In this document: piece by piece, positions 1 through 64,000 of the stretch
How the letters are laid out: every line of letters begins with the position of its first letter
Position numbering within the stretch: position 1 is the stretch's first letter
DNA from: Halioglobus sp.
GTDB lineage: Bacteria; Pseudomonadota; Gammaproteobacteria; Pseudomonadales; Halieaceae
Length of the DNA stretch: 64,000 nucleotides
Direction of reading: 5' to 3'
Assembly: GCA_002699145.1 (NCBI GenBank)
Contig: PABK01000021.1
Span: forward strand, 1-64,000
Notes under the pieces: model-generated
What the model saw: the letters and a program-made list of their open reading frames with translations, nothing else
What the model was told of the DNA's origin: nothing
The model's database searches: none
Program-made: the position numbers and the translations under genes

Positions 1-91
1 CCGGGAGGTTCGCTTAGCTCGCACAATACCCCACGAGGGAGTGAGCCTTTCGACCGAACGGGACACTGCCCGCCCGGGAGGTTCGCTTAGC
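1..91. repeat. 18-bp direct repeat at the left edge
   Basis: An identical 18-base sequence (ccgggaggttcgcttagc) lies at 1-18 and again at 74-91, a 73-base period. The intervening bases are not themselves repeated within the window, and the first copy starts at base 1, so the array or duplicated end may continue to the left. No protein is supported here. The nature of the repeat (tandem intergenic repeat, remnant of a duplicated gene end) cannot be decided from this window. Confidence 0.6.
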
Positions 92-145
92 GCTGACAAC
101 AACAACCGACGTGCCGCCCTGTGAACCGCGCCTGCCGCGGCAACA

Positions 146-167
146 AAAAGGGCGGCCGAAGCCGCCC
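146..167 (-). terminator. Rho-independent terminator of the TonB receptor gene
   Basis: Read on the minus strand this is a perfect 7-bp GC stem (gggcggc/gccgccc) closed by a TTCG tetraloop and followed directly by TTTTTG. It lies 19 bases past the stop codon of the TonB-dependent receptor. Stem, stable tetraloop and T-run together make a textbook intrinsic terminator. Confidence 0.9.
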
Positions 168-185
168 TGCTCGCCCGCTACAGGC

Positions 186-2750
186 TCAGAAGTCGTAGGA
201 CACGCCCGCGTACCAGTAGGCACCGTTGAAGCCGAAGGGCGCCGAACGACGCGAGTACTCGAAGACACCAGGGCTGCTGACGATGATCGGGCCGCCCGGG
301 CCATCCTCCAGGGTGCCGCCGCGGCTGTTGCCGATCTCGTTTTCGTCCGGGTACTCGTCGAAGATATTGTTGCCGCCGACGGAGACGCCCAGGCCGTTTT
401 CGAAGGTGTACTGCAACTTCAGGTCGGTGACATAGACCGCGTCGAAGGTCTGCCGCCCACCGTCCTCAACCGTGTACTCGCCGAAGCGGTTGATTGACAG
501 GTTGGCCAGGAAGCCGTCACGCATCCAGGTGCCGGTGAGGTTGATGCGATCCTCGGGCTGCCACTCCTCGATGATGGAAATCTGCTGACTGGAGAATACA
601 TCCTCGGGCGCGACACCCGAGAGGCCGCCACTGGTGTAGATATCGGTGACATCGGTCTCGGTGTAGTTGCCCGCCAGCGTGACGTCCAGGCTGCCGCCGA
701 GGATGTCGTCCCCGGCCCAGGTCAGCACCAGGTCGACACCTTCGGTTTCTGTGTCGGCACCATTGAGGAAGAACTGCGCGGCGCCGGCGCCCACCGCATC
801 CAGGGCCGCCCCGAGGTTGCCGGTGGGGTCGTCGTCGCCATCGAGCTGGTTGCTGATGACGATGCGGTCATCGATCTCGATGTAGTAGTAATCCAGCGTG
901 ACGCTCAGCCGATCGGTGGGCGACCACACGATACCCGCGCTGTAGTTGATCGACTCCTCTTCCTTGAGCTGCGGAATGCCGATGGCCTTGGCCAGGTCGC
1001 TGTCGTTGCGGAACGTGCCGATCTGCACCGGTATCTGCGGGCCGCCCGGGTCGGCGGGATTGTCGATGAACTGGGTGCTGATGTTGTTGAAGTACTGTTG
1101 CTGCATCGAGGGCGCGCGAAAACCGGTATTGATCGCACCGCGCAGGCGGAAATTGTCGACGATCGCCCAGTTCGCGGCCAGCTTGAAGTTGGTGGTGTCA
1201 CCGAAATCATCGTAATCGTCGTAGCGCACCGCCGCGCTGACCAGCAGGTCCGCAGTAATTTCGTATTCGCCGTCGACATACAGCGAGTAGACATCCCGGT
1301 CCTCGTCCACGCTGGAGCCCGGCGCGATACCCGGGAAACCCTGTATGCCGCCAGCGGCGTCCTGGGGATACAGGGACATGCCATTGAGACTGTCGAAGTC
1401 CGCGTAGGAGTACTCGGCGCCCGGTTTGATCTTGTACTCGTCGATGCGGTACTCGGCGCCGAAGGCCAGCGCCAGGTCGCCAAAACCCTGGGTGAAATCG
1501 AGATTGAAGGTATCCAGGCCCAGTTCCAGGTCGTAGGCGTCGGCGGTGCGCGGGATGCTCGAGCGAATCGCATCGTCGGACAGGCCCTGGCCGAAGCGCA
1601 GTTCATTGACGAAGGAGTAGTTGATCGAGTTCTCGGTGCTGTACTTGATGGAGTTTTCCCCGGTGGTGTAGGAGACATCCATGGTCATGCCGTTGTCGAA
1701 GTCCACCTGGTAGCCCAGGTCCACCGAGTAGTCGTCGATCTGCGAGGCGATCAGCGGCAGGAAGCCGTCCGGCACCACGTTGTCGCCATCGGCCAGGTAG
1801 GCGTCGGCGCCGGACACCGGGTCGCGATAAAAGGCCGCCGACTCGTTGTCCCTTTCGGAGTAGGTGACAAAGCCGTACACCTCGCCCTTGCCGAGCGCAT
1901 AGCCGGCGTTGGCGATGAACGCGTACTGCTCCGACTCGGCATCGCCGATGCGGAATGAATCGCGGGGAAAATCCACCTCGCGCGGGTCGCCGGGTTCGTC
2001 GATGCCATTGCCATCGGTATCGGCACAGCCGCCATAGACACAGTTACCCTGCTTGCCCGCCCGGTTGGTCGAGTCGCGGTCGCGGTAGTTGAAGGTGGCG
2101 TTGAGGAAACCGCTGTCGCCCAGGGGCACCCCGCCGTTGAGATCGACGTTGTAGGTCTCGCCGTCGTCTTCCTCGTACTCGCCGTAGGAGGCGTAGGCGC
2201 GCCCGCCTTCGCTGGCGTCCTTGAGGACGATGTTGATCACACCGGCGATGGCGTCGGAACCGTACTGGGCCGCGGCGCCGTCACGCAACACCTCTACGCG
2301 CTTGATCGACGCCGCCGGTATGGCGTTCATATCCGTGCCCGCCGTGCCGCGGCCGACGGAAGTGTTGACGTGGATCAGCGAGGACTGGTGACGCCGCTTG
2401 CCGTTGATCAGCACCAGGGTCTGGTCCGGCCCCAGGCCGCGCAGGGTCGCCGGGCGCAGGGCGTCGGTGCCGTCGCTGATGGCGGAGGTGGAAAAGTTGA
2501 AGGACGGCGCGATGGCCTGCAGCATACGCCCCAGTTCCGTCTGGCCGGTGTTGGCCATGTCCTCGGCGGTGAGCACGTCGACGGGCACCGGCAGGTCCTC
2601 CGCGGATCGGCCGGGGGCGCGGGTACCGGTGACGATCACCTCCTCGATGATGGGCTCGGGGAGCTGCGCCAGTGACACCGGGGACTGCGTCAGGGGTACG
2701 AGTGCGGCGGCGACCGCCGCGTACAGGGGGGTATGCTTGTGCTTCATCAT
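186..2750 (-). CDS. TonB-dependent outer-membrane receptor
   Basis: An outer-membrane active transporter of about 854 residues. A signal peptide (residues 1-29, ending SLAQ) is followed by a TonB-box-like segment EEVIVTGTR near residues 36-44, a plug domain (ADLPVPVDV onward, with VEVLRDGAAAQYGSDAIAGVINI about 110 residues further on) and a long beta-barrel ending in the aromatic YDF typical of barrel C-termini. The start at 2750 is preceded by GGAGG eight bases upstream; an in-frame ATG at 2870 lies outside any signal-peptide context. The receptor resembles the Cellvibrio/Caulobacter-type receptors used for large or hydrophobic substrates, but the ligand cannot be told. It stands alone, upstream of its own terminator and downstream of the aceA terminator, so it is probably monocistronic. 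Confidence 0.92.
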   Translation of the reverse strand: MMKHKHTPLYAAVAAALVPLTQSPVSLAQLPEPIIEEVIVTGTRAPGRSAEDLPVPVDVLTAEDMANTGQTELGRMLQAIAPSFNFSTSAISDGTDALRPATLRGLGPDQTLVLINGKRRHQSSLIHVNTSVGRGTAGTDMNAIPAASIKRVEVLRDGAAAQYGSDAIAGVINIVLKDASEGGRAYASYGEYEEDDGETYNVDLNGGVPLGDSGFLNATFNYRDRDSTNRAGKQGNCVYGGCADTDGNGIDEPGDPREVDFPRDSFRIGDAESEQYAFIANAGYALGKGEVYGFVTYSERDNESAAFYRDPVSGADAYLADGDNVVPDGFLPLIASQIDDYSVDLGYQVDFDNGMTMDVSYTTGENSIKYSTENSINYSFVNELRFGQGLSDDAIRSSIPRTADAYDLELGLDTFNLDFTQGFGDLALAFGAEYRIDEYKIKPGAEYSYADFDSLNGMSLYPQDAAGGIQGFPGIAPGSSVDEDRDVYSLYVDGEYEITADLLVSAAVRYDDYDDFGDTTNFKLAANWAIVDNFRLRGAINTGFRAPSMQQQYFNNISTQFIDNPADPGGPQIPVQIGTFRNDSDLAKAIGIPQLKEEESINYSAGIVWSPTDRLSVTLDYYYIEIDDRIVISNQLDGDDDPTGNLGAALDAVGAGAAQFFLNGADTETEGVDLVLTWAGDDILGGSLDVTLAGNYTETDVTDIYTSGGLSGVAPEDVFSSQQISIIEEWQPEDRINLTGTWMRDGFLANLSINRFGEYTVEDGGRQTFDAVYVTDLKLQYTFENGLGVSVGGNNIFDEYPDENEIGNSRGGTLEDGPGGPIIVSSPGVFEYSRRSAPFGFNGAYWYAGVSYDF

Positions 2751-2953
2751 CCGTTGTGCCTCCGGGTCCATTATTGTCGTTGTGGAACTGGCGTTCGGCG
2801 CAACCTCCGGTACCGCATCACACGGCGCGCACCGGGAACGGGGCGACGCTGGCTGGAAACTGCACCGCAAATGACGATAACACGATTAGAATTTGGCGGC
2901 TCCGGCCGCCAGCGGGAATGTAAATATTTAACAATCTTGCGCCGCCCAGGCAC

Positions 2954-2977
2954 AAAAAAGGGCGGGAAAACCCGCCC
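2954..2977 (-). terminator. Rho-independent terminator of aceA
   Basis: On the minus strand a perfect 7-bp stem (gggcggg/cccgccc) with a TTTT loop is followed by a run of six T. It lies 48 bases after the aceA stop codon and separates aceA from the TonB receptor gene. Confidence 0.9.
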
Positions 2978-3025
2978 TGTGTCAGTGGTGGCGGCAGGCG
3001 CTGCGGCCCGCTACCCCGCGGCCAT

Positions 3026-4621
3026 TCAGCCGAACTGGTTCATGGTGTTGTCCTTGCCCGCCGCCTTGAGCGCGGCCTCGCCGGCGAAGTACTCCTTGTG
3101 GTCGTCGCCTAGGTCCGAACCGGCCATGTTCTGGTGCTTGACGCAGGCGATACCCTGGCGGATTTCCTTGCGCTGCACGCCGGCCACGTAGCCCAGCATC
3201 CCGGCCTCGCCAAAGTACTCCTTGGCCAGGTTGTCCGTGGACAGCGCCGCCGTGTGGTAGGTCGGCAGGGTGATCAGGTGGTGGAAGATACCCGCCTCGC
3301 GCGAGGCGTCCGCCTGGAAGGTGCGAATACGGTTATCCGCTTCCACCGCCAGTTCCGACTCGTCGTAGTCCGCGCTCATGAGCTGGTCGCGCTCGTAGCC
3401 GGAGACATCCTTGCCGGCCTCCACCCAGCTGTCGAACACCTGCTGGCGGAAGTTCAGCGTCCAGTTGAAGGACGGGCTGTTGTTGTAGACCAGCTTGGCG
3501 TTGGGAATCACCTCGCGGATGCGGCTGACCATGCCGCCGATCTGGCCCACGTGGGGCTTCTCGGTCTCGATCCACAGCAAGTCGGCGCCGTTCTGCAGTG
3601 AGGTGATGCAGTCCAGCACGCAGCGGTCCTCGCCGGTGCCCTTGCGGAACTGGTACAGGTTGGACGGCAGGCGCTTCGGGCGCACCAGCTTGTCGCCCTG
3701 CTTGATCACCACATCGCCGTGGTTCAACTGCTCAGCCGGCAGTTCCTCGCAGTCGAGGAAGCTGTTGTACTGGTCGCCCAGGTCGCCGGGCTCACGCGTA
3801 ATCGCGATCTGCTTGGTCAGGCCGGCGCCGAGGGAGTCGGTGCGGGCGACGATGACGCCGTCCTCGACACCCAGTTCCAGGAAGGCGTAGCGAACCGCGC
3901 GAATCTTGGCGAGGAACTCCTCGTGGGGCACCGTGACCTTGCCGTCCTGGTGACCGCACTGCTTCTCGTCCGAGACCTGGTTCTCGATCTGGATGGCGCA
4001 GGCGCCCGCCTCGATCATCTTCTTCGACAGCAGATAGGTCGCCTCGGCGTTGCCGAAACCGGCGTCGATGTCGGCGATGATCGGCACCACGTGGGTCTGG
4101 AAGTTGTCGATGCGGTTCTGCACTGCCTTCTCGGCAACCTGGTCACCGGCCTCGCGGGTGGCGTCCAGCTCGCGGAACAGGCCGCCCAGCTCGCGGGCGT
4201 CGGCCTGGCGCAGGAAGGTGTACAGCTCCTCGATCAGCCCGGGCACCGAGGTCTTCTCGTGCATGGACTGGTCCGGCAGCGGGCCGAACTGCGAGCGCAG
4301 CGCCGCGATCATCCAGCCGGACAGGTACAGGTAGCGCTTGTTCGTGTCGCCGAAGTGCTTCTTGATGGCAATCAGTTTCTGCTGGCCGATAAAGCCGTGC
4401 CAGCAACCCAGGGACTGGGTGTACTGCGCCGGGTCGGCGTCGTACTCCGCCATGTCCTTGCGCATGATTTTCGCCGTGTAGCGGGCGATATCCAGGCCGG
4501 TCTGGAAGCGGTTCTGCAGGCGCATGCGGGCGGCGGACTCGGGGCTGATAGCATCCCAGGGCGCGCCGTTGGCGTCGCGCAGCTTGGTCAGTTCAGCGAT
4601 CTCGTTGTGGAAGTCGGACAT
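3026..4621 (-). CDS. aceA: Isocitrate lyase (glyoxylate shunt)
   Basis: Cleaves isocitrate to glyoxylate and succinate, the first step of the glyoxylate shunt needed for growth on acetate or fatty acids. At 531 residues it is the long form found in Pseudomonas, not the roughly 430-residue E. coli form. The catalytic loop reads EKQCGH with Cys222, and the metal/substrate segment DIDAGFGNAEA is intact. The start at 4621 has AGAGGG about seven bases upstream. No malate synthase or aceK is nearby, so the gene is a single unit ended by the terminator at 2954-2977. An AT-rich leader of 231 bases carrying an inverted repeat (4743-4774) lies upstream and is the probable control region. Its neighbour, an acyl-CoA ligase, fits use of fatty acids as carbon source. 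Confidence 0.97.
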   Translation of the reverse strand: MSDFHNEIAELTKLRDANGAPWDAISPESAARMRLQNRFQTGLDIARYTAKIMRKDMAEYDADPAQYTQSLGCWHGFIGQQKLIAIKKHFGDTNKRYLYLSGWMIAALRSQFGPLPDQSMHEKTSVPGLIEELYTFLRQADARELGGLFRELDATREAGDQVAEKAVQNRIDNFQTHVVPIIADIDAGFGNAEATYLLSKKMIEAGACAIQIENQVSDEKQCGHQDGKVTVPHEEFLAKIRAVRYAFLELGVEDGVIVARTDSLGAGLTKQIAITREPGDLGDQYNSFLDCEELPAEQLNHGDVVIKQGDKLVRPKRLPSNLYQFRKGTGEDRCVLDCITSLQNGADLLWIETEKPHVGQIGGMVSRIREVIPNAKLVYNNSPSFNWTLNFRQQVFDSWVEAGKDVSGYERDQLMSADYDESELAVEADNRIRTFQADASREAGIFHHLITLPTYHTAALSTDNLAKEYFGEAGMLGYVAGVQRKEIRQGIACVKHQNMAGSDLGDDHKEYFAGEAALKAAGKDNTMNQFG

Positions 4622-4742
4622 GGTGGAACCCTCTGTGCATGTAGCGATTCATGTCAGTGGCCGCACCGGTGCGCAGCGGCGCGTCCTGCGACCACTTTGC
4701 GCGTAGTGTAGTGACGGAGGGGGTATAAATGAAATTAATAGA

Positions 4743-4774
4743 GAAGATTTTTACTATTCACGAAACAAATCTTC
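4743..4774. promoter_or_regulatory. Inverted repeat upstream of aceA
   Basis: Perfect 8-bp arms GAAGATTT (4743-4750) and AAATCTTC (4767-4774) are separated by 16 bases in an AT-rich island of an otherwise GC-rich region. It sits about 120 bases upstream of the aceA start and 80 bases after the ligase stop codon. An operator for an aceA regulator is the likelier reading; without a GC-rich stem or T-run it is a poor terminator. Confidence 0.4.
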
Positions 4775-4852
4775 GCCCGACAGCATCCCGCCCCGGGACC
4801 GGCCGGTCACAGACCATTATCCGCGGCACCGCAGCACCGGCAGCGGCGCCGC

Positions 4853-6535
4853 TCAGTCCTGCGCCGCGTAGCGCGCTTTCAACTCGCGCTTGAGCACCTT
4901 GTTGGTCGGGTTGCGCGGCAGCGGCTGCGCGCTGAAAAACACCTTGCTCGGCACCTTGTAGCCCGCCAGGCGCTCCTTCGCCCATGCCGTCAGGGTCCCG
5001 GCGTCCAGTGCCTGGCCCGCGTGCAGGTGGAGCACCGCCGCGACCTCCTCGCCCCAGCGCTCGTGCGGCAAGCCGATCACGGCGACCTCCCTGACGGCCG
5101 GGTGCTCGAGCAGCGTGTTCTCGATCTCCACCGGGTAGATGTTCTCGCCGCCGCGGATGACCATGTCCTTGGCGCGGTCGGCGAGGAACAGGAAGCCCTC
5201 CTCGTCCAGGTAACCCACGTCACCGGTCTTCAGCCAGCCGTCGCGGAACTCCTCGGCGGTGGCCTCGGGGCGGTTCCAGTACTCCCGCGCCAGCGTCGGG
5301 CTGCGCACCCAGATCTCGCCGGTCTCTCCCGTGGCCAGCTGTGCGCCCTGTTCGTCACAAATGCGGAACTGCACCACCGGATGGGGAAAGCCTGCACAAT
5401 TGGGCTTCTCGTGGAACGCGCGGCCGGTCATCGATGCGCCCTGGGCATTGGTTTCGGTCATACCCCAGCCGGTGCCGGAAAAATTCTGCGGCACCTGTTC
5501 GCGCACCAGGCTGGCCACGCGCGGCGGCGTGGCGGCGCCTCCCACACCGATACTGAACAGGCTGCTGGTGTCCGCCGCGGCGAAGCGGCTGGACTCCAGC
5601 AGATCCAGTAGCATGGAGGGGGCCGCGGCAACCATGGTGACGCGCTCCTGCTCGATGTAGTCCAGGGCGCGGTCCACGTCCCACTTGTACATCATCACGA
5701 TGCGCCGGCCGCCGCGCAGGTTGAGGAAAAACTGTGAATGACAGCCGCTGACATGAAACAGCGGCACGGCCAGCAGCGAGGTGGGCTCGAAACCACGCTC
5801 CAGCATTGCACCGATCAGCTCGCCGTTGGTCATGGCGGCGACGGCGGCGCTGCACTCCATATTGAAAATCGCCTGGCCCAGGGCGCGGTGTGTGGACGCC
5901 GCGCCCTTGGGTCGCCCGCTGGTGCCGGAAGTGTACATGATCATCGCCAGGTCCCCGGGGGCGATGTCCACCGGCCGGGGCGCACCGCCCCGGAAGGCGT
6001 CGACAAAGTTCGCCAGGCCGCGCGCGTCGGCGGCGTCGGCGGGCCGCGCGATAGCGCAACCGATGTCCTCGTCCTCCAGCATCTGCGCCACACCGTCGTA
6101 GCGCTGCTGGTCGCAGAGTACGAAGCTGGAGCCGCTGTCCTGTACCGCGTAGGCCACGTCCGCGGGCTGGCCCCAGCTGTTCACCGGCACGGCGACCGCG
6201 CCGATGCCGATGATGGCGAGGAAGGATGTCATCCATTCGGGGTAGTTGCGCATGGCGATGGCGACGCGATCGCCTTTGGCGACCCCGGCGGCCTGCAGGG
6301 CCGCGCCCAGGGCGTCGGCCTCGGCGAACAGCTCGGCGAAGCTGCGACGCTCGCCCTCGTAGACGAGGAATTCACGTTCGCCGTGCTCGCGCCCGGCGTC
6401 CAGCGCCTGCACCAGCGTCGCCGGGGCGTGGCGATAGTAGCGACCGCCGGCGCCGTCAGCGGCCAGCTCAAAGGGCGACCCGGGCGCCGTCATCTGCGCC
6501 ATGGCCTGTTCAAATTCCTGCATCAGTCCGGACAT
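4853..6535 (-). CDS. AMP-dependent acyl-CoA synthetase (class I adenylate-forming)
   Basis: Activates a carboxylic acid, probably a medium- or long-chain fatty acid, with ATP and CoA. The 560-residue protein carries the P-loop YTSGTSGRPKG (about 201-211), the GWGMTETNA motif (about 353-361), TGDVGYLDEEG (about 434) and the C-terminal catalytic lysine region NPTNKVLKREL near residue 545, all in the right order. The start at 6535 is chosen because GAGGGAG lies eight bases upstream; the in-frame extension to 6742 has no homology-like character. There is no signal peptide, so it is cytoplasmic. It is transcribed away from the fatty acyl-CoA reductase gene, suggesting it may supply acyl-CoA to that enzyme. 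The chain-length preference cannot be read from the sequence. Confidence 0.93.
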   Translation of the reverse strand: MSGLMQEFEQAMAQMTAPGSPFELAADGAGGRYYRHAPATLVQALDAGREHGEREFLVYEGERRSFAELFAEADALGAALQAAGVAKGDRVAIAMRNYPEWMTSFLAIIGIGAVAVPVNSWGQPADVAYAVQDSGSSFVLCDQQRYDGVAQMLEDEDIGCAIARPADAADARGLANFVDAFRGGAPRPVDIAPGDLAMIMYTSGTSGRPKGAASTHRALGQAIFNMECSAAVAAMTNGELIGAMLERGFEPTSLLAVPLFHVSGCHSQFFLNLRGGRRIVMMYKWDVDRALDYIEQERVTMVAAAPSMLLDLLESSRFAAADTSSLFSIGVGGAATPPRVASLVREQVPQNFSGTGWGMTETNAQGASMTGRAFHEKPNCAGFPHPVVQFRICDEQGAQLATGETGEIWVRSPTLAREYWNRPEATAEEFRDGWLKTGDVGYLDEEGFLFLADRAKDMVIRGGENIYPVEIENTLLEHPAVREVAVIGLPHERWGEEVAAVLHLHAGQALDAGTLTAWAKERLAGYKVPSKVFFSAQPLPRNPTNKVLKRELKARYAAQD

Positions 6536-6821
6536 GCGGATACTCCCTCGGGGTGTGCGGTGCCGAGCGTCGCTAGGGTAAGCCCGGCCCTCCGTGGCGG
6601 GGCTGCCAGCGGCGCAGTTTGGCAGATTCGTCGGTGCCGATTTTGCATCAGTCCGTCGCCCTTGCCCACCCGGGGGGCACAGGTACCACGGGGCGGTACA
6701 GGAGGCTGAGCCAATGGCCGCAGCCCTGCGGCGGCGCCACACCCGGCCGCCGCCGCGCGAGTTCGCCTGTCTCGACTAGACTGCTCAGGTACACAGCAAA
6801 AAAAATGGCAGGAGAAACGGC

Positions 6822-8807
6822 ATGTCCTACTTCATCACCGGCGGCACCGGGTTTATCGGCCGCAACTTCATCGAGAAGCTGCGCGGGCGAGAAGGCACAA
6901 TCTACGTACTGACCCGCGCCGGGTCGACAGACAGGTTCGAGCGGCTGCAGCAACGCATGGGCGGCGACGGCGGCAGGCTCGTGCCGGTACAGGGCGACCT
7001 GCGCGAACCTCTACTGGGCCTGGACGAGGCGACGCGCGGGGAACTGCGCGGCAACATTCGCTATTTCTGCCATTTCGCCGCGATCTATGACATCGGCGCC
7101 TCGGCCGAGGCGCAAACCATGACCAATATCGACGGCACACGCAACGCCATCCAGCTGGCCGCCGACCTGCAGGCGGGAAGTTTCGAACACGTCAGCTCCA
7201 TCGCCGCCGGCGGCCTCTACCCGGGGGTGTTCCGCGAGGATATGTTCGAGGAGGCGGAACACCTGGACCACCCCTACTTCGCCACCAAGCACGACTCGGA
7301 AGCCATTGTGCGCAGGGAGTGCGAGATTCCCTGGCGCATCTACCGCCCGGCCATGGTGGTCGGCCATTCGCAGAGCGGGGAAATCGACAAGATCGACGGC
7401 GTCTACTACTTCTTCAAGAGCCTGCAGAAAATCCGCAAGGTACTGCCACCGTGGTTCCCGCTGATCGGTATCGAGGGCGGCAAGTTCAATATCGTGCCCG
7501 TGGATTACGTGGTGGACGCCATGGACTACCTGGTGCACCAGCCGCAGCTGGAGGGCCGCTGCTTCCACCTGACCGATCCCGAGCACTACAGCATGGGGCA
7601 GGTGATGAATATCTTCGCCGACGCCGGTCACGCGCCGAGATTCAGCATGCGCCTGGACGCGCGCATGTTCGGCTTCATCCCCTCCTTCGTGCGCGAGACC
7701 CTGGCCGGACTGCCGCCGGTCAAACGCATCGTCACCACGCTGCTGGCGGACATGGGGCTGCCCGACTCGGTCACCATGTTCATCAACTACCCCACGCGCT
7801 ACGACAACCGCGACACCGAACGCGCGCTTGCGGGTTCCGGCATCCGCTGCCCCAACCTGCGCGACTACGCGCCGGTGATCTGGGACTTCTGGGAACGCAA
7901 CCTCGACCCCGACCTGTTTGTCGACCGTTCGCTGGAAGGCAACGTGGGCGGCAAGATCGTACTCATCACCGGCGCCTCCTCGGGCATCGGCAAGACCTCC
8001 GCGCTGCGCCTGGCCGAGGCGGGCGCGCACGTGCTGCTGGTGGCGCGCAGCCTGGACAAGCTCGAGGCCACGGCCCAGGAAATCGCCGCTCGCGGCGGCG
8101 AGGCGACCATCTACCAGGCCGACGCCGCGGACATGCAGGACTGCGACCGGCTGGTCGCCGAGGTGCTGCGCAACCACGGTCATGTGGACATACTGATCAA
8201 CAACGCCGGTCGCTCCATCCGCCGCTCGCTGGAGCTGTCCTACGACCGTTTCCACGACTTCGAACGCACCATGCAGATCAACTACTTCGGCGCCGTGCGC
8301 CTGACCATGGGCCTGCTGCCCTCGATGAGCGAACGCATGCGCGGACAGATCATCAATATTTCTTCCATTGCAACGCTGGGGCCCAGTCCGCGCTTCTCGG
8401 CCTACGTCGCCTCGAAATCCGCACTGGACGCCTGGACCCGCGCCGCCGCGGTGGAATACTCCGACCGCAACGTGCGCTTCACCAACATACACATGCCGCT
8501 GGTGCGTACGCCGATGATCGAGGCGACCACCATCTACAACTCCATGCCGGTGCTGACTCCCGACGAGGCGGGCGACCTGGTGGTGGACGCGGTGATACAC
8601 AAGCCCAAGCGCATCGCCACACACCTGGGGATATTCCTGCAGGTGATGAGCGCCCTGGCGCCGAAGCTCTCCGAGGTGATCATGAATACGAGCTTCCGCA
8701 TGTTCGGCGACTCCGCCGCGGCGCGCGGCGACAAACGGCCGGAAAAAGTGGAGGTGTCCAGCGAGCAGGTAGCCCTGGCTTCACTGATGAAGGGCGTGCA
8801 TTTCTAG
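6822..8807 (+). CDS. Two-domain fatty acyl-CoA reductase (alcohol-forming), Marinobacter type
   Basis: A 661-residue fusion of two Rossmann reductases. The N-terminal extended-SDR domain starts with GGTGFIG (7-13) and has a Tyr152-x3-Lys156 pair. The C-terminal classical SDR has TGASSGIG (383-390), NNAGRS and Tyr528-x3-Lys532. Both domains therefore look catalytically complete. From memory, the length, domain order and segments such as APVIWD.WERNLDPDLF and NNAGRSIRRSL closely match the Marinobacter aquaeolei reductase that converts fatty acyl-CoA to fatty alcohol with NADPH, feeding wax-ester synthesis. The start has AGGAGA nine bases upstream. The divergent neighbour is an acyl-CoA ligase. 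No wax synthase is seen in the window. The alternative, a generic SDR fusion of unknown substrate, is less likely. Confidence 0.88.
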   Translation: MSYFITGGTGFIGRNFIEKLRGREGTIYVLTRAGSTDRFERLQQRMGGDGGRLVPVQGDLREPLLGLDEATRGELRGNIRYFCHFAAIYDIGASAEAQTMTNIDGTRNAIQLAADLQAGSFEHVSSIAAGGLYPGVFREDMFEEAEHLDHPYFATKHDSEAIVRRECEIPWRIYRPAMVVGHSQSGEIDKIDGVYYFFKSLQKIRKVLPPWFPLIGIEGGKFNIVPVDYVVDAMDYLVHQPQLEGRCFHLTDPEHYSMGQVMNIFADAGHAPRFSMRLDARMFGFIPSFVRETLAGLPPVKRIVTTLLADMGLPDSVTMFINYPTRYDNRDTERALAGSGIRCPNLRDYAPVIWDFWERNLDPDLFVDRSLEGNVGGKIVLITGASSGIGKTSALRLAEAGAHVLLVARSLDKLEATAQEIAARGGEATIYQADAADMQDCDRLVAEVLRNHGHVDILINNAGRSIRRSLELSYDRFHDFERTMQINYFGAVRLTMGLLPSMSERMRGQIINISSIATLGPSPRFSAYVASKSALDAWTRAAAVEYSDRNVRFTNIHMPLVRTPMIEATTIYNSMPVLTPDEAGDLVVDAVIHKPKRIATHLGIFLQVMSALAPKLSEVIMNTSFRMFGDSAAARGDKRPEKVEVSSEQVALASLMKGVHF

Positions 8808-8939
8808 CGGCGGCTTGATCTGGACCGGACAATCAATCACAGTGTAGGCCGCCGGCCGACGCGCCGGCCCGGCGGGACGCGCGCGGAATTTCGCGCTGCG
8901 GGTTCCCGCTCATTTCGGCATTTGCTACGGGGAACATTC

Positions 8940-9515
8940 ATGCTGCATACCTTGACACGTACGGTCCTTGCACTGGCTTTGGCCATTGCGCCTGTGCTGC
9001 CGGCGACCGCGCAGGACGACAACATCGGCTGGGTCAACGGCGACGGCGCAGCCCTGCCGGACACCGACACCAGGAAAAGCTCCGGCGGTTTCGGCGGCAT
9101 GCTGGTGGTCACGCCGGATACCGATTGGGAGACCAAGTGGCGGGCGCGGGACAAACAGAAACCGCGGTTTACCGCAGCGGACAAGGTGAAGGTCGGTGAA
9201 GTGCTGACCATCCTGCCGCTGTTCACCAACCCGAAACTGGACGACAAAGGCTACGCGCGCATTCGCTGTGACCTGCGCGTGCTGCGCCCCGACGGTTCAG
9301 TGTCGGTGGAGCAGAACAACCTGGACTGTTTCACCTATAACTTCGCCGGCACAGGGGTCAACCTCAGGGGCATCTTCAAGACCGTGGTGGTACCCACCTA
9401 TATCGGCGAAGCCGAGGACCCCAGGGGCGACTGGGAAGTGGACCTGACGCTCAGGGACGTGGTCAGGGGAGTCGAGGTACCGCTGACCACGACATTCACC
9501 CTGCTGCCGGAATAG
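8940..9515 (+). CDS. Small exported protein of unknown function
   Basis: I do not recognise this 191-residue protein. It begins with a clear signal peptide (about 24 residues, ending ATAQ) and has no further membrane segment, so it should be periplasmic or secreted. The body is rich in beta-strand-like alternation, contains two cysteines (in IRCDLRV and LDCFTY) that could form a disulfide, and ends with a strand-like LTTTFTLLPE, suggesting a single beta-sandwich. The start at 8940 is preferred over a TTG at 8922 because the signal peptide begins there and GGGGAA lies just upstream. It follows the acyl-CoA reductase after 132 bases and converges on the RimK-like operon. Confidence 0.75.
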   Translation: MLHTLTRTVLALALAIAPVLPATAQDDNIGWVNGDGAALPDTDTRKSSGGFGGMLVVTPDTDWETKWRARDKQKPRFTAADKVKVGEVLTILPLFTNPKLDDKGYARIRCDLRVLRPDGSVSVEQNNLDCFTYNFAGTGVNLRGIFKTVVVPTYIGEAEDPRGDWEVDLTLRDVVRGVEVPLTTTFTLLPE

Positions 9516-9557
9516 GCCGGACAGGACCGCCGCGGCGCTACGCCCTTCGCGCGAGCT

Positions 9558-10541
9558 TCAGCCCGCGCCGGCTGCCGGCTGTGTCGTCATCGACGGCAAG
9601 GTACGCATAACGTAATCCACCCGCTGCACGGCCGGCCACTGCCGGCTGTCCGGCAGCTGCTCCACGTGACGCAGCCGCGGCAGCAAACCGCTGCCGTTGG
9701 CGATCTGGATGGCCAGCCCCGGACGGGCGTTCAGTTCGAGCAGTTGCGGACCGACGTACTTGTCCAGCACCAGGTCGGTGCCGATATACCCCAGCCCGGT
9801 CATGTCATGGCATTTCGCCGCCAGCAACAGCATGTCGCGCCAGCCGGGCACGGCAATGTTCTCCAGCGGCAGCCCGGTATCGGGGTGTTCCGAGACCGGT
9901 TTGCCAAACTGCACGGCGTGCAGGCAACGCCCTGACTCCAGTGACAGCCCCACGCCGACCGCGCCCTGGTGCAGGTTCGCCTTGCCGTCCGAGGCGTGGG
10001 TCGCCAGGCGCAACATGGCCATCACCGGATAGCCGCGGAACACGATGATACGGATATCGGGCACGCCTTCATGGGAGTAACCGTCGAAGGTGTCGTCGAA
10101 GGCGATCAGGTCCTCGATAATACCGACGTCCGGCGAACCGCCCAGGGAGTAGAGCCCGGCAAGAATGTTGCTCATGTGGCGGCAGATATCCTCGATGCCG
10201 ACGGCCACACCGGAACTCTTCAGGTAGCGGTCGCCGTCGCGCCCGGTAATGACCAGGATGCCCTTGCCGCCTGAGCCCTTGGCCGGTTTCAGCACGAAGC
10301 TCTCCATGTCCACCAATTGTTGCTCAATACGCCCGATTTCGTGCTGTTCCCGCACCACGAAGCGCAGCCGCGGGGTGGCCACGCTGTATTTTTCCGCGAG
10401 CAGCTTGGTCTTCAGCTTGTTATCCACCAGTGGATACAGGCGGCGCTGGTTGTAGCGGTTGATAAAGTCGACGTTGCGGCAGTTCATGCCGAGCATGCCG
10501 AAGCCCTTCAATCTGCGGGGTGTTATCCAGCGCGTTTTCAA
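9558..10541 (-). CDS. RimK-related ATP-grasp alpha-L-glutamate-ligase-like protein
   Basis: A 327-residue ATP-grasp enzyme related to RimK, which adds glutamates to a protein or peptide. The ATP-binding lysine region FVLKPAKGSGGKGI, the metal-ligand region VPDIRIIVFRG and the C-terminal LLELNARPGLAIQIAN give the expected fold order. It belongs to the family found with a 7TM inactive-transglutaminase protein, and indeed starts inside that gene's stop (4-base overlap at 10538-10541), so the two are translationally coupled. It has no signal peptide and should act on the cytoplasmic face. The substrate is unknown; a peptide or cofactor modified and then handled by the partner membrane and protease proteins is a reasonable guess. 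Confidence 0.88.
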   Translation of the reverse strand: MKTRWITPRRLKGFGMLGMNCRNVDFINRYNQRRLYPLVDNKLKTKLLAEKYSVATPRLRFVVREQHEIGRIEQQLVDMESFVLKPAKGSGGKGILVITGRDGDRYLKSSGVAVGIEDICRHMSNILAGLYSLGGSPDVGIIEDLIAFDDTFDGYSHEGVPDIRIIVFRGYPVMAMLRLATHASDGKANLHQGAVGVGLSLESGRCLHAVQFGKPVSEHPDTGLPLENIAVPGWRDMLLLAAKCHDMTGLGYIGTDLVLDKYVGPQLLELNARPGLAIQIANGSGLLPRLRHVEQLPDSRQWPAVQRVDYVMRTLPSMTTQPAAGAG

Positions 10542-12052
10542 TGCAGGTCATCCACGGCGCGGAATCGCCGCAATTCCGTGAGCTTGTACCCGGTGTACTG
10601 GCCCAGTGCGAGAATAAACGCCAGCAGCACCAGGTTGAGCTCGGGAAAGTTGAAACTCAGGTGCTGCAGCAGCGCGGACTGCATGAGCAGGTAGGCGATC
10701 ACCGCCACGAACAGGCTGCCTCCGCCCTGTATCAACACTTCGTGGGGCCCCTCTTCCTCCCACAGCACGGACATGCGCTCGATGGTCCAGGCGATAATGA
10801 TCATGGGGAAGAAAGTGATGGTCATGCCCGTACTGTACCCCAGCTGGTAACCAATGATGCTGAGCGCCGAGATCAGGAACACCACCAGGATAATCAGGGT
10901 GGCGAGGCGAGACACCATGAGCAGGTTGAGCCTCGACAGGTAGCCTCGCAGCAACAAGCCTATCCCGACCACCGAGACAAAGCTGATCAGGCCCGGAAGC
11001 AGGGAGGTCTGCAGAAACGCCAGGGCAATGAGCACGGGCATGAAAGTCCCCGCGGTGCGCATGCCGATGATTACACGCATGAACACCACCACCGCCGCAC
11101 CCAGTGGCAGCAACAGCAGCAGCTTGAACATGCTCTGTTCCTCTATCGGCAGTCGGTACACGCCCAGCGCGGCAAACAGGCTCGCGCTCTCGCTGACGCG
11201 CGCCAGCTGCTGCGCCGGCACGCTCTGGCGGATCATGGAAAAACTCAGCCGGGAACCGCGTCCACCGGTGACATCCAGCACGGACAATCCGCCGCGGTGC
11301 CACAACAGCAGGTTCGACGGCACGCCGACCTCACCGGTCTCGGGGTTGAAAAGCATCCAGCGTCCGCCGGAAGCGACCTCGACCATGGGCGTCAGGGACT
11401 GGCGCCGCCGGGCGTCCTCGAGGTAGAGACCCATGGCGGAACGCGTCGGGATGCCGGCACGGGCCAGCAGGATCATCAACAGGTCCGCGCGCTCCGGGTG
11501 CAGGGAATGCAACAGGGCCGCATTCTGGTCGTCTGCGCTATCGAGCAACTGGATGAGCTGCCGCGTCAAACTTTCGGGGGAACTGGACAACTCCCTGGCC
11601 CGCTGCAGGACCGTGTCCGCCGCCAGCGTCTCGGCCTCGTCCCAGTCGATCGGCAAGCGCTCCACGACCGCCTCGATCTCCGGCAACTCGTCGCGCGGCG
11701 AGCCGACGAACTGGGCACTGTAATACAGGGATTGCTCGCCACTGGCTTCACGCCGTGTCCATTCCGCTCGCCGCCCGCCCGGCCCGCGCACCAGTGCGAA
11801 GCCGTAGCCCGGCGAGGCGGCAAACTCCTCGAACAGTTCGAAGCCGGGCACCTGCGGGTCCGGCACGCTGAAGCTGGCGGTGACCGGGCCGCCGCTCGCC
11901 TCGAAGTCTATGCGCGCCTCCACCAGCCACACGGAGCGCTCCTGGCCAGGAAGGAAGGGGATACCGGTTTCCCAGTGCCGCAGGCAGGCCACCAGCACGC
12001 CCGCACAGGCCAGCAGGACCAGGACGAGGTGGAAATTGCGGCGCGAATTCAC
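10538..12052 (-). CDS. Inactive-transglutaminase fold fused to seven transmembrane helices (UUP1/7TM family)
   Basis: A 504-residue membrane protein. An N-terminal anchor (LVLVLLACAGVLVACL) leads into a periplasmic part of about 240 residues with a transglutaminase-like core (YYSAQFVG, then ARELSSSPESL, then RADLLMILLARAGIPTRSAMGL). The usual catalytic Cys-His-Asp triad is not evident. The C-terminal half holds about seven hydrophobic helices beginning at FKLLLLLPLGAAVVVFM. The family is conserved beside RimK-like ligases. It overlaps by 4 bases both the upstream protease-like gene and the downstream ligase gene, marking a strict three-gene operon. A role as membrane receptor or scaffold for the ligase/protease pair is inference. 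Confidence 0.87.
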   Translation of the reverse strand: MNSRRNFHLVLVLLACAGVLVACLRHWETGIPFLPGQERSVWLVEARIDFEASGGPVTASFSVPDPQVPGFELFEEFAASPGYGFALVRGPGGRRAEWTRREASGEQSLYYSAQFVGSPRDELPEIEAVVERLPIDWDEAETLAADTVLQRARELSSSPESLTRQLIQLLDSADDQNAALLHSLHPERADLLMILLARAGIPTRSAMGLYLEDARRRQSLTPMVEVASGGRWMLFNPETGEVGVPSNLLLWHRGGLSVLDVTGGRGSRLSFSMIRQSVPAQQLARVSESASLFAALGVYRLPIEEQSMFKLLLLLPLGAAVVVFMRVIIGMRTAGTFMPVLIALAFLQTSLLPGLISFVSVVGIGLLLRGYLSRLNLLMVSRLATLIILVVFLISALSIIGYQLGYSTGMTITFFPMIIIAWTIERMSVLWEEEGPHEVLIQGGGSLFVAVIAYLLMQSALLQHLSFNFPELNLVLLAFILALGQYTGYKLTELRRFRAVDDLH

Positions 12053-12816
12053 CGGCCCGGTCCGCCCGCTTCGGCGGTGCGAATCTGTATACTGCGGTCG
12101 GCAATGTTCTTACGGCTGACATCGACCACCATGACATCCTGCAGGACGTTGCGGCCCAGGAGCATCTGGTAGTCGAGATGGCTGCGGTCGCTGAGGGTGA
12201 ATTCGGCCGTTTGGCTGACGTCTCCCAGCATGATCGACAGCTTGATCACCGGGCGACGTTCGGACTCGTCGGAATTGGACTGCACGATGGAAACCGTGCG
12301 GCTGAGCTTGCGCTCCACCGCGATAAGCTCCTCGGTCCCCGGCTTGACAATGGAAAAGCGCACCCAGCGCTCGCCGTTACGTTCGAATTTCTCGATATCG
12401 CGTGCGTCCAGCGAGGCTGTTTCAGCGCCTGTATCCACACGCGCCGCCAGTTCCAGCTCGAGATTGGGCAACCAGACCTTTTCCATCTGGCCCACCACGA
12501 GCTTTTTCTGCCCGCCCGGCTGCGCCGGGCAGTCGCGTTGTCTCGCGGCCGCGGCGGGCGCCTCCTCGTCCGCCTGCGCCCCCGTAACCTGCTCGGCCAG
12601 CGCGGCCAGTTGTTGCCCCTGAGCCTGTAACTGTTGCGCCTGCTCCTGCAGCCTGGCCGCCGTGCGCTCCTGCCCGGCCAGGCAGGCGTCCATGCGCTGC
12701 AACAGCTGCGCCTCTACATCCGGCCCTCCCTCGGGAGCGCTGGTCGAGGTGGCGGCGCATCCGCCGAGGACAAACAAGCCGGCCGCAAGCAGGCACCGGG
12801 AGGAAAACAGAGGCAT
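12049..12816 (-). CDS. Retropepsin-like lipoprotein (so-called ATP-dependent zinc protease family, PF05618)
   Basis: A 255-residue lipoprotein: the signal peptide ends in the lipobox LGGC (Cys19). Then comes a Gln/Ala-rich stretch of about 60 residues likely to form a coiled coil, and a C-terminal domain from KKLVVGQMEKVWL onward. That domain carries Asp128 in DTGAETAS, the Asp-Thr-Gly motif of retropepsin-type aspartic proteases, followed by IKLSIMLGD and a LLGRNVL segment typical of such folds. Despite the family name there is no zinc-binding HExxH. As I recall, the RimB protein associated with RimK in Pseudomonas belongs to the same family. It is the first gene of the operon and shares ATGA with the 7TM gene. 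Target peptides are unknown. Confidence 0.85.
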   Translation of the reverse strand: MPLFSSRCLLAAGLFVLGGCAATSTSAPEGGPDVEAQLLQRMDACLAGQERTAARLQEQAQQLQAQGQQLAALAEQVTGAQADEEAPAAAARQRDCPAQPGGQKKLVVGQMEKVWLPNLELELAARVDTGAETASLDARDIEKFERNGERWVRFSIVKPGTEELIAVERKLSRTVSIVQSNSDESERRPVIKLSIMLGDVSQTAEFTLSDRSHLDYQMLLGRNVLQDVMVVDVSRKNIADRSIQIRTAEAGGPGR

Positions 12817-12969
12817 GACGCTACCTGAACCGCTCAGAGAACGCTGACTCTACTGGCCGAGCGTGGCAATGTAAATCACCCCCGGAAACACCCGGCGACG
12901 ATGCGGCAACAGGTTCCGGCGCCGCCCACGGTTGTGGCTGAGCCTCGAGGGACCTCCTATACTGGCAGC

Positions 12970-14055
12970 GTGAAAGTCTATCGCACCCTGCTTCCGGCCC
13001 TTGCGCTTTGCACGCTGATCGCGTTGTTGCCTGCCGGCCCCGCTACCGCGGCGACGGCGCACCAGGACGGCGTCTTCCGCTCACTGCTGCCGCCCGAGGC
13101 GGGAGCGCTGGCGGTGGCGCTGCACGTGCACCTGCTCAACCTGCACGCCATCGACGATGAAGCCGAGACCTTCCGGGTCACCGCCATAGTCGAGCTGCAA
13201 TGGATGGACCCGGGCCAGGCGTTCGACCCCCGGGCCGAGGGGGTCACGGAGAAGGTTTTCAGCGGCAACTACCAGTTCAACGAGATTTCGCCGGGCTGGT
13301 TCCCGCAACTGATGATCAGCAACGCCGTGGAGGTGCCTCAATTCCAGGGCGTGCTCTACCGGGTGGAACCTGACGGTCGTTCCTCGGTGCGCCAGGTGAT
13401 GCATGCGCTGGTGCGTTCTCCCATGCAGTTGAAACGCTTTCCCTTCGACAGCCAGCGGCTGGAAATCCGCTTTGCGTTGCTGGGCTTCGCCGACCAGCCG
13501 GTGCCGCTGGTGGCCGCGGACAACCCGATCACCCTGGACGCCGCCAACATGCGCGTGCCGGAATGGCAGCTCGAGCCGCCACGCCTGTACACGGAGCAGC
13601 ATCGCAGTGTCGCGGGCGGGGGCATCGCCAGCGGCGACGCGATCGTCGTGTCCATCGACGCCCGGCGGCAATCGCTGTTCATGCTGCGCCTGGTGATGCT
13701 GCCGCTGGCGCTGATCGTGATGCTCTCCTGGTGCGTGTTCTGGATGGACCGCTCTTCCGTGGGCGACCGCATGGCGGTCTCCTTCGTCGGCATACTGACC
13801 GCGGTCGCCTACCAGACCATGACCAGCGATATCATGCCGCACGTGGCCTATATCACCTTCACCAACGCCTTCGTATTCATCAGCCTGGTGCTGATGAGCG
13901 CCACGGTCATCGTCAATCTGCGCGTCGCCGCCTACGACAAACAGGGCCACCACGAACGGGGCAACCGCATGGACAACCTGTGCAAGTGGCTGTTCCCGGC
14001 GTGCTACACTGCCCTGGTCTCATTCTCCGGCGCGCTGACCTTCTGGCTACTGTGA
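12970..14055 (+). CDS. Prokaryotic pentameric ligand-gated ion channel (Cys-loop family, ELIC/GLIC-like)
   Basis: A 361-residue channel subunit. A signal peptide (about residues 1-25) precedes a beta-rich extracellular domain. The conserved loop at residues 157-160 reads FPFD and, as in other bacterial members, has no disulfide-forming cysteines. Four helices follow: M1 near 235-257 (LPLALIVMLSW), M2 near 262-285 (DRMAVSF..LTAVAYQTMTSDIMP), M3 near 293-316 and M4 at the extreme C-terminus (about 336-360). The M2 pattern strongly recalls Erwinia ELIC, with an acidic-basic pair at the cytoplasmic mouth suggestive of cation selectivity. The GTG start at 12970 begins the signal peptide; a longer ATG start at 12901 adds residues that do not look like one. 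TATACT lies six bases before the GTG. Ligand unknown. Confidence 0.9.
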   Translation: MKVYRTLLPALALCTLIALLPAGPATAATAHQDGVFRSLLPPEAGALAVALHVHLLNLHAIDDEAETFRVTAIVELQWMDPGQAFDPRAEGVTEKVFSGNYQFNEISPGWFPQLMISNAVEVPQFQGVLYRVEPDGRSSVRQVMHALVRSPMQLKRFPFDSQRLEIRFALLGFADQPVPLVAADNPITLDAANMRVPEWQLEPPRLYTEQHRSVAGGGIASGDAIVVSIDARRQSLFMLRLVMLPLALIVMLSWCVFWMDRSSVGDRMAVSFVGILTAVAYQTMTSDIMPHVAYITFTNAFVFISLVLMSATVIVNLRVAAYDKQGHHERGNRMDNLCKWLFPACYTALVSFSGALTFWLL

Positions 14056-14062
14056 CCACGAC

Positions 14063-15121
14063 ATGCCGCTAAGCTCCCCGTCCTTCATTGCCCGCACCGT
14101 AGCCAGCACTTGCCTCCTGGCGACACTGGGCGCCTGCATGAACCTGGGCCCGGCCAGCGTGCAGGCCGGACGCCTGTCCTACGCCGAGGCGATCTCCACG
14201 ACCGAGGAGCAACAAATCCTGCTGGCGCTGGTGAGAAACCGCCACGACCAGCACGGCAGCATGCTCGCGGTGAACAGCGTCACGGCCAATATCAGGATCG
14301 CGGCCAGCGGCAGCATGCAGTTCGGTTTCGGCGACAATGACGACTACAGCGGCAATCTCGTGCCCCTGGGTGCGGGGCTGTCCTACGAGGAAAACCCGAC
14401 GATCTCCTACGCGCCAGTCTCCGGGGAGAAGTACCTGCGCAGTGTCATGTCACCACTGCCGCTGTCGAGATTCGCCCTGCTGGCGGGCAACCTCGCCGAA
14501 CCGGAGTATATCTATCGCTCCCTGCTGGAGCGTGTCAACGGGCTGAAAAACCCGGGACTGTCACGGCCGGGGCGGCTCGACAACGACTTCGACCGGCTGG
14601 TCGGCGCGCTGTCACGACTGGACGCGGCCAACAGCCTGAAGTGGCTGGCGCGCTCCGACTACAGCGCCGAGCTGCTGCTGGAACGCAACGACGCGAGCAG
14701 CACGCGCCTGGTAGCGGACGTCCTGCAACTGCTGGCCGTGGACGACCCCGCGCCGGGCTCGGAGCGCGTGGTACTCCCGGTAACGTTTGGCTTCGACGGT
14801 CCCGGGGACGAGGCGGTGCAGGTCTACACCCGTTCGGTGTGGGAGTTGGTGGAACTGCTGTCCGCCACGATTGAACTGCCCACGGCGGCCGGGGACAGCG
14901 CGCGGCCGGCCACCGCGCCCGGGCCGCGCATCCTGCACGCCGCGCAGGCGCCGGACGATGCGGCGGTGGCGGTGCCCTTCCAGGACGGCTGGTTCTACAT
15001 CGCCAGCGGCGACCGCGACAGCAAGCGCGTGTTTCGCCTGCTGGTCTCCCTGTGGCACGGCGCCATGTCCGGCAGCACGCCCAGTTCACCGCCGGTATTG
15101 ACCGTCCCCGTCAGTCGTTAG
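14063..15121 (+). CDS. Lipoprotein of unknown function, co-transcribed with the ion channel
   Basis: A 352-residue protein with a lipoprotein signal peptide (LGAC lipobox, Cys near residue 25). The segment QQILLALVRNRHDQHGSMLAVNSVTANI resembles an uncharacterised proteobacterial lipoprotein family whose members share a Gln-Leu-Leu-x-x-Leu-Val-Arg core; I know of no function for it. The remainder contains paired helices around residues 150-220 and a C-terminal domain ending in KRVFRLLVSLWHGAMSG. It starts seven bases after the ion-channel stop codon, so both are surely on one mRNA. A role as periplasmic or outer-membrane partner of the channel is only suggested by position. Its last 11 bases overlap the 3' end of the opposite-strand hydratase gene. 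Confidence 0.8.
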   Translation: MPLSSPSFIARTVASTCLLATLGACMNLGPASVQAGRLSYAEAISTTEEQQILLALVRNRHDQHGSMLAVNSVTANIRIAASGSMQFGFGDNDDYSGNLVPLGAGLSYEENPTISYAPVSGEKYLRSVMSPLPLSRFALLAGNLAEPEYIYRSLLERVNGLKNPGLSRPGRLDNDFDRLVGALSRLDAANSLKWLARSDYSAELLLERNDASSTRLVADVLQLLAVDDPAPGSERVVLPVTFGFDGPGDEAVQVYTRSVWELVELLSATIELPTAAGDSARPATAPGPRILHAAQAPDDAAVAVPFQDGWFYIASGDRDSKRVFRLLVSLWHGAMSGSTPSSPPVLTVPVSR

Positions 15122-15974
15122 CGGCGCCTGCCGCGGCGAGTTGCGCGCTGGCCCGCATCGCCAGCGCGCCGTCCGCGTCCAGCGCCCACAGGGTAACCGC
15201 ATTGCCGTCGCGCCGCCCCTGCAGCGCCACCGCGCCGGTATCGAGCAGCGGGCGCAGGCCGCGAAAGGCGAAACTGGCCGGCTGTTCCTGACCGATCTGT
15301 GCGCGCAGCAGGTCCAGCAACAGGGTCGCCGTGAGCGGCCCCTGCACCACCAATCCGCCGTAGCCTTCCCGTCCCGTCGCGTAGTCCCTGTCGTAGTGAA
15401 TGCGGTGGGCGTTGAAAGTCAACGCGGAGTAGCGAAACAACGCCACCGGGTCGGGCTGCCACAGCCGGCTCCACTGCGCCTCCCCCGGCGGCATCTCCCC
15501 CACCGGCGCGCCGGCGGCGCCTGCCGCCTCGCGGTAGACGATGTCCTGCTCCTCCTCCAGCAACAGCACCTGGCCGCGGTGAATGCGGTGCAGCACGCGG
15601 ACGAACACCAGTTCGCCGCTGCGGCCGCGTTTGCGTTGCACCGCTGCCACTGTCGACTGCCGGCGCAGCGCATCGCCGACGCGCAGCGGCGCATACAAGG
15701 TCAGGCGCCCTCCCGCCCACATCCTGCGCGGCAGGGATACCGGCGGCAGGAAGTCGCCGCGCAGCGGATGGCCGTCCGGGCCCAGGCGCGAGGCGCGCAC
15801 CGGCTGCTGGAAAAACAGCCAGTGCCAGCCGGCGGGGAGGCTATCGCCGGGCTGCGGCGGGCGCGGGTGATCCAGCGCGGCGGCCAGCCCCGCCACGGGA
15901 GCCGGCGCGATGGTGTCGCACACGGTTGCGCTGCGCCCTACCCACTCCTGCAGGTACGCACCGTTGTCAGTCAT
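15111..15974 (-). CDS. HTD2-like / mesaconyl-C4-CoA-hydratase-like dehydratase
   Basis: A 287-residue double-hot-dog enzyme of the FAS1-like dehydratase/HTD2 group, which hydrates or dehydrates CoA thioesters. The N-terminal half has LPAGWHWLFFQQP and LPRRMWAGGRLTL; the C-terminal hot-dog has FRYSALTFNAHRIHYDRDYA, where the Asn-x-His-x-Ile-His stretch is the usual active-site helix, followed by the GYGGLVVQGPLTATLLL segment. The start at 15974 lies inside the CoA-transferase gene (8-base overlap), showing translational coupling. Enzymes of this group act on mesaconyl-, itaconyl- or 3-hydroxyacyl-CoA; here the dehydrogenase and CoA-transferase upstream suggest a short catabolic route for a carboxylic acid, with substrate unknown. 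Confidence 0.87.
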   Translation of the reverse strand: MTDNGAYLQEWVGRSATVCDTIAPAPVAGLAAALDHPRPPQPGDSLPAGWHWLFFQQPVRASRLGPDGHPLRGDFLPPVSLPRRMWAGGRLTLYAPLRVGDALRRQSTVAAVQRKRGRSGELVFVRVLHRIHRGQVLLLEEEQDIVYREAAGAAGAPVGEMPPGEAQWSRLWQPDPVALFRYSALTFNAHRIHYDRDYATGREGYGGLVVQGPLTATLLLDLLRAQIGQEQPASFAFRGLRPLLDTGAVALQGRRDGNAVTLWALDADGALAMRASAQLAAAGAAND

Positions 15975-17094
15975 CACTGAATTCCCGGCGAATTGCCTCC
16001 GAGTGCTCGCCGACGCCAGGCACCGGACCCCAGCCGTCAGCCCTCTCCCGGCGCGCCGGGGCCGCCACCAGTTCCACCGGCCCCGAGGGGGTGGCGACGG
16101 ACTGCCGGCGCAGTTGTGGATGGCGCAACAGGTCCGCGACGCTGTTGACCGCGCCGTAGGCGATGGCCGCCGCGCGCAGGCGAGCGGCCAGTTCATCCCG
16201 CTCCAGTTCGCTGAACACGGCGTCGATTGACGCGTCCAGTGCCTGCCGGTTGGCGCAGCGCGCCACGTTGCTGTCAAAGCGCGGATCACGGGCCAGCTGC
16301 GGGCAGCGCAGGACCTCGCTGCACAGGCGCAGCCATTCGCGCTCATTCTGGATGGAAATCACCAACTGCTCGCCGCCGCGGCAGGCGTAGGCGCCGTAGG
16401 GGGCGATGGAGGGGTGATTGAGCCCGACCCGCCCGGGGGCGGCCCCGCCGTACTGCTGGTGTAACAGCGGCACGGTCATCCAGTCCGCCAGGGCGTCGAA
16501 CAGCGATACCGACACGCCCTGGCCGCGGCCGCTGCGCTCCCGCGCCAGCAGCGCTTCCAGCACCGCCGTGTGGGCGTACATGCCACAGGCGATATCGCAC
16601 ACCGAGACGCCCACGCGACCCGGCTGTTGCGGCGCGCCGGTGATCGACGCCAGGCCGGTCTCGCACTGCACCAGCAGGTCGTAGGCCTTCATGTCCCGGT
16701 ACGGCCCCTCCTCACCGTAGCCGCTGATATCCACGGTAATCAGGCGCGGGTGGTCGCGCCGCAGGGCGGCGCTGTCAAAGCCGGCGCGGGCCGCCGCGCC
16801 GGGCGCGAGGTTCTGGATGAACACGTCGGCGTGGCCGAGGATGCGTTGCAGCAGATCGGCGTCGCGCGGGTCCTTGATATTCAGGCACAGGGATTCCTTG
16901 CCGCGGTTCAGCCAGACGAAATAGGCGCTCTCGCCGGCGGCGACATGATCGTAGGCACGCGCGAAATCGCCCTCGGCGCGCTCCACCTTGATGACCCGCG
17001 CACCGGCATCCGCCAGGCGCGAGCTGCAGTAGGGCGCGGCAACCGCCTGCTCGAGAGCGACCACCAGCACACCCTGCAACGGCCCGGCGGACAT
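15967..17094 (-). CDS. CaiB/BaiF family (class III) CoA-transferase
   Basis: A 375-residue class III CoA-transferase, moving CoA from one acyl-CoA to a free carboxylic acid through an aspartyl-CoA intermediate. The N-terminal GVLVVALEQAVAAPYCSSRLADAGARVIKVER and DVFIQNLAPGAAARAGF are family hallmarks. Asp167 in VCDIACGMYA aligns with the catalytic aspartate of formyl-CoA transferase (Asp169). The cytoplasmic enzyme is encoded between an acyl-CoA dehydrogenase (overlapping by one base at 17094) and the hydratase, so the three proteins should be made in concert. It presumably activates the pathway substrate using a product CoA ester. Specificity cannot be predicted. Confidence 0.92.
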   Translation of the reverse strand: MSAGPLQGVLVVALEQAVAAPYCSSRLADAGARVIKVERAEGDFARAYDHVAAGESAYFVWLNRGKESLCLNIKDPRDADLLQRILGHADVFIQNLAPGAAARAGFDSAALRRDHPRLITVDISGYGEEGPYRDMKAYDLLVQCETGLASITGAPQQPGRVGVSVCDIACGMYAHTAVLEALLARERSGRGQGVSVSLFDALADWMTVPLLHQQYGGAAPGRVGLNHPSIAPYGAYACRGGEQLVISIQNEREWLRLCSEVLRCPQLARDPRFDSNVARCANRQALDASIDAVFSELERDELAARLRAAAIAYGAVNSVADLLRHPQLRRQSVATPSGPVELVAAPARRERADGWGPVPGVGEHSEAIRREFSDD

Positions 17095-18251
17095 CAGAAG
17101 GACCTCGGCAGGTCCAGTTCGCGCGTGGCGATGTGCGCGAGAATGAGATTGGTCGACACCGGCGCGACCTGGTACAGGCGCGTCTCGCGGAACTTGCGCT
17201 CCACATCGTAGTCCGCGGTGAAACCGTAGCCGCCGTGGGTCTGGATGCAGGTGTCCGCCGCCGCCCAGGAGGCCTCCGAGGCAAGCAACTTGGCCATGTT
17301 GGCCTCCGAGCCCGCGGGCTCACCCGCGTCGTACAGCGCCGCCGCCTCGCGCACCATCAGCGCCGCCGCCTGCGCCTGGATATGGGCGCGGGCGATGGGA
17401 AACTGCACCCCCTGGTTCTGCCCGATGGGGCGATCAAAGACGCGGCGCTCGCGGGCATAGGCCGCCGCCCTGGCCGTGAACCAGCGCGCATCACCGATGC
17501 ACTCGGCGGCGATGAGGATGCGCTCCGCGTTCATGCCGTCGAGGATGCAGCGAAACCCCTCGCCCTCGGTGCCGATGAGATTGGCCGCCGGCACCCGCAG
17601 GTTATCGAAGTACAGCGCCGTGGTGGCGTGGTTCATCATGGTGTCCAGCGGCTGGATGCTCAGGCCCGCCTGCAGCGCCTGGCGCATGTCCACCAGCAAT
17701 ACCGACATGCCGTCGGTATGCCTGGCGCAATCCTCGCGCGGCGTGGTGCGCACCAGCAGGATCATCAGGTCCGAGTGCTGCGCGCGGGAGATGAACACCT
17801 TCTGTCCGTTGACCACGTAGTCATCGCCATCGCGTACCGCGCGCGTGGTGATGCGCGAGGTATCGGTGCCGCTGCCGGGCTCGGTAACGCCGAACGCCTG
17901 CAGGCGCAGGGAGCCCTCGGCGATGGCCGGCAGGTAGCGCGCTTTCTGTTCGTCACTGCCGTGGCGCAGGAGGGTGCCCATGGTGTACATCTGCGCGTGG
18001 CAGGCGGCGCCGTTGCCGCCGCTGCGGTGCACCTCCTCGAGGATCGCGCAGGCGGCGCCCAGGGGCTGGCCGCTGCCGCCGTACTCCTCGGGAATCAGTA
18101 CCGAGAGGTAGCCCGCCGTGGTCAGGGCGCGCACGAACTCGGTGGGATATTCACGCTCACGATCCAGCGCGCGCCAGTATTCGCCGGGGAAGTCCGCGCA
18201 CAGGCGGACCACGGCGTCACGAATGTCAGGGTAGTCGCGGGGGATGCTCAT
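17094..18251 (-). CDS. Acyl-CoA dehydrogenase with isovaleryl/long-chain-type catalytic glutamate
   Basis: A 385-residue FAD enzyme that introduces an alpha-beta double bond in an acyl-CoA. The FAD/substrate motif FGVTEPGSGTDTSR and the C-terminal THGGYGFTADYDVERKFRETR are clear. The usual C-terminal catalytic Glu (YEGTNE in short- and medium-chain enzymes) is replaced by QVAPVSTN. Instead Glu243 in MNAERILIA sits where isovaleryl-CoA and long-chain dehydrogenases keep their catalytic base. This argues for a branched or bulky substrate. It is the second gene of the SDR/ACAD/CoA-transferase/hydratase cluster and is followed with a one-base overlap by the CoA-transferase. Electrons would go to ETF, which is not encoded here. 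Confidence 0.92.
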   Translation of the reverse strand: MSIPRDYPDIRDAVVRLCADFPGEYWRALDREREYPTEFVRALTTAGYLSVLIPEEYGGSGQPLGAACAILEEVHRSGGNGAACHAQMYTMGTLLRHGSDEQKARYLPAIAEGSLRLQAFGVTEPGSGTDTSRITTRAVRDGDDYVVNGQKVFISRAQHSDLMILLVRTTPREDCARHTDGMSVLLVDMRQALQAGLSIQPLDTMMNHATTALYFDNLRVPAANLIGTEGEGFRCILDGMNAERILIAAECIGDARWFTARAAAYARERRVFDRPIGQNQGVQFPIARAHIQAQAAALMVREAAALYDAGEPAGSEANMAKLLASEASWAAADTCIQTHGGYGFTADYDVERKFRETRLYQVAPVSTNLILAHIATRELDLPRSF

Positions 18252-18328
18252 AGGCTCGGGGGAATCGATTCGTTGTGCCGCAGGCGGCGGCGCACGCCTG
18301 CGGCCAGGGGAAATACCGTCTGTCGCAT

Positions 18329-19090
18329 CTACAGGAACCAGGAACCGCCATCGACCATGTGTGTCTGGCCGGTGACAAAGGCGCTGGCATCCGAGGCGAG
18401 GTAGACGATGGTGCCGGTGAGGTCCTGCGGCTCCAGGTTGCGCTGGATGAGTTGTCCCGCGGCGATGACTCCCTTGGCCTTGTCGAACTTCTCACCGAAA
18501 AATTCCGCGGTGCCCTCGGTCATCACCGCCGACGGGGCCACCGCGTTGACGCGGATATTATCAGCGCCCAGCTCGCGCGCCATGCCGCGTGTCATGCCGA
18601 TCACCGCGGCCTTGGAGGCGACGTAGTCCAGTCCGTAGGGCAGGCCGAACACCGCCGCCAGCGAGGATATGTTGATGATGGAGCCGCCGCCGGCCGCGCG
18701 CATTGCCTCAACCACCGCCTTGCTCGCCTGCCACACGCCCTTGATGTTGACGCGCATTGCCGCATCCCACTGCTCCTCCTCGAGATGCTCGAAGCGCGCC
18801 CCCTTGAGGCCGGCGTACAGCGCGGCGTTGTTCACCAGCACGTCGATACGGCCGAAGGCCTCCAGCGCGGCCGCGGCCATCGCACGGCAACTGTCCATGT
18901 CGGTCACGTCGACCTCGGCCGACACGCAGCGCCCGCCCGCGCTATCCACCGCGGCCACCGTCCCGGCGCAGTCGTTGATGTCACAGGCCAGCACGGCCGC
19001 TCCCTGCGCCGCCAGCGCCTCCGCGTAGGCGCGACCCAGGCCGCGCGCGGCCCCGGTGACGATGGCGACCTTACCCTGCAACTGCTGCAT
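18329..19090 (-). CDS. Short-chain dehydrogenase/reductase (SDR)
   Basis: A 253-residue classical SDR. TGAARGLGR (about 12-20) binds NAD(P); NNAA, the Ser of NISS and Tyr-x3-Lys in YVASKAAV supply the catalytic residues. The start at 19090 is chosen because AGGGAG lies eight bases upstream; the in-frame extension to 19189 is GC-poor in protein sense and unlike the family. It is the promoter-proximal gene of the CoA module, 77 bases upstream of the dehydrogenase, and likely oxidises a hydroxyacyl-CoA or alcohol intermediate. The acidic residue at the end of beta-strand 2 (ACDIND) favours NAD over NADP. Confidence 0.9.
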   Translation of the reverse strand: MQQLQGKVAIVTGAARGLGRAYAEALAAQGAAVLACDINDCAGTVAAVDSAGGRCVSAEVDVTDMDSCRAMAAAALEAFGRIDVLVNNAALYAGLKGARFEHLEEEQWDAAMRVNIKGVWQASKAVVEAMRAAGGGSIINISSLAAVFGLPYGLDYVASKAAVIGMTRGMARELGADNIRVNAVAPSAVMTEGTAEFFGEKFDKAKGVIAAGQLIQRNLEPQDLTGTIVYLASDASAFVTGQTHMVDGGSWFL

Positions 19091-19240
19091 TGCCCATGCT
19101 CCCTGGAGAACCAGCGGCCAACAGTAGCAACGTGGGCGGGGAAAAACCACAGCGCGCAACAACACGGCCCTTGTCCGCACGCTGGACACGGCTATGGCGA
19201 TAAATCACTTTAGATTTCACGCTTTAACTCGCTGATTTTA

Positions 19241-19269
19241 TTGAAGCGCCCCCAACCCTTACTTATACT
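19241..19269 (+). promoter_or_regulatory. Sigma-70 promoter of the outer-membrane barrel gene
   Basis: TTGAAG at 19241-19246 (four of six consensus bases), a 17-base spacer and TATACT at 19264-19269 (five of six) lie 33 bases before the GTG start at 19303, in an AT-rich intergenic stretch. Confidence 0.65.
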
Positions 19270-19302
19270 ACTTACAGCTAGCAACCCTCCTGGAGCTGAT
19301 TC

Positions 19303-20241
19303 GTGCTGCGCGGCAATGCACACAGGCTGTCCCTGTTTACCGCCACGGCCCTGTGCCTGGCGCAGGGCGCGCAGGCCGGCGGTATCGATCTGTCCATCGA
19401 TCCGGGGTCATTTGCCGACGGCGCCGCGCCCCGCCCCGGCGGGGAGGCCCTGTCCGGCATCGACCTGGCCCTGCGCAACCCGCTGCTGAGTCTCGACGTC
19501 GGCTACGACCTGGCGGTAAAGGTGGGCGAAGATTTCACCGCCACCGATGACAGTACGACGCAACGGCTAGGCGCGACCCTGCGCTGCAAGCCGCTGGACC
19601 GCCTGCTACAGGCCAACACCCTGGTGCGCGCCAACAGCCTCTACACCACCGCCACCGGCGGCTACAATCACCGGCTCGTGCCAGGCCTGTCGCGTTCGCT
19701 GCTGGACGTCGCCACGGTAGACGTGAACTACCAGTACCAGTTGAACCGCCCGCACGCGGACGCGGCGGAACTGGAGATGCAGGGCTACTCCCTGGGCTTG
19801 CGCGGCTCGCTGCACGGCGGCCGCGTGCACTGGAACGGCCGCTATATCGCCGACGACACCTACCGCGACCGCTACCTGCGCACCCAGAGCAGCCAGACCT
19901 ACCGCTTCCAGTCCGACCTCAAGCTGCTGCCGCAAATGCACCTACAGCTGAGCGGCGCGCTGATCCAGCGTACGCAGTACCAGGCCACGCAGGACGTCAA
20001 TTTCCTGCAGACCCAGTACGGCGCCGGGCTGCAGTGGTCGCCGTCGCCGCAGTACGCGATCGATGTGCGCGTCGACCAGACCGACTGGTCACACACCGGC
20101 GAGGAGATGCTGTTGCGCCGCGGCTCGGTTTCCTGGTATCCCAACGAGGACGTGACGCTGTCGCTGAATTACGGCGACCAGCTGGTCGAAGGTACGCCGG
20201 GCGTGCTGGTCAACACCCGGCTGGTACTGGACCACTTCTGA
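19303..20241 (+). CDS. Probable outer-membrane beta-barrel protein, unknown function
   Basis: A 312-residue exported protein that I cannot assign to a named family. The signal peptide ends at GAQA (about residue 25). The rest is dominated by alternating polar/hydrophobic strands of nine to twelve residues with many Tyr, Gln and Arg (for example VDVNYQYQLN, GRVHWNGRYIA, RLVLDHF), and the last residue is Phe, as in proteins folded by the BAM complex. The GTG start has TGGAG ten bases upstream and a good sigma-70 promoter further upstream. It converges on the cytochrome operon whose last stop is 12 bases away; a role as an outer-membrane conduit or pore for that operon is only a guess. Confidence 0.72.
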   Translation: MLRGNAHRLSLFTATALCLAQGAQAGGIDLSIDPGSFADGAAPRPGGEALSGIDLALRNPLLSLDVGYDLAVKVGEDFTATDDSTTQRLGATLRCKPLDRLLQANTLVRANSLYTTATGGYNHRLVPGLSRSLLDVATVDVNYQYQLNRPHADAAELEMQGYSLGLRGSLHGGRVHWNGRYIADDTYRDRYLRTQSSQTYRFQSDLKLLPQMHLQLSGALIQRTQYQATQDVNFLQTQYGAGLQWSPSPQYAIDVRVDQTDWSHTGEEMLLRRGSVSWYPNEDVTLSLNYGDQLVEGTPGVLVNTRLVLDHF

Positions 20242-20253
20242 GCCCGCGGGGGG

Positions 20254-21774
20254 CTACTTCTTCACCTGCAGCATGTACTCGGCCACCGCCAGGCGCGTGG
20301 CCTCGTCCAGGTAGTCCTGGGGCGGCATCTCCGGGTAGTCATCGCGTTTCTTGGTCGGCTCGGCGATGTAGTCGGCGATGCCCTGGGGGTTGTCCATGTA
20401 CAGCGCCTGGATGATCTGCACCGGCGGGCCGATCATGCGACCGGTGTAGGTGTGGCAGCCGGCGCAAATGCCCAGGTAGGCGATCTTGCCGCGGTCCTCG
20501 CCGTGAATCTCACGCGGGGGCACAGGCGCCAGCAGGTAGTTGGCGGTCTGGTAGGTATTGGTGAAGTCGCATTCGCCGAAATCCTCCAGTCCCACGGTCA
20601 CGTAGCGATGCCTGTTGATGATACAGCTGTCCTGCGACTTGCCGACACGCACGATATCCGGGTGACCGCTGGTCATTTTCAGCGCCATCAATGCCTTGAC
20701 GTCGCCGATGGTGTCGTAACCGTTGTTCAGCATGGTGTTGTTGAGAATTTTCACCCGGTCCGGGTTCGGCTCCGATTCCGGGTCGATAGTGACGTTGGCG
20801 GCGTTGCCGTGATCGGTGATCAGGATGCCGGTGGTCTTGTTGTCGCGAATGATGTTGCCCTCGATGACCACGTCGTCGGCGGCCATCACCAGGATGCCGG
20901 TACCCGCCGGAATACCCGACACCGTGGACCCGGGAGCGCCGAAATTCGGGTGATTGTTGGCGACCACGAAGTTGTTGCGAATGATGACATCGTAGGTCGT
21001 CTTTATCGGCAGCCCCGGCGTGATGAACGCGAGGATGCCGCCGGTGTTGTTGTACACCCGGTTGGCCTCGACGATGGCGTGGCGGCTGTTCTCGATCTCG
21101 ATACCGGCGACGCTGTCGAACACGTCGTTGTAGGCCACGTGTACGTTGTCGCTCATGCCGACATAGATGGCCGCATCCTCGATACCCGAGATGATGTTGT
21201 GTTCCACCACGCCGTTCTGGCCCAGTTGCGGGAAGATGCCGTACACGCCGGTATCGACGATCAGGTTGTTGCGAATCTCCCAGTTGTTGCCCGCCTGGCT
21301 CATGATGCCGTTGCCCTTGTAGGCGGTAATCTTGAAGTTCTCCACCACGATGTTGTTGCCGGAGTAGAGAATCGCGTCGTTGAGTTTGCCCTGGCCGTCC
21401 AGTGTGGCGCGGCGGCCCTTGTCGATGACCCCGACCAGCCGGATCCCGTCCTTGTCGATGTAAACGGTCTCGTGGTAGGTGCCGGGCATGACCTGGATCG
21501 TGGTGCCGGGCGCCGCATTCTGCACCGCCTCCTGGATAGACTCGCCGTCCTGCACCACCACCACGATATCGGTCATGGGCGGACCGGCCACCGATTTGGT
21601 GTTGCCGTCCAGGGTCAAGGTGTTGCCCTCCGCGGAGAAGCCCCCCTCGTAGGTGGCGGCGCTGCCACTACCAGTGATGACGGGCGCGGCCTGTTCCCCG
21701 CAGCCGCCGACACTGATACCCGCGGCAAATACCGCGCAGGTAAAGGCCAGGCCAAACAGTCTTGCAGTGTTCAT
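20254..21774 (-). CDS. Right-handed beta-helix lipoprotein with C-terminal cytochrome c domain
   Basis: A 506-residue fusion. The lipobox VGGC (Cys25) marks a lipoprotein. Residues of about 70-400 are a parallel beta-helix with many Asn-rich turns (NNIVVENFKIT, NVHVAYNDVFD, DVVIEGNIIRDN), as in carbohydrate-processing or polymer-binding proteins. The C-terminus is a monohaem cytochrome c with CAGCH at 437-441 and a probable axial Met483 in YPEMPPQ. The combination matches the described but uncharacterised family of beta-helix repeat proteins found beside cytochrome genes. It is translationally coupled to the diheme protein upstream by an ATGA overlap (21771-21774). Binding of a substrate by the helix with electron transfer by the haem is inference. 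Confidence 0.85.
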   Translation of the reverse strand: MNTARLFGLAFTCAVFAAGISVGGCGEQAAPVITGSGSAATYEGGFSAEGNTLTLDGNTKSVAGPPMTDIVVVVQDGESIQEAVQNAAPGTTIQVMPGTYHETVYIDKDGIRLVGVIDKGRRATLDGQGKLNDAILYSGNNIVVENFKITAYKGNGIMSQAGNNWEIRNNLIVDTGVYGIFPQLGQNGVVEHNIISGIEDAAIYVGMSDNVHVAYNDVFDSVAGIEIENSRHAIVEANRVYNNTGGILAFITPGLPIKTTYDVIIRNNFVVANNHPNFGAPGSTVSGIPAGTGILVMAADDVVIEGNIIRDNKTTGILITDHGNAANVTIDPESEPNPDRVKILNNTMLNNGYDTIGDVKALMALKMTSGHPDIVRVGKSQDSCIINRHRYVTVGLEDFGECDFTNTYQTANYLLAPVPPREIHGEDRGKIAYLGICAGCHTYTGRMIGPPVQIIQALYMDNPQGIADYIAEPTKKRDDYPEMPPQDYLDEATRLAVAEYMLQVKK

Positions 21775-22991
21775 GAAGATTCTCCCGGTATCGATTGGGT
21801 TGTCGCGATCTGCTCGCGCGCTGGGTGATTTATCGGCGTGAGGCCCGAGGGCACACGCACGGGAACGCGGGGCTTGAGACTCTCATCGGTCAGCGTACCG
21901 AGAAAGTCGACCAGGCGGTCCAGTTCGTAATCAGTGAGGTCCGGCGAGGTGATGTGCCAGTGCAGGTGCAGGTTTTCACCCTCGGGGACGGCGTGCCCGC
22001 GGCCGCCGTTGTAGAACGCCGCCGTATCGCGCAGGTTGTCGAACAGGCCCGAATGCATGTAAGGCGCGGTCAGCGCGACATTGCGCAGGGTCGGCACCTT
22101 GAAGCCGCCGCGCAGCTTGTCCGCGCCAAACACCGCCTGGGCGCCGGGGTCGAAGGGCAGGCCCTCGGGCTCGGGTGCGCCGATGACCGCCACCTGCTGG
22201 TTGGTAAACAACGGCGGCGTATGACATTCGGCACAGCGCGCGACGAACGAGCGGAAGATGTTCAGGCCCTCGATCTCCGGCGGCGTCAGCGCCGCGTGGA
22301 AACCGTGGGCGTAGCGGTCGTAACGGCTGTTCAGCGAGATCAGCGAGGTCTGGAAAGCCGCCAGCGCCTGGTACACCTGCTCCAGCTCGATGGCCTCGCC
22401 CGCGCGCTGCGCAAAGGCCTGCCGGAACATCGCGCGATAGGCGCGGTTGCCGTTGAGGGTGGCGAGCAACTGCTGTGGCGTATTGCCCATCTCCGCCGGG
22501 GCGAACAGCGGACCGGCCGCCTGCTCCTCGAGACTGGCGGCATGGGCGTCCCAGAAGAAACTGTCGAGGAAGGCGACGTTCCACAGGGTGGGCGCCGCCC
22601 GCGCCGCCTGCCGGCCGCCGATACCCACCGAGCGCGGCAGGCCGTCGCTGAAGCCCTGGTCGGGGTGGTGGCAGCTGGCACAGGAGATAGAGCCGTCCGC
22701 TGACAGCGCCGGGTCGAAGAACAGGTAGCGGCCAAGATCTATTTGCTGCGGGCTAAAGCCGTCGCGATGGTCCGGCAGGGACGTCTGCGTGCCGCCCAGC
22801 CCCTTGTCCTGCACCGAGTCGTACATCTCGTAGAGCGTACGCAGGCTGCAGGTGCCGGCGACGGTCTGCTCGAAACTCGGTGGACAGCGCTGCGACAGGG
22901 CAAAACCGTCGGGCGCGTCGGGCGCGGAAACGCCCAGACCGGCCGCCAGGGCCAGGCCGAGCACGACGCAGACGATCACGACACCGCGCAT
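21771..22991 (-). CDS. Diheme cytochrome c peroxidase/MauG-like protein
   Basis: A 406-residue exported diheme protein. A signal peptide (about residues 1-22) is followed by CASCH at 104-108 and CAECH at 253-257, spaced as in bacterial cytochrome c peroxidases and MauG. PTLWNVAF, FKVPTLRNVALTAPYMHSG and the C-terminal LVDFLGTLT are the usual landmarks. Such proteins either reduce hydrogen peroxide or oxidise a partner protein or polymer in the periplasm. It lies between a class-I-like diheme cytochrome (4-base gap) and the beta-helix/cytochrome fusion (4-base overlap), so all three are likely produced as an electron-transfer chain. Distinguishing peroxidase from MauG-type oxidase is not possible here. 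Confidence 0.9.
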   Translation of the reverse strand: MRGVVIVCVVLGLALAAGLGVSAPDAPDGFALSQRCPPSFEQTVAGTCSLRTLYEMYDSVQDKGLGGTQTSLPDHRDGFSPQQIDLGRYLFFDPALSADGSISCASCHHPDQGFSDGLPRSVGIGGRQAARAAPTLWNVAFLDSFFWDAHAASLEEQAAGPLFAPAEMGNTPQQLLATLNGNRAYRAMFRQAFAQRAGEAIELEQVYQALAAFQTSLISLNSRYDRYAHGFHAALTPPEIEGLNIFRSFVARCAECHTPPLFTNQQVAVIGAPEPEGLPFDPGAQAVFGADKLRGGFKVPTLRNVALTAPYMHSGLFDNLRDTAAFYNGGRGHAVPEGENLHLHWHITSPDLTDYELDRLVDFLGTLTDESLKPRVPVRVPSGLTPINHPAREQIATTQSIPGESS

Positions 22992-22995
22992 GTGC

Positions 22996-23613
22996 CTAGT
23001 CCTGCTGCGCCTGCGCGTGAATAAACGCGATCACGTCATCGAGGTCCTTTTCACCCGGCAGGGTTGCGGCCATCATTTTCATCTGGCGGCCATAGGTATC
23101 GTCCGGGTGAGAACCGCGCACGCCCTGCAGGAAGTTGGCGAACTGACGTTTCAGGTAGGCCGCGTCCAGCGTGTTCAGGCGCGGGGAATTGAGGCCGGGG
23201 TTGCCCTCCCCCGCGCCGCCGTGGCAGGCGCCGCAGCGGCCATGGTAGATGCTTTCACCGTTGCGCAGGTCAGTGCCCTGCGCGGGCGCCGGCTGCGGCG
23301 CGGGCTGTGCGGCCAGCCAGGCGGCGACCTGCGGGGCCGCGGCGGGCTCCAGGGTGGCCGTCATCGCGCGCATCTGCGCACCCGCCGTGTCCGCCGGGTC
23401 GGCGCCGCGCAGCCCGGAGCGGAAGTTCGCCAGCTGACGTTCCAGGTAGGGTGCATCCTGCCCGGCCAGTGCGGGTGCATTCTGTGCGGGATCGCCCTGC
23501 CCGACCGCGCCGTGGCACGCCGCACAGGGCTGGTAGGCCGCGGGCGCCCCGGCCTGCGCCATGGCGCCCAGGGCATAGGTTGACAGGACGATGGCTGCGA
23601 TCAGTGTTTTCAT
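22996..23613 (-). CDS. Cytochrome c4-like diheme cytochrome
   Basis: A 205-residue periplasmic cytochrome with two similar halves. The signal peptide ends at AMAQ (about residue 20). Haem sites are CAACH (30-34) and CGACH (127-131), and each half has the same YLxRQxANFxxGxRG-type helix and a Met-rich segment (MRAMTATL, MKMMAATL) for the axial ligand. This is the two-domain plan of cytochrome c4, a soluble electron shuttle. The start at 23613 is set by AGGAGAG eight bases upstream and by the signal peptide; the extension to 23823 is discounted. It is the first gene of the cytochrome operon and is divergent from a TonB receptor. Confidence 0.92.
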   Translation of the reverse strand: MKTLIAAIVLSTYALGAMAQAGAPAAYQPCAACHGAVGQGDPAQNAPALAGQDAPYLERQLANFRSGLRGADPADTAGAQMRAMTATLEPAAAPQVAAWLAAQPAPQPAPAQGTDLRNGESIYHGRCGACHGGAGEGNPGLNSPRLNTLDAAYLKRQFANFLQGVRGSHPDDTYGRQMKMMAATLPGEKDLDDVIAFIHAQAQQD

Positions 23614-23814
23614 CCGGTGGCTCTCCTGCAGGCGGTCGACTGGCGGGCGGTATTGAGGGTGGCGGCGATTAAACCACATAAAGTTAATACTGACTACTAT
23701 TTTTTCGGGCCACCATAAGTTAGTATAGGGCCCATAATCAAAGGCGGGCAAAACCGCGTCAACTGTCCGGGGCTTGAAGCTGTACCCCACAACCAACAGG
23801 AAGGTAGATACCAG

Positions 23815-26271
23815 ATGAGACACTCGATTCTGTCAGGGGCCCGTACACAACTGTATAGCGCAGTCGCTGCGACCGTTGTTTCACTCAGTGCGCCTGCACT
23901 TGCCCAGGAGCCGGCGTCCAACAATTCCGGCGGCCGCTATCAACTGACGCTGGAGGAAGTGCTGGTCACCGCCCAGAAGCGGGAGGAGAGCAGCATGACC
24001 GTGCCCATCGCGGTGAGCACCTTCACCGCCCAGGACATGATCAACACCGGCGCCAACGACATCGCCGACATCGACGATTTCATGCCCGGCGTGAAGTTCG
24101 GCGCGGTAACGTCGAACCAGTCAACCCAACTCGGCACGGAGATCCGCGGCGTGTCCAGCCCGAACATCTCCAGCGGCCAGGACCCCTCGGTGGCGACCTT
24201 TTATGACAACGCTTACCTGCCGCGGGCGGTAACCACCATCCCCTTCCTCGATATCCAGCGCGTGGAAGTGTTGAAAGGACCGCAGGGCACGCTGTACGGC
24301 CGCAACGCCACCGCCGGCGTGGTCAACATGATCCCCAACAAGCCCGACCTCGACGAATTCGAGGGCTTCGTGCGCTCACGCATCGGCAACTACGGTTTGC
24401 TGGACCTGGAAGGCATGGTCAACGTACCGATCAACGACACGCTGGCGGTACGCGCCAATATCCTGGACCACAGCCGCGACGGCATTTTCGATAACAAGGG
24501 CATCGGCGACGACCTGCGCGAGGAAGAGTACACCTTCGGCCGGCTGGCCATCGCCTGGGAACCCACCGACGACACGCGGGTGCAACTGGCCGGCGATATC
24601 GAGGATCGCGGCGGCAATACCAGCTACTCCATCGGGGTCAGCGAGTACGCCCTGAGCAACGATCCCTTCAACGACGACGTCGAGAACGACGCGGTGCCGC
24701 GCAAGGAAGAGCGCGACATGTACGGCGTATCCCTGCAAGTAGACCACGATTTCAACGACGAACTGTCCGTGTTCGGCATCCTCAGTTACCGCGACTGGGA
24801 CACCTTCAACCTGCAGGACGAGGACGGCACCGCTGCCATTCGCCGCTACCTGGACACCAACAACAAGGAAGATTCCGATATCTTCTACAGCGAGGTGCGC
24901 TTCAACTTCGTCAACGACCGCTTCGACATCATCGTCGGCGGCAACTACAGCAGCGAAGATGTCTACCAGCGCACGGACATCGGTCTGCGCGCGGATTCCT
25001 ACATGCAGTTTGTCAGCAACGAGTTACTGCCTTTCGCGCAGGACCTGGGCCTGATTCCCCCCGATGTCATGCTCGACCAGAACAGCCATATCTGGGATTT
25101 CTTCGCCGACGCCGACGATGCCACCTACCTGTTCTTCTCCCAGGCGGCCGGCGAGATCACCGGCCTGCCCACGGCGGTGCTGCCGCCGCGCTACGCCGGC
25201 GAGTACTTCACCGAGACCATGGACAACACGGGCGAGTTCGTCAACTGGGGCATTTTCGGCGACCTCACCTACAACCTCACCGACACGGTGCGCCTGATCG
25301 GCGGGTTGCGCTACAGCTACGACGAGAAGGACTACTCCTGGCAGACCTTCGACAATACGCTGGCCGGCTTCCCTGTCGCACCGGCGCGAGTGGCCTTCGA
25401 CCCCTCGGTGATCACTTCCGACCCGGCGGAATTTTTCGACAAGTTCGAGGACGACGAAAACTGGAGCAAGACCACCGGCCGCGCCGTAGCGGAGTGGAGT
25501 TTCATGGACAGCGCAATGACCTACGCTTCCTTCGCCACCGGCTACAAGTCCGGCGGCTTCGACGGCCAGTCCTTCGACGCGGTGCTATCCGGCCCCTTCG
25601 ACCCGGAAGACATGACCAGCTACGAGGTGGGCCTCAAGGGCGATTTCTTCGACGACACCGTGCGCATCGAGTTCGCCCTGTTCTACCAGGAACTGGACGG
25701 ACGCCAGGGCACCGAGTCGGTCAAGGACAGCCCCGACGACCCCACCGCGCAACCGCGGGTGGTGACATCGGACGAGGAAACCACCGGCTGGGAACTGTAC
25801 ACCCAGTGGCAGGCGCTGGAGACGCTGCGCTTTACCGCGTTGACCACCATGCGCGACATGGAGCGTGAGCAGGACCCGTACTTCGACGCCCGGGGAGAAC
25901 CCAAGGGTGGCGAAAAGGAAAACATCGATACGCGTACGGACTACACCATCAGCATGGACTGGACACCGGACATCCCGACCGGCTACCTGCTGGTGCACGT
26001 GGACTACATCTTCGACCAGAAGGCGGACGACTCAACCGCCACCATCTTCACCACCGGCCGCTGGTACTTCCAGGACCGCAAGCTGCTGAATGCGCGACTG
26101 GCCTGGTCCAACGACGCCGACACCATCGAGGTGGCGCTGTGGGGCAAGAACCTGCTTGACGAGGAGTTCGCGGAAAACCCGGGCGGCTTCGTCGCCGATG
26201 AACTGGGGGCCTACAAGACCAACGTCCAGGACCCGCTCACCTACGGCGTGGACCTGCGCTATAACTTCTGA
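23815..26271 (+). CDS. TonB-dependent outer-membrane receptor
   Basis: An 818-residue receptor. The signal peptide ends at APALAQ (about residue 31). A TonB-box-type segment EEVLVTAQKRE follows at 47-57, then the plug (VEVLKGPQGTLYGRNATAGVVNM) and a barrel ending in YNF. This plug signature is common in receptors of sphingomonads and marine gammaproteobacteria that import non-iron substrates, although siderophores are not excluded. It shares a 201-base intergenic region with the divergent cytochrome operon, which suggests a joint substrate-uptake and periplasmic-oxidation role. Note that this barrel is rich in acidic residues (many Asp/Glu), as expected for a marine organism. Confidence 0.93.
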   Translation: MRHSILSGARTQLYSAVAATVVSLSAPALAQEPASNNSGGRYQLTLEEVLVTAQKREESSMTVPIAVSTFTAQDMINTGANDIADIDDFMPGVKFGAVTSNQSTQLGTEIRGVSSPNISSGQDPSVATFYDNAYLPRAVTTIPFLDIQRVEVLKGPQGTLYGRNATAGVVNMIPNKPDLDEFEGFVRSRIGNYGLLDLEGMVNVPINDTLAVRANILDHSRDGIFDNKGIGDDLREEEYTFGRLAIAWEPTDDTRVQLAGDIEDRGGNTSYSIGVSEYALSNDPFNDDVENDAVPRKEERDMYGVSLQVDHDFNDELSVFGILSYRDWDTFNLQDEDGTAAIRRYLDTNNKEDSDIFYSEVRFNFVNDRFDIIVGGNYSSEDVYQRTDIGLRADSYMQFVSNELLPFAQDLGLIPPDVMLDQNSHIWDFFADADDATYLFFSQAAGEITGLPTAVLPPRYAGEYFTETMDNTGEFVNWGIFGDLTYNLTDTVRLIGGLRYSYDEKDYSWQTFDNTLAGFPVAPARVAFDPSVITSDPAEFFDKFEDDENWSKTTGRAVAEWSFMDSAMTYASFATGYKSGGFDGQSFDAVLSGPFDPEDMTSYEVGLKGDFFDDTVRIEFALFYQELDGRQGTESVKDSPDDPTAQPRVVTSDEETTGWELYTQWQALETLRFTALTTMRDMEREQDPYFDARGEPKGGEKENIDTRTDYTISMDWTPDIPTGYLLVHVDYIFDQKADDSTATIFTTGRWYFQDRKLLNARLAWSNDADTIEVALWGKNLLDEEFAENPGGFVADELGAYKTNVQDPLTYGVDLRYNF

Positions 26272-26283
26272 GACAGGCGCTGA

Positions 26284-26301
26284 CCCCCGCGCAGGCGGGG
26301 G
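26284..26301. terminator. GC stem-loop between convergent genes
   Basis: A 7-bp perfect stem CCCCCGC/GCGGGGG with a GCAG loop lies between the ends of the TonB receptor (plus) and the truncated haemoglobin (minus). There is no T-run on either strand, so only a weak or Rho-assisted terminator role is likely. Confidence 0.35.
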
Positions 26302-26332
26302 CCATCCGCCCCCCCGGGGCAGGCGCCACCTC

Positions 26333-26713
26333 TCAGGAGAGGCTGTTTTCCATGTTCGCGGCAATCGCCGCGGCCACCCGCTTGGCGCGCTCGGCGCGCT
26401 CGCCGGCAAAATGCTCGTCCACGGTGTGGGTGAAGTAAGCCAGCCAGCGCTCGAAATCACCCCTGTGCAGGGACCGCTTGCCGTGCAGTTGCCGGTGAAT
26501 ATTCATGGTGTGACGCTGGTAGCCCCGCTCCCCCAGCAGCAACTTGCACCAGTAGTCCTTGATATGCGGCAGGTGTACGTCGAGGTCTATCTGCGCCACA
26601 TCGACGAAAATTGGCGCCAGTTGCTCGTCGGCCAGCAGTCGCTCGTAGAAGCGGTCGACGAAATACTCGATACGTTCGCGTGAATCCAGGTCCGGCCTGT
26701 GCGTCGCCGCCAT
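26333..26713 (-). CDS. Group III truncated haemoglobin
   Basis: A 126-residue 2-over-2 globin. The length and the pattern YEFxxRFYERLLAD-like helix B, HLPHIKDYW (helix E region), NIHRQLH with probable proximal His73 and the FERWLAYF helix G with Trp90 match group III truncated globins such as Campylobacter Ctb. Members bind oxygen or nitric oxide tightly and are linked to nitrosative or oxygen handling; none of this is tested here. It starts one base after the der stop codon on the same strand and is therefore the final gene of the isc-to-der transcription block, an unexpected but neat place for a haem protein. Confidence 0.88.
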   Translation of the reverse strand: MAATHRPDLDSRERIEYFVDRFYERLLADEQLAPIFVDVAQIDLDVHLPHIKDYWCKLLLGERGYQRHTMNIHRQLHGKRSLHRGDFERWLAYFTHTVDEHFAGERAERAKRVAAAIAANMENSLS

Positions 26714-26714
26714 G

Positions 26715-28127
26715 TCACTTCTTCCCGCGTTTCTTGCCCTTCTTCACGTGCGCCATCAGGCGTCGCTTGCGCTGCACCTGGCGCTGGGTCAGCTTGTTGC
26801 GCTTGTCCGCGTAGGGGTTGTCGCCGCTGCGGAACTCGATACGGACCGGCGTGCCCACCAGCTTCAGCTCGCGCCGGTAGACTTTCTCCAGGTAGCGCTG
26901 GTAACTGTTCGGCACGCTGCCGGTCTGGTTGCCGTGGATAACCACCAGCGGCGGGTTCTGGCCGCCGGCGTGGGCGTAGCGCAGCTTGATGCGGCGCCCG
27001 TTGATCATCGGCGGCGGGTGGTCGTACACCGCCCCCTCGAGAATGCGCGTCAACTCGCCGGTGACCAGTTTGCGCGTGGCGGACTCGAACCCCGCCTGTA
27101 CGGATCGGTACAGGTGGCCCACGCCGGTGCCGTGCAAGGCCGAGATGAAGTGCGTATCCGCGTAGTCGGCGAAACGCAGGCGCCGGTCCAGCTCGCGGCG
27201 AATGAAATCGCGCTGGTCCGGCGCGATGCCGTCCCACTTGTTCACCGCCAGCACCAGCGCCCGGCCGGAATCGATGCAGTGCCCGAGCAGGTGCATATCC
27301 TGGTCGACAATGCCCTCCCGCGCGTCCATCACCAGGATCACCACGTGGGCGTCGTCCACCGCCTTGAGCGTCTTGACGATGGAGAACTTCTCCACCGCCA
27401 GCTTCACGTTCTTGCGCCGGCGCACACCCGCGGTATCGATCAGCGTGTAGGCGCGCCCGTCGCGCTCGAAGTCGACATAGACGCTGTCCCGGGTCGTGCC
27501 CGGCTCGTCGTAGACCACTACCCTGTCCTCACCCAGCAGGCGGTTGACGAGGGTGGACTTGCCGACATTGGGGCGGCCGATGATGGCGACGCGGATCGCC
27601 GACGGGTCGCGCTCGGCCAGGGCCGCGGGATCAGCCGGCGCAAAGGATTCCAGCACGCGCTCGATCATGGCGCGCACGCCGCGTCCGTGACTGGCGGCGA
27701 TAGCGAACAGCGATTCCACGCCCAGGGCATAGAACTCCCCGCTGGCGGTATCGGCGTCCAGGCCATCGACCTTGTTCACCACCAGGTAAAAGGACTTGTT
27801 GCGCTGCCGCAGGTGGCGCGCCAGGGCCTCGTCGGTGGCATTGAGCCCCTCGCGCGCGTCCACCATGAACAGCACGGCGTCGGCCTCCTCGATAGCGGTC
27901 ATCGACTGCTCCGCCATGGAGGAATCGATCCCCGCCTCGTCGCCGGTAATACCGCCGGTGTCGATAACCACGAAAGGCCGGCTGCCAATCCGCGCCTCGC
28001 CGTATTTGCGATCGCGGGTCAGCCCGGGAAAGTCCGCGACAATCGCGTCGCGGCTGCGCGTCAACTGGTTGAAGAGAGTGGACTTACCGACGTTTGGGCG
28101 CCCGACCAGGGCGATCACCGGTATCAC
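26715..28127 (-). CDS. der: Ribosome-assembly GTPase Der (EngA)
   Basis: A 470-residue protein with two tandem G domains, each starting with a [10 protein letters not shown]-loop, with G4 motifs NKVD and NKWD, and a C-terminal KH-like domain ending in a Lys/Arg-rich tail (KKGKKRGKK). Der acts in late 50S subunit maturation and is essential in bacteria where tested. It lies three bases after bamB and one base before the truncated globin, the standard bamB-der order. The length is slightly shorter than the E. coli protein (490). Confidence 0.98.
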
Positions 28128-28130
28128 GAA

Positions 28131-29306
28131 TCATGTCCTGCCCGTGATCTCATAGGCCACCAGCTTGCCGCTGTTGCCAAACACGTAGAGCACGTTGCCG
28201 TCGCTGAGCATGTCGGCGCGGGCGCCATCGCCGTCGACGCGCACGCGACCGACGATCTCACCGTCCACCTGGGAGATGATGTGCAGGTAGCCCTCGAAGT
28301 CGGCGACGGCGACGTAACTGCTGACCGGCGTCGGGCGCGACAACTCGCGATATCCCAGGGCGCCCTGGGACCAGCGCAGGCCCGCGCCGGTGCGCTGGTA
28401 GGCGAATACCGTGCCGTCTTCGTCGGCGACGTAGACATTGCCAAAGCCCAGGGAGACGCCGGACACCGAGGACACGTCCTGCTGCCACAGCTTGCGCCCG
28501 CCGCGCACGTCGATGGCAACCACCCGGCCCTGGTAGCTGGCAGCGTAGAGTTCACCGGCGGACAGCGCCATGCTGCCGTCGACGTCGACGATGCGTTCAA
28601 TCTCCGAGCGCCCCTGCGAGATGGCCACGCGGATTTCCCAGTTCACCGCGCCGCTGCGCGCATCCAGGGCCATCACCCGGCCGTTGGCAAAACCGGCGTA
28701 GACCACGTTGTCGAGCAGGATCGGCGTGCTGGTGCCGCGCACCGTCAGCACCGGCACATTGCTGTCATAGGTCCACAGCAACTCGCCGCTGTCGTAGTCC
28801 AGGCCTTGCAACTTGCCGTCATAGGTCTGCGCCACGACCACGCGACCGTCACCCTGTGGCGGGGCGAGCACCTCGCCGCGCAGTTGCGTGGACCACAGCA
28901 GCTCGCCGCTCTGCGCGTCCAGGCGCAGTACCGCGCCCTCACTGCTGCCCAGGAACAACGAGTCCTCGTGGAGTCCCACCCCGCCGGACAGGTCGGTATC
29001 GAGATCGGTTTTCCACAGCGTCTTGCCGCGTTCCCGCGACAGCGCCAGCACCCGCCCGTCGGAAGAGGCAGCGTACAAGCTGTCGTCCGTCATGGCCGGC
29101 GTGATGCGGTACAGCCCCTCACCCTGCCCGTCGCCCACTCCAACCGACCAGAGTTTGCGGATTGTTACCTTTTCCTCGATGTCGGTCAGTTCAACCGGCG
29201 CCGTGGGGTCGTCGTCATCATCGGCGAACCACCCGGATACGGTGCTGCAACCGGCCAGGGCTACGGCGGCCAGGAAAACGAGGGTGAAACGGTAGACAGG
29301 ACTCAT
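28131..29306 (-). CDS. bamB: Outer-membrane assembly lipoprotein BamB
   Basis: A 391-residue lipoprotein with lipobox ALAGC (Cys20) and an eight-bladed PQQ-type beta-propeller recognisable from repeats such as LDARSGAVNWEI, LDYDSGELLWTY and IDVRGGRKLWQ. BamB is the accessory propeller of the BAM complex that inserts beta-barrels, such as the two TonB receptors here, into the outer membrane. It follows yfgM by three bases and precedes der by three, as in most gammaproteobacteria. Confidence 0.97.
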   Translation of the reverse strand: MSPVYRFTLVFLAAVALAGCSTVSGWFADDDDDPTAPVELTDIEEKVTIRKLWSVGVGDGQGEGLYRITPAMTDDSLYAASSDGRVLALSRERGKTLWKTDLDTDLSGGVGLHEDSLFLGSSEGAVLRLDAQSGELLWSTQLRGEVLAPPQGDGRVVVAQTYDGKLQGLDYDSGELLWTYDSNVPVLTVRGTSTPILLDNVVYAGFANGRVMALDARSGAVNWEIRVAISQGRSEIERIVDVDGSMALSAGELYAASYQGRVVAIDVRGGRKLWQQDVSSVSGVSLGFGNVYVADEDGTVFAYQRTGAGLRWSQGALGYRELSRPTPVSSYVAVADFEGYLHIISQVDGEIVGRVRVDGDGARADMLSDGNVLYVFGNSGKLVAYEITGRT

Positions 29307-29309
29307 CGC

Positions 29310-30008
29310 TTACGACTCCCCGGCGTCGTTGGCGGGGGCGTCGCCCTGTTCCCCGGCGGCGGGCAGCGACGACAGGCTTTGCAGCTTGGCCTGCAGCGAG
29401 GGCAGGTTCACGCCCTGCTGGCCGCCCAGCGCCACCAGCGCCTGGGCGGTGGCGTAGGCGGCCTGCGCCTCGTCCCGCCTGCCCTGTCCCAGGTAGACAT
29501 CGCCGCGGGCCAGCGCGTAGGACGCCTGGTAGGCGCCGCTGTCGCCCTCGGCGAGAATCGCCAGCGCCTGTTCCGCCTCGCCGCGTGCGGCGACTACCCG
29601 CGCCAGGCGCAGTTGCGCCACACGCGCCATGTCACTGCCGCTGGTGGCCTTGCCCAGCACCCAGCGCAACTGCGCCTCGGCGCCTGCCAGGTCGGCGTTC
29701 TCCACCGCCATGGCGGCCAGGTGCATAGCGGCGAACTGTGCGTAGGTGCTGCCGGGATAGGCGCTCTTGATCTGCTGCGCCAGTTCCGCCGGGTCGCCGG
29801 CGGCGGCTTCACCTGACAGGCTGCCGAGCATGTCCTGGTACAGGTCGGAAGCCGCCGCCGCCTGGTCCGACTGGTACTTCTGCCAGCCCTGCCAGCCGAA
29901 GCCAACGCCCAGGGCGATGACAATGGCGATGACGGTGGAGCGGCCGTTTTCGTCCCACCAGCGCCGCAGCGCTTCGACCTGCTCGTCTTCCGTGCGAAAT
30001 GATTCCAC
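29310..30008 (-). CDS. yfgM: YfgM-family TPR membrane protein
   Basis: A 232-residue single-pass inner-membrane protein. A short cytoplasmic N-terminus (EDEQVEALRRWWDENG) precedes one transmembrane segment (VIAIVIALGVGFGW) and a periplasmic set of TPR-like helices. In E. coli YfgM is an ancillary partner of the Sec translocon and of PpiD. Its place between hisS and bamB is conserved. The C-terminus is an acidic, probably flexible tail. Confidence 0.93.
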   Translation of the reverse strand: MESFRTEDEQVEALRRWWDENGRSTVIAIVIALGVGFGWQGWQKYQSDQAAAASDLYQDMLGSLSGEAAAGDPAELAQQIKSAYPGSTYAQFAAMHLAAMAVENADLAGAEAQLRWVLGKATSGSDMARVAQLRLARVVAARGEAEQALAILAEGDSGAYQASYALARGDVYLGQGRRDEAQAAYATAQALVALGGQQGVNLPSLQAKLQSLSSLPAAGEQGDAPANDAGES

Positions 30009-30035
30009 GTCTTTTCTACCCTCTCTCTGGTTCGG

Positions 30036-31310
30036 TTACGGCAGTAGCGCCTGCAGCGCCGACGGCAGTTCCTGCAGCGCTACCGTACGTTGCCCGGCAT
30101 CCTGCCCCGCGCGCAGCGGCTTGAGCGTCGCCGAGTTCGCGGCGACCTCGTCCTCGCCAAAAATAATGGCCACGCGGGCGCCGCTCTTGTCCGCCTTTTT
30201 CATCTGGCTCTTGAAACTGCCACCGCCGGCGTGCTGCGTTATCTTCAGTGCCGGCGCGGCGTCGCGCAACTGCTCGCTGGCGACCCTGGCGGCCTGCTCC
30301 GCCGCGGCTCCCAGCGCCAATACGTAGACTTCCGGCGCACTCGCCTGGGCGCAAGCGCCGGCGGCCTGCAGCAACAACACCAGCCGCTCCATGCCCATGG
30401 CGAAACCGATCGCCGGCGTGGGCTTGCCGCCCAGCTGTTGCACCAGGCCGTCGTAGCGGCCGCCGGCGCAGACCGTGCCCTGGGCGCCAAGGCTGGTGGT
30501 CACCCACTCGAACACCGTCTTGTTGTAATAGTCCAGGCCGCGCACCAGGCGGCGATTGACCGTATAGGCCACGCCCGCCGCGTCGAGCAGCCCGCACAGG
30601 CGGGCGAAATCCTCAGCGGACTCCGCGTCGAGGTAATCCTGCAGCGAGGGCGCCGCGCCCAGCAATTCCCGGGTGGCGGGATGCTTGCTGTCCAGGATAC
30701 GCAGCGGATTGCTGTCGAGGCGCCGGCGGCTGTCCTCGTCCAGGGCGTCGACATGGCCAGACAGGTACTCCACCAGGGCCTGGCGATAGGCCTGGCGCGC
30801 CGCGGCGCTGCCGATGGAGTTGAGTTCCAGTTGCACGTCGCCGGCGATGCCCAGTTGCCGCCACAGCCGCGCGCAGAGCAGGATCAGTTCCGCATCGATA
30901 TCCGGGGTGGCGATGCCGAAGGCCTCCACGCCCATTTGGTGGAACTGCCGCTGCCGCCCCTTCTGCGGCCGTTCGTAGCGGAACATCGGCCCGGCGTACC
31001 ACAGGCGCCGGGGCACGCCCAGCAGGTTGTGCTGGATGGCCGCGCGCACGCAGCCGGCGGTGCCCTCGGGGCGCAGGGAGAGACTGTCGCCGTTGCGGTC
31101 CTCGAAGCTGTACATCTCCTTCTCGACGATGTCGGTGACCTCGCCGATGGAGCGGCTGAACAGGGCGGTTTTCTCCACCAGCGGCAGGCGGATCTCGCCG
31201 TAGCCGTAGGTATCCAGCAGTTGTGCAACCGTGCGCTCCAGCAGCTGCCAGGCCGGCGTTGCGTCGGGCAGGATGTCGTTCATCCCGCGTATGGCTCTGA
31301 TCTCGCTCAC
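30036..31310 (-). CDS. hisS: Histidyl-tRNA synthetase
   Basis: Charges tRNA-His. The 424-residue class II synthetase has motif 2 ([16 protein letters not shown]), the histidine-specific [15 protein letters not shown] and AGGRYDGL segments, and the C-terminal anticodon-binding domain. It follows ispG with a 25-base gap and precedes yfgM by 27 bases. The length matches the E. coli enzyme (424). Confidence 0.98.
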
Positions 31311-31335
31311 GTGGTCTCCGCCGGGTTCCGTCCTG

Positions 31336-32466
31336 TCACGTCGAGGACCGGGTGATCAGGTCTTCTTCCGCCCGGGCGCGCGCCGCTTCCAGGCTGGCGG
31401 CGCGCTCGCGGATCACCTGTTCGAGATGATCGACGAAATCCTCGTTACTGACCTTGTGATCCGGTTCCCCGGCGATGTAAACAAGGTTGCTGGGGCTGGC
31501 GCCGGTCAGGCCGACATCCGCTTCCCGCGCTTCACCGGGGCCGTTGACGATACAGCCGATCACCGCGACGTCCATGGGGGTGCGCACGTCTTCCAGGCGC
31601 TGCTCCAGGGCGTTCATGGTGCCGATCACGTCGAAGTTCTGCCGTGAACAGCTGGGACAGGCGATGAAGTTGATGCCGTTGGTGCGCAGGTGCAGGCTCT
31701 TGAGAATATCGAAACCGACCTTGACCTCCTCCACCGGGTCCGCCGCCAGGGAAATGCGAATGGTGTCGCCGATCCCTTCCATGAGCAGCATGCCCAGTCC
31801 CACCGCGGACTTCACCGTACCGCCGCGCAGCCCACCGGCCTCGGTGATGCCAAGGTGCAGGGGTTGCTCGATCTTGCCCGCCAGCAGGCGGTACGCCTCC
31901 ACCGCCATGAACACCTCGGAGGCCTTCACGCTCACCTTGAATTCCGGGTAATCGAACTTGTCCAGGATGTCGACATGGCGCATGGCCGACTCCACCAGGG
32001 CCTGGGCGTTGGGCTCGCCGTACTTGCGTTGCAGGTCCTTGCCCAGGGAACCGGCGTTGACGCCGATGCGCAGGGGAATGCCCTTGTCCCTGGCGCTGTC
32101 GATGACCGCGCGCACCTTGTCGTCGCGGCCGATATTACCCGGGTTGATGCGCAGGCAGTCCACGCCGTACTCCGCCACCTTGAGCGCGATCTTGTGGTCG
32201 AAGTGTATGTCCGCCACCAGCGGCACCTCGACCTGCTCGCGGATGCTGCGAAACGCCTCGGCGGCGTCCATGCTGGGCACCGACACGCGCACGATGTCGG
32301 CGCCGGCCTCGGCGATGGCGCGCACCTGGGCGACGGTCGCGGCGACGTCGCAGGTGTCGGTGTTGGTCATGCTCTGCACGCTGATCGGCGCGCCGCCACC
32401 CACCGGCACGTCGCCGACCATGATCTGCCGGGACTGGCGCCGCACTATCGGGGACTGCGTTTTCAT
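31336..32466 (-). CDS. ispG: 4-hydroxy-3-methylbut-2-enyl diphosphate synthase (flavodoxin-dependent)
   Basis: Seventh enzyme of the MEP isoprenoid pathway, 376 residues. The N-terminal TIM-barrel begins [13 protein letters not shown], and the 4Fe-4S ligands are in [11 protein letters not shown] and [14 protein letters not shown]. The enzyme needs an Fe-S cluster, so its linkage to the isc genes upstream is functionally sensible. The start at 32466 overlaps the rodZ stop by four bases; the in-frame extension to 32568 lies entirely inside rodZ. Confidence 0.97.
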
Positions 32467-32954
32467 AATCCACCTGTCCCGCCTGCCGACACCGCGATGC
32501 CGGCGGGCTGTATATCCACGGTCGGGTCCTGGTACCCGGCCTGTTGAGTCGACCCGCCCTGCCACCACCAGAGCAGGAACACCAACAGCAGCAGCACCAC
32601 CAGCCCGGTCACCACACCCAGCCCGGTGCGCTGCAACTGCAGCGGACGCGTCTGGATACGACGCGGGGTGAGCGCGCCGTGTTCGGCCCGCATCTCGTCG
32701 AACAGGTGCAACAGCGGTTGCTCGTCCACACCCAGCAGGCGCCCATAGGAGCGCACGTAGCCCCTGGCGAAGGCGGGGCTGCGCAGCGCGTCGTACTCGT
32801 CGCGCTCGAGAAAACCGACGTACTCCGGCAGCAGGTTCAGGCGCTCCGCCACCTCGCGCTCGCTCATGCCCAGCTCCTGGCGCGCGACGCGCAGCATGGT
32901 GCCGGGCGTGCTGAACGCATCCAGTTGCCGCAGTACCTGTTCATTCACCGTCAC
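32463..32954 (-). CDS. rodZ: Short RodZ-like helix-turn-helix membrane protein
   Basis: A 163-residue protein with an N-terminal RodZ-type helix-turn-helix ([32 protein letters not shown], then [15 protein letters not shown]) and one transmembrane helix near residues 112-131 ([20 protein letters not shown]). RodZ links MreB to the cell-wall elongation machinery. The usual periplasmic beta-domain of about 150 residues is missing; only about 30 low-complexity residues follow the membrane helix. The stop overlaps ispG, so this is not an obvious frameshift at the end. The start overlaps pilW by 14 bases. Confidence 0.85.
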
Positions 32955-33726
32955 GGGACCGCCGGTAGGCCTGGTACTCCGCCGAATCGGGGTAGAGGTT
33001 GCTCAGGGCGAGCACGTAACTGGCCTCGGCGTCGGCATCGCCGGTCGCCCGCGCCAGGCGCACGCCCAGCCACAGCCCGCGCGCCGACTGCTGCCGCGCC
33101 ACGCTGCGGTAGGTCGCGTAGTACTCCTCCGCCGCCAGGTAGTCTCCCGCGTCGAAGCGGATGGTGGCGACCTCCAGCAAGGCGATGCGATTGGTGCGGT
33201 CCATGGACAGCGCGCGCACAAACGCCTCTTCCGCGCCCTGTGGATCAAACAGTTTCTGCCGGCACAGGCCAAGGTTGACGAAGGCGCGCGGGCGCGCGGA
33301 ATACAGCGTGTCCTTCACCACGCGCTCGAGCTCCCGCTCCGCCTCCTCGTAGCGCTCCTGGCTGAACAGGAACGCGGCGTAGTTGTTGCGGCAGCGGGAG
33401 AAGCCACTGTCCAGGCGCAGCGCACGCTTGAAGTGCTCCTCGGCCAGTTCGTACTCGCCGGTGCTCTGGTAGACCAGGGCGAAGGCCTCGTGCACCTCGG
33501 GATTGCGCGGGTCGATTTCGGCCGCCAGTTCCAGGTTGCGCTTGGCGCTGTCCCAGTTGCCCTCGCCGATGTACTGCCTGGCCAGGCCCACGCGCCGCTC
33601 CAGCGCCTTCTGCGGGGAGGCCTCCTCGGTGAAGACGCGTTCGGTAGTGGATACACAGCCCGCCAGCAGCAGCGCCGCCACCGGGCCGAGCCAAGTCCAC
33701 CTGTTGCCACTGCAATGCTTCAACAC
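32941..33726 (-). CDS. pilW: Type IV pilus biogenesis/stability lipoprotein PilW (PilF)
   Basis: A 261-residue lipoprotein (lipobox LLAGC, Cys24) made of TPR repeats (WDSAKRNLELAAEIDPRNPEV, YELAEEHFKRALRLDSGF, PQGAEEAFVRALSMDRTN). It is the pilotin that brings the secretin PilQ to the outer membrane in type IV pilus systems. The position between rlmN (two-base gap) and rodZ is the conserved gammaproteobacterial one. No other pilus gene is in the window. Confidence 0.93.
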   Translation of the reverse strand: MLKHCSGNRWTWLGPVAALLLAGCVSTTERVFTEEASPQKALERRVGLARQYIGEGNWDSAKRNLELAAEIDPRNPEVHEAFALVYQSTGEYELAEEHFKRALRLDSGFSRCRNNYAAFLFSQERYEEAERELERVVKDTLYSARPRAFVNLGLCRQKLFDPQGAEEAFVRALSMDRTNRIALLEVATIRFDAGDYLAAEEYYATYRSVARQQSARGLWLGVRLARATGDADAEASYVLALSNLYPDSAEYQAYRRSRDGE

Positions 33727-33728
33727 CC

Positions 33729-34889
33729 CTACCCCACCTTGATGACCTGAGAGTCCTGAGCCCCGCGGTAGCGTTCGCTGCGCCGGGTGCGGTCAACCAC
33801 CTGCCCGACCAGCTGACCGCAGGCCGCGTCGATATCGTCGCCGCGGGTAGTCCTGACGGTGACAATATATCCCGCATCGACCAGTACTTGCCAGAACCGC
33901 GACACCGCGTTGCCGCCGGGCCGCCGGTAGTCCGACTGGTCGAAGGGGTTGAACGGTATGAGGTTGATCTTGCACGGCAGATCGCGCAGCAGTTGCGCCA
34001 GCTCCCGCGCGTGCTCCACGCGATCATTGACGCCGGCGATCAGGGTGTACTCGATGGTCACCACGCGGTTGCGGTCGCTCTGCGCCGCCATGTAGTCGCG
34101 GCAGCTGCGCAGCAGCATGGCGATAGGATACTTGCGATTGATCGGCACCAGCTGGTCGCGCAGGGCGTCGTTGGGCGCGTGCAGGGACACCGCCAGGGAT
34201 ACCTCGCTGACGCCCGCCAGCCTGTCCAGCGCCGGCACCACGCCCGAGGTACTGAGGGTCACGCGTCGCTTGGACAGGCCGTAGGCGAGGTCCTCGAGCA
34301 TGAGGTCCATGGCGGTAACCACGTTGTCGAAGTTGAGCAGGGGTTCGCCCATGCCCATCAGCACCACGTTGGTGACGATACGGCCCTTGCCGGACTGGAA
34401 GGCGTCGTAGGACTTGATGGCCAGCCAGACCTGGCCGATGATCTCGGCACTGCTGAGGTCGCGCTGGAAGCCCTGTTTGCCGGTGGAGCAGAAGCTGCAG
34501 TCCAGGCTGCAGCCCACCTGGGAGGAGACACACAGGGTGGCGCGGCCGGCGGTGGGAATGAGCACGGTCTCCACCAGGCCGCCACCGTCCACCCGCACCG
34601 CCCACTTGCGCGTGCCGTCAGCGGAATCCTGCTGGCTGACGATTTGCGGCGGGCGCACCTCGGCCACCGCCTGCAATTTTTCGCGCAGGGCCTTGCCCAG
34701 GTTGCTCATCTGGCCGATGTCGGTGACGCCCGCGTGGTGTATCCACTTCAGCACCTGTTGCGCGCGAAACTTCTTCTCTCCCATCTCGAGGAAAAACGCC
34801 TCGAGCTGCGCCCGGTTCATGCCCAGCAGGTTGGCGCGAACGGGGGCGGCCCCAGTGCCTGTCGCTGTGCTGTCGGGCGCGTTCATCAT
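33729..34889 (-). CDS. rlmN: Dual-specificity 23S rRNA/tRNA adenine-C2 methyltransferase RlmN
   Basis: A 386-residue radical-SAM enzyme. The 4Fe-4S cysteines are Cys127, Cys131 and Cys134 in [11 protein letters not shown], and a C-terminal Cys in [10 protein letters not shown] supplies the methyl-carrying residue. It methylates A2503 of 23S rRNA and A37 of some tRNAs. It lies 18 bases after ndk. Its Fe-S cluster dependence fits the isc genes further upstream. Confidence 0.97.
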
Positions 34890-34907
34890 GCTCCGGGTGG
34901 GCCGCGC

Positions 34908-35333
34908 TCAGCGGCCGCAGAGTTCGCTCTCGGCGAAGAAGTAGGCGATCTCGCGTGCGGCGGACTGCGCGGAGTCGGAACCGTGCACCGCGTTGGCATC
35001 GATGGAGGAGGCGAAATCCGCGCGAATGGTGCCCTCCGCGGCCTCCTGCGGATTCGTGGCGCCCATCAGTTCACGGTTTTTGGCGATGGCGTCCTCGCCC
35101 TCCAGCACCTGCACCACCACCGGCCCGGAGGTCATGAATTCGATCAATGCCGGATAGAACGGGCGCTCGGCGTGCTCGGCGTAGAAACCACCGGCCACGC
35201 TGTCGCTCAGGCGCAGCATTTTCGCCGCGACGATCTGCAGGCCGTTGCTCTCGAAACGCGAGTAGATCTTGCCGATGAGGTTCTTGGCGACGGCGTCGGG
35301 CTTGATGATGGACAGGGTGCGTTCAACTGCCAT
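34908..35333 (-). CDS. ndk: Nucleoside diphosphate kinase
   Basis: A 141-residue enzyme equalising NTP pools. It begins [16 protein letters not shown] and contains the active-site histidine in [11 protein letters not shown]. The start at 35333 has GGAGAC in front; the longer in-frame start at 35372 would lie on the promoter. Ndk opens a new transcription unit: a good promoter lies at 35372-35400. Confidence 0.97.
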
Positions 35334-35371
35334 GGGGTGTCTCCACAGAGGGTCGATTTTAGAAGCGCGCA

Positions 35372-35400
35372 ATTATACGGATTTTGCCCGCCGGTTTCAC
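35372..35400 (-). promoter_or_regulatory. Sigma-70 promoter of ndk-rlmN-pilW block
   Basis: On the minus strand GTGAAA (35400-35395), a 17-base spacer and a perfect TATAAT (35377-35372) lie 39 bases before the ndk start. This gives the housekeeping genes downstream expression independent of the isc promoter. Confidence 0.75.
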
Positions 35401-35595
35401 CCTAATACCGCCCCCGGCGCGTATTTCTTTTTCTTTTAAATCAGTGGGTTATTGGCCTCACCGGAAAAGCGTCTGCGGTGCCGCCCCGCCGCGCCCGCGC
35501 AGGGCGCCCGGCGCGCGCACCGCAACCCGGCCACCGCTGCCGGCAAAAGCGGCCTGCGAGCCGGCGTGGGCCGCCGGCCCGGCACGTGCGCCGGG

Positions 35596-35790
35596 TCAGT
35601 CCCGCTCCTCAATCCACGCGGCCTGGATCGCCTCGAGAATTTTCTCGCCGCAGTGATCCGGGTCGTCATCGAACCCCTCGAGCGCCAGCACCCACTTGCG
35701 CAGGTCGACGAAGTTCACGCTCAATGGGTCCACATCGGGGTGGTTATCGGCCAGTTCGATGGCGATGTCGTTGACGTCAGTCCAGCGCAT
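35596..35790 (-). CDS. iscX: IscX, small acidic Fe-S assembly regulator
   Basis: A 64-residue acidic protein (MRWTDVNDIAIELADNHPDVDP at the start, GEKILEAIQAAWIEERD at the end) of the IscX/YfhJ family. It binds iron and IscS and tunes cluster assembly. It follows fdx by ten bases and is the last isc gene. The 262 bases between its stop and ndk contain no gene, only GC-rich potential hairpins and the ndk promoter. Confidence 0.95.
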   Translation of the reverse strand: MRWTDVNDIAIELADNHPDVDPLSVNFVDLRKWVLALEGFDDDPDHCGEKILEAIQAAWIEERD

Positions 35791-35800
35791 GGGGCATGTC

Positions 35801-36139
35801 CTAGTGTTGTTCCGAAACCATGTTGATAGTGTAGCGCGGTATCTCGATGACCAGGTCCTCGTCGGCGACGATCGCCTGGCAACTGAGCCGTGAATCGGGC
35901 TCCAGGCCCCAGGCCTTGTCCAGGTAGTCGTCCTCCAGTTCGTCCGGCTCGCCCAGGGAGTCATAGCCCTCGCGCACGATGACGTGACAGGTGGTGCAGG
36001 CGCAGGACATCTCGCAGGCGTGCTCGATCTCGATGTCGTTGTCCAGCAGGGCGCGGCAGATGCTCTGCCCCGGCTGCGCCTCGACGACCGCGCCGTCCGG
36101 GCAGAGATTTTCGTTGGGCAGTACCACTATGCGGGTCAC
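35801..36139 (-). CDS. fdx: ISC-type 2Fe-2S ferredoxin
   Basis: A 112-residue adrenodoxin-like ferredoxin that supplies electrons to the IscS/IscU machinery. Cluster ligands Cys42, Cys48, Cys51 and Cys87 are at the same positions as in E. coli Fdx. The start overlaps the hscA stop by four bases. Confidence 0.97.
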
Positions 36140-38019
36140 GGGGTCACCTCGTCATCCAGTTCGTCCAGGGACACGCCCGACAGCGCGTCGCGGATGCTAC
36201 GGTCCATGCGTCGCGCGGCGAAGGCCTCGCTCAGCCGTCCGAGCCGCTCGGTTTGCGACTTGATCGCCGCGGCGTCATCGCTGTCGAGCAGGTCGCGCAG
36301 GTCTGACATGGCCGCATCCAGGGCCGCGCGCTCGTCGCTATCGAGCAGCGCCTCGCCATCCGCCCCCAACGCCGCCTGCAGGCTGTCCAGCAGTTGCCAG
36401 CCCGCCACGCGCTGCTCGGCGAGGTGGCGCGCCTCCTTGTCGTCGCCAGCGTGCTCGAAGGAGGCCTGCAGCATGCCGGCGATTTCCTCGTCACTGAGAC
36501 CGAAGGAGGGCTTGACCGTCACGCTGGCTTCGGCGCCGGTGGACTCCTCCAGCGCCGACACGTTGAGCAGGCCGTCCGCGTCGACCTGGAAGGTCACGCG
36601 GATACGGGCCGCGCCGGCCACCATCGGCGGGATGCCGCGCAGTTCGAAACGCGCCAGGGAACGGCAGTCGTCCACCAGTTCGCGCTCGCCCTGCAGGATG
36701 TGCACGGCCAGCGCGGTCTGGCCGTCCTTGTAGGTGGTGAAATCCTGGGCCCGGCTCACCGGGATGGTGGTATTGCGCGGCACGATCTTTTCCACCAGCC
36801 CACCCATGGTCTCTATGCCCAGGGACAGCGGGATGACGTCCAGCAGCAACAGGTCGCCCTCGGGGCGGTTGCCCACCAGGATATCGGCCTGGATCGCGGC
36901 GCCCACGGCGACCACCTGGTCGGGGTCGATATCGATCAGCGGTTCGCGCGCGAAAAACTCGCCCACCGCCTCGCGCACCAGCGGCACCCGCGTCGAGCCG
37001 CCCACCATGACCACGTTGTCCACCGCCGCGTCCAGCCCGGCGTCGCGCAGGCAACGGCGGCAGGCGCGCAGCGTGCGCTTGACCAGGGGCCTGGCCAGTT
37101 CCTCGAAGGCCTCGCGCGCGAGCGTCAGCGGCGCCTGCCCGGGCAACACATCGTCCAGCTCGATGCTGACACTGGCCTGTTGCGACAGGCGCTCCTTGGC
37201 GTCCCGCGCCCGCGCCTGTACCTGCCGGTACTGGCCCGGCGACAGCTCCGCGGCGCCGCACTGCGCGGTGATCCAGTTGGCGACGGCGGCGTCGAGATCG
37301 TCGCCGCCCAGGGCGGTGTCGCCGCCGGTGGCCAGCACCTCGAACACACCCCGGCGCAGGCGCAGGATGGAGATGTCGAACGTGCCCCCGCCCAGGTCGT
37401 AGACGGCGATCACACCCTCCTGCGCCGAATCCAGGCCGTAGGCCACCGCCGCCGCGGTGGGTTCGTTGAGCAGGCGCAGTACCGGCAGGCCCGCCAGCGT
37501 CGCCGCGTCCTTCGTCGCCTGGCGCTGCGCGTCGTCAAAATAGGCAGGCACGGTGATGACCGCGCCGTCGATGGCGCCGCCCAGGGTGGACTCGGCGCGC
37601 GCGCGCAGGCTGCGCAGGATCTCCGCGGAGGCCTCCACCGGGGACACCTCGCCGCTGCCGGTGACGAAGCGCACCATGCCCTCCTCGCCCTCGACCAGGC
37701 GGTAGTGGGCACGCGCGGCGTCCTCGCGCGCATCTTCCCGGCCGCGCCCCATGAAACGCTTGACCGAGACCAGCGTGTCCGCCGGGTGCTGCCCCGCCAG
37801 GGCCAGTGCCTGCGCGCCGACCAGTGGCGCGCCCGGCTCGCTGTAATTGACCACCGAGGGCAGGATCAGCGCCCCGTGTTCGTCGGGCAGTACCGCGGCG
37901 CGGCCGCCGCGCATGCTGGCGACCAGCGAATTGGTGGTTCCCAGGTCGATTCCCACGGCGCGCTTGACCTGGTGCGGCAGCGGCGATTGTCCGGGTTCGG
38001 CGATTTGCAGCAGGGCCAT
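36136..38019 (-). CDS. hscA: Hsp70-class Fe-S chaperone HscA
   Basis: A 627-residue specialised Hsp70. The nucleotide-binding domain opens [13 protein letters not shown] and includes [14 protein letters not shown]; the substrate-binding domain ends in helices around [10 protein letters not shown]. HscA uses ATP, with HscB, to release clusters from IscU by binding its LPPVK motif, which is present in this IscU. It lies ten bases after hscB and overlaps fdx by four. Confidence 0.97.
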
Positions 38020-38029
38020 GATTGTTCCG

Positions 38030-38569
38030 TCAGTCCATCAGGTCAGATTCGAGCTGCTCGGTTTCCTGCAGCAGCTTGTCCAGGTATTGCATCCTGACAC
38101 AGGCGCTAGCGGCCGCGCCGATGTCACCGGCGGCGTGAGCCCTGGCGAACTGCTCCTGTTCGCCTTCGAGATCGGCGCTGATCTCGGCCACCAGGTGCTC
38201 GAGCACCTCGTCCGGGTCCACCAGCGTCGGCACGGTCTCCAGTTTCTCGCGCAGTTCCATCTGCGTGATCAGGAAACTCCCGTCGACCTGCTGCGCCGCC
38301 ACTTCCTCGGCGCTCATGCCCGCCAGTTGCAGCAGGTACAGTGCGCGGCTCAAGGGGCGTCGCAGCGTCGCGTAGGCCTCGTTGACCAGGGCCGAGTACT
38401 GCACCGCCATCCGCTGCTCCAGGTCCGAACCGTGGGCGTGCCGGTCCGGGTGCAGTTCGCCCTGCAGCTGCCGGTAGCGCTCGCCCAGACGCGCCGGGTC
38501 GACTGCGAACTGCTGCGGCAGGTCGAACAAACGGAAGTAGTTGTCCGCGAAACTGGATGAGAGCGTCAT
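38030..38569 (-). CDS. hscB: J-domain co-chaperone HscB
   Basis: A 179-residue co-chaperone with an N-terminal J domain containing HPDRH (the HPD motif that stimulates HscA) and a C-terminal IscU-binding helical domain ([13 protein letters not shown]). The start at 38569 fits the family (NYFRLFDLP follows); the in-frame extension to 38704 does not. A 162-base gap separates it from iscA, the widest gap inside this isc cluster. Confidence 0.96.
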
Positions 38570-38635
38570 GTCGAAGACAGGGGCCTGCGGGTTACCTGTT
38601 GCGATAAGGTTTGTGGACGCGACCCCGACACGAAG

Positions 38636-38693
38636 AAAGCCGGGTGAGAAGCGTGGCGCAAACAGTGTAACGCACACATTTTCAACCGGCTTT
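38636..38693. promoter_or_regulatory. Inverted repeat in the iscA-hscB gap
   Basis: Arms AAAGCCGGGTGA (38636-38647) and TCAACCGGCTTT (38682-38693) pair at 11 of 12 positions across a 34-base loop. This lies in the only sizeable gap of the isc cluster. It could be an operator, or an mRNA stem that tunes iscA against hscBA expression. Confidence 0.35.
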
Positions 38694-38731
38694 CGACGCG
38701 GCATGAGCCCGCCCGGGGGCTTGCTGCCATA

Positions 38732-39055
38732 TTAAACGGTAAAACTCTCTCCGCAGCCGCATTCGGCGGACACGTTCGGATTGCGAAACTGCAGGCCCTC
38801 ATTGAGGCCCTCGCGCACGAAGTCCAGCTCCGTGCCATCGAGGTAGACCATGCTCTTTGGATCGACGAATACCCGCACGCCGTGCTCTTCGAACACCTCG
38901 TCATTCGCCTGCTCCTCGTCGACAAACTCCAGCACGTAGGCCATGCCGGAGCAACCGGAGGTCGTTACCCCCAGGCGAATACCCAGGCCCCGTCCGCGCG
39001 CCTGCAACTGGCCGGCAACATGCCGGGCAGCGGATTCGGTCAGACTGATGCTCAT
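38732..39055 (-). CDS. iscA: A-type Fe-S carrier IscA
   Basis: A 107-residue A-type carrier with the three conserved cysteines at exactly the standard positions (Cys35 in TTSGCSG, Cys99 and Cys101 in ECGCGESF). It passes clusters to target apoproteins such as IspG. The start overlaps the iscU stop by four bases. Confidence 0.97.
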
Positions 39056-39441
39056 TCAGCCTTGCCCCGTTTCTCGCGCAGGTCGCGCACCGCAGCCTTG
39101 ATGGCGTCTTCGGCCAGTACCGAGCAGTGGATCTTCACCGGCGGCAAGGCCAGTTCCTCGGCGATCTCGGTGTTGCGAATCTGCTCCGCCTCGTCAAGGT
39201 TCTTGCCCTTGACCCACTCGGTGAGCAGCGAACTCGACGCGATGGCCGAGCCGCAGCCGTAGGTCTTGAACTTGGCGTCCTCGATGACGCCGTCGTCATT
39301 CACCTTGATTTGCAGGCGCATGACGTCGCCGCAGGCAGGCGCACCGACCATGCCGGTGCCCACACTGTCGTCAGCGGCGTCGAGCTTGCCGACGTTGCGC
39401 GGATTCTCGTAGTGATCCAGTACCTTGTCGCTGTATGCCAT
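39052..39441 (-). CDS. iscU: Fe-S cluster scaffold IscU
   Basis: A 129-residue scaffold. Ligand cysteines Cys37, Cys63 and Cys106 and the HscA-recognition motif LPPVK (99-103) are all present. It receives sulfur from IscS and builds a 2Fe-2S cluster. It follows iscS by 23 bases. Confidence 0.98.
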
Positions 39442-39464
39442 GTTCGCGTTCCTCCGCTGTTAAC

Positions 39465-40679
<1,215 letters not shown>

Positions 40680-40711
40680 TGCCCCGTTTGCTCCGCTATC
40701 TCTACAGTTCT

Positions 40712-41188
40712 CTACAATTCAGCCACGGAGAGCGTCTCTCCCTGGGCCTGGGTACGCGCGTCCTGCCGCGCCGAGATGCTCTGCACCTCGCGCCGCTCCA
40801 CCAGGTCGGCGAGGCTGATCTGGCTGAGGAACTGGTGAATCTGTTCGCTGAGGTCGCACCACAGGTGATGGGTCAGGCACACCTCGCCCTGCTGGCAGTC
40901 ACTGGTGCCGCCGCAGCCGGTCGCGTCCACGGCTTCATTCACCGCGTCGATGATCTGCGCCACGAATATCTCACCGCCGCCGCGGCTCAGGCGATAGCCG
41001 CCGCCGGGGCCGCGCACGCTGGTCACCAGGTCGTTGCGGCGCAGCTTGGCAAACAACTGCTCCAGGTAGGACAGGGATATGTCCTGCCGCCCGGAGATGT
41101 CCGCCAGGCTCACCGGGCGCTCGGTGCCGTGCAGCGCCAGGTCGAGCATCGCGGTGACCGCGTACCTGCCTTTTGTCGTCAATCGCAT
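40712..41188 (-). CDS. iscR: Fe-S cluster-binding regulator IscR
   Basis: A 158-residue Rrf2-family repressor/activator. The winged helix contains [20 protein letters not shown]; the 2Fe-2S ligands Cys92, Cys98, Cys104 and His107 are at the canonical positions. Apo- and holo-IscR sense cluster supply. The start at 41188 has GGGAGA upstream. Its promoter is overlapped by a near-consensus type-1 IscR site (41226-41250), showing autorepression of the operon. Confidence 0.98.
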
Positions 41189-41217
41189 CGGGGTCTCCCG
41201 TGGCAGATGAGGGGGCA

Positions 41218-41246
41218 AGTATGCAATAACCCAGTAATTTAGTCAA
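41218..41246 (-). promoter_or_regulatory. isc operon promoter
   Basis: On the minus strand TTGACT (41246-41241), a 17-base spacer and CATACT (41223-41218) lie 30 bases before the iscR start. The -35 box is inside the IscR operator, as expected for repression by IscR. Confidence 0.8.
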
Positions 41247-41250
41247 TTAT
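41226..41250. promoter_or_regulatory. Type-1 IscR binding site
   Basis: The 25-base site reads on the minus strand ATA-ATTGACTAAATTACT-GGGTTAT and matches about 21 of 25 positions of the E. coli type-1 consensus as I recall it (ATASYYGACT-RWWWYAGTCRR-STAT). It overlaps the iscR -35 box, so holo-IscR should repress the operon when Fe-S clusters are plentiful. Confidence 0.8.
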
Positions 41251-41254
41251 AAGA

Positions 41255-41271
41255 CCGAGTAGATTTCTCGG
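41255..41271 (-). terminator. Weak stem-loop after trmJ
   Basis: A 5-bp stem CCGAG/CTCGG with a 7-base loop follows the trmJ stop by 37 bases and is succeeded on the minus strand by TCTTATAATT. It may end the secD-trmJ transcript just before the iscR promoter, but the stem is short. Confidence 0.3.
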
Positions 41272-41307
41272 AATTAGCAGGCGGGATAACTACAATAAAA
41301 TCAGTAA

Positions 41308-42057
41308 CTAAGCGCCCCCGCCCCGGGCCCTACCCACCCATTTACGGGTCTCGGTGAGGATCCCCCGGAGGATATTCAGCTCCATCTCGTCCAGCCGCAC
41401 CCGGCTGTACAGGCGGCGCAGCCGCGCCATCAGCTGGCGCGGGGCGGCGGGATCCAGGAACTCCAGGTCCACCAGGGTTTCCTCCAGGTGCACGTAGAAG
41501 CGCTCCATGTTTTGCTGGCTGGCGAAAGGCGCGTCCCACTGGGCGTCGTCCCTGGCCGGCAGGGCCGGCGCGTCCAGCAGCATGCGCAATTCGTAACACA
41601 CCACCTGCACCGCCATGGCCAGGTTCAGCGAGCTGTAGTCGGCGGATGTGGGAATATGCAGGTGCAGGTTGCAGCGTTTGAGCTCCTCGTTGGTGAGCCC
41701 GCGGTCCTCGCGCCCGAACAGCACCGCGACCTGCTCCCGCGCCGAGTGCACGGCCATGCGCGCCGCGCACTGCCGCGCGTCCAGCAGCGGCCAGGGGATG
41801 CGTCGTTCACGCGCGCTGGTGCCGACGACGAACTGGCAGTCGTCGATCGCTTCCGCCAGGGAGGCGGTCACCACCGCGCCCTCGAGGATATCCGCGGCCG
41901 AGGCCGCGCGCCACTGCGCCTGCTCGTCGGGAAACTGTCGCGGCTCGACGAGATAGAGCCTGCGCAGGCCCATGTTTTTCATGGCGCGGGCGACGCCGCC
42001 GATATTGCCGGGGTGGCTGGTGTTGACCAGCACGATGCGGATGTTGTCGAGTTGCAT
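41308..42057 (-). CDS. trmJ: tRNA (cytidine/uridine-32-2'-O)-methyltransferase TrmJ
   Basis: A 249-residue SPOUT methyltransferase. NTSHPGNIGGVARAMKNMGL opens the fold, and FGREDRGLTNEEL and the knot segment LNLAMAVQVVCYELRM follow. It methylates the ribose at position 32 of several tRNAs. The start at 42057 is right at the family N-terminus; an extension to 42243 would run into suhB. It is 13 bases after suhB. Confidence 0.96.
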   Translation of the reverse strand: MQLDNIRIVLVNTSHPGNIGGVARAMKNMGLRRLYLVEPRQFPDEQAQWRAASAADILEGAVVTASLAEAIDDCQFVVGTSARERRIPWPLLDARQCAARMAVHSAREQVAVLFGREDRGLTNEELKRCNLHLHIPTSADYSSLNLAMAVQVVCYELRMLLDAPALPARDDAQWDAPFASQQNMERFYVHLEETLVDLEFLDPAAPRQLMARLRRLYSRVRLDEMELNILRGILTETRKWVGRARGGGA

Positions 42058-42070
42058 CCCGTGCGGCCGG

Positions 42071-42865
42071 CTAGGCGAGCAGGGGCCTGACCGCCTGCAG
42101 TACCGCCTTGAAGCACTTCGGATTCCCGGCGACGATGTTGCCCGACTCCAGGTAATTGTCGGAGGCGTCGATATCCGCCACCAGCCCGCCCGCCTCGCGG
42201 ATGAGCAGTGCGCCGGCGGCGATGTCCCAGCGCGCCAGGCCAATTTCCCAGAACGCGTCCAGCCGCCCCGCCGCCACGTAGGCCAGGTCCAGGGAGGCCG
42301 CGCCGGCGCGGCGGATGCCCGCGCAGCGTGCGGCGAGCACCGCGATGGACTCGCTGTAGGGGCCGAGCTTGTCGTCGCAGTGATCCTTGTAGGGGATGCC
42401 GGTGCCGAGCAACGCGCCGTCCAGGCCCGGGCGTTTGCTGACGCGGATACGGCGGCCGTTGAGCTGTGCGCCGCGCCCGCGCGAGGCGATGAACTCCTCG
42501 CGGCGCACCGGGTCCACGATCACCGCGTGCTCCAGCTTGCCGCGGTGCAGGCAGGCGATGGACACCGCGTAGTGGGGAATCCCGTGAACGAAGTTGGTGG
42601 TGCCGTCCAGGGGGTCGACCACCCAGCAGTACTCCGCGTCCTCGCTGCCGGTGAGCCCGCTCTCCTCGCCGAGGATGGCGTGATCCGGGTAGGCCTTGTG
42701 CAGGTGGTAGATGACTTCCTGCTCGGCGCGGATATCCACCTCGGTGACGAAATCGTTGACGCCCTTGGCGATCACCTCGAAGCGGTCCAGGTCATCCGAC
42801 GCGCGCACGATGTTCTCGCCGGCCTTGCGGGCGGCGCGCAGGGCGATATTGATCATCGGTTCCAT
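42071..42865 (-). CDS. suhB: Inositol-1-monophosphatase family protein SuhB
   Basis: A 264-residue Mg-dependent phosphatase with metal ligands in ILGEESG and DPLDGTTNF and the C-terminal ARWDIAAGALLIREAGG motif. Besides inositol phosphatase activity, SuhB acts with Nus factors in rRNA antitermination in E. coli. It stands between secF and trmJ as in Pseudomonas. Confidence 0.96.
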   Translation of the reverse strand: MEPMINIALRAARKAGENIVRASDDLDRFEVIAKGVNDFVTEVDIRAEQEVIYHLHKAYPDHAILGEESGLTGSEDAEYCWVVDPLDGTTNFVHGIPHYAVSIACLHRGKLEHAVIVDPVRREEFIASRGRGAQLNGRRIRVSKRPGLDGALLGTGIPYKDHCDDKLGPYSESIAVLAARCAGIRRAGAASLDLAYVAAGRLDAFWEIGLARWDIAAGALLIREAGGLVADIDASDNYLESGNIVAGNPKCFKAVLQAVRPLLA

Positions 42866-42917
42866 GTGTCGAATTCCGGGGGTCGGCGTCGGGGCGCGCG
42901 ATTATAGCAGGGTCTGC

Positions 42918-43832
42918 TCAGGGCGAAAGGTCTTCCTGCCCGGCGCCCTCTTTCACCGGGATCATCAGGTCTTCCTTGCTCACCCCCATCGCCAGCAGCG
43001 CGTTGGCGGCGACGTAGATGGACGAGTAGGTGCCCACGGCCACACCGACCATGAGCGCGACGGCGAAACCGTGGATGATCTCGCCGCCGAACACCGCCAG
43101 GGCGCCGAGCACCAGCAAGGTGGTCAACGAGGTCACCAGGGTGCGACCGAGGGTCTCGGTCAGGGAGATATTGATTACCTCCAGGGGTTCGGCGCGGCGC
43201 AGTTTGCGAAAGTTCTCGCGCACCCGGTCGGACACCACGATGGTGTCGTTGAGGGAGTAGCCGATCACCGCCAGCAGGGCGGCGAGCACTGTCAGGTCGA
43301 ATTCGGCGCCGGTGATGGAGAAGAAGCCCAGGGTGATCAACACGTCGTGCACCAGCGCCACCACGGCGCCCACGGCGAACTTGAACTGGAAGCGGAAAGC
43401 GATGTAGAGCATGACCAGGCCCAGGGCCAGCAACATGGCCAGCCCGCCCTGCTCGCGCAGTTCGTCGCCCACCTGGGGGCCGACAAACTCGATGCGGCGC
43501 AGCTCCACGCCGGCGCCGTAGGACTCCTCCAGCAACTGCAGCAGCTGCGCGCCCTCCGCGTCGGAATAGCCCTGGGGCAGGCGAATGAGTACGTCGCGGT
43601 CACTGCCGAAGCTGACCACGATGGCGCCCTCGTAGCCGCCGGCGGCCAGGGTCTGGCGGATGGCGCCGAGGTCCGCGGTGTCGCTGTAATGCACCTCCAC
43701 CAGCGTGCCGCCAGTGAAATCCAGGCCCCAGTTGAGCTGCTTCGTCGCCAACGAGCCGACCGACAGCACCAGCAGCGCCAGGGAAAAGAGCATGGCCAGT
43801 TTGCGCCGGCCCATGAAATTGATGGTGTTCAT
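42918..43832 (-). CDS. secF: Protein translocase subunit SecF
   Basis: A 304-residue inner-membrane protein with six transmembrane segments. LDFTGGTLVEVHY is the conserved first periplasmic motif, and the C-terminal half (FFSITGAEFDLTVLAALLAVIGYSLNDTIVV) holds the ion-coupling helices. With SecD it uses the proton or sodium gradient to complete protein export. It follows secD by 25 bases. Confidence 0.97.
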   Translation of the reverse strand: MNTINFMGRRKLAMLFSLALLVLSVGSLATKQLNWGLDFTGGTLVEVHYSDTADLGAIRQTLAAGGYEGAIVVSFGSDRDVLIRLPQGYSDAEGAQLLQLLEESYGAGVELRRIEFVGPQVGDELREQGGLAMLLALGLVMLYIAFRFQFKFAVGAVVALVHDVLITLGFFSITGAEFDLTVLAALLAVIGYSLNDTIVVSDRVRENFRKLRRAEPLEVINISLTETLGRTLVTSLTTLLVLGALAVFGGEIIHGFAVALMVGVAVGTYSSIYVAANALLAMGVSKEDLMIPVKEGAGQEDLSP

Positions 43833-43857
43833 CGTCCCTGTGCTCCCTGTTGCCCGT

Positions 43858-45741
43858 TCAGGCCGCGGCGCGGCCGCCGATGGCGAGTGACTTCACACGC
43901 CGGCCGCCGTAGATGAGATTGACCAGGGCGCGCGTGCCCATGATCGCGGTGAACATCGAGGTGACGATGCCCACGGACAGCGTCACGGCGAAGCCCTTCA
44001 CTGGCCCGGTGCCCACCGCGTAGAGAATGACCGCGACGATCAGTGTGGTCAGGTTGGCGTCGAAGATGGTGGCAACCGCGCGTTCGAAACCGGCGTGAAT
44101 CGCCATCTGCGGCGACAACCCGTTGCCCAGTTCCTCGCGTATGCGCGAGAAAATGAGCACGTTGGCGTCCACCGCCATGCCCACGGTGAGCACGATGCCG
44201 GCGATGCCCGGCAGGGTCAGCGTGGCGCCCAGTATCGACATAACGGACACCAGCAGCACCAGGTTGCAGCTCAGGGCGATCACCGCGCAGAGGCCGAACA
44301 CCCGGTAGTAGATCACCATGAACAACGCCACCAGGGACAGGCCGATCTGCACCGACTTCACGCCCAGGCGGATGTTCTCCGCCCCCAGCGACGGCCCCAC
44401 GGTGCGCTCCTCGACAAAGGAGATCGGCGCGGCGAGGGCGCCGGCGCGCAGCATCAGCGCCAGTTCCGAGGACTCCAGCGGGCTGTCCAGCCCGGTGATC
44501 TGGAACTGCGCGCCCAGGGCCGACTGGATGACCGGCGCGGTGAGCAGTTTTTTCTCGTCGTAGGGCACCTTCACCACCACCTCGTTGCCCTGCTCGTCGG
44601 TCTCGTAGCGGGTGCGGTACTTGCGCTCGATAAACAGCACGCCCATGCGGCGCTTGATGTTGTCGCGGGTGGCGCGCGACATCAACAGCCCGCCCTCGCT
44701 GTCCAGGCTGATATTGACGTTGGGCTGGCCGTTCTGGTCGAAGCTGGCCTGCGCGGTCTGCACGCGCTCGCCGGTGATGATCACGTCGCGTTCCAGCCAC
44801 TCGGTGACCCCGGCGCGGTCCGGGCTGCGGTACTCGAAACGCTGCTTTTCCGAGGCTGCGGCGTCGGCGCGGGCCACCAGGCGGAACTCCAGGTTGGCCA
44901 CCTTGCCCAGGATGCGCTTGGCCTCGGCGGTATCCTGGATGCCCGGCAGTTCCACCACGATACGGTTCTGCCCCTGGCGCTGCACCAGCGGCTCGGACAC
45001 GCCCAGCTCGTTCACGCGGTTGCGCAGGGTGGTGAGGTTCTGGCTCACCGCGTGCTCGGCAATTTCCCTGCGCGTCACCTCGGACATGGCGGCATAGATC
45101 AGCCACTCGCCATCGCCGTCCACCCGGTCCAGCACCAGTTCCGGGCTGCTTTCGGCGATTACCGCGCGCGCCTGCTCGCGCAGTTCCTCGGTCCGGAACC
45201 TGCCCTCGACGCGCCCGGCCTCGTCCTGGGAGACAAAGCCGCGGATGCGCGCCTCGCGCAGGGCGCGCTTGGTGATGTTGACGTAGGTTTCCATGCGCCG
45301 CTCGATGGCGGCGTCCACGTCCACTTCCAGTTTGAAGTGCACGCCGCCGGACAGGTCCAGGCCGAGCTTCATGGGCTGCGCGCCGTAGTCTCCCAGCCAG
45401 TCGGGGGTGGTCTGCGCCAGGTTGAGCGCGACGATGAAGCCGTCGCCCAGCGCGCGCGAGACGACCGCCTGCCCGGGCAGCTGCGCATCCGCCGCGCGCA
45501 GGCGCACCAGGGCGCTGCGGCCGTCATCCTGGATGGTCTCGCCGAAATACGCGATGCCCGCCTCGTCCAGGGCGTCCAGGGCCAGGTCCAGTGTGCGCTG
45601 GTCGATAACCTGGGCGCTGCTCTGGCCGGTGATCTGCAGCGCCGGGTCCGGGGCGTAGAGGTTGGGCGCGGCGTAAAAAGCGCCCAGGGCGAGGACAAAC
45701 AGGACGAGCAGGTATTTCCACAGGGGGTACTTGTTCAGCAT
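43858..45741 (-). CDS. secD: Protein translocase subunit SecD
   Basis: A 627-residue partner of SecF. An N-terminal membrane helix is followed by a large periplasmic domain (DLSGGVHFKLEVD, then ELGVSEPLVQRQGQNRIVVELPGIQD) and five C-terminal helices with the conserved TLPGIAGIVLTVGMAVDANVLIF segment. Its usual upstream neighbours yajC and tgt are absent; purL lies upstream and the gene has its own promoter at 45790-45817. Confidence 0.97.
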   Translation of the reverse strand: MLNKYPLWKYLLVLFVLALGAFYAAPNLYAPDPALQITGQSSAQVIDQRTLDLALDALDEAGIAYFGETIQDDGRSALVRLRAADAQLPGQAVVSRALGDGFIVALNLAQTTPDWLGDYGAQPMKLGLDLSGGVHFKLEVDVDAAIERRMETYVNITKRALREARIRGFVSQDEAGRVEGRFRTEELREQARAVIAESSPELVLDRVDGDGEWLIYAAMSEVTRREIAEHAVSQNLTTLRNRVNELGVSEPLVQRQGQNRIVVELPGIQDTAEAKRILGKVANLEFRLVARADAAASEKQRFEYRSPDRAGVTEWLERDVIITGERVQTAQASFDQNGQPNVNISLDSEGGLLMSRATRDNIKRRMGVLFIERKYRTRYETDEQGNEVVVKVPYDEKKLLTAPVIQSALGAQFQITGLDSPLESSELALMLRAGALAAPISFVEERTVGPSLGAENIRLGVKSVQIGLSLVALFMVIYYRVFGLCAVIALSCNLVLLVSVMSILGATLTLPGIAGIVLTVGMAVDANVLIFSRIREELGNGLSPQMAIHAGFERAVATIFDANLTTLIVAVILYAVGTGPVKGFAVTLSVGIVTSMFTAIMGTRALVNLIYGGRRVKSLAIGGRAAA

Positions 45742-45789
45742 CGGGTCGCTCTGCGCACAGGGCCAGGAGCCCCGGGTGAAAAGTGCGCC

Positions 45790-45817
45790 ATTATAAATTA
45801 AAGGTTACTGGCCACAA
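45790..45817 (-). promoter_or_regulatory. Sigma-70 promoter of secD-secF-suhB-trmJ
   Basis: On the minus strand TTGTGG (45817-45812), a 16-base spacer and perfect TATAAT (45795-45790) lie 49 bases before the secD start in the 135-base purL-secD gap. Confidence 0.65.
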
Positions 45818-45876
45818 GCCCAGCCGCGCGCGGGGACATCGCCCCTCCGCACGACATGGAGGCGCGGCGCGCGATT

Positions 45877-48800
45877 TCAACCCAGCCAGGCGCGGGCGTT
45901 ACGGAACAGGCGCATCCAGCCGCCGTCCTCGCCCCAGCCGGGCGGCTCCCAGGAATGCTGTACGCTGCGGTAGACCCGCTCCGGGTGGGGCATCATGATG
46001 GTGGCGCGGCCGTCCTCGCTGGTCAGGCCGGTAATCCCCGCGGGTGAGCCGTTGGGGTTGGCCGGGTAGCGCTGCGCCACCGACAGGTCGTTCTCGAGGT
46101 AGCGCAGGGCCACGACGCCGCCGGCCTCGCAGGCGGCCAGCGCCGCGTCGTCGCGGAATTCGGCGCGCCCCTCGCCGTGGGCCACGGCGATGGGCAGGTG
46201 CGAGCCCGCCATCCCGCTGAGCAGGACGGAGGGACTGTCCTCGACGCGCACCAGCGCCAGGCGCGCCTCGAACTGCTCCGAGCGATTGCGCACGAAGCGC
46301 GGCCAGTGCGCCGCGCCCGGAATCAGCTCGCGCAGCGTGGACACCATCTGGCAGCCGTTGCACACGCCCAGGGTAAAGGTGTCCTCGCGCTGGAAATAGG
46401 CGCCGAAGGCCTCGCGCAGCGCCGGGTTGAAGAGGATGCTCTTGGCCCAGCCCTCGCCCGCGCCGAGCACGTCGCCGTAAGAAAAGCCGCCGCAGGCGAC
46501 CAGCCCGCGGAAGTCGGCGAGATCGACGCGCCCGGCCAGCAGGTCGGACATGTGCACGTCGCGCGCGGAAAAACCCGCCCTGTCGAACGCCGCCGCCATC
46601 TCCACCTGGCCGTTGACGCCCTGCTCGCGCAGCACCGCCAGCGCCGGCCGCGCGCCCGTGGCGATATAGGGCGCGGCGATGTCCTCGTCCGGTGCGAAGC
46701 TCAGCCGCGCCGACAGGCCCGGGTCGTCCTCGCCGCAGCGCGCGTACTCCTGCGCCGCGCAGTCGGGGTTGTCGCGCAGCGCCTGTATCTCGTAACTGGT
46801 GCGGGCCCACAGGGCCTGCAGCCGGGCGCGGCTGTCCTGCAACCGTACGCCACTCGCGCCGCGCAGCGTGAGGGCGTCGCCGCTGGTCGCCGCACCGAGC
46901 ACGTGCAGGCAGTCGCCCAGGCCAAGTTCCGCGGCGCGGCGCTCGAAGTCTTCGAGGTGCGCGCGCGGCACCTGCAGCACCCCTCCCGCCTCCTCGCTGA
47001 ACAGGCTGGCCAGGGTATCCACGCCCAGCGCGGCGACATCGACCTCGAAGCCGCAGCGACCGGCGAAGGCCATCTCCAGCAGGGTCACCAGCAGGCCGCC
47101 GTCGGAGCGGTCGTGGTAGGCCAGCAGGCGGCCCGCGGCGAGAAATTCCTGCACCAGGGTGAAATACGCGCGCAGGTCGGCCGCGCGTTCCAGGTCCGCG
47201 ACCTCGTCGCCCAGTTGCCCGCAGGCCTGCGCCAGCGCGGAACCGCCCAGGCGGTTGGCGCCGCGGCCCAGGTCCAGCAGCACCAGGGCGGCGTCCGCCT
47301 CCGGCCGCAGCTGCGGTGTCAGCGACAGGCGCGCGTCGCTGACCGGCGCGAAGGCCGAAATAATCAGCGACATGGGTGCGGTGACCGACTTGTCCTGCTC
47401 GCCGTCGCGCCAGGTGGTGCGCATGGACATGGAGTCCTTGCCCACCGGGATGGTGATGCCCAGTTCGGGACAAAACTCCATGCCGACCGCGCGCACGGTG
47501 TCGAACAGCACGGCGTCCTCGCCGCCGTGGCCGGCGGCGCACATCCAGTTGGCGGACAGCTTGATATCGCGGATGTCCGCGATAGCCGCGGCGGCGATAT
47601 TGGTGATCGCCTCGGCCACCGCCATGCGCCCGGACGCGGGGCCGTCCACCAGGGCCAGCGGCGTGCGCTCGCCCATCGCCATCGCCTCCCCGGCGAAGCT
47701 GTCGTAGGACACGGTGGTGACCGCGCAATCCGCCACCGGCACCTGCCACGGGCCAACCATCTGGTCGCGCGCCACCAGGCCGGTGACCGTGCGATCGCCA
47801 ATGGTGATAAGGAAGCCCTTGCCGGCGACGGCGGGCACCTGCAGGACCCGTTCGAGGGCGTCGGTGAGCGCGATATCCAGTTGCAACGGCGGCGGCTGCA
47901 CCGGCAGTCGCCGGACCTCGCGGTGCATGCGCGGCGGTTTGCCGAACAGTACCGACATCGGCAGGTCCACCGGCGCGTTGGCGAAGTGGCGATCCTCAAC
48001 CCGCAGGTGCTGCTCCGCGGTGGCCTCTCCCACCACCGCGTAGGGACAGCGCTCGCGGGCACAGATCGCCTCGAATCGCGCCAGCTGCTCCGGCTCCACC
48101 GCCAGCACATAGCGCTCCTGGGATTCGTTGCACCAGATTTCCAGCGGTGACATGCCCGGCTCGTCGCTGGGCACCTCGCGCAGTTCGAAGCGCCCGCCGC
48201 GGCCGCCGTCCTTGACCAGTTCCGGCAGCGCATTGGACAGTCCCCCGGCGCCGACGTCGTGGATGAAGGCAATGGGGTTGTCCGCGCCCAGCTGCCAGCA
48301 GCGATCGATAACCTCCTGGCAGCGACGCTCGATCTCCGGGTTCTGGCGCTGCACCGAGGCAAAGTCCAGGTCCTCGGCGCTGGCCCCGCTGGCCATGGAT
48401 GAGGCGGCGCCGCCGCCCAGGCCGATGAGCATGGCCGGCCCGCCCAGCACCACCAGTTTGGCGCCGGGCGCGAAATCGCCCTTGTGCACATGTTCGTCGC
48501 GAATATTGCCGTAGCCGCCGGCAATCATGATCGGCTTGTGGTAGCCCCGCACCTCCTCGCCACCGGGGCCGCTGACCGGCATCTCCAGGCTGCGGAAGTA
48601 GCCGCAGAGATTGGGCCGGCCGAATTCGTTATTGAAGGCGGCGCCGCCGATCGGCCCCTCGAGCATGATGTCCAGCGCGGAGACGATGCGCCCGGGCCTG
48701 CCGTAATCGCCCTCCCAGGGCTGGCGATAACCGGGAATCTCAAGATTGGAGACGGAGAATCCGGTGAGGCCGACCTTGGGCCTGGAGCCGCGGCCCACCG

Positions 48801-49773
48801 CACCCTCGTCGCGAATTTCGCCGCCGGCGCCAGTGCCCGCGCCGGGGAAAGGCGCGATGGCGGTGGGATGGTTGTGGGTTTCCACCTTCATCAACAGGTG
48901 GATGTCCTCCTCGCTGAAGCCGTACTCGCCAGTCTGCGGATCGGGGTAAAAGCGCCCGGCGCGCTGGCCGCGCACCACCGCGGCATTGTCCGAGTAGGCC
49001 GACAGCACGTCGTCGCCGCCCTGCTCGTAGGTGTTGCGGATCATACTGAACAGTGACCGCGACTGCGCCTGGCCGTCGATGGTCCAGTCGGCGTTGAAGA
49101 TCTTGTGGCGGCAGTGTTCGGAGTTGGCCTGGGCGAACATCATCAGCTCGACGTCCACCGGGTTGCGGCCCAGCGCGGTGAAACTGTCAACCAGGTAATC
49201 GATCTCGTCGTCGGCCAGGGCCAGGCCCAGGTCCCGGTCCGCGCTCGCCAGCGCCGCCCTGCCGCCGCCGAGCACGTCCACCTGCCGCATGGCGCGCGGC
49301 TCGTCGTGCCGGAACAGGCACTGCGCATCCTGCGGCGTGGAGAGCACCGCCTCGGTCATACGGTCGTGCAGCAGCGCCGCCAGCGCCGCGCGCTGCTGCG
49401 CGTCGAGCTCCGCCGGCAGGCTGAAGTACCAGGCGACGCCGCGCTCCAAGCGCTCCACCTCGGCCAGGCCGCAGTTGTGCGCGATGTCCGTGGCCTTGCT
49501 CGACCAGGGGGAAATGGTGCCTGGCCGCGGCACCACCAGCAGCGTGGTCGCGCTGTCGAGCTCGCTCCTGTCGACCGCGGCGCTGCCGGGGCCGTAAGTG
49601 AGCAGGCTGGCGAGAACCTCGCGGCGCGGCTCCGACAGCGGCCGTTGCAGGCTGGCGAAATGCAGGAACTCGTGGTACAGCAGCCTGATCGCGGGGTGGA
49701 TAGCGGCGATTTTTTGCGCCAGTTTGTCCAGGCGAAACGCGGACAATGCGGGGCTACCAGGCAGGATCAACAT
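45877..49773 (-). CDS. purL: Phosphoribosylformylglycinamidine synthase, large single-chain form
   Basis: Fourth step of purine synthesis (FGAR + glutamine to FGAM). The 1298-residue protein is the gammaproteobacterial fusion of PurL and glutaminase. The linker and ATP sites ([26 protein letters not shown]) lie mid-chain, and the C-terminal class I glutaminase has its nucleophile at Cys1141 (VCNGCQM) and the His/Glu pair in PHPERVYRS. The start at 49773 is placed by the family N-terminus and a TGGAG upstream. The gene is divergent from mltF. Confidence 0.98.
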
Positions 49774-49916
49774 GCCGTGCACAACTCCAGGGGGAGGCAT
49801 TGAGGGAGGCGCCATTGTACTGGAATTCGACCCCGCCCGTTAGCTCAAAATACAAGTCCCCGGGTACGGTAATACTGCCCCTGCCCCGGGGCGGCAGCGC
49901 GGCTAGAATACCAGTC

Positions 49917-51344
49917 ATGTCCATGCGCCACGCACTGTGCCTCGCCGCGCTGGCCTGCCTGCTGGCCGGCTGTGCCGAGAACGATTCCCTGTCCGATATC
50001 CAGGCGCGCGGGGAGCTCGTGGTGGTCAGCCGCAACGGGCCCACCACCTATTACCTGGGCCGGAACGGACCCGCCGGGTTCGAGTACGCGCTGGCCGAAC
50101 AGCTCGCCAGTGAGCTCGAGGTGAAGCTGAAAATGGAGCCGGCGTTTTCCCTGCGCGCCCTGTTCTCGCACCTGCGTCGCCGCGAGGCGGATATCGCCGC
50201 GGCCGGCCTGACCCTGACCGGCAAGCGTGCCGCCGCATTTCCGCATTCCATTCCCTACGACAAGGTCCGCACACAGGTGGTGTACCGCGCCGGCAGGTTC
50301 CGCCCGCGCTCAACCGCGGACCTGCCGGGCATGTCCATCGTCACCCTGGCCGGGTCCAGCCACGCGGATTCGCTGGCGACGCTGCGCGACAGCGCGCTGC
50401 CGCAGCTGACCTGGCGCGAGATACGCGGGGCGGACACCATGGAGTTACTGGAGCAGGTGCGCGAAGGCGACGCCCAGCTCGCCCTGATCGACTCGGGGGA
50501 GTTCGCGGTGCAGCAGAGCCTGTTTCCACGCCTGCGCGTGGCCTTCGACCTCAGTGACGAGGAGGACGTGGTCTGGTACCTGCCACCCGAGCGCGACAAC
50601 ACCCGGCTGCTGGTGCGCATCAACGCGATGATCGACCGGCTGCGCGCGGACGGCACCCTGGCGCGCCTGCGCGAACAGCACTTCGGCCATACCGCCGGTA
50701 TTTCACGCATCGACTCGCACACCTTTACCCGCGCCATGCACCGGGCGCTGCCCCCCTGGCGGCCGCTGATCAAGCGTGTCGCCAACGAGTACCAGATGGA
50801 CTGGCAATTGCTCGCCGCCATCGCTTACCAGGAGTCCCACTGGGACCCCAAAGCGGCCTCGCCCACCGGGGTGCGCGGCATGATGATGCTGACGTTGCCC
50901 ACCGCCCGCGAACTGGGCGTGGTCAACCGCCTGGATGTGGCGCAGAGCCTGCGTGGCGGTGCGCGCTATTACAAGAACATGAAGCGGCGGCTCCCGGCAG
51001 ACATTCACGAACCCGATCGCACCTGGATGGCGCTGGCCGCCTACAACATCGGCATGGGCCACCTGGAAGACGCGCGCGTACTCACCGAACACCAGGGCGG
51101 CGACCCGCACCTGTGGCGCGAGGTCATGGAGCGATTGCCACTGCTACAGAAAAGCGCCTACTACAAGAGCCTGCGCTACGGCTATGCGCGCGGCAGCGAG
51201 GCAGTGACCTACGTGCAGAATATCCGTCACTACTACAGCATCCTGCAGTGGCAGGAAATTCCCGGCAACAACGCGCAGCCGCCGCTGGACATCGAGCCAC
51301 TGGTGCCGGAGGCGGTGCGCGAGGTCAGTTTGCTGGCGCTCTAG
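49917..51344 (+). CDS. mltF: Membrane-bound lytic murein transglycosylase F
   Basis: A 475-residue lipoprotein (lipobox LLAGC, Cys19). Residues of about 30-260 are a solute-binding-protein (SBP_3) domain that senses muropeptides in homologues; the C-terminal SLT domain cleaves peptidoglycan with catalytic Glu306 in AYQESHWDP. The divergent purL neighbour is conserved in gammaproteobacteria. TAGAAT sits seven bases before the ATG and no Shine-Dalgarno is visible, so a leaderless message is possible. Confidence 0.96.
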   Translation: MSMRHALCLAALACLLAGCAENDSLSDIQARGELVVVSRNGPTTYYLGRNGPAGFEYALAEQLASELEVKLKMEPAFSLRALFSHLRRREADIAAAGLTLTGKRAAAFPHSIPYDKVRTQVVYRAGRFRPRSTADLPGMSIVTLAGSSHADSLATLRDSALPQLTWREIRGADTMELLEQVREGDAQLALIDSGEFAVQQSLFPRLRVAFDLSDEEDVVWYLPPERDNTRLLVRINAMIDRLRADGTLARLREQHFGHTAGISRIDSHTFTRAMHRALPPWRPLIKRVANEYQMDWQLLAAIAYQESHWDPKAASPTGVRGMMMLTLPTARELGVVNRLDVAQSLRGGARYYKNMKRRLPADIHEPDRTWMALAAYNIGMGHLEDARVLTEHQGGDPHLWREVMERLPLLQKSAYYKSLRYGYARGSEAVTYVQNIRHYYSILQWQEIPGNNAQPPLDIEPLVPEAVREVSLLAL

Positions 51345-51826
51345 TCCCGCCCCTGGACGGTCGAGGGTTTGCCACGGCGCGCGCGGAAAAAATCCTGTAG
51401 CCTGGCCGCGCTCTCCGCGGCGAGAATGCCCTCCTCCCACTGCACGCGGTGATTGAAGTGCGCCTGCTCCAGCAGCGCGCCGTTGCTGCACACCACTCCC
51501 GCTTTCGGTTCGCGCGCGGCGAACACCAGGCGCGCCACCCTGGCATGGACCAGGGCGCCGGCGCACATGGTGCAGGGTTCCAGCGTGACGTACACGACCG
51601 CACCGGGCAGGCGGTAGTTGCCGGCACTGGCGGCGGCGGCGCGCAGGGCGACGATTTCCGCGTGGGCGCTGGGGTCGGCGCGGCCGATGACCTGGTTCCA
51701 GCCCTCCCCCAGCACCTGGTCGTCACGCACCACCAGCGCCCCGATCGGCACCTCGCCCTGCGCCGCTGCGCAATCGGCCAGTTCGAGGGCGCGGCGCATC
51801 CATTTCCGGTCATCTTGTGATTCCAT
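51341..51826 (-). CDS. tadA: tRNA-specific adenosine-34 deaminase
   Basis: A 161-residue zinc deaminase making inosine at the wobble base of tRNA-Arg(ACG). Zinc and catalytic residues are His55-Ala-Glu57 (AHAEI) and the PCTMC motif. The start at 51826 has GGAG eight bases upstream; starts further upstream add a non-conserved Arg/Gly-rich segment. Its stop codon shares the bases CTAG with the mltF stop on the other strand. Confidence 0.97.
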   Translation of the reverse strand: MESQDDRKWMRRALELADCAAAQGEVPIGALVVRDDQVLGEGWNQVIGRADPSAHAEIVALRAAAASAGNYRLPGAVVYVTLEPCTMCAGALVHARVARLVFAAREPKAGVVCSNGALLEQAHFNHRVQWEEGILAAESAARLQDFFRARRGKPSTVQGRD

Positions 51827-51888
51827 TATATCCGCTCCCATACGCCGCCCTGGCCCGCGCGCCCGTGCCCGGGGGCGCGGCACATCAT

Positions 51889-52791
51889 TCAGGCAACCGC
51901 CCGGGCGGCACCCGCCTTGACGCGCTCCCGCAGCCAACGGTGTGCGGGATCATCATGATCGCGCCTGTGCCAGACCATGTAGAACACCAGCGGCTCGGCG
52001 CCACAGGGTAGTTCGGCGGTATTGAACTCGCGCAGCCCCAACTTGCCCATCAGGCTTGGTTGCACCGCCACCAGTGCGGTATTGCGCAGAAACGGCGCGA
52101 TAGCGGCAAAGTTTGCCACCGTTACCCTGGGATTGCGCTGCAGGACCTCATCCAGTTGCCGCCGTGAACCCGCGCGCACACGCCCCTCGTCAAAACGCAC
52201 GTCGATGTGCTCCGCCTGCTGCAGCGCCTGCAGGGAGGCTGGCGCATCACGCCGTCTACCATCATAAAAACATACCAGCCTGTCCTCGAACAGGCGCGCC
52301 TGGTAGATGTCCTCACCCGCGGGGGGGAAGGGAGTGACAATCAGCTGGCATCTCGCCTCGTGCAGGAGGTTGGTCGCGGGCATCCCCGAGGCAACAAAGT
52401 GCAGATGCACATCCAGGCGCTCCTCCAGCATTCCGCGGGTCACGTGTGGAAACACCAGGTCACGCTGGAAGTCATTCGCCGCAACGGTAAATTCGAGGCG
52501 ACCGATCGCGGGATCGAACACCCGTTCGTCCGTCAGGCGCTTGAGGTCATCCAGCAGCGCGCGCACCGGGTCGCGCAGTGCCTGCGCCCGTGCGGTCGGG
52601 GCGATACCCCGCCCCGAGCGCACAAAAAGCGGGTCGCCCAGTGCCAAACGGAGCTTGTCCAGTGTGTGGCTGACCGCGGACTGGCTGAGACCGAGGCGCT
52701 CGGCGGCTGCGGACACGGACGACTCCTCCAGCACCGTGACCAGGGTTCTGAGGCTGCGACCGTCCAGGCTTAAATAATCGATATTATTCAT
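51889..52791 (-). CDS. LysR-family transcriptional regulator
   Basis: A 300-residue regulator. The N-terminal winged helix reads LVTVLEESSVSAAAERLGLSQSAVSHTLDKLRLALGDPLFVRSG; the rest is a periplasmic-binding-protein-like effector domain. The first residues MNNIDYLSLDGRSL and the fit to the family favour the start at 52791, although an in-frame ATG at 52839 is possible; neither has a clear ribosome site. The AT-rich gap to the divergent DUF2218 gene should hold its operator, so that gene and the following sulfatase-like gene are the likely targets. Confidence 0.9.
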   Translation of the reverse strand: MNNIDYLSLDGRSLRTLVTVLEESSVSAAAERLGLSQSAVSHTLDKLRLALGDPLFVRSGRGIAPTARAQALRDPVRALLDDLKRLTDERVFDPAIGRLEFTVAANDFQRDLVFPHVTRGMLEERLDVHLHFVASGMPATNLLHEARCQLIVTPFPPAGEDIYQARLFEDRLVCFYDGRRRDAPASLQALQQAEHIDVRFDEGRVRAGSRRQLDEVLQRNPRVTVANFAAIAPFLRNTALVAVQPSLMGKLGLREFNTAELPCGAEPLVFYMVWHRRDHDDPAHRWLRERVKAGAARAVA

Positions 52792-52884
52792 ACTATATAT
52801 TAATTTATCATTATTTATTTCGATTTCAAGTGGGACCATACTCGCGGCCACTACCCCATGGCTGACCTCAGAGGAGCAAGACCC

Positions 52885-53172
52885 ATGCAAACAGAAGCCA
52901 CAGTAGCGACGCAACACGGCGCGCTATACATCAAGAAACTATGCCGCCACTTCGGCCACAAGGTACCCGTCCAGCGCGCGGACAACAAAGCCCGCATCGA
53001 GTTTCCCTTCGGTGACTGCCGCATCGTGGTGGATGACAACCACGTTCATTTCACGATGACTGTCGCAGCCCCCGATGACCTCAGCCGCGCCGAGCAGGTG
53101 GTAGCGGATCACTTTGTGCGCATGGCCACTCACGACCAGCCGCAGGTGGTGTGGAATCGAAGCCGGTCATGA
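52885..53172 (+). CDS. DUF2218 domain protein
   Basis: A 95-residue small cytoplasmic protein of the DUF2218 family (ARIEFPFGDCRIVVDDNHVHFTMT is the family core). The function is unknown; family members often sit near siderophore or regulatory genes, though no such gene is here. The start at 52885 is fixed by GAGGAG eight bases upstream. It is divergent from the LysR gene and 69 bases before the sulfatase-like gene. Confidence 0.85.
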   Translation: MQTEATVATQHGALYIKKLCRHFGHKVPVQRADNKARIEFPFGDCRIVVDDNHVHFTMTVAAPDDLSRAEQVVADHFVRMATHDQPQVVWNRSRS

Positions 53173-53241
53173 CGCGACCGGTGCGCTCGCAGGAGTTCCC
53201 CACTGTTCAATAACCGTCGCATTGCGGCGAAGGAGACAACG

Positions 53242-54654
53242 ATGAAAGCCAGGCTGGCAAGCTCAACTGACCCGGCGCCCCGCCTGTACACCTTGCTCTG
53301 CGCCCTGTGCCTTGCAGCCTGCGCCGGCATTCAGCCGGCATTGGGCGCCGACACTGCGGCCGAGGCGACGCTGCGACAACGGGACAGTGCATTCGACCGG
53401 GAAATCGTGCAGGTCAGTCCCGGCGTCTACACGGCGGTCGGTTTCAGCCCGGCAAATATCTCGATGATCGTGGGCAGCGATGGTGTGGTCATCGTGGATA
53501 CCGGGCTGAGCGTGTCCCAGGCCACGGAAGTCGCGGCGCGCTTTCGCGCCATCACTGACAAGCCGGTCAAAGCCATCATCTACACCCACGCGCACGGCGA
53601 TCACACCGGCGGCAGCGGCGCGTTCATCGGCGAAGAAAAACCGCAGATATGGGCACTGGCCAATTTTGGATCCGAGTACAGGCCACTGGCGGCGGCGGGA
53701 CTGACCATCCAGCGCCAACGCGGCACGCGCCAGGCCGGTTTCGAACTGCCGGCGCGCCTGCGCATCAACAACGGGGTGGCCCCGGCGATGCAGGCGCAGC
53801 GCGAGGATGCCTTCGTGGCCGAAGACGTCGCTACGGCGCCCACTCACACATTTGTCGCCGGGCGCAAATCCATCGAGGTAGCGGGTCTGCAGCTCGACCT
53901 TGTTGCCGCGCCCGGTGAAACGGATGACCAGCTGTATGTCTGGTTTGAGCGGCAGCGCGTACTGTTTGCCGGAGACAATTACTACCGGTCGTTCCCAAAC
54001 CTCTACGCCATTCGCGGCACGCCCTACCGCGATGTCCGGGCGTGGGCCGACAGTCTCACGCTGATGCTCGCCGAACAGCCTGCTGCTGTGGTGCCGGGAC
54101 ATACCCGCCCCGTGATCGGCGGCGAAGCTGCGCAAACGGCGCTACGCCAGCACCGCGACGCTATTCGCTATGTGCACGACAAGACCGTGGAAGGTATGAA
54201 CCTGGGCCTGACACCCGACCAGTTGGTGGATTACGTGCAACTGCCCCCCGACCTGGCGGACAATGCCGACCTGGGAGAATACTACGGCAGTGTCGCATTT
54301 GCCGTACGCTCGATCTTCAACGGCTATCTCGGCTGGTACGATGGCAATCCCACCCGACTGCGTCCGCTGTCACCGGCTGGCGAGGCCCGGCGCTGGAGCC
54401 AGGCCCTGGGCGGCCAGGACAAATTGCGGCAACTGGCCACGGCGGCACTGGCCGACGGCGATGCGCAGTGGGCGGCGCAACTGGCTGACCAGCTGCTGGC
54501 CCTGGATGCCGCGGATGCCGGCGCCAGGGAACTCAAGGCCGATGCACTCACCGCACTCGCGCGGGAAAGCGTCAACGCCCCGGCGCGTAACTACTACTTG
54601 TCGGTTGCACAGGCGTTGCGCGAGCCCGGGGCCCGTGATCGCCATTCTCGATAA
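53242..54654 (+). CDS. Alkyl-sulfatase-like metallo-beta-lactamase-fold protein lacking the SCP2 domain
   Basis: A 470-residue exported hydrolase. After a signal peptide (ending ALGA, about residue 36; the LAACAG within it could also be a lipobox) comes a metallo-beta-lactamase core with THAHGDHTGG, and with AGDNYYRS and VPGHTRPV for the second metal site. A dimerisation-type helical domain follows (ALRQHRDAIRYVHDKTVEGMNLG). Secondary alkyl sulfatases such as SdsA1 are about 650 residues and end in an SCP2-like sterol-carrier domain; that domain is absent here. It may therefore act on a smaller sulfate or phosphate ester. AAGGAGAC lies just before the ATG. Confidence 0.85.
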   Translation: MKARLASSTDPAPRLYTLLCALCLAACAGIQPALGADTAAEATLRQRDSAFDREIVQVSPGVYTAVGFSPANISMIVGSDGVVIVDTGLSVSQATEVAARFRAITDKPVKAIIYTHAHGDHTGGSGAFIGEEKPQIWALANFGSEYRPLAAAGLTIQRQRGTRQAGFELPARLRINNGVAPAMQAQREDAFVAEDVATAPTHTFVAGRKSIEVAGLQLDLVAAPGETDDQLYVWFERQRVLFAGDNYYRSFPNLYAIRGTPYRDVRAWADSLTLMLAEQPAAVVPGHTRPVIGGEAAQTALRQHRDAIRYVHDKTVEGMNLGLTPDQLVDYVQLPPDLADNADLGEYYGSVAFAVRSIFNGYLGWYDGNPTRLRPLSPAGEARRWSQALGGQDKLRQLATAALADGDAQWAAQLADQLLALDAADAGARELKADALTALARESVNAPARNYYLSVAQALREPGARDRHSR

Positions 54655-54748
54655 GGCAGCGCGGCCATTTTTCCTCTTCTCAAGGTTCCTGAAGCGCAGT
54701 ACGGTCCATCCATGCGCTCCAATACTGCGAGCGGGTGCAGACCAGTGC

Positions 54749-54777
54749 GGGAACCTTTGCGCCACTCGCTGCATTGA
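54749..54777 (+). promoter_or_regulatory. ECF-type promoter of the ferritin-like/cytochrome/sigma operon
   Basis: GGGAACCTTT (54749-54758), 12 bases and GCATTGA (54771-54777) lie 66 bases before the ferritin-like start. GGAAC is the classic ECF -35 core. The same two boxes with the same 12-base gap recur at 56665-56693, downstream of the sigma gene, which strongly suggests both are recognised by that sigma factor. Confidence 0.75.
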
Positions 54778-54843
54778 TGGGCTGGGCGCCACACCAGGGC
54801 GCGCACAGGCCACAGTATGCAGATAGCAATGGAGACCAGGACA

Positions 54844-55443
54844 ATGACTGCCGAACAAACCCACCGCTACCGGAGCGACGCCAGTGCGACGTCACGGCGC
54901 CGCTTTATCTTTAACTCACTGGGCATGACGCTCTCCGCCACCGCGGTGGCGCTGCTCAGTGGCCGCACGGAGCTGGCCAGGGGGGCCGGCACGCATACGG
55001 CGCAGTCCCCCGCCGAAGATGTGCAGATTCTCAACACCGCGCTGGCAGCCGAACGCGAGGCGGTCGCCGCCTACCAACTGGGAGCGGAAAGCACTCTGCT
55101 CACGCCGCCGGTATTGAAAGTCGCGATCCAGTTCCAGGGCCATCATCGCGAGCACGCCGACGCACTCGCCGCGACCATCGCAAAACTCGGCGGCGAGGTT
55201 GCCACGCCACCGGCAAGCTACGCCTTCCCGGTGGAGACGCTGCACAACCAGGCCGATGTGCTCAATTTCGCCGCCGGCCTGGAACGCGGCGCGGTCAGCG
55301 CCTACGCCGGCGCAATTCCCCTGTTTGCTAACCGCGACCTGAGCAACGCCGCCGCCAGTATCCTGGCCGACGAGGCCATGCACTGGGCCATCCTGCGCCA
55401 GGCGCTTGGCCTGGACCCGGTACCCGGCGCATTTTTCTCATGA
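54844..55443 (+). CDS. Tat-exported ferritin-like domain protein
   Basis: A 199-residue protein with a twin-arginine signal (SRRRFIF at 17-23, then a hydrophobic stretch), so it is probably exported folded, perhaps with metal bound. The mature part is a four-helix ferritin-like domain (PF13668 type): NTALAAEREAVAAYQLGAES, FQGHHREHADAL, FAAGLERGAVSAYAGAI and ADEAMHWAILRQAL carry the Glu/His ligands of a possible diiron site. The start at 54844 has GGAG upstream; upstream ATGs at 54817 and 54829 remain possible. It shares ATGA with the next gene. The ECF promoter upstream and the cytochrome behind suggest a periplasmic redox or metal-stress role. Confidence 0.85.
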   Translation: MTAEQTHRYRSDASATSRRRFIFNSLGMTLSATAVALLSGRTELARGAGTHTAQSPAEDVQILNTALAAEREAVAAYQLGAESTLLTPPVLKVAIQFQGHHREHADALAATIAKLGGEVATPPASYAFPVETLHNQADVLNFAAGLERGAVSAYAGAIPLFANRDLSNAAASILADEAMHWAILRQALGLDPVPGAFFS

Positions 55444-55859
55444 TACGCAGGCGGCGCCCACACCTGCGCTGGCTACCGGTGCTGCTGTGCGCGGGCGTCG
55501 CCTCGGCCGCGCCCGCCGGCGACCCCATACGCGGCGCCAGTATCTACCAGCGTTGCCTGGCCTGCCACGCGCTGTCCTATCATCGGGTTGGCCCCAAGCA
55601 CTGCGGCCTGCTGGGACGGCGCGCCGGGCGCGCACCCGGCTACGAGTATTCTGCGGCGATGCGCGACGCGGGCTTCACCTGGTCGCAACAGACTCTCGAC
55701 GCGTTCCTGGCCGCGCCTACGCAATACCTGCCAGGCACGAGTATGGGATACGCCGGCGTCCGCGACGCACGCGATCGCCGCGACCTGATTGCCTTCATCG
55801 CCGGAGCCTCGCGCGACACCGCGCGCTGTCCACCCGCGCAGGGGAGCGAGGCACAATGA
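55440..55859 (+). CDS. Small periplasmic cytochrome c (class I)
   Basis: A 139-residue monohaem cytochrome. A signal peptide (about residues 1-25) is followed by CLACH at 39-43 and a probable axial Met102 in PGTSMGYAG, with the usual class I spacing (cytochrome c2-like, KHCGLLGRRAG after the haem). It overlaps the ferritin-like gene by four bases and the sigma gene by four, so the three are tightly coupled. A role passing electrons to or from the ferritin-like protein, or signalling redox state to the sigma factor, is inference. Confidence 0.88.
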   Translation: MIRRRRPHLRWLPVLLCAGVASAAPAGDPIRGASIYQRCLACHALSYHRVGPKHCGLLGRRAGRAPGYEYSAAMRDAGFTWSQQTLDAFLAAPTQYLPGTSMGYAGVRDARDRRDLIAFIAGASRDTARCPPAQGSEAQ

Positions 55860-56554
55860 AAAGCGCGGACACGTCCGGGGCGAGCAGCGCGCCGCACGAG
55901 GCGACAGCGGACTGCGATGACCATACCCTCGTCGAGGGTATCAAGGCCGGGCAGGAACACCTGTTCGCCACGCTGATGCGCCGACACAACCAGCGCCTGT
56001 TTCGCGCCGCGCGCAGCATCCTCCCCGAGGACAGTCTGGCCGAGGACGCGGTGCAGGAAGCCTACGTCGCCGCGTACTACGCGCTGGGGAGCTACAAGCC
56101 ACACGGCAGCTTCGCCGCCTGGCTCAGCCAGATCACCATCAACGAGGCCCGCATGATCAGGCGCAAACGCAAACGCGACACCGAAACCCCGCTCGAGGAA
56201 ATCGAGGACAGCCCCTACGCAGCCGACCCGGATCGACAGGCCAACCCCGACCACGGTGCCGCCAACCTGGGCCTTGCCCGACTGCTGGAAAGCGAAATCG
56301 CCGGCTTGCCCGAGAACTTTCGGCTGGTCTTTGTGATGCGCGGTGTACAACAGCTCAGCGTGGAGGAGACCGCGCAGACACTGCGCTTGCCTGCTGCGAC
56401 GGTAAAGACCCGATATCACCGGGCACGCAAACTGCTGCAAAAAGCACTGGCGCCCTATATTGAACAGGCCGGCCTGAACATCTACGAGTTTGCCGGCCAG
56501 CGATGCGACCACATGGTGGCGACCGTCATGCGGCGGCTGCGCATCGAGCACTGA
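55856..56554 (+). CDS. ECF-type RNA polymerase sigma factor
   Basis: A 232-residue extracytoplasmic-function sigma factor. Region 2 reads EDAVQEAYVAAYYALGSYKPHGSFAAWLSQITINEA and region 4 reads LSVEETAQTLRLPAATVKTRYHRARKLL. There is a C-terminal tail of about 35 residues with one Cys (FAGQRCDHMV). No anti-sigma gene with a membrane segment is adjacent; the co-transcribed partners are instead an exported ferritin-like protein and a cytochrome c. The start at 55856 has GGGGAG upstream. Its likely targets are its own operon and the downstream cytochrome gene, both with the same promoter motif. Confidence 0.92.
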   Translation: MKSADTSGASSAPHEATADCDDHTLVEGIKAGQEHLFATLMRRHNQRLFRAARSILPEDSLAEDAVQEAYVAAYYALGSYKPHGSFAAWLSQITINEARMIRRKRKRDTETPLEEIEDSPYAADPDRQANPDHGAANLGLARLLESEIAGLPENFRLVFVMRGVQQLSVEETAQTLRLPAATVKTRYHRARKLLQKALAPYIEQAGLNIYEFAGQRCDHMVATVMRRLRIEH

Positions 56555-56664
56555 CACGTCCCCACGCCGCACCCCCGGACCTGTGCAGCGCCTGAGCCGA
56601 CCCCTCGCGCCGCACTGGCAACCAGTCTACGCACACCAATACCTTCTCTTTCCTTACCTGTGCC

Positions 56665-56693
56665 GGGAACCTTTTCTCTGGCGGCGGCATTGA
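56665..56693 (+). promoter_or_regulatory. ECF-type promoter of the diheme cytochrome lipoprotein gene
   Basis: GGGAACCTTT (56665-56674), a 12-base gap and GCATTGA (56687-56693) repeat the boxes and spacing of the promoter at 54749-54777. It lies 114 bases before the next start codon. The bases between the boxes differ, so the match is of promoter elements, not of a duplicated segment. Confidence 0.75.
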
Positions 56694-56807
56694 ACAAACG
56701 ACGCCGGGCAGCGCCCGCTTACCACGCAACAAGCCACTAACCACGGCAGCGCCAGGCTGGCGCCCAGCGCACGCAGCCAGAAGCCTGTCGGACAACTGGA
56801 GAAAGGG

Positions 56808-58025
56808 ATGAACACGGTTTTTCAGCACAAGCTGCTCACTACACTGGCGCTGGTGATCGTCGTAACGGCCTGCAGCGACGGCAATGGCAATCGCGGTGGC
56901 GCTGTGGATGACAGCGTCATGATCGCGCAGGGCCGGGAAATCTTTCGCCACGATACATTCGGCGACGAGGCCTTCTGGAGCGACACCTTACGCATGCACG
57001 AGGTCATCGCAAACGCCGTCGACCCGGTCACCGCGCTGTCGGTTGGTCTCAAGGTCGATGTGGAAGCCTTGCCAGAGGAACTGGTGGCTGACCTGGCAGA
57101 CGGCAAGGTGGAGCTGGAGAATCCGGCAACAACGATCGCCCTGCTTAAACTTGACGCCGTGGTCGGCCTAAAAGGCACGGTTGCAACCGTCGGCGGCGTC
57201 GATACGCTGACGCGGGTCGGCATAACCTGCGCTCTGTGCCATTCGACCGTCGACGACTCATTTGCGCCCGGCATCGGCAAACGCCTTGATGGCTGGGCGA
57301 ACCGCGACCTCGACCCGGGCGCGATCATCGCGCTGTCACCGGCACTGCCAGCTCAGACCAGGGCGGTATACAAGTCCTGGGGGCCGGGTAAGTACGATGC
57401 CCGCTTTAACCTCGACGGCCTCAACGGGGCGCATGTCATCCCGCCTGCCTACGGCCTGCACGGCATCGACCGCATCACCTCGACCGGGGACGGCGATGAC
57501 ATCGCCTACTGGAACCGCTACGTGGCCGTGACGCAGATGGGCGGACAGGGATCGTTCTACGACGAGCGCACGGGGGTGAATATCACCAATGGCAGCGAAG
57601 ACCTGGTGTCTTCCAAACTGCCCGCGTTGCAGGCTTACCAGCTGAGCCTGGAACCACCGACGCCGCCCCCGGGCAGTTTCGACGCGGACGCCGCAGCGCG
57701 CGGTAAAGCCGTGTTCGAAGGCGCCGGGCAATGCGCGAGCTGCCACAGCGGGGAACGCTATACCGACGCCAACCAGAGGCTGCACCAACCCGGTGAGGTT
57801 GTCAGTGAACCCGAACCGGACGGCGCGCCGAGCTGGGCTGCGCGCAGTGCGACGCAGCTGTATCGCACGGCGCCGCTTGAAGGTATCTGGCAGCATCCGC
57901 CCTACTTCCACAACGGCAGCGCGGCGACGCTGGACGCCGTGGTCGAGACCTACAACAGCAGGAAGCAGCTGGGCTTGAACGCTGCGCAAAAAGCCGATCT
58001 CGTCGAGTTCCTGAAGAGCCTTTGA
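56808..58025 (+). CDS. Diheme cytochrome c lipoprotein
   Basis: A 405-residue lipoprotein (lipobox VTAC, Cys22) with two haem sites: CALCH at 141-145 and CASCH at 309-313. The C-terminal third (ARGKAVFEGAGQCASCHSG, then GIWQHPPYFHNGSAATLDAVVETYN) resembles the C-terminal domain of cytochrome c peroxidase/MauG proteins, but the N-terminal part is unfamiliar. It should be membrane-anchored in the periplasm and act with the cytochrome and ferritin-like protein of the upstream operon, whose promoter motif it shares. GGAGAAAGGG lies right before the ATG. Confidence 0.85.
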   Translation: MNTVFQHKLLTTLALVIVVTACSDGNGNRGGAVDDSVMIAQGREIFRHDTFGDEAFWSDTLRMHEVIANAVDPVTALSVGLKVDVEALPEELVADLADGKVELENPATTIALLKLDAVVGLKGTVATVGGVDTLTRVGITCALCHSTVDDSFAPGIGKRLDGWANRDLDPGAIIALSPALPAQTRAVYKSWGPGKYDARFNLDGLNGAHVIPPAYGLHGIDRITSTGDGDDIAYWNRYVAVTQMGGQGSFYDERTGVNITNGSEDLVSSKLPALQAYQLSLEPPTPPPGSFDADAAARGKAVFEGAGQCASCHSGERYTDANQRLHQPGEVVSEPEPDGAPSWAARSATQLYRTAPLEGIWQHPPYFHNGSAATLDAVVETYNSRKQLGLNAAQKADLVEFLKSL

Positions 58026-58115
58026 CCGCGAGACCACAATCTGCCCACGCCACGGGAGGCCGCGGGTCCTGTCGTGGGCCCGCGCCACGACGGCGGCGCC
58101 ATAAACATGCGGCAC

Positions 58116-58958
58116 TTACACCCAGTCCACGTCCTGACGCGCGACGCCCCGGGCGGCTTCCAGCGCGGCGCGTAATGACGCGGGCTGGTCGCCGGCCGGG
58201 TACACCGCGTACAGCGGGTAGCTGAACTCCGGCGCATCGGTCACCGGCAACAGGCGTTTCTGGTTGAGGTGGCGCTGTACCACGCGTGAGCGAAAGTAAC
58301 CACTGCCGCCAACAGCGAGCAGGTACTGCAGGGCGAGCGGACCCAGGTTGAAGCTCAGCGATGCGCGCCGTCGCTGCGGCAGGGCGATGTCGTGCTGCGC
58401 CATGAATTCCTCACCCCAGTTCACGAACAGGTACGGTGTATCACTGTGCGGGGCGCGCACCATTACCAGTTTTTCTTCCAGCAATTGCTCTACCTGCAGT
58501 CCGGGAAAATAGTCCGGCCGATGCACCAGGGCGAGGTCGAGGACGCGGTTCTCCAGCCGCGAGAAAAGCGCCTGTGCATTGTCTACCTCGGCGTGCAGGG
58601 CGATATCTGCATGGTGCTCGCGCATCCAGCAGACCCAGTTGAACAATAGCGGATTCCACAAGCTGGCCTCGGCGCCCACCGCGAAGCGCGCGCGATGTCC
58701 CTGTGGCAGCGCCATGTCCGCCCGCGCCTTGTCCCAGGTCTGCAGCAATTGCAGCGCATGGGGTGTAAACCGCTCGCCGTCCGGCGTGAGCCGCGCGCCG
58801 GCGCGGTTGCGCACGAACAGGCGACTGCCCAGCAAGCTCTCCAGTTTCTGGATCCGCGCCGTCACCGCGGTCTGGGTAAGGTGCAGGTTTTCAGCGGCAC
58901 CGACAAAACTGCCGGTGCGCGTGATCTCGAAGAAGGTGCGGGCGAGGTCGACGTCCAT
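58116..58958 (-). CDS. LysR-family transcriptional regulator
   Basis: A 280-residue regulator. The winged helix is FFEITRTGSFVGAAENLHLTQTAVTARIQKLESLLGSRLFVRNRAG; the remainder is an effector-binding domain. It is divergent from cysJ and the 107-base AT-rich gap holds a 10-base direct repeat, so it likely controls the sulfite-reductase operon. It is not CysB: the length and effector domain differ. Its effector is unknown. Confidence 0.92.
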   Translation of the reverse strand: MDVDLARTFFEITRTGSFVGAAENLHLTQTAVTARIQKLESLLGSRLFVRNRAGARLTPDGERFTPHALQLLQTWDKARADMALPQGHRARFAVGAEASLWNPLLFNWVCWMREHHADIALHAEVDNAQALFSRLENRVLDLALVHRPDYFPGLQVEQLLEEKLVMVRAPHSDTPYLFVNWGEEFMAQHDIALPQRRRASLSFNLGPLALQYLLAVGGSGYFRSRVVQRHLNQKRLLPVTDAPEFSYPLYAVYPAGDQPASLRAALEAARGVARQDVDWV

Positions 58959-58965
58959 TTAAATA

Positions 58966-58997
58966 CATTATATTTGATTTAAAAGTCCATTATATTT
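58966..58997. promoter_or_regulatory. Direct repeat in the LysR-cysJ intergenic region
   Basis: CATTATATTT occurs at 58966-58975 and 58988-58997, 22 bases apart (two helical turns, same face). It is immediately upstream of the LysR start and about 70 bases before cysJ, a suitable place for regulator binding. Confidence 0.5.
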
Positions 58998-59065
58998 CAT
59001 TATTAATAATTGTAATAGTTCGCCATACTGCCCCACTTTCAGTCCCCGATCCTCCAGGAGTGCCC

Positions 59066-60844
59066 GTGACCGCCCGGCCACCACCGGCCTCGCCGACCGA
59101 ACTGTTTGCGCCTGAGCAGTGGCAGCGAATCGACAGCCTGCTGCGCCAGTTCGACAGCGCACAGTCGCTGTGGCTGAGCGGCTACCTGGCCGCCAGCGCC
59201 AGTGGCAAGCAAGGCGAGGTGGCACTGCCGGCCTCCGGCGCCCCCGCGTTGACCATCGCCTACGGCAGTGAAACCGGCAACTGTGAACAACTGGCGCGCA
59301 ACCTGCACCAGCAGGTGCTGGAACTCGGGCACAGCGTGCAACTGACGGACCTGGCCACGCTGAAGGTGCGGCAATTGCGCAAGCTCGATACCCTGTGGCT
59401 GATCGTCAGCACACACGGGGACGGGGACCCGCCAATCACCGCGGCGGACTTCCACCGCGACCTGTTCGCCGCGGACCACCTGAAACTCGGCAGCCTGCAC
59501 TATGCCGTGCTGGCATTGGGCGACAGTACCTACGAGCACTTCTGCCAGACCGGCATCGATTTCGACGCACGCCTCGCCGCGCTGGGTGCGCGGCGCCTGG
59601 CGGAGCGCGTCGACTGCGACGTCGATTTCGAGACGCCGGCGCGACAGTGGTGCGAGCAGCGACTGGCCGCGCTGCCAACTGCCGACAGGGCGACAGCGCC
59701 TGCCGCGGTCGCACAGGACCCGCGTGCCGACTCGTCCTCCCTGTACAGCAAACAACGACCGCTGCGCTCGGAAGTGCTCGAACAGTTGGCGCTGTCCGCC
59801 GCGGACCGCCCGCTGGGCAACTATCACCTGAGCCTGGCCATCGAGGAAGGCAGCCTGCCGCTGCAACCCGGCGACGCGGTCGGCGTATTCGCGCACAATC
59901 CCCACACACTGGTGGCGGCCGTACTGGACCTGGCCAGGCTGCAAGGCGAGGCGGGGGTAAGCATCGACGGCCGCGCAATGTCGCTCGCCACTGCATTGGG
60001 CTCGGCGCGCGACCTCGCGATTCCGACAAGAAAGCTGCTACAGAGCTGGGCTGCCTGGAGCGGCGATACGGACCTGGTCACACTGGGCGAAGACAGCAAG
60101 CAGGCACGCAGCTGGCTGAAACAGAGACACCTGCTCGACGTACTGCGCACTGCCCCGGCCAGGGTGCCGTCGGCCCAGGCGTTGGTCGACGTACTGCGGC
60201 CGCTGCAACCGCGCCTGTACGATGTCGCCAACCATGTCAGCGCCGACAGCGATGAACTGGAATTGCTGGTCAAGCGCTTCAATTACCCGCTGGGCGACCG
60301 GGAGTACGCGGGAATCGCCTCGCACTACCTGTGCGATCTCGCGGTGGGCGATTCGGTACGCATCTATCCGCACCGCAATGCGCGCTTCGCCCTGCCGCAA
60401 GTCGAAAACCCTGTGATCCTGGTCGGCTACGGTACCGGGGTCGCCCCGTACCGCGCCTACCTGCAGGCCCGGGCAGCGCGAGGAGACAGGAACCCCTGCT
60501 GGCTGGTCCTGGGCGAAAAAAGCTACGAAGAGGATTTTCTCTACCAGCTGGAATGGCAGGGATGGCTTGCCAGCGGCCTGCTGTCCCACCTCGACCCGGT
60601 TTTCGCCGACGACGAGCCGCGGCGTTCACTGGTCAGTGCGTTCCTCGACAAGGCCGACCGGCTACAGCGCTGGATCGATGACGGCGCGCTTGTCTACCTG
60701 TGTGGCGACAAGGCCGTGCTGGAGCGGTGTGAAGAGCAGATGCAGGAAGCACTGCGCATCGCCAGCGGCTGCTCGCGCGATGAGTGCGCGACACTCTGGC
60801 AGTCCCTCGTCGACGAGCAACGCGTCAGGCGCAATCTCTATTGA
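59066..60844 (+). CDS. cysJ: Sulfite reductase flavoprotein subunit, divergent CysJ
   Basis: A 592-residue flavoprotein with an FMN flavodoxin domain (YGSETGN at 66-72), an FAD domain and a nicotinamide domain (GYGTGVAPYRA near 455, VYLCGDK) ending in Tyr. It should pass electrons to CysI, encoded ten bases downstream, reducing sulfite to sulfide. Two deviations stand out. The FAD motif RxYS reads RLYD (383-386). The segment that normally reads SRD-x-K-x-YVQ and binds the NADPH 2'-phosphate reads FADDEPRRSLV (from 513), losing Ser and Arg. Use of NADH or another donor is possible. The GTG at 59066 is preferred to 59060 because AGGAG ends at 59060. Confidence 0.9.
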   Translation: MTARPPPASPTELFAPEQWQRIDSLLRQFDSAQSLWLSGYLAASASGKQGEVALPASGAPALTIAYGSETGNCEQLARNLHQQVLELGHSVQLTDLATLKVRQLRKLDTLWLIVSTHGDGDPPITAADFHRDLFAADHLKLGSLHYAVLALGDSTYEHFCQTGIDFDARLAALGARRLAERVDCDVDFETPARQWCEQRLAALPTADRATAPAAVAQDPRADSSSLYSKQRPLRSEVLEQLALSAADRPLGNYHLSLAIEEGSLPLQPGDAVGVFAHNPHTLVAAVLDLARLQGEAGVSIDGRAMSLATALGSARDLAIPTRKLLQSWAAWSGDTDLVTLGEDSKQARSWLKQRHLLDVLRTAPARVPSAQALVDVLRPLQPRLYDVANHVSADSDELELLVKRFNYPLGDREYAGIASHYLCDLAVGDSVRIYPHRNARFALPQVENPVILVGYGTGVAPYRAYLQARAARGDRNPCWLVLGEKSYEEDFLYQLEWQGWLASGLLSHLDPVFADDEPRRSLVSAFLDKADRLQRWIDDGALVYLCGDKAVLERCEEQMQEALRIASGCSRDECATLWQSLVDEQRVRRNLY

Positions 60845-60854
60845 GGCAATCGCT

Positions 60855-62597
60855 ATGGCTGGAGACACACTGGATCGAAGTCGAGACCGCTCACAACCGG
60901 TGGCGAAGTTGTGCAGCAACGAGCAGCTCAAGGCGCGCAGCCGCTTTCTGCGCGGCGATATCGCGCAGGGGCTGATCGACAGCAGCACCAGGGCGGTACC
61001 CGGCGACGACACCCTGCTGATGAAGTTCCATGGCATCTACATGCAGGATGACCGCGACCAGCGGTCAGACAGGCAGCGGCGCAAGCTCGAACCCAACTAC
61101 CAGTTCATGGTACGCCTGCGCATTCCCGGCGGCGTCCTCAGCACCAGTCAGTGGCTGGGCCTGGACAAGCTGGCGCGACACTTTGCGGAACGCGGCCTGC
61201 GTATCACTACACGCCAGACGATACAGTTGCACGGCGTGCGCAAGCCGCGCCTGCGCGCCTGTATGCAGGCAATTCGCGATATCGGCCTGGATACCATCGC
61301 CGCCTGTGGCGACGATTCACGCGGGGTCATCTGCGGGTTCAATGTACAAAGTGCGCCAGTGCAGCGCCAGGTGGCCAGTCTCGCGCGGCAAACCAGCCAG
61401 CTGCTCATCCCCAGGACGGGCGCGTACCGCGAAATCTGGTACGGCGAGGATGTGGTGTACAAGAACCAGCTCGAGGATCCCGACTACGGGGAGACCTACC
61501 TGCCGCGCAAATTCAAGGTGGGATTCGCCCTGCCGCCCGTCAATGACATCGATGTCTATGGCCAGGATGTCGGCTTCATCGCGATTACCGAGGGCGACAG
61601 CCTTGCGGGATTCAACGTGGTCGTCGGTGGCGGCATGGGTCAGCTCGATACCCGCGATGACAGCTACCCGCGCCTCGCCGAACCCGCCGGCTTTGTCGCC
61701 GCCGAACGCGCTCCGGCGCTGGCGCTGGCGATCATGACCATTCAGCGCGACTACGGCGACCGCGTCGACCGACACCGTGCGCGTTTCAAGTACACACTGG
61801 ACCGCCTGGGTATGGACAGTTTCCTCGAACTGCTCACGCAACGCTGGGGCGAGCCACTACAGCCGCCACGGGCATTTACCTTCACGCACAACGGTGATCC
61901 ACAGGGGCTGCAACAGGATTCAGAGGGCCTGTGGCACGCGACACTGGAAATCGCCAACGGCAGGATCCAGGGCGCGCTACAAGACCAGCTACAGGGCTTC
62001 GTGCAATCCTTTGCCGGCTACCTGCGACTTACCACCAACCAGAACCTGATACTGGGCGGCATAGAACCGGATTTGCTGGAGACCTCGCAATGGCGTCTTG
62101 ACGATCTTGGACTCGCCGCGAGGCTGTCACCCTCGTTGCAGTCGACCTACAGCCTGTCCTGTGTCGCCCTGCCCACCTGCGGCCTCGCCATGGCGGAAGC
62201 GGAACGCATCATGCCGCAGCTGTTGCAACGCTTCGAGGACAGCAAGGCCAGCTTCGGACTGCAAGACATACCCATCACCCTGCGTGTTACCGGCTGCCCC
62301 AACGGCTGCGCCCGGCCGTACATTGCCGAGATCGGCCTGACGGGGCGAGCGCCGAACCTGTACAACCTGTACCTCGGAGGCGGCTTTCACGGCGAGCGCC
62401 TGAACCAGTTGTACGCCAGCAACGTCAGTATCGACCGGGCATTCGAATTGCTCGACCCGCTGCTCGCGCGCTTCGCCGCCGGGCGGCAGGCAGGCGAGCA
62501 TTTTGGCGACTACCTGATCCGCTGCCGCATCGTCCAGGCGATTGCCCACGGCAGTGATCCGCAGCGCATGATTCCAGTACTGGAGGAACATTCATGA
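60855..62597 (+). CDS. cysI: Sulfite reductase hemoprotein subunit CysI
   Basis: A 580-residue sirohaem/4Fe-4S enzyme. Cluster cysteines are Cys436, Cys442 (CVALPTCGLAMAEAER) and Cys481, Cys485 (GCPNGCARP), within two residues of E. coli CysI numbering. The sulfite-binding basic residues are present in VRLRIPGG, CGDDSRGVICG and LPRKFKV. The hemoprotein is thus canonical although its flavoprotein partner is not. It is followed with a four-base overlap by the first DsrE-family gene, so sulfide production is coupled to a sulfur-carrier-like set. Confidence 0.95.
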   Translation: MAGDTLDRSRDRSQPVAKLCSNEQLKARSRFLRGDIAQGLIDSSTRAVPGDDTLLMKFHGIYMQDDRDQRSDRQRRKLEPNYQFMVRLRIPGGVLSTSQWLGLDKLARHFAERGLRITTRQTIQLHGVRKPRLRACMQAIRDIGLDTIAACGDDSRGVICGFNVQSAPVQRQVASLARQTSQLLIPRTGAYREIWYGEDVVYKNQLEDPDYGETYLPRKFKVGFALPPVNDIDVYGQDVGFIAITEGDSLAGFNVVVGGGMGQLDTRDDSYPRLAEPAGFVAAERAPALALAIMTIQRDYGDRVDRHRARFKYTLDRLGMDSFLELLTQRWGEPLQPPRAFTFTHNGDPQGLQQDSEGLWHATLEIANGRIQGALQDQLQGFVQSFAGYLRLTTNQNLILGGIEPDLLETSQWRLDDLGLAARLSPSLQSTYSLSCVALPTCGLAMAEAERIMPQLLQRFEDSKASFGLQDIPITLRVTGCPNGCARPYIAEIGLTGRAPNLYNLYLGGGFHGERLNQLYASNVSIDRAFELLDPLLARFAAGRQAGEHFGDYLIRCRIVQAIAHGSDPQRMIPVLEEHS

Positions 62598-62920
62598 ACC
62601 ACTACCTGATCATCCAATCGCAGGACCCGTTTACCCAGGCGCGCGCACCGCACCACTACGCCCTGGCCCAGTCCCTGGACAGGGCCGGCAATTCGGTACG
62701 CCTGCTGCTGGTGCAGCACGGTGTCAGCGTCGCCCACCGCGCCGCCAGCAGTCCTGCCTTCGACGAGTTGCTCAACTCCGGCGTACACGTATTCGCCGAC
62801 GAGCACGCCCTGGCGGAGCGCAATCTGCGCGCGCAGGAACTGCACGCAAACGTGAACATCGCGGGCATCGAAATGGTGATCCAGGCGCTGCTATCCGGCG
62901 ACAGGGTGATCTGGCACTAA
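62594..62920 (+). CDS. DsrE/TusD-family protein, no cysteine
   Basis: A 108-residue DsrE-like alpha/beta protein (YLIIQSQDPF at the start, then ALAQSLDRAGNSVRLLLVQHGV, and a typical VNIAGIEMVIQALLSG near the end). DsrE-family proteins form heteromers that relay persulfide sulfur. This member has no cysteine at all, so it would be a structural partner like TusC/TusB rather than the sulfur-carrying subunit. It overlaps cysI by four bases and is 17 bases before the second family member. Confidence 0.82.
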   Translation: MNHYLIIQSQDPFTQARAPHHYALAQSLDRAGNSVRLLLVQHGVSVAHRAASSPAFDELLNSGVHVFADEHALAERNLRAQELHANVNIAGIEMVIQALLSGDRVIWH

Positions 62921-62937
62921 TCACAAGGAGATCGACG

Positions 62938-63354
62938 ATGAAAGAGGGACAGACCCTGACGTTTGCTTTCATGGACCCGCCATTTGAAAGCGCGCGCACA
63001 AGCACATTCTTCCGCCTGCTCGACGCGGCGCTGGACGCGGGCGCAAACGTCAACGTCTTCGCCTACGAGGGAGCGGTTGCCCTGTCGTTTGCGCATCAGA
63101 GTGCGCACGGCAACAGCATACACGGCCGCGACGCCGGGGAGGAGGCGCACCCACTGAGCCGCGAGTGGATCGCCGCCCTGCAGCGCAAGGCCGCGCATTG
63201 CGGCGTGCAGTTCCAGTGGATCAATTGCGGCCTGTGCGTGGACGAGCGCGGCGTCAACGAGGTCATTGACGGCTGTGGTCGCGGCTCACCGGCGGATCTG
63301 TGGAAATTCGCCAGCGCCGCAGACAATACCCTGGTTATCGGTACGAGGGACTAG
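62938..63354 (+). CDS. DsrE-family protein with a CGLC pair
   Basis: A 138-residue DsrE-like protein. The family pattern is clear in TFFRLLDAALDAGANVNVFAYEGAV and the C-terminal DNTLVIGTRD. Cys97 and Cys100 (NCGLCVDERG) sit where DsrE/TusD carry their sulfur-bearing cysteine, so this is the most likely active subunit of the set. AAGGAGAT precedes the ATG. It is followed two bases later by the third member. Confidence 0.85.
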   Translation: MKEGQTLTFAFMDPPFESARTSTFFRLLDAALDAGANVNVFAYEGAVALSFAHQSAHGNSIHGRDAGEEAHPLSREWIAALQRKAAHCGVQFQWINCGLCVDERGVNEVIDGCGRGSPADLWKFASAADNTLVIGTRD

Positions 63355-63356
63355 CC

Positions 63357-63737
63357 ATGAAAGTACTACAGGTGATCGAACAGGCCTTTCGCGCCACCGG
63401 TGAAGAGCAGGATGACACCATAGTCTGGCTCAGCCGCTCCATGCGCGGCGCCGGGGCCGACCTGCATATACTGCTCACCTCCCACGCGGTGTCCTACGCG
63501 CTGGCGAAGGCCGGGTCGCCCGCACTGTCTTTCGGCGACTGGCGACAGGCCCATCCCGCCGACATCAGGAACGACATACGCGAGCTGCTGGCCAGTGGTG
63601 TGGAGATTACCGTGGTCCAGGACGACCTGGAGGAACGCGGGCTCGGGGCGAAACAATGCCTGCAGGGCATACGGCAGATTTGCCGCGATGAGATCGCCAC
63701 CCTGTACGACAGTGTCGACCAGGTGTGGCAGTGGTAG
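63357..63737 (+). CDS. Third DsrE/TusB-like protein
   Basis: A 126-residue DsrE-superfamily protein (MKVLQVIEQAFRATGEEQDDTIVWLSRSMRGAGADLHILL, then a SGVEITVVQDDLEERGL segment). Cys101 and Cys109 lie near the C-terminus. With the two preceding genes it makes a DsrEFH/TusBCD-like trio, though the order and sequences do not match either textbook set exactly. It overlaps the next gene by seven bases. Confidence 0.8.
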   Translation: MKVLQVIEQAFRATGEEQDDTIVWLSRSMRGAGADLHILLTSHAVSYALAKAGSPALSFGDWRQAHPADIRNDIRELLASGVEITVVQDDLEERGLGAKQCLQGIRQICRDEIATLYDSVDQVWQW

Positions 63738-64000
63738 ATTCCGCCGGGCGCCAGGCGCTGCCACTGGCCCTGCATACTCCCCTGCTGGACCTGCTCGGCT
63801 GCGAGGTGCCGGTGATGAACGCCGGCATGGGCGGCGTTGCGCGCCACGAGCTCGCCGCTGCCGTGGGCAACGCCGGGGGTTTTGCTTGCCTGGGCATGGT
63901 GCGTGAACCGGTTGAGCGGATTGTCGACGAGGTGACGGCCATGCGTGCACTCTGCGATCGCCCCTTCGCGGTCAACCTGATCCCCTCGGCAACCCGGGCG
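63731..64000 (+). CDS. Nitronate monooxygenase/2-nitropropane dioxygenase family protein (5' part)
   Basis: Ninety codons run open to the window edge from a GTG at 63731. The start TPLLDLLGCEVPVMNAGMGGVARHELAAAVGNAGG, and FACLGMV and PFAVNLIPS further on, match the FMN TIM-barrel nitronate monooxygenase/enoyl-reductase family. The start lies within the DsrE gene, seven bases before its stop, so it belongs to the operon. The function with sulfite reductase is not evident; an FMN monooxygenase releasing sulfite or sulfide from an organic sulfur compound would fit. The rest of the gene is outside the window. Confidence 0.82.
   Translation, partial: MVDSAGRQALPLALHTPLLDLLGCEVPVMNAGMGGVARHELAAAVGNAGGFACLGMVREPVERIVDEVTAMRALCDRPFAVNLIPSATRA

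Follow-up and report, generated by a model that had tools for sequence, protein, structure and literature searches.

A 64,000-nucleotide stretch of Halioglobus sp. DNA (contig PABK01000021.1), referred to here as the window, carries what we read, with a probability of roughly three in four, as a small self-regulated regulon of the ECF29 type, in which two promoters, P1 and P2, would serve genes for exported iron/redox products and the sigma factor would be held or tuned by its own tail. In the proposed mechanism, the sigma factor would bind RNA polymerase and recognise GGGAACCTTT-N12-GCATTGA at both sites. P1 would drive a ferritin-like/cytochrome c/sigma operon, amounting to positive autoregulation, and P2 would drive the gene of a diheme cytochrome. 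The products are most likely exported. They would be a ferritin-like protein with a di-metal site, which takes the Tat route, a small cytochrome serving as electron carrier and a peroxidase-like diheme cytochrome anchored in the membrane, and their joint task would be to deal with ferrous iron and/or peroxide outside the cytoplasm. In place of an anti-sigma factor, a C-terminal tail with a conserved cysteine most likely keeps the sigma factor inactive or tunes it. Autoregulation is well supported by the sequence, and both promoter activity and autoregulation in vivo are likely; the function of the products and the role of the tail as a switch we infer.

Genes of the locus and the twin promoter element

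The locus is made up of the following features.

54749..54777, + strand: putative promoter P1, with extended -35 GGGAACCTTT (54749-54758), a 12-base spacer and -10 GCATTGA (54771-54777)
54844..55443, + strand: ferritin-like gene with a twin-arginine signal (Pfam Ferritin_2 5e-33 and DUF4439 1.8e-12, scored on the longer ORF from 54817)
55440..55859, + strand: small cytochrome c gene with one CxxCH and, by eye, a probable signal peptide (Pfam Cytochrom_C 8.6e-05)
55856..56554, + strand: ECF sigma gene, ECF29 type (Sigma70_r2 and r4_2; NF008888; in the tree with RpoE8)
56483..56551, + strand: C-terminal extension of the sigma factor, residues 210-232, with Cys217 (FxFxGxRCDR-like; predicted helix 214-231)
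56665..56693, + strand: putative promoter P2, with extended -35 GGGAACCTTT (56665-56674), a 12-base spacer and -10 GCATTGA (56687-56693)
56808..58025, + strand: diheme cytochrome gene, probable lipoprotein, RoxA/MauG/cytochrome c peroxidase-like (RoxA-like_Cyt-c and Cytochrom_C above cut-off)

For the ferritin-like gene, the start at 54844 is favoured over that at 54817, with GGAGACCAGGACA seen by eye to precede the ATG. Its product scores 114.6 bits with the Ferritin_2 profile (cut-off 24.7), and all 26 aligned rows have an RR near the N-terminus as well as the same six candidate ligands (E70, H101, H104, E147, E177 and H180); the position of His101 is a Glu in many ferritins. The protein is predicted to form a four-helix bundle, a fold for which 2ib0, 2qqy and bacterioferritins are among the hits, at a best E of 1.8e-4; the proteins so matched include Rv2844 and a Bacillus ferritin-like protein. 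The small cytochrome c matches the NCBIfam cytochrome c-550 family at 6e-23, under the family cut-off. The junctions between the ferritin-like and cytochrome c genes and between the cytochrome c and sigma genes are both ATGA overlaps, so that the three genes very probably form one operon. The diheme protein shows a lipobox-like TACS (by eye) and two CxxCH motifs in 14 of 14 rows; it scores 34.8 bits with RoxA-like_Cyt-c (cut-off 26.7) and 56.6 bits with NCBIfam CytoC_perox, far under the cut-off of 150, and its C-terminal part weakly matches solved diheme proteins, some of them peroxidases. P2 occupies the interval that separates the sigma gene from the diheme cytochrome gene. No anti-sigma-like gene was seen near the sigma gene among the ORFs of the window and their Pfam matches. 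Beyond the diheme cytochrome gene, a LysR gene lies on the opposite strand.

The first-pass annotation had placed the twin element at 54749-54777 and 56665-56693, where both copies indeed lie, on the + strand; none of 100 dinucleotide-shuffled versions of the window contained GGGAACCTTT-N12-GCATTGA. It had also raised the prospect of many random matches across the genome, and for the full motif these did not appear. The assembly comprises 5.2 Mb in 61 contigs, is 99.5% complete and includes the window as C37. It contains two exact copies, P1 and P2, against none for a backwards control; allowing one mismatch in GGAACNNTT-N12-GCATTGA still returned only P1 and P2 (control 1). The form GGGAACCTTT-N11-14-GCAT occurs exactly twice in the assembly and exactly twice in a sister genome, G012, with a control of 0 in both, and the two sites in G012 precede the same genes as P1 and P2. 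Shorter or looser forms were at background: GGAAC-N16-GCATT with one mismatch gave 2 in the window (both exact, being P1 and P2) against 3.16 in shuffles, and GGGAAC-N15-17-CATNNA gave 19 against 20 for the control in the window's genome and 18 against 14 in G012. The extended -35 therefore appears to carry much of the information. No further promoter with the full motif was found in the window's genome or in G012, where the looser motifs cannot discriminate.

By a count made by eye, P1 and P2 have the same base at 4 of the 12 spacer positions, so that the pair does not look like a recent duplication of one promoter. At the sister locus L003, both boxes of P2 are identical to those of the window within diverged surroundings, and the equivalent of P1 reads GGGAACCTTT...GCATATA; the end of the -10 is accordingly not fixed and only GCAT is firm. 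As the promoter sequences of L003 are those of G012, the two are probably the same organism and are counted as one sister.

The sigma factor, its relatives and their promoters

RpoE8 is the ECF29 sigma factor of S. meliloti, and the ECF29 promoter is in print as -35 GGGAAC and -10 GCATCCAA (Lang et al. 2018, PMC6180224). The same source reports a perfect second match to this promoter before the neighbouring gene SMb20593 (PMC6180224). The first-pass annotation knew of no description of such a system; with the motif and its second match already published, this part of its claim is not supported, while the two ECF-type promoters, the likely autoregulation and the ferritin-like/cytochrome c/sigma/diheme regulon stand on the sequence. 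The regulon content seen here is absent from the ECF29 account in the part of that paper available to us (PMC6180224).

The window sigma factor scores 235.7 bits with NCBIfam NF008888 (PRK11922; cut-off 204). In a quick-search tree of 99 sequences, it falls with RpoE8 (L104) within a clade of 84 rows (SH-aLRT 88, below the mark of 95), and the tail-less sequences fall outside this clade except L069, whose frame ends differently. L104 is from S. meliloti strain RCAM1115 and contains the published SMb20593 promoter letter for letter, which identifies it as the RpoE8 locus; its rpoE8 promoter is one base off. By its position in the tree with RpoE8 and the common C-terminal tail, we assign the window sigma factor to the ECF29 type. 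Further sigma hits at 27 to 30% identity in three other members of the genus are taken for other ECF sigma factors. The ECF29 -35 GGGAAC is present at both window sites; of the ECF29 -10 GCATCCAA, GCAT is common to both and CCAA is replaced by TGA. This -10 is a descriptive consensus, ECF groups being defined by protein sequence.

Relatives of the sigma factor were collected by a genome scan, from which the best 80 of 199 were retained, and plasmid loci were added. Sigma rows were taken from + strand hits only, and L090 (the sister copy in G012), L091, L095 and L096 gave no row. Of the 99 sigma rows, the upstream promoter count omitted the 16 that lack the tail pattern, along with the row of the window itself (L085), giving 82; L069 is included in the 84 alignment rows and in the 82 whole loci used for motif and partner counts, and is absent from the upstream count. 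Within this sample (best 80 of 199 plus plasmids), GGAAC-N15-18-CATCNAA stands directly upstream of 49 of the 82 tail-bearing sigma genes (mean of 200 mononucleotide shuffles 0.035) and a looser CATC/CATT form upstream of 56 (shuffle mean 0.57). The corresponding controls, strict and looser, were 0 and 1 on the opposite strand and 2 and 3 inside genes. The motif is missing directly upstream of 26 of the 82 genes, some of which have it farther upstream.

GGGAAC-N14-17-CATCNA was counted in the 82 whole loci (777 kb; best 80 of 199 plus plasmids): there are 85 sites, compared with an average of 1.65 and at most 4 in 20 local shuffles, and 1 in the reversed sequence. Many of the loci are close kin in the tree, so that this and the other motif and partner counts overstate the number of independent events. 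Elsewhere than before the sigma gene lie 39 of the 85 sites, including five before a diheme gene (L011, L015, L016, L022 and L036) and one before a separate ferritin gene (L038). Judged by coordinates, the motif also stands just after the sigma gene and before DUF4142 genes in L056, L059, L061, L065, L066, L098, L104, L106 and L110. A second promoter at a neighbouring operon thus appears to be recurrent in this sigma family, and together with the partner modules described below it provides a concrete, testable list of targets for ECF29 sigma factors. For 16 of the loci, the genomes from which they come were searched with the strict pattern GGGAAC-N16-17-CATCYAA, which returned 16 matches spread over 8 of the genomes, none in the other 8, and 2 for the control; the regulons therefore look small.

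Several loci gave negative results. In Amphritea (L050, L080), inspection showed no GGGAAC box ahead of the ferritin gene. A search close to the diheme gene in 7 plasmid loci found no promoter; it was missing in four rhizobial plasmid loci without a sigma match in the stretch, where L148 has one loose match about 600 bases before the gene, and also in two Cupriavidus loci in which a sigma relative lies close by.

These counts bear on whether P1 and P2 might be unrelated repeats that match by coincidence. Loose versions of the motif do occur at background in the genome, as such a coincidence would allow, but the exact form stands at 2 against 0, the sister genome has its two sites at the corresponding positions, and the family motif is found in relatives far above its shuffled controls. 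We regard coincidence as highly improbable.

The window's own form of the -10 is rare. In the 80 loci (best 80 of 199), GGAAC-N13-21-GCATT gave 12 matches against 7 for the control pattern, and among the matches inspected only those in L003 and L004 precede a sigma-linked gene. GCATTGA is found at both window sites, at P2 of L003 and in L004, and among the promoters read the window, L003 and L004 sigma factors are the three with this -10. They are also the only ones with Ala88, a position occupied by Thr in 77 of 84 rows. Residue 101 is Ile, Ile and Gln in the window, L003 and L004, respectively, and Arg in 77 of 84; L070 has Gly at this residue yet a GCATCCA promoter. L042, a tree neighbour of the window sigma factor, has Gly88 and a GCATCTA promoter. 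Residues 88 and 101 presumably lie beside the helix of region 2 with which E. coli SigE reads the -10. Since the three loci may share one ancestor, the association counts as a single event.

Partner genes and the role of the regulon

In homology searches of the 82 loci (best 80 of 199 plus plasmids), Ferritin_2 was found in 25 and cytochrome c in 25, both in 24; DUF4142 was found in 25 and cupredoxin in 22, both in 22; and the diheme cytochrome gene was found in 12. Any of ferritin, DUF4142 and diheme occurs in 58 of the 82 loci and none of the three in 24, of which three show partial signs (a short ferritin match in L009, a partial diheme match in L010 and a gene annotated as ferritin-like in L099). 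Ferritin and DUF4142 never share a locus among the 82; ferritin and diheme occur together, besides the window, only in L003, and DUF4142 and diheme in L011, L022 and L036. DUF4142 is itself, we assume, ferritin-like, and no common sequence ancestry with Ferritin_2 was seen (hhalign probability 0.4%).

Neighbouring genes were taken from a simple ORF picker, which misses some, and same-strand genes only were considered (50 of 81 at +1, 39 of 80 at +2 and 52 of 80 at -1); in L104, the picked +1 gene was replaced by the annotated DUF4142 gene and moved into the +2 set. In agreement with the homology searches, Pfam assigned Ferritin_2 to 18 of 50 and DUF4142 to 7 of 50 genes at +1, and cytochrome c to 9 of 40 and cupredoxin to 7 of 40 at +2, position -1 (n=52) being mixed. 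The +1 set also includes PF00210 in 3 of 50 and DUF305 in 7 of 50. A link to sulfite reductase was considered and judged no rule, with flavoprotein hits in three loci (L003, L110 and L045) and a hemoprotein hit in one (L110). Of 18 genomes of the genus, the same two have close copies of the sigma, the ferritin and the diheme gene, which suggests joint gain and loss.

From their protein families, the products of the window locus most likely handle iron and peroxide outside the cytoplasm. Alternatively, the regulon might serve not stress protection but the transfer of electrons or the oxidation of metal, as with ferrous iron or in respiration linked to nitric oxide; the small electron carrier, cytochrome c or cupredoxin, in two of the three partner modules would agree with this. 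Some annotated plasmid loci have genes for cbb3 oxidase, truncated hemoglobin, NnrS or hemerythrin in their vicinity, which would point the same way, but such respiratory neighbours accompany only some of those loci, and Tat ferritin-like and diheme peroxidase-like proteins suggest, from general knowledge, detoxification. We consider the electron-transfer role unlikely relative to iron and peroxide handling.

The C-terminal tail and comparison with known systems

The tail consensus is roughly FxFxGxRCDRxV, of which FxFxGxRC is common to the window sigma factor and RpoE8. Phe212 and Gly214 are each conserved in 83 of 84 rows, and Cys217 in all 83 rows with letters there, a count partly due to the choice of rows because the selection pattern itself requires the cysteine. 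Since all left-out rows except L069 fall outside the clade, the tree supports the grouping independently of the tail pattern. The next commonest cysteine column in the sigma alignment reaches 26 of 84. An AlphaFold model of the sigma factor (overall pTM 0.59) predicts a helix over 214-231, with block mean confidence of 83 and 91 over 211-230, and when solved structures were searched by sequence (E up to 1e-5), no best stretch went beyond sigma profile position 212. Conservation of the tail motif extends across Alpha-, Beta- and Gammaproteobacteria.

A review table places ECF29 among the groups with a regulatory extension and without an anti-sigma factor, with the mechanism given as "Others" (PMC8999054); the window sigma factor likewise has a C-terminal extension and no anti-sigma gene beside it. 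RpoE8 has no known anti-sigma factor (PMC6180224), and its 126-fold overexpression yielded no detectable target (PMC6180224, section 10), a poor fit to a simple switch driven by sigma level unless an activating signal is needed. The authors wrote in that section that, to their knowledge, no ECF29 sigma factor had been studied in detail and that the regulation of RpoE8 was a mystery.

The overexpression result would also fit an inhibitor made in excess, and the authors of a B. japonicum study propose that EcfQ, a sigma factor without an anti-sigma gene, is controlled by an unknown transcription factor (PMC3420878). It is possible, if tentative, that the window sigma factor activates its promoters and is itself controlled by an unlinked anti-sigma factor or a transcription factor, the tail being structural. 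Against unlinked control, no anti-sigma family appears among the same-strand neighbours in the first 25 of 33, 34 and 49 Pfam families listed, the ORF picker missing some genes; against a structural tail, its conservation over three proteobacterial classes is more than would be expected of a structural end. Control by the tail itself is the reading we prefer. The conserved tail cysteine is a concrete residue to mutate and, if the tail is indeed a sensor, a single compact protein would both sense the signal and activate a periplasmic iron/redox programme.

A bolder joint reading, to which we give little credence, is that the tail cysteine of ECF29 is an on-board redox, metal or heme sensor responding to the balance of iron and peroxide, that the diheme cytochrome is an outer sensor in some lineages and that the CATC to CATT change in the -10, with Ala88 in region 2, is a natural shift in promoter specificity. 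The possible role of the diheme cytochrome as an outer sensor is suggested by L042, a Pseudomonadales MAG in which a single open frame of 706 residues comprises sigma, tail, hydrophobic stretch and diheme cytochrome. No second fusion spanning both parts was found among the 13 matches listed from 369 class genomes, nor among 223 plasmid records with a match, none of which covered 80% of the query.

Within the open-access literature searched, no paper was found that describes ferritin, cytochrome or diheme genes as part of an ECF29 regulon; the kind of system is known, and its regulon content, -10 variant and tail cysteine pattern are apparently undescribed there. EcfQ and EcfF of Bradyrhizobium japonicum are ECF sigma factors induced by reactive oxygen species, and EcfQ, like the window sigma factor, is without an anti-sigma gene (PMC3420878). 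Kinship with them was considered and dropped; unlike the window sigma factor they belong to groups 33 and 16, and the part of the report available to us gives no such tail or promoter (PMC3420878). The ECF26 sigma factors RpoE1 and RpoE4 of S. meliloti resemble the present case in controlling redox genes, including that of a cytochrome c-like protein (PMC3511301, PMC6180224). An ECF26 identity was dropped because ECF26 promoters are GGAATA/GT and accompanied by a downstream membrane anti-sigma factor (PMC3511301, PMC6180224), neither of which was found in the window, where the next gene is that of the diheme cytochrome and the promoter is GGGAAC/GCATTGA.

The closest comparison is with RpoE8. 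The RpoE8 promoter differs from that of the window in its -10, GCATCCAA against GCATTGA (PMC6180224); its partners are DUF4142 and cupredoxin, whereas those of the window are Ferritin_2, cytochrome c and diheme cytochrome; and its sigma gene is first in the operon and that of the window last. The two have in common the sigma clade, the cysteine tail, the -35 GGGAAC, a -10 beginning with GCAT and the lack of a known anti-sigma factor (PMC6180224), and in both loci the motif stands before the sigma gene and again before a neighbouring gene, with the gene of a small electron carrier close by.

A possible sigma-diheme fusion and paired sigma genes

In locus L042, from a Pseudomonadales MAG, an ECF29 sigma with its C-terminal tail is followed in a single open frame of 706 residues by a linker, a hydrophobic stretch and a diheme cytochrome. 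Because the diheme part opens with a second ATG preceded by a purine-rich stretch, this frame may have arisen through a sequencing error or the loss of a stop codon. Among the matches in 369 genomes of the class and on plasmids, no other frame of this kind was found. In one Burkholderiales MAG (L009), two ECF29-type sigma genes lie side by side, each preceded by GGGAACG...CATCTAAT.

L042:4929-7049, + strand, sigma-diheme open frame
L009:4067-4780 and 4965-5687, adjacent ECF29-type sigma genes

Diheme genes in other settings

The window holds a second diheme peroxidase-like gene, detected by a weak match to the diheme profile and flanked by two genes in which CxxCH motifs were recognized by eye.

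20254-21774, - strand, CxxCH-motif gene
21771-22991, - strand, second diheme peroxidase-like gene
22996-23823, - strand, CxxCH-motif gene

The DUF4142 and diheme partner families also adjoin outside Pseudomonadota, on a Gemmatirosa kalamazoonensis plasmid (L152), where a DUF4142 gene directly precedes a diheme gene; no sigma match was obtained in the stretch around this pair.

L152:2420-2857, DUF4142 gene
L152:3001-4074, diheme gene

Recurrent neighbours

Several gene families repeatedly adjoin plasmid ECF29 sigmas: GTP cyclohydrolase I (L101, L106 and L110), group III truncated hemoglobin (L106, L107 and L110), and DUF2189 and DUF6522 (L101 and L107). Across the sigma loci as a whole, GTP cyclohydrolase I accounts for 5 of the 52 same-strand neighbours scanned upstream of the sigma. 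Next to a LysR gene, the window carries sulfite reductase-like genes.

59060-62597, genes for the flavoprotein and the hemoprotein

The flavoprotein is also matched in the sister locus L003 and in L045, and relatives of the sulfite reductase-like genes likewise adjoin the Mesorhizobium locus L110.
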